Shown here piece by piece: positions 1 through 25,769 of a stretch of 25,769 bases of DNA. The DNA lies in the IMG/VR virus record IMGVR_UViG_3300049020_000084, positions 1 through 25,769 of that record. The stretch is one strand, 5' to 3'. The notes under the pieces are model-generated. The model was not told where the DNA came from. It made no database searches and saw nothing but the letters and a program-made list of their open reading frames with translations. Origin of the DNA: a virus. The first letter of the stretch is position 1. Every line of letters begins with the position of its first letter. The translations under genes and the position numbers were made by a program.

Positions 1-726
1 TGCCGGCGTGCCGCGGGCGAGTCCGTAGCTGACCCTGGCCTCGGCCAAGAACCGGGGCCTGTAGAAATTCCAGAGGTCGACCTCGATCTGCTCGGCCTCC
101 TCCGCGAGCGCGGCCGCCCTGCATTCGCGAGCCTCCACATCGCTCCGCGTCTCGCCGAGGTCGAGCTGGCGCCCGCGGAGCTCCGCAGCGGCATCCCGGA
201 GCTTCTCGGCCTGCCCGCGCGCCGCCAGCGCCCGGTCGAGCAGCGCCTCCGATGGCGCGAACGGCAGCCCCACCGGGTCGCAGTCGTCGCCGCGGCGGGT
301 GATCTGCAGGCGTCCCTTGCCAGCGAACGAGACCCGCGCCGAGAACACGAGCAGCGCCTGTCTCGTCTCGTCCGGCTCGTGGATCCGCACCGGCTTCCCG
401 GCCGCCTGGGCCTTCCTGATGGTGTCCCACGTGCCGCGGCAGCCTGGCCAGGGAAACGCCTCGACCTCGTCGCAGTCCGCCACGATGTCGCCGTTCCGCC
501 GCAGCCCCGCGCCCATGTCCCGCGAGCCGTCGGCGCGTTCCCACTGCGCATGGTGGACCGTCACGCCGAGGCCGCACTGCCTCGCGGCGAGCTCGGCCAC
601 GGTGTCCACCCCGTCGGCGCCGCCTGACACGACGTGGATGCCCTCCGGCGCGCGCTCGCGGACCCGCTGCCACACCTGGGCCAGGGCCCGGTGCGCGCGG
701 GCGCCGATGATGACGACGCGGGTCAC
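1..726 (-). CDS. SLOG-family (YspA/DUF2493-like) protein with probable C-terminal DUF488 domain, partial
   Basis: The reading frame starts at a GTG at 726 and runs off the left edge (242 codons seen). The N-terminal part has the hallmarks of a YspA/cpYpsA-related SLOG Rossmann domain: a TRVVIIGAR strand-loop at residues 2-10, HVVSGGADGVDTVAE at about 32-46, and the AGLRRNGDIV segment followed by DEVEAF. SLOG domains bind nucleotide-like ligands. From about residue 125 the LLVFSARVSFAG...LQITRRG...LPFAPS pattern resembles DUF488-type domains that I associate with such proteins. The rest of that domain lies outside the window. It overlaps the sigma-factor stop by GTGA, so the two are probably translationally coupled. 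The ligand and biological role are unknown. The SLOG call is firm, the DUF488 call less so. Confidence 0.8.
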   Translation of the reverse strand, partial: MTRVVIIGARAHRALAQVWQRVRERAPEGIHVVSGGADGVDTVAELAARQCGLGVTVHHAQWERADGSRDMGAGLRRNGDIVADCDEVEAFPWPGCRGTWDTIRKAQAAGKPVRIHEPDETRQALLVFSARVSFAGKGRLQITRRGDDCDPVGLPFAPSEALLDRALAARGQAEKLRDAAAELRGRQLDLGETRSDVEARECRAAALAEEAEQIEVDLWNFYRPRFLAEARVSYGLARGTPA

Positions 727-1610
727 AGGCGCTCCGCAGCCACAGCCTTCCTCGCCGGCCGCAGCGGGCGCACCGCCTTCGCGCACGGCGTCTCCGGTGT
801 CCGCCTCGGCTCAGGCACCGGCGCCCGCCTCCGCATCGGCCCCGCCGGAAGCTCGCCGCCCCAGAGCACGGCGTCGTCGGGCTGCGCGATGCGGCGGATC
901 GCGCGCTCGAGCTTCGGCATGGCGCTCTCCAAGATCTGCTGGGCGCGTTGCTTGGTGAAGCCGAACGACTCTCCGATGGCCTCGTAGCTCTCGATCTCCT
1001 CCGCGAGTAGGTGGCGCTCGATGATCTCGCGCTCCTGCGTGTTGAGCCAGGTGAGCGCCCGCTCGATGAGCTCCTTGCTGCGCGCCCTGGACTGGCCGTC
1101 CGCGAGCAGTGTCTCTGGGCTCGGCGCCAAGCTCACCGTCAGGCTGCCCCGGGTGGAGCCGTCTCGCCCGACGGGCGCATCGAGACTCGGCGTGCGCAGC
1201 AGGCTCGCCGCCTCCGCACGCTTCCCGTCCAGCTCCTCGCCCGCTCGCGCCGCCTGGTACACGGCGTCATGCACATGCTGCGGGACCCGAATCGTTGGGC
1301 CTTCGGCCTGGAGCGTGCCGATCGCCTCGTTCCTCGCCCAGTAGAGCGCGTAGGTGGTGAGCCGCACTCCCTCGGACGGGTCGAACCGCATGATGCCCCT
1401 GTAGAACCCGAGCCGGGCCGCCTGCATGATGTCCTCGGTGCGGACACCCTTGCCGAAGTAGCGGCGCACGAACTTGTAGATCATCGGCTCGTTCGCGGTG
1501 ACCAGGATGCCACCCGCCGCGGTATCGCCAGCCTGGCACCGTAGCACCAGCTCGACCTCCAGCTCTGGAGTGATGTCGTGGTGAGTGACGCGGCGGCCGG
1601 TTGGAAGCAT
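723..1610 (-). CDS. Sigma-70 family RNA polymerase sigma factor
   Basis: A 295-aa protein. Residues about 43-110 form sigma region 2 (PMIYKFVRRYFGKG, TEDIMQAARLGFYRGIMRFD, then LTTYALYWARNEAI and IRVPQHV). Residues about 180-238 form region 4, including SYEAIGESFGFTKQRAQQIL as the -35-recognising HTH. The 2-to-4 spacing and the intact region 3 start look more like RpoH/RpoD-type factors than ECF factors. The C-terminal 50 residues are Arg/Pro-rich and family-atypical. No Shine-Dalgarno precedes ATG 1610, but a promoter-like sequence ends 8 nt upstream, so the message may be leaderless. Being near the end of the leftward arm with its own promoter suggests a middle/late-gene switch, which is inference. 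Confidence 0.9.
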   Translation of the reverse strand: MLPTGRRVTHHDITPELEVELVLRCQAGDTAAGGILVTANEPMIYKFVRRYFGKGVRTEDIMQAARLGFYRGIMRFDPSEGVRLTTYALYWARNEAIGTLQAEGPTIRVPQHVHDAVYQAARAGEELDGKRAEAASLLRTPSLDAPVGRDGSTRGSLTVSLAPSPETLLADGQSRARSKELIERALTWLNTQEREIIERHLLAEEIESYEAIGESFGFTKQRAQQILESAMPKLERAIRRIAQPDDAVLWGGELPAGPMRRRAPVPEPRRTPETPCAKAVRPLRPARKAVAAERL

Positions 1611-1618
1611 TAGTGTCT

Positions 1619-1647
1619 ATTGTGATGCGGGTTTGGGAGAGAAGCAA
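1619..1647 (-). promoter_or_regulatory. Candidate promoter of the sigma-factor gene
   Basis: On the minus strand TTGCTT (1642-1647) is followed after exactly 17 nt by CACAAT (1619-1624). Only 8 nt separate the -10 from the ATG at 1610, and there is no ribosome site, so the transcript would start at or very near the start codon. It lies in the 60-bp gap after the preceding gene, one of the few gaps in the leftward arm. The hexamers match consensus only 3/6 and 4/6, so this is tentative. Confidence 0.35.
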
Positions 1648-1670
1648 TCGGCGTCGATTCTTCGCGAGCA

Positions 1671-1838
1671 TCACCGGCCAATGACAAGATCCGGCGCCGC
1701 GAACATGCCAAGCAAGACCGCGCCCAGGAGCACCATCAGAGCCCGAGGGCGCGCGTTGAGCCAGTCGTCGTGAGATCGGATCGTGTAGATGCCGGCAACG
1801 CCAACGCACACACCTAGCAGTGCCTTCGCAATCAGCAT
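1671..1838 (-). CDS. Small two-helix membrane protein (55 aa)
   Basis: Unrecognised. ATG at 1838 lies one base after the stop of the upstream gene (TGACATG) and is preceded by GGAGGTGATG as ribosome site. The protein has an N-terminal hydrophobic segment (LIAKALLGVCVGVAGIY, residues 2-18), a polar RSHDDWLNARPR loop, and a second hydrophobic segment (ALMVLLGAVLLGMFAA, about 33-48). This predicts a helical hairpin in the inner membrane. A holin-like role is conceivable from size and topology, but nothing else in the context supports lysis (no endolysin seen). Confidence 0.7.
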   Translation of the reverse strand: MLIAKALLGVCVGVAGIYTIRSHDDWLNARPRALMVLLGAVLLGMFAAPDLVIGR

Positions 1839-1839
1839 G

Positions 1840-2181
1840 TCACATCACCTCCAGCTCTCTCGCCGCCACCGGCTGAAACTCCGCCGCCAGCCTCGCGCCG
1901 AGGTCGAACCACGGCATCGGCAGGTCGGCGCTCTTGGCGGCAGCCCGCTCGCCATCCCAGCCGTGCTCGATGGCGTCGTACTCGGGCGCGTCGAGGTCGA
2001 TCGGCTCAGCGCCCTCGGCCGCGGTGAGCCCGAGCGCGGTCCACGCGCAGCAGCCGACGAACACGCCGGCGATCGTCACGCCCGTGGACTCCCGCACCAG
2101 CACGAGCCCCTGTGCCCGCGCCTCCGTACACGCCGCCCGCAGCGCCGTCTCCACGGCGGAGATCCTGTCTTGCTCCGTCAT
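1840..2181 (-). CDS. Hypothetical protein (113 aa)
   Basis: Not recognised. The ATG at 2181 overlaps the upstream stop by ATGA. The N-terminal half is helical and ends in a small-residue stretch with two adjacent cysteines (GVFVGCCAW, about 40-48). The C-terminal half is acidic, with PEYDAIEHGWDGERAAAKS and a PMPWFDLGARL segment. No signal peptide is evident. It is one of a chain of coupled small genes between the MazG-like gene and the sigma factor. Confidence 0.7.
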   Translation of the reverse strand: MTEQDRISAVETALRAACTEARAQGLVLVRESTGVTIAGVFVGCCAWTALGLTAAEGAEPIDLDAPEYDAIEHGWDGERAAAKSADLPMPWFDLGARLAAEFQPVAARELEVM

Positions 2182-2432
2182 GTGTCCTCCGTGGCCGCCC
2201 GCGCGGCGCGCTTCGCCACCTCCCGCTTGTACGCCGCCATGATGAACGCGTGCGGCGTGTCTCCTCCGAACCGGCGCGCCCCGAGCAGTTGCAGATCATC
2301 CACCGCGTCGGGCGCGTGCTGCTCCAGCCACGCCAGGGCGATCTCGATCCCAGCCGGCCCCTGCGCCTCGAGCTCAGCCGGGTCGACCGGCGCACGCGGC
2401 GACTGCACTTCAGAACCAATCGCATTGCTCAT
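2178..2432 (-). CDS. Hypothetical protein (84 aa)
   Basis: Not recognised. It starts at ATG 2432 (ATGA overlap with the upstream zinc-ribbon gene) behind a GAGGA ribosome site, and ends overlapping the next gene. It is a soluble helical protein: an ALAWLEQHAPDAVDDLQLLG segment in the middle and a basic YKREVAKRAARAA tail. No metal or catalytic motif is visible. Confidence 0.65.
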   Translation of the reverse strand: MSNAIGSEVQSPRAPVDPAELEAQGPAGIEIALAWLEQHAPDAVDDLQLLGARRFGGDTPHAFIMAAYKREVAKRAARAATEDT

Positions 2433-2704
2433 GACAAATCCTCCTCAGCGATCGCGTCGAGCATGTCGTCCATGTCCGCCCGTGGTCCGACGTGCACCTG
2501 CCGCAGCGAAAGCCCCCATAAGCCGTCGATCTCGCTGTGCATGTGCACCCGCGGCGAAGCGTCCGCAGCCTGCCGCACCGCTTCCTTCTCGGCGCACTCA
2601 GCATCGCAGACCGGGCGGCCGGCGACATCCTGCCAGGCGACGGGGCGGTGGCGGTGCAGGAGTCCGGGGTGATGGCCACACATGGCACAGCGAGGCTCGC
2701 TCAC
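2429..2704 (-). CDS. Small zinc-binding protein (91 aa)
   Basis: The start was set at GTG 2704, which overlaps the MazG-like stop as GTGA. A longer in-frame extension to 2836 would run deep into that gene and is rejected. The N-terminus carries CAMCGHHPG (Cys-x2-Cys, residues 6-9). A second pair, VCDAEC, lies near residue 35, so one Zn is probably held by four Cys, like a treble-clef or ribbon. The rest is polar with an acidic C-terminus (MDDMLDAIAEEDLS). Function unknown; it is one of several small Cys-pair proteins in this arm. Confidence 0.65.
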   Translation of the reverse strand: MSEPRCAMCGHHPGLLHRHRPVAWQDVAGRPVCDAECAEKEAVRQAADASPRVHMHSEIDGLWGLSLRQVHVGPRADMDDMLDAIAEEDLS

Positions 2705-3339
2705 CTTGGCTCCTCTCCGTAGCCCGGCCACCCCTGCGCGCGGAGTACGGCGGCGATGTCGGCCGGAGACCATCCCTTTGGCTTGAGCGCCTTGCCGTTT
2801 GTGTCCTTCCCGCCTCCGGCCTTGGCGACGTTGCACGCGTGGACGGCGGAGAAGACCGCGCCCTCGTCGATGCCCAACTGCACCGCCGTGCCGGACGTGA
2901 CGTAGTGCAGGTCGGCAAGCTCGTGCGCGAGAGACGGCAGTTGAACGGCCACGTCAGCGTCGCGGACGATGCGCATGATGTCCTCTCGGGCGTAGCGAAG
3001 CGCCACGCTGTCGAGCATCGCCTCCAGCACCTCGAACGCTTCCTCCGCGATGAGCCGAGCCCGGAGCCTCACCTCGTCGTCGCTCGGCACCGTCGGCGTC
3101 GTCCGCACCGGGAAGTCCAGCGCCCGGTGGAACTCGGTCACCATCGCCTGGAACGGGCTCGCTCCCGCCCGGAGCCGCCGGTTCTCCTCGACGAGCTCGG
3201 TGCCGCGCGTCTGGAGGCTGTCGACGTGGCGCCGCAGGTGCGCCAGCTCAGCGATCGCCAGCTCCAGCGTCTCGCGCGCGCCAGAGCCGGCCGGCTGCGC
3301 CTCGGCGAGGGAGCGGAGGGCGGGGAGGATGTCGGTCAC
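2701..3339 (-). CDS. MazG-like nucleotide pyrophosphohydrolase
   Basis: A 212-aa protein with a helical, Glu/Arg-rich N-terminus (about 20-58, possible coiled coil) followed by an all-alpha NTP-pyrophosphatase domain. The metal-binding motifs are visible: AEEAFEVLEA (Glu99, Glu100, Glu103) and HELADLHYVTSGTAVQLGID (Glu140, Asp143). They are followed by the family's VHACNVAK...KALKPKGWSPADI tail (Asn170, Lys173). The family hydrolyses (d)NTPs to monophosphates plus PPi. In phages it adjusts nucleotide pools or alarmones. GTG start at 3339 overlaps the DUF5131 stop (GTGA). Confidence 0.9.
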   Translation of the reverse strand: MTDILPALRSLAEAQPAGSGARETLELAIAELAHLRRHVDSLQTRGTELVEENRRLRAGASPFQAMVTEFHRALDFPVRTTPTVPSDDEVRLRARLIAEEAFEVLEAMLDSVALRYAREDIMRIVRDADVAVQLPSLAHELADLHYVTSGTAVQLGIDEGAVFSAVHACNVAKAGGGKDTNGKALKPKGWSPADIAAVLRAQGWPGYGEEPR

Positions 3340-4292
3340 GGGGTCACCTCGGGGAACTGGCGGACGTCCAAGTCATGCGGCCACTCGCCAGGATCCCCGC
3401 CGGAGCGGTCCAGAAGGCGCAGGCGGAAGCGCCCGTGGATCATCATGTTGCCGACGAATCTCCGGTCGTCGTCGTCATCCGTCGTCGGCAAGGCGCCCAG
3501 CTGCTTGACGAACGTGGCCACCTCGCGATCCTGGCACTGCCGGATCACTTCGCGCGCGGCCGCGAGGTCGAACGCTCGCGCGTTGCCACCGGACTCGCCC
3601 CCGATGATGACCCAATTGATGCCCTGCTGACGCTCATCGGCGCACGGGTCGAGCCACGCGCCGAAGCACATCTCGTCCTCGTGCTCGGGGCAGTAGGGCA
3701 TGCCGTCCTCACCGGTGACAGCCTCATGCCCATCGCACGTCGGGCACGTCGCCGGGTCGAGATTGAGCGGGCCGAGTAGCGGCTCGCAGCTCAAAAACCT
3801 GACGCGCGCCGGGACGTCGAGCAGGTGCGGGATACGCTCGTTGGCCATCTCCTGGTTCTCGACGGTGGTACCGCACCAGATGTTCGCCGGCAGCTTCCGA
3901 CGCCAGCGCTCTGGGGTGCGCTTCATGATCTCCTCGGGCCGCTTCGTCACGAGGAGCCAATCGAGCGCTGGCGTCGCATCGATGAGATCCCATAGCCGCG
4001 CGCGGTGCGCGTCGAGGTCGTCGCGCGCCTCGAACACGTCGGCCATGCTGGCGCAGAAGACGCGATGCCGCTCGCCAGCCTTCTCGGCGGCGCGGTTCCA
4101 CTTCAGCGGCTCGGCCCAGTGCGCGTCGCCGAAGAAGCGACGCGGGCTCGTGTCCCCGCCCCACACCGCGTGGCCGGTCCGCTTTGCGAAGGCTTCGGCG
4201 TAGCAGTTCTTGCACGCCGGTGAGACCTTCTCACAGCCCCACCACGGATTGTACGTGTGGTGCGTCCACTGGATCTTGCTCTCAGCTCCCAT
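3336..4292 (-). CDS. DUF5131 / phage Gp37-Gp68 family protein
   Basis: A 318-aa protein with the family signature IQWTHHTYNPWWGC...CKNCYAE. Cys20, Cys27 and Cys30 form a C-x6-C-x2-C cluster near the N-terminus. Also typical are FCASMADVFEARDD (about 120-133), WLLVTKRPE, NIWCGTTVENQE, RVRFLSCEPLLGP and WVIIGGESGGNAR. The family is widespread in phages and has a radical-SAM-like TIM-barrel appearance, but the reaction is not established. A cysteine-containing insertion (CPTCDGHEAVTGE...YCPEHE, about 183-205) looks like a zinc knuckle. The start lies 11 nt inside the end of the upstream gene. Confidence 0.9.
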   Translation of the reverse strand: MGAESKIQWTHHTYNPWWGCEKVSPACKNCYAEAFAKRTGHAVWGGDTSPRRFFGDAHWAEPLKWNRAAEKAGERHRVFCASMADVFEARDDLDAHRARLWDLIDATPALDWLLVTKRPEEIMKRTPERWRRKLPANIWCGTTVENQEMANERIPHLLDVPARVRFLSCEPLLGPLNLDPATCPTCDGHEAVTGEDGMPYCPEHEDEMCFGAWLDPCADERQQGINWVIIGGESGGNARAFDLAAAREVIRQCQDREVATFVKQLGALPTTDDDDDRRFVGNMMIHGRFRLRLLDRSGGDPGEWPHDLDVRQFPEVTP

Positions 4293-4806
4293 CTCCCCGC
4301 TCCTCTCCCGCCCGCGGCGGCTCCCCGGATGCCAGCGCCTCGGCGAGTTGCTTCTCGAATCGCGTCCGGAGCGATACCAGTGAGCGCGCCTCCACCACGT
4401 CGTCCGGAGCCAGGGTCGACTGTTGCCTCTTGACGTCCGCGAGCGTCGCCCGGAGGTATGCGACTTCCTCGCTCTCGCCGGTCTCCTCCTCGGCCCGCTC
4501 CTCTCTCAGCCTCCGCACCTCGGACGACAGCGCCAGCACCGCGGCGGCGAGCACCTTTTCGGGTGCGGCGGCGAACGACGGGCGAGCGAACATCTCCCGC
4601 GCCCTCTTCTCGATGTCGTCGAGCCGCTCGGCCGTCAGCTCCTCGGCTAGCGCCTCCGGCGGCGCGCAGTCCGCCCCGCAGAGGCCGCAGAGCCAGCCGT
4701 CGCCCGAGAGTGGCATGCGGTCGTCCGGTGGATGCAGACACGCCGCCCGCTGCTCCGGAGAGGCCGCCGCGCGGAAGGTGGGCGAGGGGTCGGTGGGAGA
4801 GGTCAT
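4282..4806 (-). CDS. Hypothetical protein with N-terminal Cys cluster and coiled coil (174 aa)
   Basis: The start was placed at ATG 4806 (ATGA overlap with the upstream stop). A longer frame reaching 5184 is an out-of-frame shadow of the upstream gene. The N-terminus has CLHPP (about 22) and WLCGLCGADC (about 38-47), a plausible zinc knuckle. The remainder is strongly helical and charged, e.g. SSEVRRLREERAEEETGE and VSLRTRFEKQLAEALA, suggesting a coiled coil. Not recognised by family. It overlaps the DUF5131 start by 11 nt. Confidence 0.65.
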   Translation of the reverse strand: MTSPTDPSPTFRAAASPEQRAACLHPPDDRMPLSGDGWLCGLCGADCAPPEALAEELTAERLDDIEKRAREMFARPSFAAAPEKVLAAAVLALSSEVRRLREERAEEETGESEEVAYLRATLADVKRQQSTLAPDDVVEARSLVSLRTRFEKQLAEALASGEPPRAGEERGDGS

Positions 4807-5090
4807 GCTCGCTCCTTCAGCGGCGCCCGCAGCGCCTCGTTCGCCTTCCGGACCATCTCCGCGCGCTTCGGCGTCTCGTCCTCGCGGTAGCAGGACACGC
4901 GCATGTCCTGCGGGTAGAACTTCCCGCCGAAGCCGAGCGCGCCCTGGAAGCGGTATTCGTCGGTCGGGCGCTCGCGGGTGAACTCGTGGACGAAGTGAGC
5001 GCGGCCTGGGTAGGACCATTCGCGGCCCTCCGCGGCGCCGCACTCGCGGACCAGGATGTCGTAGATGGCGTTCGCCTCGGCGCGGGTCAT
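4803..5090 (-). CDS. Hypothetical protein (95 aa)
   Basis: Unrecognised soluble protein, starting at ATG 5090 and overlapping its upstream neighbour by ATGA. It is rich in aromatic residues and glycine in the middle (HFVHEFTRE, YRFQGALGFGGKFYPQD), suggesting a compact alpha/beta fold, with a Lys/Arg-rich helical tail. No cysteine pairs or membrane segments that would suggest a role. Confidence 0.65.
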   Translation of the reverse strand: MTRAEANAIYDILVRECGAAEGREWSYPGRAHFVHEFTRERPTDEYRFQGALGFGGKFYPQDMRVSCYREDETPKRAEMVRKANEALRAPLKERA

Positions 5091-5425
5091 GCGTCACCTC
5101 GCTGGGCCTTGAGACCGCGAACGAACGCCACGCCTGCGCGGGCGACCGCCTCTGGGTCCAGCCCGGCGGCCCGGAGGTTGTCATCGATCACGGACTGCGG
5201 CGTCGCCGGGTCGAGGATGTAGTCGAACGCGTCTCCCGAATCGTCGTTGTCGCCTTCGTCTGCCGGGGTCAGGCCCCACGAATCATCCGTATACTCGGTG
5301 CAGACGAGGCGCTTGTTGCACGCAGAACAGCGCACTTCCGACCCGTCGGTGCACTCGTCCACGTCGACCAGTTCGCCGCACTTTGGACACGTGTTCCACG
5401 CCGCCGTCTTGTCGGTCTCGCTCAC
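5087..5425 (-). CDS. Zinc-ribbon protein (112 aa)
   Basis: The start was placed at GTG 5425 because GGAGG lies 5 nt upstream and the previous gene stops at 5437. An in-frame extension to 5506 would overlap that gene with low-complexity Gly. Residues about 13-42 form a zinc ribbon: CPKCGELVDVDEC, then VRCSACNKRLVC. The rest is acidic (DEGDNDDSGDAFDYI) with a C-terminal helix that ends in VRGLKAQRGDA. Function unknown. Confidence 0.7.
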   Translation of the reverse strand: MSETDKTAAWNTCPKCGELVDVDECTDGSEVRCSACNKRLVCTEYTDDSWGLTPADEGDNDDSGDAFDYILDPATPQSVIDDNLRAAGLDPEAVARAGVAFVRGLKAQRGDA

Positions 5426-5436
5426 CGCATCCTCCT

Positions 5437-5640
5437 TCACCCGATCCACAACCCCGCCACCCTCTTCCCCGTCACCGCCGCATGCTCCGCCACCTCCGCC
5501 AACCACTCGTCGCTCCGCCTCGGCCCCAGCCCGCGCGCGTTCCGCTCGTCGAGAGCCGCCCGCATCGCCGCGAACTGCGCCTCCGCGTCGGCGAGGTGCG
5601 CAGGGGAGAGGAGGGGGTAGAGCGCGCGGGGGAAGGTCAC
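5437..5640 (-). CDS. Hypothetical small protein (67 aa)
   Basis: Unrecognised. The ATG at 5640 follows the upstream gene's stop by 6 nt, and the stop lies 11 nt before the next start. The sequence is a single helical domain (PAHLADAEAQFAAMRAALDERNARG) followed by SDEWLAEVAEHAAVTGKRVAGLW. There is no signal peptide and no metal site. It is supported mainly by its fit in the operon. Confidence 0.55.
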   Translation of the reverse strand: MTFPRALYPLLSPAHLADAEAQFAAMRAALDERNARGLGPRRSDEWLAEVAEHAAVTGKRVAGLWIG

Positions 5641-5646
5641 GCGGGC

Positions 5647-6348
5647 TCAGTCGCGCACCGGCATGACGACCGCCACAGGCTGACCGTCAACGACGGCCAC
5701 GGCCGGGCCATGCTCGAATGACGACTTCTCCCACTTCGACGCGGGATACAGTTCGCGCACAAGGTCCGTGGCCACGCACGCGAACCGAGACCCGCCGATG
5801 TCCACCACTTGGTCGCCGCGCACATATGGGTACGCCGTTCGCTCGCCTTCCTCAGCGCATCCACGCGGCTGTGCCAATATCGCTGCGAAGACGTCGTTGT
5901 ACTTGGCTTTCGAGCTCCCGTCCGCCGTACCCCCAGTCTTGATGGCCGAGCTACCGTCGGAGAGCCACTCGTCCCCAGAGACGTCGAGCTTGATGACCAC
6001 CCCGCCGCAACACCACCTAAACTTCGAGCAGGCCAGCCGCATCCAATCCGGCACTGCGGCTGGCACGTCCACGATCCGCCCAGCTTCCGCTTCGGCGTCC
6101 AGCCAGTCGTCGAACGTCATCACCTCGCCATCGCTAAGAATAGCGTGCGGCGCGTCCTTCGCCTCGAAGGAACCGTCGAACTCCCAGCCGAAGTCGTCCT
6201 CCAGGAGGCCAAGGTCGTCGAGGTCTCCGTCTTCAGCATGCTCCGCGAGCTCGTCGCGGTCATTCGCTGCAACGAAGGCGAACGCTCTCTTGGTGAACTC
6301 AACGCGGTAGACCTTGTAGCCTTCCGGTAATGCTACTTCGCTCATCAT
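5647..6348 (-). CDS. Hypothetical protein (233 aa)
   Basis: Unrecognised. The N-terminal part is very acidic (about residues 30-60). The middle has CSKFRWCCGGVVIKLDVSGDEW (about 107-129), where three cysteines sit close together. The C-terminal third reads as beta-rich (YPYVRGDQVVDIGGSRFACVATDLVRELYP). Base composition is visibly less GC-rich than its neighbours. A promoter-like sequence sits in the 80-bp gap upstream, so it may be separately transcribed. Two adjacent ATG codons (6348, 6345) could both serve as start. Confidence 0.75.
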   Translation of the reverse strand: MMSEVALPEGYKVYRVEFTKRAFAFVAANDRDELAEHAEDGDLDDLGLLEDDFGWEFDGSFEAKDAPHAILSDGEVMTFDDWLDAEAEAGRIVDVPAAVPDWMRLACSKFRWCCGGVVIKLDVSGDEWLSDGSSAIKTGGTADGSSKAKYNDVFAAILAQPRGCAEEGERTAYPYVRGDQVVDIGGSRFACVATDLVRELYPASKWEKSSFEHGPAVAVVDGQPVAVVMPVRD

Positions 6349-6384
6349 CTCTCCAGCGCGCCGCGCGGCGCCGTCAGGGCCGAT

Positions 6385-6413
6385 ATCCTATCACGTCTCA
6401 GCGAGAGTGCCAG
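6385..6413 (-). promoter_or_regulatory. Candidate internal promoter
   Basis: Minus-strand CTGGCA (6408-6413) and TAGGAT (6385-6390) are separated by 17 nt in an 80-bp gap (6349-6428), one of the few real gaps in the leftward arm. It would give a leader of about 30 nt before the gene starting at 6348, which has GGAGAG at its start. Each hexamer matches consensus 4/6. Apart from this and a possible 13-codon reading frame, the gap appears empty. Confidence 0.3.
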
Positions 6414-6428
6414 TCGCCAGCAGCGGTA

Positions 6429-6629
6429 TCACCGCCTCCTCCTCGCTCCTCGGCCGCTTCTTCGCGGGGCAGGCTCCGTGTTCGCGGCGACCTCCACGCC
6501 GACTGTCGTCCCGAGCAGGTTCAGGAGGCGCGGGGAGCGCTTCGGCGTCGGCGCCTCGGTAGCACGCTGGGAGGCCTCCTCGGCATTCGCTGGCGAGGGT
6601 TCTTCTGGGCAGCGCGGTCGGCCGCTCAC
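6429..6629 (-). CDS. Hypothetical basic, Pro/Arg-rich small protein (66 aa)
   Basis: GTG start at 6629 overlaps the upstream stop as GTGA, the dominant junction type here, which is the main support for it being real. The sequence is low-complexity: acidic/Pro N-terminus (CPEEPSPANAEEA), a short LLNLLGTTVGVEVAANT segment and an Arg-rich end (SGRGARRRR). Unrecognised and possibly disordered; a chance frame cannot be excluded. Confidence 0.45.
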   Translation of the reverse strand: MSGRPRCPEEPSPANAEEASQRATEAPTPKRSPRLLNLLGTTVGVEVAANTEPAPRRSGRGARRRR

Positions 6630-7093
6630 AGTCTCGCCTCGGCAGCCGTCGCCGCCTCCAGCGCCCGCGTCGCCGCTGCGAGCTCCGCCTCAGCCTGGAC
6701 GAGCCGCACCCGGGCGCGCTCCTGCCGCGTGGCATCGCCGGGCCTCACCTTGACGAGAGCCTCCCTGGCCTCCACCACCCGGGCGCCCGCGCTGTTCCGG
6801 AGCACCGAGGCGCGCCCGCGGTCGAGGCCGACCTGGTAGCCCACGATGTCCGAGAGGACGGCACTTGGCTGGCGGCTCTCCTCCGCGGCGAGGCTCTCGA
6901 TGAACCGCTGTAGCCCGGCTGCATCGGCATCGGACCAGAGCAGCAGCGACGCATCACCCCGCTTCCACGTGCGCGCCTTCGGCCACTCCGGGTACGTGCG
7001 CAGTTCCCACCCGGTCTTGAGCAGGAACGCCTCGACCTGATCCGCCGTCACCTCCGCAGAGACGGCGCGCCGGTCTTCGACGGTGATCAGCAT
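6626..7093 (-). CDS. Hypothetical protein (155 aa)
   Basis: Not recognised. The N-terminal 70 residues look like a small alpha/beta unit (ITADQ-type helix, WELRTYPEWPKARTWKRGDASLLLWSDADAAG). The C-terminal third is a long helix/coiled coil (VRLVQAEAELAAATRALEA) of Ala/Glu-rich character. The ATG at 7093 overlaps the TrpF-like gene by 7 nt, so it is coupled to it and may be a partner. Confidence 0.65.
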   Translation of the reverse strand: MLITVEDRRAVSAEVTADQVEAFLLKTGWELRTYPEWPKARTWKRGDASLLLWSDADAAGLQRFIESLAAEESRQPSAVLSDIVGYQVGLDRGRASVLRNSAGARVVEAREALVKVRPGDATRQERARVRLVQAEAELAAATRALEAATAAEARL

Positions 7094-7851
7094 GGGGCCA
7101 CCGCCTCTCCAGCCGCTGCCAAGTACGCCGCGACCTTCTCCATGTCGAGCCGCCCGCCGCCGTCGGCATCGTCCCGCAGCCTGCCCTCTGCGTCACACGA
7201 GGCGCCAGCGCGCAGCAGATCGGCCACGCCAGGAATCGCCTCGGCGCAGAGCCCGCCGGCGACGCCAACGCTGATCGGTTGACCGCGCCAGACCTTCGCG
7301 ACGTTCTCCATCCACGCATCCACGTGCCGGCGCTCGAACGGCTTCCCCGTGCCGCCGGATCCGTCCGCGAGGACGTCGGTGATGACCCCGCCGTAGTGGG
7401 CGACGGAAGGGACGGTGAGCCAGACGAGGTCGCTGGGCCCTTGGCATCGGCACTGGAGCACCACCCGCAGGTCGCGGCCGCGGTGCGCCGCTGCCTCGTG
7501 CAGGCGGAACAGGTCTGCGCGGTACGGCCACGCCCCGTTGAACTGGAAGCCGTGGCAAAGCGGCCCAGCCAGCTCGAACAGCCGCAGCAGCGTCGTGACG
7601 TCAGGCGGCGTGTCGGCGCCGTAGTGGACCAGGTTGAGGCAGCGCGGGTCGTCCACGAAGATGCCGGCGATGCTCTCGACCTTCGGGTACCGGCGGAACC
7701 ACCGGTTCTGCTGGCCGGCGAGCGTCTTCTCCGAGGCCAGGACGCCGACCATGAGCTGCCGGCCGCAGTCGGGGAAGGCCGAGAGGGCGGCGAGGACCTC
7801 GGCGCGGGCCGTGACGCCGCTGATTCCGACGTAGCTGGTAGGCGCGGTCAC
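7087..7851 (-). CDS. Phosphoribosylanthranilate isomerase (TrpF)-like TIM-barrel protein, catalytic Cys replaced
   Basis: A 254-aa protein beginning at GTG 7851 (GTGA overlap with the 41-aa gene; the longer frame to 7950 is its shadow). The strand-1 motif YVGISGVTARAEVLAAL aligns by eye with the TrpF KICGIT motif, but the catalytic Cys is Ser. VITDVLADGSGGTGKPF (about 170-187) matches TrpF strand 5 and the phosphate-binding GGTGxxF loop, keeping an Asp at the general-acid position. ISVGVAGGLCAEAI (about 207-220) matches the second phosphate-binding strand. TrpF isomerises phosphoribosylanthranilate in tryptophan synthesis. No other trp gene is present and the key Cys is absent, so a different reaction or a ligand-binding role is likelier. 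Fold assignment is fairly confident; function is not. Confidence 0.75.
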   Translation of the reverse strand: MTAPTSYVGISGVTARAEVLAALSAFPDCGRQLMVGVLASEKTLAGQQNRWFRRYPKVESIAGIFVDDPRCLNLVHYGADTPPDVTTLLRLFELAGPLCHGFQFNGAWPYRADLFRLHEAAAHRGRDLRVVLQCRCQGPSDLVWLTVPSVAHYGGVITDVLADGSGGTGKPFERRHVDAWMENVAKVWRGQPISVGVAGGLCAEAIPGVADLLRAGASCDAEGRLRDDADGGGRLDMEKVAAYLAAAGEAVAPC

Positions 7852-7973
7852 GCCACACCCCTTGTCCCAGCTCGCAGCACCTGCCGCACCTGCTCCCGCC
7901 AGAAAAAGCAGCACGCCAGCGCCTCGATCGCGCCCCGCTGCCCCACGCATCGAATCGAGAAGATCGGCTTCAT
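7848..7973 (-). CDS. Small basic protein (41 aa)
   Basis: Reading frame fitted between two genes with ATGA overlap at its start (7973) and GTGA overlap at its end. AAAGGAG lies upstream as ribosome site. It contains a Cys/aromatic stretch (EALACCFFWREQVRQVLR) flanked by Arg/Gly. The two overlaps on each side argue that it is translated. Function unknown. Confidence 0.55.
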   Translation of the reverse strand: MKPIFSIRCVGQRGAIEALACCFFWREQVRQVLRAGTRGVA

Positions 7974-8245
7974 GATACGACCGCTCCTTTCCTCAACTCC
8001 GCAACCAGCTCCGGCACGTCCGTGGCGAACCCGCAGTCCTTGCAGTCGACTGGCACGAGTTCCGACAGCCGCTCGATCATCGTCGCCAGCATCAGCGGCG
8101 TCCCGGTCTCGGCATCTTCGAGGAAGACGTCGCGCGCCTCGAGCTCACGCGCGGACAGCACGCCGAGACGCTCCGGGATCAGCGTCATCGACAGGTCGCC
8201 GTCCTCGTCGAGGTAGACGACGGCGTGGAGGCCGACGCCAGTCAT
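7970..8245 (-). CDS. Hypothetical protein (91 aa)
   Basis: The start was put at ATG 8245, with GGAG 8 nt upstream and ATGA overlap with the preceding micropeptide. A longer frame to 8302 is not needed. The N-terminus reads as beta strands (GLHAVVYLDEDGDLSMTLI), then helical (LSARELEARDVFLEDAETG). There is a DCKDCGF Cys pair near residue 67, and a helical end. Unrecognised. Confidence 0.65.
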   Translation of the reverse strand: MTGVGLHAVVYLDEDGDLSMTLIPERLGVLSARELEARDVFLEDAETGTPLMLATMIERLSELVPVDCKDCGFATDVPELVAELRKGAVVS

Positions 8246-8313
8246 CGCCTTTGCTCCACATCTCCGCCCACGGCCGTGCCGAGGCGGAAGAGCAGTATCC
8301 ACAGCAGCAACAT
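8242..8313 (-). CDS. 23-aa transmembrane micropeptide, copy 2
   Basis: Starts at ATG 8313 within TGATG, overlapping the stop of the upstream micropeptide, with GGAGGCGGAGG upstream. It begins MLLLWILLFRLG, a single hydrophobic helix, and ends TAVGGDVEQRR, basic. The tail closely resembles that of its upstream neighbour (WAVGSDVAERRRR) and both are exactly 23 residues, suggesting a tandem duplication. Predicted to be a single-pass inner-membrane peptide with N-out/C-in bias. Function unknown. Confidence 0.5.
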   Translation of the reverse strand: MLLLWILLFRLGTAVGGDVEQRR

Positions 8314-8384
8314 CACCTCCGCCTCCTCTCCGCCACGTCCGAGCCGACCGCCCAGATCAGCACCGCCAGCGCTGCCCACGTCAT
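8313..8384 (-). CDS. 23-aa transmembrane micropeptide, copy 1
   Basis: Starts at ATG 8384 (ATGA overlap with the upstream gene) with GGAAG-type ribosome site in GAGCGGAAGCG. It begins MTWAALAVLIWAVG (hydrophobic helix) and ends SDVAERRRR. It overlaps copy 2 by TGATG. Same length and same C-terminal pattern (AVG-[SG]-DV-E-RR) as copy 2. Because it is short the case rests on coupling at both ends and on the pairwise similarity. Confidence 0.5.
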   Translation of the reverse strand: MTWAALAVLIWAVGSDVAERRRR

Positions 8385-8665
8385 CGCTTCCGCTCCATCC
8401 GGAGCCCGCCTCGCGCCACGAAGACGCCGGCCGCATCGAACCGGTCCGCCACGCGCACCACCTCGTAGACGTCGCCGTCGATCTCCACCGTCAGCCGCTG
8501 GCCGGAGTCGAGCCGGTTCTCCAGCTCCAGCCGCGCTTCGATGTAGCGCCGCGCGACGACCGGGAGCGGCAACGGCGGTTTGCGCTGCGGGCGCGCGCGG
8601 ATGCCGCTGGGCTCATCGTCCCAGGAGGCGTCGATGGTGGCGAGGTCGAGGGCGGTGGAGGCCAT
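8381..8665 (-). CDS. Hypothetical protein (94 aa)
   Basis: The start was set at ATG 8665, inside TGATG with the upstream stop; the longer frame to 8896 lies over the upstream gene and is rejected. The central segment PVVARRYIEARLELENRLDSGQ is helical. The end (RLTVEIDGDVYEVVRVADRFDAAGVFVARGG) is clearly beta-stranded, like a small barrel. It ends in basic MERKR. Unrecognised. Confidence 0.65.
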   Translation of the reverse strand: MASTALDLATIDASWDDEPSGIRARPQRKPPLPLPVVARRYIEARLELENRLDSGQRLTVEIDGDVYEVVRVADRFDAAGVFVARGGLRMERKR

Positions 8666-8970
8666 CAGGCTCCCTCGACCGCCTGCGCAGCCCGGCGCGC
8701 CGCGAACCACCGCCGGACGAGCCGGAGCCCATCCGCGGACGTGCTCAGATGCTGCGGTGCGCCGCCACGGTGGTTCAGGCGCTCGCGCTCGAAGAACAGG
8801 ATCGGCGCGCCGCCGGCGGCGGGGCGGAGGCGCAGGCGCTCGTAGGCAGCCTTCGCCGGCACCGGCTCGCGCCGATAGCCGTTCCGCTCCGCCCACGCCG
8901 CGAAGTCGTCGACCTTGCTCTCGTGGAGCTTCCCGCGGTCCGCTGTCTTCTGCGTTCGATTCGTCGCCAC
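8665..8970 (-). CDS. Hypothetical protein (101 aa)
   Basis: GTG 8970 was chosen because GGAGG sits 8 nt upstream; a TTG at 8985 in frame would put the ribosome site inside the gene. The N-terminus is polar (MATNRTQKTADRGKLHESK). Then comes VDDFAAWAERNGYRREPVPAKAAYERLRL, a possible vegetative DNA-related helical segment, and a Arg/Ala-rich helical end. Not recognised. It is the first gene after the 239-bp non-coding stretch in the direction of transcription. Confidence 0.65.
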   Translation of the reverse strand: MATNRTQKTADRGKLHESKVDDFAAWAERNGYRREPVPAKAAYERLRLRPAAGGAPILFFERERLNHRGGAPQHLSTSADGLRLVRRWFAARRAAQAVEGA

Positions 8971-8993
8971 GCTCGGTTCCTCCAATGCGGCGA

Positions 8994-9028
8994 GGCCAGG
9001 GCCCCTGCGGTCGCGGGGCCTCCTGGCC
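8994..9028 (-). repeat. Inverted repeat / RNA hairpin 2
   Basis: GGCCAGG (8994-9000) pairs perfectly with CCTGGCC (9022-9028). Inside it GCCCC (9001-9005) pairs with GGGGC (9015-9019), leaving a 9-nt loop and a 2-nt bulge on one side. Twelve GC-rich pairs make a very stable hairpin just upstream of the ribosome site at 8970. No U-run follows on the minus strand, so a classical intrinsic terminator is not supported. Confidence 0.6.
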
Positions 9029-9047
9029 TTGCCTTCCTCGTCTTCGC

Positions 9048-9116
9048 CTACCCGTCGCTCTCGGGCACGACGGGCGCCCCGGTTTCTCGCGGAACCACCG
9101 GCAGGGCGCGGCGCAT
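9048..9116 (-). CDS. Possible 22-aa leader-type peptide
   Basis: ATG 9116 has AGGAGG ending 6 nt upstream, an excellent ribosome site. The frame (MRRALPVVPRETGAPVV..., stop TAG) lies between the two hairpins. Its length and location recall leader peptides, but there is no run of regulatory codons and no overlap with neighbours. Could equally be chance. Confidence 0.3.
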   Translation of the reverse strand: MRRALPVVPRETGAPVVPESDG

Positions 9117-9159
9117 AGGCATCCTCCTCGGCATGGACTCGTGTCCTTTCAACGCGGCG

Positions 9160-9191
9160 AGCCCGGGGCAGCTTGCGCCGCGTCCCGGGCT
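9160..9191 (-). repeat. Inverted repeat / RNA hairpin 1 with GNRA loop
   Basis: Outer arms AGCCCGGG (9160-9167) and CCCGGGCT (9184-9191) pair perfectly. Inner arms GCAGC (9168-9172) and GCCGC (9177-9181) pair with one G-U wobble in the minus-strand RNA. The minus-strand loop is GCAA, a GNRA tetraloop, with a 2-nt bulge. It starts about 20 nt past the stop of the SSB-tailed gene. It has the same outer stem / 2-nt bulge / 5-bp inner stem build as hairpin 2. Confidence 0.6.
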
Positions 9192-9209
9192 GAACTGCCG
9201 CGATGGCGA

Positions 9210-9785
9210 TCAGAAGGGCACGTCGTCGTCGAGGTTGCTGCCGTTGTTGAACGCGCCAGCGTGCTGGTCGTAGCTGCCGGCTGGAGATCCTCCGCCGTAG
9301 CCGCCGCCGTTCGCGTGCCCGCCGCGCGCCCCGTTGCTATGGCCTCCGGAGCCCCACCCGTTGCGCAGCCGCGCCGCCCACCCGCGTGCGCGCGCCGCGT
9401 CCTTGCGCTTGTAGACGGCGCCCCTGCGCTTCTTCTCGTCGGCGTCCTGCTCGGCCATGTACGCGCAGGCGTCGAGGTACTTCGCCATCGCGTCGAGGTA
9501 GTCGGGCTCGGTCTCCGAGAAGCGGTATCCGACGTAGGACGCGCCGCGCCAATACTTCTCCTTGGGGTCGAACTTGATGGTCGGGTCCCCGTGCTGGCCG
9601 TCGAGGTCGCGGTCGTCGGCAATGGCTCCCTCCGCGGGGCCGGACCCGGAACCGCCACCGCGCGGCGCGCTGCCAGTTCCGTTGCTCGCGCCACCGCGCT
9701 GGACCGCCGTCTTGATCTCCGCCACGTCGCGCTGGAGCTGGAGCAGCGCCGTCAGGATCTGGTTGTTGTACTGGTCTGGGCTCAT
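9210..9785 (-). CDS. RecT-cassette protein with SSB-like acidic C-terminal tip (191 aa)
   Basis: The extreme C-terminus is NNGSNLDDDVPF, the acidic tip by which bacterial SSB proteins recruit partners, preceded by a Gly/Asn-rich flexible linker (about 145-180). No OB fold is evident. Instead there is an N-terminal helix (MSPDQYNNQILTALLQLQRD), a Gly/Ser linker and a compact conserved-looking domain (FDPKEKYWRGASYVGYRFSE...YLDAMAKYLDACAYMAEQ...RKDAARARGW, about 72-140). It overlaps RecT by ATGA. Likely an ssDNA- or recombination-partner protein acting with RecT/YqaJ; the middle domain's family was not identified. Confidence 0.7.
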   Translation of the reverse strand: MSPDQYNNQILTALLQLQRDVAEIKTAVQRGGASNGTGSAPRGGGSGSGPAEGAIADDRDLDGQHGDPTIKFDPKEKYWRGASYVGYRFSETEPDYLDAMAKYLDACAYMAEQDADEKKRRGAVYKRKDAARARGWAARLRNGWGSGGHSNGARGGHANGGGYGGGSPAGSYDQHAGAFNNGSNLDDDVPF

Positions 9786-10651
9786 GAATTGGCCCTCTGC
9801 TGGAGGCGCTCGCGCGCGGCGTCGGTGCGGGAGGGCTCGGGAGCGGGCGATGGGTCGGCAGCGGCAGCGTCTTCAGCCACGTCGCCGAGCACCTCGATCA
9901 CATCGCCGTAGTCGGGCGCCTCGCCCGCCTCGGCCACCGCCTGATGGTGAAGCGCGCGCTCCAGGCGCTCCTCGGACAGCGGGAGGGACTTGCAGAGCCG
10001 GCGCACCGTCGTCTTGCGATACATCTCCTCCGTGTCCGTCTTCCACGGGCCGTCGTCCGCGGACTTTGATCGCTTCCTGATGCCGTCCAGCTGCGCGATC
10101 GTCATGAACTCGAACAGCTTCGCGCCGTTCTTCATCTCGGCGACGGCGTAGGCGCCGATGACCTTTCCGGCGTCCTCCTCCGCGAGGAACGGCGCGTGGA
10201 CGATCTTCTGTTCGGTGCCGTAGTCGATGGCGAACGTGTCCCGCTCGTAGACCACGCGCGACTGGATCCACTGCACCTCGCCGCTCTGCACCGCCAGCTT
10301 TGCCAAGCCGCGGTATCCGGGAATGAACTGGGCCTCTTTCTTGAACGGCACGAGGTAGCCGAGGCCCAGCGCTGTCCCCGGTTCCAGCCCGAGCGCGCAC
10401 GCCTGGGCCGTCGCGAGGACGATCGACTGCGGGGTGCAGTCGAGCAGCGCGGGCGTCCTGCTGACCGAGGACGTCACGATCCGGACCATGCGGTCGATGG
10501 TGACGTGCTTCGGCAGCAACACGGCCAGCGTCTTGCTCGCTTTGGCCAACTCTTCCTTGATGGCCTTGAGTCGCGCCGCGGGGCCTCTCACCACGGCCGC
10601 GCTGCCGTTGCCGTTCGTCGTCGTCATGTTCGCCGGTGCCTGATTCGCCAT
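9782..10651 (-). CDS. recT: RecT-family ssDNA-annealing recombinase
   Basis: A 289-aa protein with a clear RecT core. Recognisable segments are VTIDRMVRIVTSSVSRTPALLDCTPQS (about 49-76), ALGLEPGTALGLGYLVPFKKEAQFIPGYRGLAKLA (about 86-120) and SRVVYERDTFAIDYG. IGAYAVAEMKNGAKLFEFMTIAQLDGIRKRSK and YRKTTVRRLCKSLPLS follow. RecT anneals complementary single strands and promotes strand exchange in phage recombination, together with a 5'-3' exonuclease. Here the YqaJ nuclease is immediately upstream and an SSB-tailed protein downstream. The N-terminal 30 residues are Asn/Thr-rich and the C-terminal 45 acidic/Pro-rich, both probably disordered. Confidence 0.95.
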   Translation of the reverse strand: MANQAPANMTTTNGNGSAAVVRGPAARLKAIKEELAKASKTLAVLLPKHVTIDRMVRIVTSSVSRTPALLDCTPQSIVLATAQACALGLEPGTALGLGYLVPFKKEAQFIPGYRGLAKLAVQSGEVQWIQSRVVYERDTFAIDYGTEQKIVHAPFLAEEDAGKVIGAYAVAEMKNGAKLFEFMTIAQLDGIRKRSKSADDGPWKTDTEEMYRKTTVRRLCKSLPLSEERLERALHHQAVAEAGEAPDYGDVIEVLGDVAEDAAAADPSPAPEPSRTDAARERLQQRANS

Positions 10652-10665
10652 CTGGTCTCCCGCGC

Positions 10666-11523
10666 CTACGCGGCGCGCTCCTTACTCGGGTACGTGCGCA
10701 GCGTGCGCACGCCGTTCTTGTCGCTCTTCCAAGTCGCCCGCCCAAAGGGCCCTTCGATGCCCACGGCGTCACCGATCACCTCTCGCAGCTTGTTCGCCGC
10801 GAGCTTCTTTCGCCCGGTCCAGCGACCGACCTCCTCGTCGGCCGCCTCGTGCTCCTGGAACCAGCGCTCGGCCTCCGGCGGCGCCGGCTTCAACGGCGCG
10901 TAGCTCGTCGGGTAGAGCGCGAGCAGCGTCTGACGCGCCTCCTCGGTCTCGTCGATGGGCGGCGGCTCGCCGTCGAGCACGCGTTGCCAGAAGCGCTGGC
11001 CGATGCGGAACATAGCATCGATTATCCCGTTGTCCCGCGTGAACTCGTATATTCTGAACTCGGCAGTCGCCCCGAAGATGACTGCGCAATCGGAACGATC
11101 GATGCCGCGAACGAACATCTGCCACGCCATCTGGCACACCACGTATGGCGGCGCCCCGTCCGCATCCATCGACCAGTGCGCCATGGGCCGCATCCCAACC
11201 CACTTGCACTCGACGACTCGGGCGCCGTCCGCATGCTCGTAGTCGGTCGTAGCGAGCGCCCACGGGTGCTCCGGATGCGCGACGGTGCCAGGGCCAGGGA
11301 CGATGCGAACTCCCATCTCCTGGGCGTACCGGCGCGCGATGATGGGCTCCATCTGGTCCCCGAGCCACGTGGCGTCGGTCGGCTCCTGCGGCTCGACGAG
11401 CCCGCGCTTCTCCAGCCAGACCGAGTGCGCGTTCTTGTAGGGGTGCTCGCCGGCTACGGCCGAGATGTCCGAGCTTCCCAGTCCCCTCATGCGCGCGGCG
11501 CGCTGTGCTTCAGTCAGCATCAC
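10666..11523 (-). CDS. YqaJ-type (lambda-exonuclease-like) viral recombinase nuclease
   Basis: A 285-aa protein. The N-terminal RMRGLGSSDISAVAGEHPYKNAHSVWLEKRG is the YqaJ signature. The PD-(D/E)xK active site is visible as Glu59 (QMEPIIARRY), Asp94 (ATTDYEH) and Glu105-x-Lys107 (VVECKW). Family members resect dsDNA 5'-3' and hand 3' tails to the RecT-type annealase, which is encoded next. The start is GTG 11523 or ATG 11520, overlapping the upstream exonuclease stop behind GGAGG. A patch near 11000-11110 is markedly less GC-rich than surroundings. Confidence 0.93.
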   Translation of the reverse strand: MMLTEAQRAARMRGLGSSDISAVAGEHPYKNAHSVWLEKRGLVEPQEPTDATWLGDQMEPIIARRYAQEMGVRIVPGPGTVAHPEHPWALATTDYEHADGARVVECKWVGMRPMAHWSMDADGAPPYVVCQMAWQMFVRGIDRSDCAVIFGATAEFRIYEFTRDNGIIDAMFRIGQRFWQRVLDGEPPPIDETEEARQTLLALYPTSYAPLKPAPPEAERWFQEHEAADEEVGRWTGRKKLAANKLREVIGDAVGIEGPFGRATWKSDKNGVRTLRTYPSKERAA

Positions 11524-12230
11524 GCCTCCAGCAAGAACCGCTTCCGGTCGAACCTCGGGTGCTCCACGATCGGACGCAGAGCCTCCGTGCGCTCGAACAA
11601 GGCCACCAGGCTGCTCGCGCTCTGCCGATACCCCTCCACGCTCAGCCGCCCGGCGACGAACTCCCGCCGGATGAAGATGCCGGCGAGCTGCCCGCTGTCC
11701 TGGAGGTTGTACGCGCGGAGCTCCTCCCAGCGACCCTCATCCACGAGCCCCTTCACCTGGCTCCCGTCCACGCCCATCTTCCCCGGCAGGCCGACCCGCT
11801 GCGCGTAGGCGTCCTGCTTCGCTCGCCGCGCCGCCCCGTACTGCGACAGCGTGTCGCAGAGGTCCTCGTGCCCGCTGGCGTCGTATCGATAGGTCACCTC
11901 GCGACTGAACAGCCACGGCATCTGGACGCCGTGCTCCATCGCCGCCGCGCCGATGACCCGCAGATCGAAGCCGTCGCCGTTCCAGGTGACGATGCGGGGC
12001 TTGTTCGCGAACGCCTGCGCCAGGTGCTCCAGGATGGCCAGCTCGTCCGACGAGCCGCGGCCGAAGGTGACGGCGCGGTCGGCCTCGTACCAGCCACCCC
12101 TTGGCTCCAGCACCACCCCCGCCGCCGCGACGATCCGGTGATGCGGCGCCGCCGGGCAGCGTTCCTCGTCGCCTTCGCTCGGCGGCACGTCCGGGTGCCG
12201 GATGGTCTCGATGTCGAGCGCGAGAATCAA
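11520..12230 (-). CDS. PolB-like 3'-5' exonuclease (DnaQ superfamily)
   Basis: The start was placed at TTG 12230: AGGAGG lies 5 nt upstream and the previous gene ends at 12241. The longer frame to 12425 would overlap that gene. The 236-aa product has all three exonuclease motifs: Exo I LALDIET (Asp6, Glu8), Exo II VTWNGDGFDL (Asn84, Asp89) and Exo III AYNLQDSGQL (Tyr174, Asp178). Between II and III, DLCDTLSQYGAARR...GLPGKMGVDGSQV is typical of the predicted 3'-5' exonuclease family related to the PolB exonuclease domain (PF10108 type). Likely role: trimming or proofreading during element recombination/replication. Confidence 0.9.
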   Translation of the reverse strand: MILALDIETIRHPDVPPSEGDEERCPAAPHHRIVAAAGVVLEPRGGWYEADRAVTFGRGSSDELAILEHLAQAFANKPRIVTWNGDGFDLRVIGAAAMEHGVQMPWLFSREVTYRYDASGHEDLCDTLSQYGAARRAKQDAYAQRVGLPGKMGVDGSQVKGLVDEGRWEELRAYNLQDSGQLAGIFIRREFVAGRLSVEGYRQSASSLVALFERTEALRPIVEHPRFDRKRFLLEA

Positions 12231-12240
12231 AGCGTCCTCC

Positions 12241-12459
12241 TCAGCAGAACCCAATCTCAGCCACCCTGTACACCGCCACCCCACCATCCCACCCAAGACC
12301 GGCGCGCACGCAGAGCGCCGCCTGGGGCACCACGCCGCAGACGCAGCCCGGAGCCTCGCAGGCCACCGTGCGCCGGCCGATCCAGCCGGGTGCGTGGAAC
12401 TCCTCGCGGATGGCGCCGGTGCCACGGCAAGCCGGGCACGTGATGGCGATGGCGGTCAC
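12241..12459 (-). CDS. Small zinc-finger protein (72 aa)
   Basis: GTG start at 12459 (GTGA overlap). Residues 8-15 read CPACRGTG, the DnaJ-type CxxCxGxG half-site. CEAPGCVCG near residue 34 supplies the second Cys set. The remainder (LCVRAGLGWDGGVAVYRVAEIGFC) is Gly-rich. It lies 10 nt before the exonuclease start. Probably a metal-stabilised small binding protein; function unknown. Confidence 0.7.
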   Translation of the reverse strand: MTAIAITCPACRGTGAIREEFHAPGWIGRRTVACEAPGCVCGVVPQAALCVRAGLGWDGGVAVYRVAEIGFC

Positions 12460-12782
12460 CTGAAACCCGCCGCCGCAGCGAACCGGAGCCGCAGCGCCTC
12501 CGTGTTCCGGATCTCCCTGTCAACCGTTTTGACCAGCGGCGCGTGGTAGCTCGGCCCGTGCTTTGTCTGCACCTCCACCACGTAGCGATCGCTGCCCGCC
12601 GTATCCTGCGCGTGTACGCGCTGCACCTTGCGGCCGGCTGCCTCGATCGCTGTACGAAGCGACTCGCCCGCAGGCAGGATCGAGAGGACACGTCCGCGCT
12701 TCGCGTCCTGCAAGGCGCCGGCTCCGCTGCTCCACTCGATCAGGTCGCCAGGACGCTTCAGCGGGGCGGGGGCGGCGGTCAT
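12456..12782 (-). CDS. Hypothetical protein (108 aa)
   Basis: ATG 12782 sits in TGATG with the upstream stop; the longer frame to 12956 shadows the upstream gene. The sequence PGDLIEWSSGAGALQDAKRGRVLSILPAGESL looks like a small beta-barrel (SH3/KOW-like) with a helical segment after it (RTAIEAAGRKVQRVHA). A further strand pair (RYVVEVQTKHGPSYHAPLVK) follows. Not recognised. It could bind nucleic acid, but that is inference from fold impression. Confidence 0.65.
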   Translation of the reverse strand: MTAAPAPLKRPGDLIEWSSGAGALQDAKRGRVLSILPAGESLRTAIEAAGRKVQRVHAQDTAGSDRYVVEVQTKHGPSYHAPLVKTVDREIRNTEALRLRFAAAAGFR

Positions 12783-13048
12783 CACGACGCCGTCTTCCTC
12801 GCCGCTTCGCGGTCGACCGCCTCGACGGCAGCGACCACCGCGGCGCCCAGCATGAGGAGCCGCTGGCGGTAGAAGTCGAGGTCGCCGCCGCTGTCGGCGG
12901 ATCGATTCAGCGCTACGCGGGTTGACCGCGCGAGGTGGTTGACGATCCGGCTCCACTCATCGTGCGTGCGGTTCTCTGGCTCTGCCTGCGCGTGCCTCGT
13001 CTCTTGCTTCTCGCGCTCGGCCGCGATCTCGTCGAAGACATCGCTCAT
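12782..13048 (-). CDS. Small helical phage-type protein, EIxxERxxQ motif (88 aa)
   Basis: Starts at ATG 13048 (ATGA overlap). The N-terminal VFDEIAAEREKQETRHAQ and the later RQRLLMLGAAVVAAVEAVDRE resemble a class of short phage proteins with an ERxxQ...H start and an AAVAVAAIE-like helix. I associate that class with MazG-like all-alpha pyrophosphatases, but the acidic metal motifs are not obvious here. An in-frame extension to 13858 is spurious. Function uncertain. Confidence 0.65.
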   Translation of the reverse strand: MSDVFDEIAAEREKQETRHAQAEPENRTHDEWSRIVNHLARSTRVALNRSADSGGDLDFYRQRLLMLGAAVVAAVEAVDREAARKTAS

Positions 13049-13656
13049 CGCTGCTCTCCCGCGTCCCGCACGATGGCCTCGAGCTCGTCGGCGGCCTTGC
13101 AGATCGCCTCGCGGTAAACCACGCCGCCCGGCAGCTTCCGCATTTCGCGCAGCAGTTCGGGTGCGATGGCACCGGATCGTCGGGCCTGCTTGTGAGCTCG
13201 CACCATGAACGTGATCACGGCGACGCATGCGTCGACCGTGCTGTGGTCGTCGAGTGATTCCGCTTCGACCGCCGCGTCCGCCCACCGCCCCGCGTACTCC
13301 TGCACCAACGCGCGGATGCGGCCGGCGAGGTCGCGGTGCTGCATGGGTCCGATCGCAACGAGCACAGTCTCGAGCACGGCGCGCACGTAGGTGATGCTCG
13401 AGTCCCGAGCGTCGATCATGCCCTGAACGATGCCTGCGACGCGCTCCCGCTCCGCAGCGGCGCCCTCGGCGCGGCTCTGCTCGATGAGGCGGGACATCGC
13501 ATCGCGCACCTTGTCCTCTGTCGCTGGATCCAGGCCGAGATCTGCCACCACACGTTCCGCGATTTCCTCGGCGGGGCGGGGCGGGGTGGTGGGCACCTCG
13601 GCTTGCGCGCCGCGCTCGGACATCTCCAGCAGCCTTGTCAGCGTTCCATCTTGCAC
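13045..13656 (-). CDS. Hypothetical helical protein (203 aa)
   Basis: GTG 13656 is preceded by GAGGAGG with good spacing. The protein is almost entirely helical. Residues 25-75 (PAEEIAERVVADLGLDPATEDKVRDAMSRL) are followed by a coiled-coil-like AEGAAAERERVAGIVQG. Later segments include CVAVITFMVRAHKQARRSG and VYREAICKAADELEAI. No enzymatic motif recognised. It follows the 51-aa membrane protein by 9 nt. Confidence 0.7.
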   Translation of the reverse strand: MQDGTLTRLLEMSERGAQAEVPTTPPRPAEEIAERVVADLGLDPATEDKVRDAMSRLIEQSRAEGAAAERERVAGIVQGMIDARDSSITYVRAVLETVLVAIGPMQHRDLAGRIRALVQEYAGRWADAAVEAESLDDHSTVDACVAVITFMVRAHKQARRSGAIAPELLREMRKLPGGVVYREAICKAADELEAIVRDAGEQR

Positions 13657-13665
13657 GTGTCCTCC

Positions 13666-13821
13666 TCAGCGGCCCATCTGCCGCCACCACCTCATCGCCC
13701 GCCTCACTGCCCAGACGACATCCGCCGCGACGCCACCGATGCTCCACGCCGTGAGCGCGGCACCAGTGGCGAGCACGCTGCCGAGCGCCGCGGCGGACGC
13801 GATGCCGACGAGAGCGGTCAC
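13666..13821 (-). CDS. Small membrane protein (51 aa)
   Basis: GTG 13821 overlaps the upstream stop (GTGA). The first about 38 residues are Ala/Gly/Val/Leu-rich (LVGIASAAALGSVLATGAAL, AWSIGGVAADVVWAV), enough for one long or two short membrane helices. They are followed by a basic RRAMRWWRQMGR tail that would sit in the cytoplasm. Unrecognised. It lies beside the lipobox-bearing gene and another TM gene. Confidence 0.6.
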   Translation of the reverse strand: MTALVGIASAAALGSVLATGAALTAWSIGGVAADVVWAVRRAMRWWRQMGR

Positions 13822-14249
13822 GTCCAGCCCCCGCCGTCCTCCATCTGCTCACCGCCATCCACGCCCGCGTCCGAGCAGAGGCTGGCCTCGCACTCCTCGT
13901 GGCACGAGTCGCGCAGCACCCCGCAGTCGCGGTGGCACTCCCTGCACGACGGCGGCTCGTCGCTCACGCACCCAGCGAGCACCATCGCCCCGATTGCCAT
14001 GCACGCCCTCGCCGCGAACCTCACCAGCCGACTCCCCGGCCGCTGCACCCGAACCGGCCTCGTGCGCGCCTCGGCCTCCAGCGTGCGCAGCCTCTGCTCG
14101 ATGAGCGTCCGCTCGTCGCGTCCCAGGATCCGCTCCGCCTCCGCCGCGATCTCCTCGACTTCCTCCGGCGTCTCCGCCAGCCGCAGCGCCTCCGTCAGAG
14201 CAGCGCGGGCCGCCTCGATCGCACTGACCAGTCCCCCCGGCGCGCTCAC
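13818..14249 (-). CDS. Coiled-coil protein with internal lipobox-like segment and Cys-rich tail (143 aa)
   Basis: GTG 14249 overlaps the upstream stop (GTGA). Residues 8-65 form an Ala/Glu-rich coiled coil. Residues 76-94 (MRFAARACMAIGAMVLAGC if read from the internal GTG at 14024, preceded by GGGGAG) form a textbook lipoprotein signal peptide ending in the lipobox LAGC. The tail has a regular Cys pattern (CRECHRDCG...CHEEC...C). Either the frame encodes one protein anchored by an internal TM helix, or an internal start yields a separate 68-aa lipoprotein. The neighbouring TM genes fit a membrane-associated set. An o-spanin-like role is only a guess. Confidence 0.65.
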   Translation of the reverse strand: MSAPGGLVSAIEAARAALTEALRLAETPEEVEEIAAEAERILGRDERTLIEQRLRTLEAEARTRPVRVQRPGSRLVRFAARACMAIGAMVLAGCVSDEPPSCRECHRDCGVLRDSCHEECEASLCSDAGVDGGEQMEDGGGWT

Positions 14250-14410
14250 GGCTGCTCCGCCTTCCGGAGAGCGACCCGCGCCGCCATCGCCTTGCTGAGC
14301 GCCGTCTCGGCCGCCAGATGGACCGCGAGCGCGGTCAACCACACCACGCTGCCCATGAGCCCCAGAGCCTTCCGGCCCAGGGTCACACCCGAATTACGCT
14401 TTGCCCCCAT
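14246..14410 (-). CDS. Small single-pass membrane protein (54 aa)
   Basis: ATG 14410 has GGAGG 6 nt upstream. The product begins basic (MGAKRNSGVTLGRKA), then a hydrophobic helix (LGLMGSVVWLTALAVHLAA, about 16-34), then an amphipathic Ala/Lys helix ending RKAEQP. The stop overlaps the next start by GTGA. Unrecognised. Confidence 0.6.
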   Translation of the reverse strand: MGAKRNSGVTLGRKALGLMGSVVWLTALAVHLAAETALSKAMAARVALRKAEQP

Positions 14411-14449
14411 GATTGTCCTCCGAAGCCTCGGTCGTCCGCACTCGGCTAC

Positions 14450-14725
14450 TCACGCCGCATGCGTGAAGTAGGCCTGCACCGACTGCTGCACCTCCACGTA
14501 GAACGGACCGGTCCAGTTGCGGATCCACGCGGGCGCGCCGGACGACTTCGCGAGCGTGTCGCTGTCGTCGCTGTTGTCCGTCAGCTGCATCGCATCGTCC
14601 TTGCCCATGCGCTCGATGTCCGACGTGACGTCGAACTCGACATCGCCAGCCGGGTCCACGTCGACCGCGTAGTTGTTGATCCACGCCTGCGGGTGAAACT
14701 TCGCAATCACCTTCTTCTGGTCCAT
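14450..14725 (-). CDS. Hypothetical protein (91 aa)
   Basis: ATG 14725 has GGAGG 5 nt upstream (GGAGGACAACATG). The sequence (KKVIAKFHPQAWINNYAVDVDPAGDVEFDVTSDIERMGKDDA..., ending WIRNWTGPFYVEVQQSVQAYF) reads as alternating strands and helices with a strong acidic centre. It recalls small phage hypothetical proteins but I cannot name a family. It is followed by a 39-nt gap. Confidence 0.7.
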   Translation of the reverse strand: MDQKKVIAKFHPQAWINNYAVDVDPAGDVEFDVTSDIERMGKDDAMQLTDNSDDSDTLAKSSGAPAWIRNWTGPFYVEVQQSVQAYFTHAA

Positions 14726-14734
14726 GTTGTCCTC

Positions 14735-15010
14735 CTACTCCGCCGCCATCGGCTCACCGCCGAACGGCTCGTCCAGTTTCCACAGTGCCACCGCGCCCGC
14801 GTAGCTCGCGCACCCCAGGTCTCCGCACGTCGTTGCGCCCATCGGCACTGGCCCCTCACAGACCGGGCACGGCGACGGCGACATCGCGTGCCAAGGGCCA
14901 TCCAGAGCCGAGAGCGCCGCGTCGATGTCGTCGTCGTCGTCGTTGATCGCCGCGAGCGCCGGCGGCAACTCGAACTCCTGGCCTGCCCCGCATGCGTTCA
15001 GCGCGTTCAT
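14735..15010 (-). CDS. Zinc-ribbon protein with acidic stretch (91 aa)
   Basis: ATG 15010 follows GGTGGAG. An Asp run (INDDDDDIDAAL, about 22-33) precedes CPVCEGPVPMGATTCGDLGC (about 48-67), a two-pair Cys zinc ribbon. The C-terminal part is hydrophobic-aromatic. Unrecognised; part of the small Cys-pair protein group in this arm. Confidence 0.65.
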   Translation of the reverse strand: MNALNACGAGQEFELPPALAAINDDDDDIDAALSALDGPWHAMSPSPCPVCEGPVPMGATTCGDLGCASYAGAVALWKLDEPFGGEPMAAE

Positions 15011-15019
15011 CGCTCCACC

Positions 15020-15340
15020 TCACTCCGCCGCGATCGGCAGAATCCGCGTCCCGTCACCGGTGCTCATCTGGAGCACGTACTCCTCGCGCTCCTCTCCGAA
15101 CCTCTCACGGGCGATGTCGTCCACCGCCCACCGGGCCATGCACGACGCTCGGTGCGCCTCGTTGGCCAGCTCGCGCGACGGCGCGGCCTTCGCCAGCGTC
15201 ACCGCAGCGTCCGCGGCCTCGAGGCGAGCCACGGCCCGCTCGAAGTGCGCAGGGTGCTCACCCGGGCGCCGAGGCAGCAGCCGCGAGAACCGGCGGCGCT
15301 GCTCGATGAAGAGCGCCGTGGCATCGACGAGGAGGGTCAC
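15020..15340 (-). CDS. Hypothetical helical protein (106 aa)
   Basis: GTG 15340 overlaps the upstream stop (GTGA). Almost all helical and Arg/Ala-rich: DATALFIEQRRRFSRLL, then FERAVARLEAADAAVTLAKAA, ending with strands VLQMSTGDGTRILP. No metal or membrane signals. Function unknown. Confidence 0.6.
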   Translation of the reverse strand: MTLLVDATALFIEQRRRFSRLLPRRPGEHPAHFERAVARLEAADAAVTLAKAAPSRELANEAHRASCMARWAVDDIARERFGEEREEYVLQMSTGDGTRILPIAAE

Positions 15341-15723
15341 GCTGCCCTCGCGTCGTCGAAGAGAAGCCCCGACCCATCACACGCGCTGCACCCGAACGAC
15401 TCGCAGCACTCGCAAGACTCCTTCGCCGGCTCCTCCGGGAGCTCCCGGAGAACCTCGCGCAGGCCGAGCATCAACTCGTAGGCCTGCCGCCACGCCGCGC
15501 GGCGCGATGGCGAAACCGCTGAGCCGCTGGCGAGCTTCGAGTCGAGGATCAAGCCGCCCGTGCCGTCCAGGCCGGCGATGGCATAGAGCCACGTCGCCGC
15601 GGCACCGGGCTCACCGATCGACGGGAGCTCACGCACGCCGCGGACGACATGATCGCCGAGGCCCGCCGTGGCGGTCGATAGCGCAGAGAGAAGCTCGGAT
15701 CGGAACGTCTCGAAGGCTCGCAT
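15337..15723 (-). CDS. Hypothetical protein with C-terminal Cys knuckle (128 aa)
   Basis: ATG 15723 follows the upstream stop by 2 nt with GAGGAG as ribosome site; the longer frame to 15957 shadows the upstream gene. A mainly helical body (AYELMLGLREVLRELPEE, about 83-100) is followed by SCECCESFGCSACDGSGLLF. This is a compact cluster of five Cys ending in a CxxCxGSG motif resembling DnaJ-type zinc knuckles. Unrecognised. Confidence 0.65.
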   Translation of the reverse strand: MRAFETFRSELLSALSTATAGLGDHVVRGVRELPSIGEPGAAATWLYAIAGLDGTGGLILDSKLASGSAVSPSRRAAWRQAYELMLGLREVLRELPEEPAKESCECCESFGCSACDGSGLLFDDARAA

Positions 15724-15725
15724 GG

Positions 15726-16250
15726 TCAGCTCCTCACCATCGGTTGCTCGTCCATCCACTCCATCGAGCCAGGCTCGGGCGGATCGGTGTCCGCGCCGCA
15801 GCACGACATCTCGACCATCTCGCAGTACCCGGAGGCCGGAGGTGCCGTGTCGCGGGTGCCGCGCGCTGCCGCTTGCTCCTCGGCCTCCTCGTCGCCGCGG
15901 CCAGAGGGCGGGGGAGGGGAAGCGGGACGGCTTGGGCCGGCAGGCGCTGCCACCCACGCCTCATCGATGTTCAGCAGCTCGCCGAGCTTCCGGAGCAGCC
16001 CGGGGACGCCGGCGCAGAACTCCACCATCCACAGCCGCTCATCGCTCAGCGCGGAGATCCAGTCCGTGAGCCACACGCTGGTGACGCCGGCCTGCTGCAG
16101 GCGCTCCAGCGAGAAGACCAGCGCCCGGCGGCGCGAGTCGATGAGAGCGACGTTCGCGGTCGGCATCGCCGCGTTGAGCTTCACGGCCGCGAGAGCAGAG
16201 GCCTCGAGCGCGCCGTGGCCGGAGAGGCGGAGGAGGGCGGGGGCGTTCAT
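15726..16250 (-). CDS. Hypothetical protein (174 aa)
   Basis: ATG 16250 overlaps the upstream stop (ATGA) behind GGAGG. The first 100 residues look folded (ALAAVKLNAAMPTANVALIDSRRRALVFSLERLQQAGVTSVWLTDWISAL). The rest is Pro/Ser/Glu-rich, ending with a Cys-bearing MSCCGADTDPPEP segment. The position and the short strand SVWLTDWI suggest an alpha/beta domain, but no family was recognised. Confidence 0.6.
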   Translation of the reverse strand: MNAPALLRLSGHGALEASALAAVKLNAAMPTANVALIDSRRRALVFSLERLQQAGVTSVWLTDWISALSDERLWMVEFCAGVPGLLRKLGELLNIDEAWVAAPAGPSRPASPPPPSGRGDEEAEEQAAARGTRDTAPPASGYCEMVEMSCCGADTDPPEPGSMEWMDEQPMVRS

Positions 16251-16597
16251 GCGGCCTCCAGGGAGGCAGGAGCAGCAGCCGCAAACTCCGCGCACAGAGC
16301 CGCAACGCGCGGCTCATCCCAGCCGGGCAGCGAGGCAAGCGCCGCCAGCGACTGCATCGCCAGCCATGCGCTCTCCCTGGCCTTGGCCTCGCACGCCGCG
16401 GCGAGGGTCCAGTACACCGCATCGCTCCGGTCGTCCTGGCCGAGCCGTCGCCTGAGGGCGTCGTACTCCTCCTCGGTCGCCTCCTCGCCGCCGGCCCATG
16501 CCTCGGCCGCCGCGAGCGCGTCCTGCTCCGCGATCGACCCCTCACCGAGGATCGAGCGGCACACGGCCACCAGGGCCACAATCTCCGGGCGGATCAC
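16247..16597 (-). CDS. Hypothetical helical protein (116 aa)
   Basis: GTG 16597 overlaps the upstream stop (GTGA) with GGAGG directly upstream. The longer in-frame extension to 16753 lies over the neighbour and is rejected. The product is Ala-rich and helical with an acidic patch (AWAGGEEATEEEYDALRRRL) and two Trp-containing helices. It ends in ASLEAA, the tail shared with the two preceding genes through the repeated junction sequence. Confidence 0.6.
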   Translation of the reverse strand: MIRPEIVALVAVCRSILGEGSIAEQDALAAAEAWAGGEEATEEEYDALRRRLGQDDRSDAVYWTLAAACEAKARESAWLAMQSLAALASLPGWDEPRVAALCAEFAAAAPASLEAA

Positions 16598-16872
16598 GCG
16601 GCCTCCGATGCGACCGGCGCCGCGTCGAGAGCCGTCAGCAGGGCATCGATGAGCCTCAGGGACTCGACGCAGCCGGCTTTGCGCCCGTCGTCGAACTCGT
16701 CGGCGAGCAGCGCCGTCACCTCGCCGCGGATGCGGCGGAGCTCCGTGGCCCACCCGCAGGTGCAGTCGTCATCCAGGTCCCAGCGAACCTGGTCCTGGAG
16801 GGTGCCGTAGCGGCCCTCGGCCACGTATAGCGCGTCGGCAAGGGCGTAGCGGAGCGAGTCGAGCGCGCTCAC
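16594..16872 (-). CDS. Hypothetical protein (92 aa)
   Basis: GTG 16872 overlaps the stop of the first operon gene. Residues 1-25 and 55-85 are helical. CTCGW near residue 37 is the only Cys feature. Ends VASEAA. Second gene of the leftward transcript, so expressed early if the operator model is right; function unknown. Confidence 0.6.
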   Translation of the reverse strand: MSALDSLRYALADALYVAEGRYGTLQDQVRWDLDDDCTCGWATELRRIRGEVTALLADEFDDGRKAGCVESLRLIDALLTALDAAPVASEAA

Positions 16873-17120
16873 GCGGCCTCCAGCCCGGCCGAAGCCACCT
16901 CGCCGGCGTCGAGCGCCGGGTCCGCCACCACCTCGAGCCCGCGCTCACCGTGCTGGAGCACGCAGCGGATCTCGCTCAGCGCCTCGGAGCGGTACGGCTC
17001 CTGGAGCGCAATGAGCTCCCGGTCGCTGAGCTCGCTAGCGAACAGCGAGAGCTCCTCAACACCGAGCCCCTCGGCCCAGCGGTCACGGCGGACGGTGTAG
17101 GTGGGACGGCTGGAAGACAT
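16869..17120 (-). CDS. First gene of the leftward early operon, hypothetical (83 aa)
   Basis: ATG 17120 has GAGGAGG upstream. The protein starts polar/basic (SSSRPTYTVRRDRW) and then has a helical WAEGLGVEELSLFASELSDRELIALQEPYRSEALSEI segment; ends AGLEAA. It lies about 33 nt downstream of the predicted start site of the operator-controlled leftward promoter, the position of immediate-early phage genes. Unrecognised; not an obvious N-type antiterminator. Confidence 0.65.
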   Translation of the reverse strand: MSSSRPTYTVRRDRWAEGLGVEELSLFASELSDRELIALQEPYRSEALSEIRCVLQHGERGLEVVADPALDAGEVASAGLEAA

Positions 17121-17131
17121 CGGGCCTCCTC

Positions 17132-17148
17132 GGGCGCAGCGAGCGCCC
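17132..17148 (-). other. Hairpin in the leader of the leftward transcript
   Basis: GGGCGC (17132-17137) and GCGCCC (17143-17148) are perfect arms around a 5-nt loop. They lie between the predicted start site (about 17153) and the ribosome site of the first gene. A stem this close to the 5' end could protect the message from decay or serve as a protein-binding site. Confidence 0.5.
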
Positions 17149-17159
17149 TGATGAGGCCT

Positions 17160-17188
17160 ACGTTAACGTTTGGAAACGACGCCGTCAA
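17160..17188 (-). promoter_or_regulatory. Leftward early promoter
   Basis: Minus-strand TTGACG (17183-17188), 17-nt spacer, TAACGT (17160-17165). The -10 lies in the palindrome CGTTAACG of operator A, and the operator covers most of the spacer. The rightward promoter at 18417-18445 has exactly the same hexamers and spacing. Predicted start is near 17153, giving a leader of about 33 nt to ATG 17120. Confidence 0.65.
17161..17179 (+). promoter_or_regulatory. Operator A (19-bp repeat CGTTAACGTTTGGAAACGA)
   Basis: Identical over 19 bp to operator B at 18437-18455. It overlaps the -10 and spacer of the leftward early promoter, so bound repressor would block RNA polymerase. The core CGTTAACG is self-complementary; a second half, GGAAACG, resembles an adjacent half-site. 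Confidence 0.7.
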
Positions 17189-17193
17189 GCGGG

Positions 17194-17212
17194 TCGTTGA
17201 AAAACGTTAACG
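17194..17212 (-). promoter_or_regulatory. Operator C (inverted, imperfect copy)
   Basis: On the minus strand this reads CGTTAACGTTTTTCAACGA, matching operators A and B at 16 of 19 positions, differing only at positions 12-14. It lies upstream of the leftward -35, inverted relative to A. The palindrome centres of A and C are 44 bp apart, about four helical turns. This suits cooperative binding on one DNA face. Confidence 0.6.
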
Positions 17213-17833
17213 CTATCCGGTCTTGACAACGATGGTGTGGGTGTGCCTATCCGGTGACGCAGCGCAGAGATACCCGGAATCCGGAGGGCCGTCGTCGGCG
17301 ATGTCGCGGCACTCCGTCTCGTCGAGCTCTGGAGCTCCTCGGCGGATTACTCGGCTCGGGGTCACGACCGCCGCCGGCCTATCTGTGATCTCGGCAACGC
17401 GCAACGCAATGCATGCAGCCGGGGCGCGGAAGATCAGCGAGGTCCGGACGATGCGGTCGAGGAGGGGCCAGCCTTCGGTGCGGTGCCACACGCTGACCAT
17501 CGACGGCGATGGCGCCATCAGCCACGCGGCGACGCCACGCGCGGTCGACCGCGCCGTGCTGACGCGCATCCCGTCGCGGCGGAGGAACCACTCGGCAATG
17601 ACCCGCATCTGGATCTCGTGTCGACGCACGGTCGTGAGGCCGGGCCGCGTCCACAGGGTCGGCACAGAGCGACGAACGACGAGCCCGCCCTCGGCCAAGC
17701 CGGCGTACGCCGCCTCCTCGCTCCCCATGGTCATCCCCAGGCCCCTGGCCAGGTGTTCCGCGTCGACCCGGTCGCGTTCGCTCAGCCCGCCGAGGCGAAG
17801 AATGTCAGCACCGAAGCGTGCGTACGGGTCCAC
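17213..17833 (-). CDS. ImmA/IrrE-like protein with degenerate HExxH (pseudo-metallopeptidase)
   Basis: A 206-aa protein starting at GTG 17833 behind GGGGAGGG. The layout follows ImmA/IrrE: N-terminal DILRLGGLSERDRVDAEHLARGLGM (about 10-34), a strand turn, then RRHEIQMRVIAEWFLRR (70-86). The HExxH expected in this helix reads RVIAE (77-81), so neither zinc-binding His is present. It is followed by STARGVAAWLMAPSPSM (97-112), the normally conserved (E/D)xxANxFAxxLLMP stretch. ImmA peptidases cleave the adjacent XRE repressor to induce prophages or ICEs. Here the partner repressor gene lies just upstream (61 bp), but cleavage chemistry looks lost. It may instead bind the repressor. Its stop codon abuts operator C. 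Confidence 0.75.
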   Translation of the reverse strand: MDPYARFGADILRLGGLSERDRVDAEHLARGLGMTMGSEEAAYAGLAEGGLVVRRSVPTLWTRPGLTTVRRHEIQMRVIAEWFLRRDGMRVSTARSTARGVAAWLMAPSPSMVSVWHRTEGWPLLDRIVRTSLIFRAPAACIALRVAEITDRPAAVVTPSRVIRRGAPELDETECRDIADDGPPDSGYLCAASPDRHTHTIVVKTG

Positions 17834-17894
17834 CTGTACACCCTCCCCGTAGAGAACTGTGGAGAAGTTACCAATGTTTCAATCAGGTGTCCAC

Positions 17895-18407
17895 CTACGA
17901 GCTTCGGGGCGGCAACAATTTTATCTCCTGTGACGCAGAAAACTCTTGCGAGCGAAGTTCGGTCTCTTTCGCAGTGATTTTGGTGATCCACACCAAAACC
18001 GGCAGGTCTGTTTCTGAGGCCACGACCTCGTCCATGACGCTCTGAATCGCCTCCTCTGAGTACTTTGCTTCTCGGCAGATATCGGCAGCGCGCTCCCTTG
18101 CAGAGCGCACGGACTCGTCGAGCGGCTGCCCAAGTCCGAACGCGAGCCAAGCCGGCGAGACGTCGAGCGCCATGGCGAGCTTGAACAGCGTCGCGGCCTG
18201 CCCCGCCACAATTTCGGTGCGCTTCGTCAGCTTGCTCACCGCGCCGCCGGTGGAGCCAGCGGCCTCCCCGAGCTCGTTCGTGCCGATGTGCTTCCGGCCC
18301 ATCGCCCAGTTCAGGCGCTCTCCTAGGCTAGAGTTTGTCCAATCTTTGCGCTCGGTCACGAGCACATCCTGGACCGGGTCCCACGGCCTCGTCACGTGGT
18401 TCGTCAT
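17895..18407 (-). CDS. XRE/CI-like transcriptional repressor
   Basis: A 170-aa protein with an HTH at about 28-92: LGERLNWAMGRKHIGTNELGEAAGSTGGAVSKLTKRTEIV, then KLAMALDVSPAWLAFGLG. The last 75 residues are helical then a strand segment (TDLPVLVWITKI). There is no LexA/CI-type Ser-Lys peptidase domain, so RecA-stimulated self-cleavage is not expected. It is divergent from the Cro-like gene with only 47 bp between starts, and is followed by the ImmA-like gene. The 3' half is noticeably less GC-rich than neighbours. Likely the lysogeny repressor that binds operators A, B and C; binding is inferred. Confidence 0.85.
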   Translation of the reverse strand: MTNHVTRPWDPVQDVLVTERKDWTNSSLGERLNWAMGRKHIGTNELGEAAGSTGGAVSKLTKRTEIVAGQAATLFKLAMALDVSPAWLAFGLGQPLDESVRSARERAADICREAKYSEEAIQSVMDEVVASETDLPVLVWITKITAKETELRSQEFSASQEIKLLPPRSS

Positions 18408-18416
18408 CGGCTCGCC

Positions 18417-18445
18417 TTGACGGAAACGAGACGTTGCGTTAACGT
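18417..18445 (+). promoter_or_regulatory. Rightward early promoter
   Basis: TTGACG (18417-18422), 17-nt spacer, TAACGT (18440-18445), the same hexamers and spacing as the leftward promoter. The -10 lies in operator B. The expected start site (about 18452) is only a few bases before ATG 18455, and no strong ribosome site precedes it, so the first transcript may be leaderless. GGAAACG occurs three times here (18422, 18448, 18464). Confidence 0.65.
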
Positions 18446-18455
18446 TTGGAAACGA
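18437..18455 (+). promoter_or_regulatory. Operator B (19-bp repeat CGTTAACGTTTGGAAACGA)
   Basis: Exact copy of operator A. It covers the -10 of the rightward promoter, the predicted start site and the first base of ATG 18455. It is also within the 47-bp space shared with the repressor's own control region, so it could autoregulate the repressor. Confidence 0.7.
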
Positions 18456-18724
18456 TGACGAACGGAAACGCGGTCCCGCCCGCCGGGGCGCTCATCGATG
18501 CGATCGCCGCGGTTAAGGGCCTCACGGTCGAAGGCCTCCTCGACGAGGTGAACCGGCTGCTCGTTTCGCGCGGCCAGGGGGAGATCTCTCGCATCACCTG
18601 GTGGAAGTGGCGATCCGGCCAGAGTGCACCGAACCGAGACCACGCCATCGCGGTCGAGGACGCCCTCGGTATATCTGCGCGCGCGTGGGCCACCCATGCG
18701 CAGCTCTCCACCAGGGAGGCGTGA
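18455..18724 (+). CDS. Cro-like HTH regulator (89 aa)
   Basis: ATG 18455 was taken as start (a TTG at 18446 lies inside the operator). Residues about 22-78 look like a compact HTH: LTVEGLLDEVNRLLVSRG, ISRITWWKWRSGQSAPN, DHAIAVEDALGISARAW. The WWKWRSGQSAP segment is in the recognition-helix position of XRE-type domains. As first gene of the rightward operator-controlled transcript, opposite the repressor, it sits where Cro does in lambda. Role inferred from position and fold. Confidence 0.75.
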   Translation: MTNGNAVPPAGALIDAIAAVKGLTVEGLLDEVNRLLVSRGQGEISRITWWKWRSGQSAPNRDHAIAVEDALGISARAWATHAQLSTREA

Positions 18725-18727
18725 CCC

Positions 18728-19156
18728 ATGCTCCCCCTCGACGCACTCGCGACCCGCCTCGTTCAGCTCCACACGGACGTTCTGCGTGACCGTGGCCAGG
18801 TCGCGATTGCTGGCGCCGGGGTGGCGGTCACAGCCCAGCAGCCGGCCGCTGACGCCGCGCGAAACTGCATCGTCATCCAGGCTGCCATGTCGCAGATGCT
18901 CGGCAGAGCGCTCCCGCTCGAGGCTGAGCGGGCTGAGCGCCTCGTCGACATCCTCGTGACCCTCGAGGAGAAGGGCGCCCTCGCCACCATCCGCGTCTGC
19001 GGCTCCGAACTCGTCGGCGTCGAGGACCTCACCGTCGCCACGGACCGCGCCCGGGCTATGCGCGCCCACCTCGTAGCGGAGCTCCAGCGCGCTCTCTCCG
19101 ACGAGCCACCCGTGACGCGCCGGTCGGCACCACCCAGCAGCGCGGAGGCGAGGTAG
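18728..19156 (+). CDS. Hypothetical protein (142 aa)
   Basis: ATG 18728 follows the previous stop by 3 nt with GGAGG upstream. An Ala/Leu-rich helical protein (ARNCIVIQAAMSQMLGRALPLEAERAERLVDILVTLEEKGAL) with a strand pair after it (ATIRVCGSELVGVEDLTVA) and a Ser/Pro-rich tail ending SSAEAR. Unrecognised. It lies between two HTH regulators. Confidence 0.7.
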   Translation: MLPLDALATRLVQLHTDVLRDRGQVAIAGAGVAVTAQQPAADAARNCIVIQAAMSQMLGRALPLEAERAERLVDILVTLEEKGALATIRVCGSELVGVEDLTVATDRARAMRAHLVAELQRALSDEPPVTRRSAPPSSAEAR

Positions 19157-19159
19157 GCC

Positions 19160-19915
19160 ATGGCCCGCACCAAGTCCCTCTCCGTCGAGGAGAACGCCCA
19201 CGTGGTCGATGCGCTCCGCCGCATCGTTGCCGGCTTTCCCAGCCAGGCCGAGGCCGCTGCCGCTCTCGGCATGACGCAGCAGAGCATCTCGCGCGGCATC
19301 GGAGCAGGCCCGGTCGGCGTCGACATGGCGCTGGCCGTCGCTCGGCACCTGGGGGTTGGGTTCGAGGCGCTGATTGGGGGAAGCGAGGCAAAGTCCGGCT
19401 CGAACGGCGCGGGGGAGCGTGTTGCAAGGCGTAGAGGGCCGCGCCCCTCCATCGTTTCGCCCGCACGTCGCGATACGCTGGGGGAGCGCGTCCAGCATGC
19501 GATCTGCGTGCGCGGCATGAGCCTCAACGCCCTCAACAGGGCGATGGGGAAAGGATCTGGGTTCGCGAGCCGCTTTCTGGGGGAGGAACGGCGGCCGCGC
19601 GCTGACACCCTCGCGAAGCTCGCCGCGGCGCTGAACGTCTCGACGGACTGGCTCGCGACAGGCGAAGGCCGCGGGCCCGAGGCGCCTGCCGATGCACTCG
19701 CGCCCACCGTGCGTCAGGTCCACGAGCCTCTCGTTCCTGCCCAGCAGGACGACGAGGCGCACTCCCTCAACCACGTCCTCCAGCGGATGATCAAGGCGGC
19801 CGAGGAGCGAGGTGCGGAGACGGCGCGGCGTGCTGGCCTGCGCAACGCCACCGACGCCGAACTGCTCGATGAACTCCAGAGGCGCCTGTCCGAGCGCAAC
19901 CAGGAGGCGAGGTAG
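19160..19915 (+). CDS. Regulator with two tandem helix-turn-helix domains (251 aa)
   Basis: The first HTH is at about 12-70 (HVVDALRRIVAGFPSQAEAAAALGMTQQSISRGI...LAVARHLGVGFEAL). The second is at about 106-165 (LGERVQHAICVRGMSLNALNRAMGKGSGFASRFLGEERRPRADTLAKLAAALNVSTDWLATG). They are joined by a basic linker (ERVARRRGPRPS). The C-terminal 80 residues are a helical, charged region (LNHVLQRMIKAAEERGAETARRAG) for oligomerisation. Both HTHs are XRE-like but clearly different from each other. A single chain could bind two half-sites. The junctions with both neighbours share a repeated sequence. Confidence 0.8.
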   Translation: MARTKSLSVEENAHVVDALRRIVAGFPSQAEAAAALGMTQQSISRGIGAGPVGVDMALAVARHLGVGFEALIGGSEAKSGSNGAGERVARRRGPRPSIVSPARRDTLGERVQHAICVRGMSLNALNRAMGKGSGFASRFLGEERRPRADTLAKLAAALNVSTDWLATGEGRGPEAPADALAPTVRQVHEPLVPAQQDDEAHSLNHVLQRMIKAAEERGAETARRAGLRNATDAELLDELQRRLSERNQEAR

Positions 19916-19918
19916 TCC

Positions 19919-20536
19919 ATGACGTACGTCGATCAGCAGCAGCGCGACTCCGACGAGGTGCTCACCAGCGCGCCGCCGCTCCCGGCCTTCGACCCCGAGA
20001 AGACCTGGACCGGTGACGAGGAGCAGAGCGAGCTCGACGGCCTGCGCCGGCGCAACGCGTTCCTCGAGCGGCAGGTCGAGAACCTCCGGGAGCAGCTGTC
20101 CATCGAGCGCTCCAAGAAGGTCCGTGTCGCCGCCGCTGAGCTCCGAGCCGATGAGGCCGAGCGGCGCGCCACGGCGTGCGCCAACGTCATCCTCCGCGGC
20201 CTCTCCGGCCTGACCGACGAGCAGGTCGCTGAGGAGTTCGTGCGGCGCTTCAACCCCGAGCGGGTCGAACTCTTGGGTACCGCCGGGCTCGGATGCGCCA
20301 CCATCGAGTTCCGGCGCTGGGTCGCATGGGACCTCGAGGCGGGCGTCGAGTGCGCGAGCGCGGCCGAGGCCATCGTGCGAGCCAAGGGCTTCGCCGGGTA
20401 CGTCACAGGGGACACGAGCATCGTCGTGGACGTCCTCCCCGCTGACCGCCGACCCATACCCACCTCCACCGTTCCCGTTGCCCGGGACGATGCCGGCGAT
20501 CACGCGCTTCAAGATGTCTCCCAGCGGCTCGGGTGA
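19919..20536 (+). CDS. Hypothetical coiled-coil protein (205 aa)
   Basis: ATG 19919 lies 3 nt after the previous stop in a GGAGGCGAGGTAG-type junction. Residues about 36-90 form a strong coiled coil (EQSELDGLRRRNAFLERQVENLREQLSIE, then AAAELRADEAERRA). The following part (RRFNPERVELLGTAGLGCATIEFRRWVAWDLEAGVECASAAEAI) looks folded. Unrecognised. A role as a DNA- or RNA-processing accessory is possible but unsupported. Confidence 0.7.
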   Translation: MTYVDQQQRDSDEVLTSAPPLPAFDPEKTWTGDEEQSELDGLRRRNAFLERQVENLREQLSIERSKKVRVAAAELRADEAERRATACANVILRGLSGLTDEQVAEEFVRRFNPERVELLGTAGLGCATIEFRRWVAWDLEAGVECASAAEAIVRAKGFAGYVTGDTSIVVDVLPADRRPIPTSTVPVARDDAGDHALQDVSQRLG

Positions 20537-20575
20537 GTCGCTGTTCCGTAACCTTTTGCGGGGGATCGAGGACTC

Positions 20576-21079
20576 ATGAGTATCTTCCGTGACAATAAGC
20601 GCAGGTCTCCCACCGGGCAGCGCACCTCTGCGCCCCCGCCGAGCAGCGGCGTCAGTCATATCGCAGATCTTGTGGCAGCCGTTGCCGCCCGCAACGCTGA
20701 AGAGCTGTCGGCCACGTCACCTGTTCACGTGAGCAGCGGCAGTGGAAAACTCGTCAGCCCGGTCAGGCTCGCCGCGCGGCAACGGGCCGTGAAGCTGATT
20801 CGTCAGGCTATCAGCCCGATCTCTCTGGGGGAACTGGCGTGCATCGTTGATGCGCAGCCGCAGCACATCGGCCTGGCTCTCTCCGAGACCGATCCGAGCA
20901 AGCCGTTCGCCGCCGAGAACTTCGTCCTGCTCGCGGAGCGCCGGCCGAAGCTGGTGGGAGGCGTGGTGCGGGCGTTCGTCGGCATGGTCGATGAGGCGGA
21001 TGAGGTCGAGGCCATTGGGCATGACCTTATCCGTCTCGCGCGCGAGATGCGGAGTCGTGGGATGGAGGTGGGACAATGA
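20576..21079 (+). CDS. Probable HTH-containing protein (167 aa)
   Basis: ATG 20576 has a GGGGGATCGAGG ribosome region. The basic, Ser/Pro-rich N-terminus (about 1-60) is probably disordered. Then AARQRAVKLIRQAISPISLGELACIVDAQPQHIGLALSETDPSKPF (about 66-110) has an HTH-like appearance, and AENFVLLAERRPKLVGGVVRAFVG follows. A CII-like or other phage regulator is possible. Preceded by a 39-nt gap; overlaps the next gene by ATGA. Confidence 0.65.
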   Translation: MSIFRDNKRRSPTGQRTSAPPPSSGVSHIADLVAAVAARNAEELSATSPVHVSSGSGKLVSPVRLAARQRAVKLIRQAISPISLGELACIVDAQPQHIGLALSETDPSKPFAAENFVLLAERRPKLVGGVVRAFVGMVDEADEVEAIGHDLIRLAREMRSRGMEVGQ

Positions 21080-21390
21080 GCGCTCTACTGCTGCTGTTCG
21101 GGGTCATCATCGTCTGCGTCGTCTTCATCTTCTCGTTCGGTGTCGTCGTCGGCATGATCTACGAGGGCGCGCTCCGGCCGCGACGCCGCGGCGCTGTCGA
21201 GGTCGCCGTGCGGCGGCTGCTCGATGCTGACGCGGCGCTCGTCCGCACCCGTCCGAGAGAGGCGGAGATCCTCGAGTACGCCGAGGCCCGCGCCAGGGTG
21301 GTGCGCATGGTCAAGTGGCAGTCGCCCTCTGCTCCGGTCCGCGCCGTCGTCCGCCAGGCAGCACCCGCAGCAACGGAGCTCGCATCATGA
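21076..21390 (+). CDS. Single-pass membrane protein (104 aa)
   Basis: ATG 21076 overlaps the upstream stop (ATGA). The N-terminus is a clear membrane helix (LLLLFGVIIVCVVFIFSFGVVVGMIY, about 4-29). It is followed by a basic stretch (LRPRRRGAVEVAVRRLL) and a helical cytoplasmic tail. Probably N-out/C-in by the positive-inside rule. Unrecognised. Confidence 0.7.
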   Translation: MSALLLLFGVIIVCVVFIFSFGVVVGMIYEGALRPRRRGAVEVAVRRLLDADAALVRTRPREAEILEYAEARARVVRMVKWQSPSAPVRAVVRQAAPAATELAS

Positions 21391-21800
21391 TCCGACTCTG
21401 GGGGCTCGTGGGAGCGATCCTGATCGGCTACCACGTGGCGGAGCACCGGCGCGACGTCGCCACGGCGGAGCTCGAGGCGCGGCTGCGTCGCGCCCGCGCG
21501 CGACTCCACGCGGTGCTCTCGGCCGCGAAGCGCATCCGGGGCGAGCGGGACTCGGCGCGCGCCGCGCACCAAGCGGACATGGACTTCGTCCGCGACATCG
21601 AGAAGCACGGGCACACCATCCTCACGGTGGACCACGTGGCCTACCTGCGCTCCGAGCGAGACCGCGCGGCGCAGGCGGATGTGGAGAAGCTCCGGCTCCG
21701 CGGGGCCCTGGAGCTGATCGCGGACGGGTGCGAGGTCCCGCAGCGGATCGCCGTGGAGGCGCTGAGCCGAGAGGAGGACGTGTCATGCGCGATGAACTGA
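21387..21800 (+). CDS. Hypothetical membrane-anchored coiled-coil protein (137 aa)
   Basis: ATG 21387 overlaps the previous stop (ATGA); an upstream in-frame extension to 21315 is rejected. A short N-terminal hydrophobic segment (MIRLWGLVGAILIGYHVA) precedes a long coiled coil (TAELEARLRRARARLHAVLSAAKRIRGERDSARAAHQ). The helical tail contains LRLRGALELIADGCEVP. With the preceding TM protein it forms a coupled pair of membrane proteins, an i-spanin-like topology; no lysis genes were seen. Confidence 0.65.
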   Translation: MIRLWGLVGAILIGYHVAEHRRDVATAELEARLRRARARLHAVLSAAKRIRGERDSARAAHQADMDFVRDIEKHGHTILTVDHVAYLRSERDRAAQADVEKLRLRGALELIADGCEVPQRIAVEALSREEDVSCAMN

Positions 21801-22483
21801 AGGTGCCGCAAGTGTTCGAGCCGGGGGCGCGGGTGGAGTTGGGTGGCCATGCGTGCGTACTGAAGTGCATAGAGGACGGCTGGTGGCGAGGCTTCAACCG
21901 GAGCGGCGTCGTGTTCTCGCTGTGCCACGAGACGACTGCTGCTCTGAGCCTCAACGTCATCGCGCCGGCCCCGCGCGCCGGGCAGCGGTGGGAAGCCGGT
22001 GGGTCAGAAGGCGGTACGTGCTGGGTCGACCGCGAGGATCCGGTGGAGATGGGCCGCTGGCTCCTCGATCGCGGCTACTCCTTCGCCGGCGAGTCCGACG
22101 CCGCACCCGAGACGCTCCGCGCCTCCGAGGCTGCCGCGGTACCGCAGCCGCCGGCCCCCGCTCCCTGGACCCTGACCGCCGCGCGCCGGCTCATCACCGA
22201 GACGATCGCCGCCGCCAAGCCGCGTCGGCCGGAGGCGTTCACGTCGGCCATGTGTTCGCTGTCGGAGGTCGGGACGCCGCACTGGTCCGTCGTCCGCGCC
22301 GTGGCCGCCGCGCTCGCAACGCTCGAGGCCGCGCTGCCCGAGTACGGCGCCGCAGCGGAGTGGCAGATCGCGCGGGCGCGCGCGCTCGCCGAGGACGTGT
22401 TCAGGACCGAGGCTCAGATGGAGCACGTGCCGGTGCGCGCGTGGGTGGCGTTCGAGATGTACGTGGCGAGGAGGTCGAGGTGA
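21785..22483 (+). CDS. Hypothetical protein (232 aa)
   Basis: ATG 21785 overlaps the preceding gene by 16 nt and has GAGGAGG before it. The longer frame to 21224 shadows upstream genes. The N-terminal 70 residues read as a beta domain (VFEPGARVELGGHACVLKCIEDGWWRGFNRSGVVFSL). A Pro/Ala linker (about 122-132) follows, then a helical C-terminal half (RRLITETIAAAKPRRPEAFTS...RALAEDVFRTEAQME). Unrecognised. Confidence 0.65.
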   Translation: MRDELKVPQVFEPGARVELGGHACVLKCIEDGWWRGFNRSGVVFSLCHETTAALSLNVIAPAPRAGQRWEAGGSEGGTCWVDREDPVEMGRWLLDRGYSFAGESDAAPETLRASEAAAVPQPPAPAPWTLTAARRLITETIAAAKPRRPEAFTSAMCSLSEVGTPHWSVVRAVAAALATLEAALPEYGAAAEWQIARARALAEDVFRTEAQMEHVPVRAWVAFEMYVARRSR

Positions 22484-22611
22484 AGCGCGAGCAGGACGAG
22501 CGCGACGACCGCGCCCGCGAGCACGAGGAGCGCCGGGCGAGGCGTAGGGAGACGGACGTCAACTACGGCGCCAGCGAGGAGCAGGTGCCGGCGGAAGGGT
22601 GGGTGACGTGA
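22480..22611 (+). CDS. Small highly charged protein (43 aa)
   Basis: GTG 22480 overlaps the upstream stop (GTGA) behind GAGGTCGAG. The first 26 residues are nearly all Lys/Arg/Glu/Asp (MKREQDERDDRAREHEERRA), then an acidic VNYGASEEQVPAEGW tail. Likely disordered. The coupling at both ends favours a real gene. Confidence 0.5.
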   Translation: MKREQDERDDRAREHEERRARRRETDVNYGASEEQVPAEGWVT

Positions 22612-22778
22612 TGGAGGCGAGCATGAACCGAGACGACAGCGACGACCTGCCCATCGACACCCCCCTGGTGCTGAGCGAGGGGGTGATGGATACGGTGTCC
22701 GATCTGCTTCTGCAGCTTTTCCTTGAGGACGGCGATGCAACAGCTGACGAGTTGGGGGAAGAGCGCCCGGCAGCCTGA
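22611..22778 (+). CDS. Small acidic protein upstream of the recombinase (55 aa)
   Basis: ATG 22611 sits in TGATG with the previous stop. A second ATG at 22623 has an ideal GGAGG 5 nt upstream and may be the real start. The product is acidic (MNRDDSDDLPIDTPLVLSEG, later LLLQLFLEDGDATADELGEE). It overlaps the recombinase start by 44 nt in another frame, so expression of the two is linked. Size and position fit a regulator of the recombinase, but nothing in the sequence shows it. Confidence 0.5.
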   Translation: MEASMNRDDSDDLPIDTPLVLSEGVMDTVSDLLLQLFLEDGDATADELGEERPAA

Positions 22779-24858
22779 TCGCTACTGGGCTTTCTACGTG
22801 CGTGTGACGCAGGAGGAGTCGGTGACGACGGACCTGTCGATCCCGAACCAGATCGCGCGAGCGAAGGAGCTTGCTGCGGCCAGGGGCTGGACGGACTGGC
22901 GCGTCTACGTCGAGCCGCGACACGTCTCCGCCGAGCTCTGGACCGACAAGCGCCCAGCGCTGCGGGATCTCCTCGCGGATGTCGCCGCTGGCCGCGTCAT
23001 CGGCGTCTGCGCCCGCCACCAGGACCGGCTGTGGCGCGGCAGCGAGATCCAGAGCCGCGTGCTCCGCGCGCTCCGCGAGATGAACGTCGAGCTCTGGGAC
23101 TTCGCCGCCAAGTTCGACTACAAGTCAGCGCACGGGCGCTTCTCGCTGCAGGTGCTCGGCGCGGCCTCGGAGCTCGAGGTCAACCTCGTTGCCGAACGCG
23201 TCCGCGAGATGAAGCGCGGCAAGGCGCGGTCCGGGAAGGTCGGCGGGGGCCCGCCGCCGTTCGGCTACACGTCGCAGTCGCGTCGGATGCGCGAGCTCAT
23301 GGCCGGGGGGATGAGCAAGGACGAGGCGTACCGGCAGGCGTGCACGGAGATCCCCGTCGGCAAGCGGTGGTTCATCGACGAGCGTGAGGCCGAGGTCGTC
23401 CGGTTCATGTTCGAGCTCTACACCTCGTCGCAGTACCGCTACGGATGCAAGCGCATCACCCGGCAGCTTCACGCGCGCGGCTACAAGACCCGCAACGGGT
23501 GCGCGTGGCTCGCGAACGCCGTGCGCAAGACGATCAACAACCCGGCGTACGCTGGCTTCACGACGTTCGACGAGCAGGCGTACGAGCAGCGCGCGCCGTC
23601 GCGTCGCCCTCGTCATGCGCAGACGCTGTTCCCAGGCGAGCACCCGCCGATCATCTCGCCCGAGCTCTGGCGCCAGGCCCAGGCGATCAAGACGACCGAG
23701 AACACGGTCAAGCGCGCGAAGCCGGGCCCGAAGGCTAGCGAGTTCACGCTGACCGGTCTGCTTCGCTGCCCGAGCTGCGGCTGCAGGCTGGTCGGTAAGG
23801 CGAGCCCGCACTCGGCGCGCCGGTATTACATCTGCTCGCGTCGGCACTCCGGAGGCCCCGAGCTGTGCTCGTTCCCGCTCGTCGACGCGCTCGGCCTCCA
23901 GCGCGAGGTCTGGGGATGGCTGTATCGGATCCTGCTGTCGCCCGAACTCGTCATGGCGCACCTCGAGCGGCTGGAGCAGAAGCTGGAGAAGCAGCGCCCC
24001 GCGTCGGAGCGTCAGGTCGCTGCCCTGACGAAGCGTCGCGACGACATCAACAGCCGCCTCGGGAAGTACTACGCGAGGTTCGAGGAGTCGTCGGACCCGT
24101 CGCTCGAGGTGACGTTCGCGGACCGCATCCGCGAGCTGAAGGCCGAGCTTGAGGCTGTCGCCGTCGGCCTCGCAGAGCTGAAGGCCAAGGCGGCACCGGC
24201 GCCGAAGCGCCCCACCGTGGAGCAGGTGCGCCAGCTCCTCGCCGCACTCCGGAGGCGGCTCGACGAGCACCCGGAGCAGCAGAAGCCGCTTCTGCAAGAC
24301 TTCCGCCGCGACCACGACTTCCAGGTGTCTGCGATCTCGCACACCGACTTCACGGTCTCGATCGCGCTGCCGGTAGCTCCGCACACGTTCACCGTGGGCC
24401 TGAGGGAACAAGCTGCGGAAAGCCCGAGCCCTCTGACCCACGCAGTTAGGTTGTCTGGCAAACTCCGGATCGAGCCGGAGCCTGACCCGATTGCGATGTG
24501 GGTCACTGCCGAGACGGAGAAGGCCCCGCGCTGCGCGTGCGGCTGCGGCGGGGCCGTCGTCGTCCTGCCGCGTCACCACAGCATGGGTATCCCGCGCTAC
24601 ATCCACGGGCACCATTACCCCAGCCCGAGCCGCCTGATGGGTCTGCACCGCCAGATCGCGGAGGTCCATGCGGCGGGGCTGCTCACCGCGGCCGACGTCG
24701 CGCGCGAGCTCGGCGTGGGCGCGACCACGGTGCGCCGCTACGACGGCGTGCTGTGGCCTGCCGCGATGCGACACGGGACGGGGAACGTGCGCGCCTACAC
24801 GCGCGAGCAGGTGGGAGAGATCCGTTGCGCGCTGAAGAAGCAAGGAGTGATCCGATGA
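22735..24858 (+). CDS. Large serine recombinase (integrase) with Thr at the catalytic position and C-terminal HTH extension
   Basis: ATG 22735 is preceded by GAGGA. The 707-aa product has a resolvase-type catalytic domain (about 17-165). YVRVTQEES carries Thr25 where Ser is the nucleophile in the usual YxRxS, followed by LSIPNQIARA. Also present are ARHQDRLWRGSEI and FSLQVLGAASELEVNLVAERV. The recombinase domain follows (GGPPPFGY, about 180-300). The zinc ribbon is RCPSC (345-348)...YYICSRR and a long coiled coil is at about 400-485, as in phage large serine integrases. Beyond this a CACGCG (600-605)...YIHGHH (622-627) Cys/His element is followed by a MerR-like HTH (LLTAADVARELGVGATTVRRYD, about 649-670), making it longer than typical. 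Expected role: site-specific integration/excision of this element. Confidence 0.88.
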   Translation: MQQLTSWGKSARQPDRYWAFYVRVTQEESVTTDLSIPNQIARAKELAAARGWTDWRVYVEPRHVSAELWTDKRPALRDLLADVAAGRVIGVCARHQDRLWRGSEIQSRVLRALREMNVELWDFAAKFDYKSAHGRFSLQVLGAASELEVNLVAERVREMKRGKARSGKVGGGPPPFGYTSQSRRMRELMAGGMSKDEAYRQACTEIPVGKRWFIDEREAEVVRFMFELYTSSQYRYGCKRITRQLHARGYKTRNGCAWLANAVRKTINNPAYAGFTTFDEQAYEQRAPSRRPRHAQTLFPGEHPPIISPELWRQAQAIKTTENTVKRAKPGPKASEFTLTGLLRCPSCGCRLVGKASPHSARRYYICSRRHSGGPELCSFPLVDALGLQREVWGWLYRILLSPELVMAHLERLEQKLEKQRPASERQVAALTKRRDDINSRLGKYYARFEESSDPSLEVTFADRIRELKAELEAVAVGLAELKAKAAPAPKRPTVEQVRQLLAALRRRLDEHPEQQKPLLQDFRRDHDFQVSAISHTDFTVSIALPVAPHTFTVGLREQAAESPSPLTHAVRLSGKLRIEPEPDPIAMWVTAETEKAPRCACGCGGAVVVLPRHHSMGIPRYIHGHHYPSPSRLMGLHRQIAEVHAAGLLTAADVARELGVGATTVRRYDGVLWPAAMRHGTGNVRAYTREQVGEIRCALKKQGVIR

Positions 24859-25583
24859 GCCTCACCGTTCACGAGCGCGACCTCCAGGACGCCTACTGGC
24901 GTGACCGCGCCCACGGGATGGACCCCGAGGAGGTCGAGCACTGCCTCGGGCTCTTCTACAGCGAAGCGGGGCAGACGTGGGTGGCCGACTTCCTCACGCA
25001 GAGCCACGCCGCATGGAGCTTCTACGACGCCTACGCGTTGCACACGCTGCTCTCGTGGTGGCTCGACGGGTTCGTCTCGTTTGCGCACGTCACCGTTGGT
25101 GTGGCCCCGACGTGGGACCGGTTCGTCGAGGAGAACAACGCCAGGCTCGCGCGCCTCCCTGTCGGCTTCCGCGCCACATTCGCGCCCACTGGCGGCTTCG
25201 GGTACTGCGACGACGGGCAATTCGAGTGGACCGAGCCGCTCCGGTTTCGCCAGCGCAGCAGCGACGGCGCGACGGACATCGTCGTGCAGCCAGGCTCTCT
25301 GCCCATGGAGGTCGGGCATACGAAGGCGAGCCGGACGATCCTCCACATCGTCTGCGACTGCGGCCTGGCTCGCTGGCCGTACAACGCGAAGCACATAGCG
25401 CTGTGCCTGGTCACCGACGCCGGCGTTCACGCGTTCGCTTCGAACGACAACCAGCGGCGCCCGCGAGCCAAGGGCGACCTCACTGCGGCGCTTGATGCAG
25501 TTCACGCGACTCGCGCCACGGGCGCCGCCTGCGCTGACCTCGGCCTGACCACCTCGCGCGGCGCGACTGGAGGTGGCCGGTGA
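24855..25583 (+). CDS. Hypothetical protein (242 aa)
   Basis: ATG 24855 overlaps the recombinase stop (ATGA) with AAGGAG upstream. It is rich in aromatic residues (FYSEAGQTWVADFLTQSHAAWSFYDAYALHTLLSWWLDGF, about 37-75) and ends in an Ala/Arg-rich tail. The centre has GGFGYCDDGQFEW and LHIVCDCGLARWPYNAKHIALCLVTDAGVHAF (about 166-196). Unrecognised. Coupling to the recombinase suggests co-expression. Confidence 0.7.
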   Translation: MSLTVHERDLQDAYWRDRAHGMDPEEVEHCLGLFYSEAGQTWVADFLTQSHAAWSFYDAYALHTLLSWWLDGFVSFAHVTVGVAPTWDRFVEENNARLARLPVGFRATFAPTGGFGYCDDGQFEWTEPLRFRQRSSDGATDIVVQPGSLPMEVGHTKASRTILHIVCDCGLARWPYNAKHIALCLVTDAGVHAFASNDNQRRPRAKGDLTAALDAVHATRATGAACADLGLTTSRGATGGGR

Positions 25584-25769
25584 GCGCGCCCGTTCACCTG
25601 TGCGACGACGGCGGCCAGCCGGACATCCGGATCGCCTGCGACCAGCACTGGGGAACGCCGGCGTGGGGCAGGGACGCTCATCGCGGTCTGCCCGATGGCG
25701 TCTACCGTCTCGACGACGGCCGGTCCTACGCCTTCGACCGCGCGCTGGTGACGTGCACGGCGTGCACCC
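25580..25769 (+). CDS. Hypothetical protein, 3' end outside the window
   Basis: GTG 25580 overlaps the upstream stop (GTGA) with GGAGG upstream. The visible 63 residues include CDDGGQPDIRIACDQHWGTPAWG and end with VTCTACT, the first half of a probable Cys-pair zinc ribbon. Continues beyond the right edge. Unrecognised. Confidence 0.6.
   Translation, partial: MSAPVHLCDDGGQPDIRIACDQHWGTPAWGRDAHRGLPDGVYRLDDGRSYAFDRALVTCTACT

Follow-up and report, generated by a model that had tools for sequence, protein, structure and literature searches.

The 25.8-kb IMG/VR record analysed here at its full length of 25,769 nucleotides (the window) covers part of the genome of an unclassified temperate phage, and very probably it carries a lambda-plan immunity region, i.e. 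the switch by which a temperate tailed phage chooses between lysis and lysogeny. The 19-mers that tag the two early promoters of this region are almost certainly binding sites of the switch proteins, since in related phages the layout is the same while both tags and regulators differ. Three relatives collinear with the window came from searches with RecT and the exonuclease: L006 (98 kb), L007 (102 kb) and L013 (126 kb). An earlier note on this DNA had proposed operators in two divergent early promoters with a repressor and a Cro-like gene between them; this arrangement is borne out by the relatives, in which the block is swapped and has operator motifs of its own. The features of the region are listed in Table 1.

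Table 1. Features of the immunity region and its two arms in the window
Feature	Position	Strand	Remarks
First PL gene, 83 aa	16869..17120	-	89% identical over 71 aa to the L013 counterpart
PL leader	17118..17156	-	Hairpin 17148-17132, SD GAGGAGG 17131-17125, ATG 17120; kept in 4/4 phages
PL	17160..17188	-	-35 TTGACG 17188-17183, 17 bp spacer, -10 TAACGT 17165-17160; predicted start about 17153
OL1, operator copy 1, CGTTAACGTTTGGAAACGA	17161..17179	+	Over PL -10; exact 19-mer, 0 expected by chance
OL2, operator copy 3, CGTTAACGTTTTTCAACGA	17194..17212	-	16/19 matches, inverted, immediately upstream of PL -35
Accessory gene, 206 aa	17213..17833	-	Between repressor and PL; without family match; positional counterparts in L006, L007 and L013
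CI-like repressor, 170 aa, XRE/DicA-like HTH	17895..18407	-	Profile matches
PR	18417..18445	+	-35 TTGACG 18417-18422, 17 bp spacer, -10 TAACGT 18440-18445; predicted start about 18452
OR region, three GGAAACG repeats (18422, 18448, 18464)	18422..18471	+	
OR1, operator copy 2	18437..18455	+	Exact 19-mer over PR -10; overlaps the cro ATG by its final base (A)
Cro-like regulator, 89 aa	18455..18724	+	First gene of the rightward operon
Large serine integrase	22723..24858	+	End of the rightward arm

The two exact copies of the 19-mer (OL1 and OR1) lie 1276 bp apart, start to start, in agreement with the 1.28 kb given before, and the inverted copy (OL2) was recovered by a mismatch search. When up to three mismatches were allowed, three matches to the 19-mer were found in the 25.8 kb and none in 100 dinucleotide shuffles. 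The hexamer GTTAAC occurs three times in the whole window, once in each operator site. The distance between OL1 and OL2 had been put at 44 bp; recomputed from the centres (17170 and 17203), it is 33 bp, about three helical turns. Also the impression that the operator sequence is unfamiliar proved right, as the exact 19-mer is absent from all other IMG/VR contigs and from the relatives.

Both exact copies have the same orientation (+ strand) although PL and PR diverge. The 8-mer CGTTAACG, being palindromic, gives TAACG on both strands. Thus one orientation of the operator can carry the -10 element for PL as well as for PR. The exact dyad of the operator is ambiguous; the core could be CGTTT-GG-AAACG or CGTT-N10-AACG. 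An exact copy and a 16/19 copy make up the OL region, and the OR region has one exact copy and half-site-like repeats. A 13/19 operator match at 18453-18471 overlaps OR1 and the start of cro. Possibly this match and the GGAAACG repeats are additional, weaker operators. A search of the window for operator triplets in the style of lambda, with three cooperative sites in OL and another three in OR, found none.

The promoters claimed around both exact 19-mers stood in part. TTGACG-17-TAACGT was found exactly on both strands, but the -10 element is weak: TAACGT agrees with TATAAT at three of six positions (T1, A2 and T6), and a standard sigma-70 promoter scan listed no promoter at PL or PR. These two promoters are the sole occurrences of TTGACG-(16..18)-TAnnnT in the window. 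In the window, L006, L007 and L013 together (about 88 kb), TTGACG-17-TAnnnT is present five times, always at a PL or PR immunity promoter, compared with a shuffle mean of 0.03, an excess which is partly built in because the pattern was derived from the same sites.

The predicted start of PR lies about 3 nt before the cro ATG. From the -10 element to the cro start there are 9 nt in the window, 6 nt in L007, 6 nt in L006 and 8 nt in L013; in all four phages the cro start codon is at the predicted transcription start or not more than about 3 nt from it. These distances suggest that in each of the phages the cro mRNA made from PR probably has no leader or almost none.

The open reading frames of the repressor and the Cro-like protein have the extents originally assigned to them. 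The repressor carries a lambda-repressor-like helix-turn-helix according to profiles of phage repressor families (phrog_4, E 3.8e-8; phrog_2328, E 6.6e-8; DicA subfamily, E 7e-5), although it scores below the curated Pfam and NCBIfam thresholds. A search of its 170 residues for an S24/LexA-like C-terminal domain, of the kind cleaved in the SOS response, gave no S24 match in Pfam or NCBIfam. The profile matches of the Cro-like protein are weak (HTH_3, E 0.2; phrog_2328, E 0.03). Its single-sequence AlphaFold model has a pLDDT of 74, and Foldseek related this model to the TP901-1 CI NTD and to P22 c2 with prob 1.00 and a TM of 0.58-0.65, with no E-value under 0.001. The weak profile match and the model of moderate confidence point to a lambda-repressor-like HTH protein.

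An accessory gene, absent from the earlier description, lies between the repressor gene and PL. The structure model of its 206-aa product (pLDDT 51) is unreliable. A gene without known family always occupies this place (L006 3259-3705, L007 2689-3192, L013 2362-2826). By eye, the products in L006, L007 and L013 resemble a degenerate ImmA/IrrE without HEXXH, a candidate assignment that profile searches did not support. No support came from Pfam, NCBIfam, a PDB sequence search or profile comparison with the accessory protein of the window; PF06114 (Peptidase_M78) had no match in the window or in the L006 and L007 records, in a search in which the controls matched; and the aligned accessory sequences contain no HEXXH motif. 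A second, larger XRE/CI-like HTH protein is encoded at 19160-19915 by the third gene after PR, within the rightward operon (HTH_3, E 2.8e-10). Possibly it is CII-like or a second regulator.

The early operons of L006, L007 and L013 align with the window, but the immunity block does not. The similarity to L013 ends at 17156, the predicted start of PL, and restarts at 18724. With L007 it restarts at 18722; on the PL side, a short alignment with L007 extends to 17167, within the -10 element. The similarity to the relatives thus restarts at the cro stop codon (18722-18724). These limits show that the swapped block consists of little more than OL, the accessory gene, the repressor, OR and cro. The repressor, cro and accessory gene that the relatives have in this slot differ from those of the window. 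Homology between the repressor of the window and those of the three relatives was not detectable in profile comparison; thus the cassette of the window looks to be of separate origin. The four phages are predicted to be heteroimmune. With only three relatives, the co-variation of operator and repressor is qualitative. L004/L005, with 35% identity over the repressor N-terminus but unrelated surroundings, were set aside. In viral contigs, searches with the repressor, the Cro-like protein and the integrase returned distant relatives or none, and neither the repressor nor YqaJ was found in the 84,980 bacterial and archaeal genomes searched.

The swap also bears on the question of whose binding sites the 19-mers are. 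They could be sites of a host regulator (e.g. of LexA or XRE type) at both early promoters, with the phage repressor acting elsewhere. The 19-mer counts cover phage contigs, and induction may depend on another factor given that the repressor of the window has no detectable S24 domain. Yet a host regulator predicts an identical site in all the phages, if the host is common to them, whereas the relatives with common neighbour genes have other promoter sequences, which are swapped together with the repressor/cro block. We therefore regard a host regulator as very improbable and favour regulators encoded within the block itself.

The operator motif at the immunity promoters is a different one in each relative. 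In L007 these are the 21-bp palindromes CTTAACTTAACTCAAGTTAAG at PR (1999-2019) and CTTAACTTTAGTTAAGTTAAG at PL (3259-3279), which are 1.26 kb apart, and a degenerate third copy is located at 2049-2069. With up to three mismatches the two strong sites are the only matches in 101.6 kb, and both flank the repressor. L006 has GTATTG-9-CAATAC, exact at PL and with 9/12 matches at PR; at three mismatches background matches appear too. In L013, ACGGAAA-5-TTTCCGT at PR is the sole match in 126 kb. This clean palindrome is present at PR only, and PL has just TTTACATT in common with it. The same operator at both early promoters is hence exact in the window, likewise in L007 and approximate in L006. The third site lies upstream of PL in the window and near the repressor promoter in L007, and so it is not a common feature at PL.

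Short exact repeats around an early region occur in iteron- or centromere-type elements, and such repeats are present in the window. That they form a replication/partition element of this kind, or integrase-accessory sites, and are at promoters by coincidence is nevertheless hardly credible: there are only two or three copies, each at a promoter and none near the integrase, and the pair of strong L007 copies is confined to the flanks of the repressor.

The PL leader has counterparts at 3780-3812 in L006, 3283-3317 in L007 and 2937-2974 in L013. In all four phages a 6-bp hairpin stands immediately before GAGGAGGCCCGATG, despite different operators and a first gene that is not always the same, and each phage has a single exact GAGGAGGCCCGATG. 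The stem contains one variable pair (G-C, A-U or C-G across the phages) and five invariant ones, so that the covariation support for the hairpin is thin. The strong SD following the hairpin may be partly sequestered. One could go further and regard the stretch between the PL start and the cro stop as a plug-in immunity cassette of standardised build, to which a control layer in the shared PL leader is added. The four phages would then hold four mutually orthogonal repressor/operator sets in one promoter frame (TTGAC-type -35, operator over the -10, leaderless or near-leaderless cro), and the fixed leader RNA would add post-initiation control, either translational or by nut/put-like antitermination, in all immunity groups. 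Taken jointly, these propositions are speculative and rather unlikely to hold as a whole.

In the switch as we infer it, which includes binding, transcription starts, operon extents, competition, looping and the question of which regulator uses which site, the 170-aa repressor and the Cro-like protein would compete for the operators. OL1, which would be assisted by the weaker inverted OL2, covers the -10 element of PL, and PL would drive the leftward early operon with RecT, the YqaJ exonuclease, a sigma-like factor and others. OR1 covers the -10 element of PR, from which cro and a rightward operon extending up to the integrase would be transcribed. Repressor bound to both sites would silence both arms. 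Cro, made from the leaderless or near-leaderless PR mRNA, would stop the synthesis of repressor and, at a later stage, also shut down the early promoters. The spacing of 1.28 kb would permit looping between OL and OR. An integrase is present in all four phages, a serine integrase in the window and a tyrosine integrase in L006, L007 and L013, which fits temperate growth.

Alternatively, the switch could be real but the 19-mer be used by Cro alone or by the repressor alone, with the other regulator acting via GGAAACG half-sites or protein contact. There is some room for this, with GGAAACG repeats beside OR1 (at 18422 and 18464) and the precedent of PY54 Cro, which binds one site only, adjoining the repressor gene (PMC4488713). 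The presence of the 19-mer at both PL and PR, on the other hand, suits a repressor that silences both arms, and we consider use by a single regulator to be a minor possibility beside competition of both proteins for the same sites.

The region resembles that of lambda (cI, cro, OL, OR) in that the repressor operon lies between divergent PL and PR, cro comes first in the rightward operon and operators are located within both early promoters. The exchange of the whole cassette, operators and regulators, among relatives is as in lambda imm434/imm21. Unlike lambda, the window has one or two operators per control region instead of three, its repressor lacks a detectable S24 autocleavage domain, no N-like antiterminator was recognised in the window, and cro rather than cI appears leaderless. 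To our knowledge, its operator sequences are also unlike the lambda operators. The system would work like the lambda switch, but strictly speaking it is not lambdoid, since tests for operator triplets and for an S24 repressor were both negative.

Other phages come close in single traits. As in immB of the telomere phages N15/PY54, repressor and cro are divergent and operators are few (PMC4488713). The cro mRNA of PY54 is leaderless, and the one operator of its Cro (OR3) lies apart from the cro promoter (PMC4488713); in the window, unlike in PY54, the operator is on the -10 element of PR and is repeated at PL. The paaR2/ydaS region of CP-933P likewise combines a short repressor (PaaR2) with a Cro-like protein (YdaS), operators of its own and a leaderless regulator mRNA (PMC8630535). 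There, the repressor mRNA is the leaderless one and a toxin-antitoxin pair lies within the repressor operon (PMC8630535), whereas in the window the leaderless mRNA would be that of cro. The Cro-like protein of L007 matches YdaS and P22_Cro weakly.

The window differs from the relatives elsewhere too. At 12235-12247 it is without about 400-420 bp that are present in L006, L007, L008 and L013. The alignments on either side share about 13 bp, which resembles the trace of a deletion between short direct repeats, or else the other phages have gained an insertion. The PolB-type exonuclease ORF has a changed start region as a result. The RecT proteins of the window (9782-10651) and L007 (10001-10882) are mosaic: their first 15 residues are almost the same and the tail is conserved, but the overall identity is about 49% with L007 versus 95% with L006. 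The tyrosine integrase of L006 is found at a distance from the switch comparable to that of the serine integrase of the window. Thus the integration module is also swapped among these phages.

The phage lineage was found in none of the bacterial genomes searched; its operators are new and the type of circuit is textbook. The window and its relatives provide four switches, predicted to be heteroimmune, from a lineage of temperate phages so far uncharacterised, and the operators of these switches can be read from the sequence alone. Repressor-operator specificity thereby becomes directly testable, and the repressor/operator pairs could act as orthogonal regulators for high-GC bacteria.
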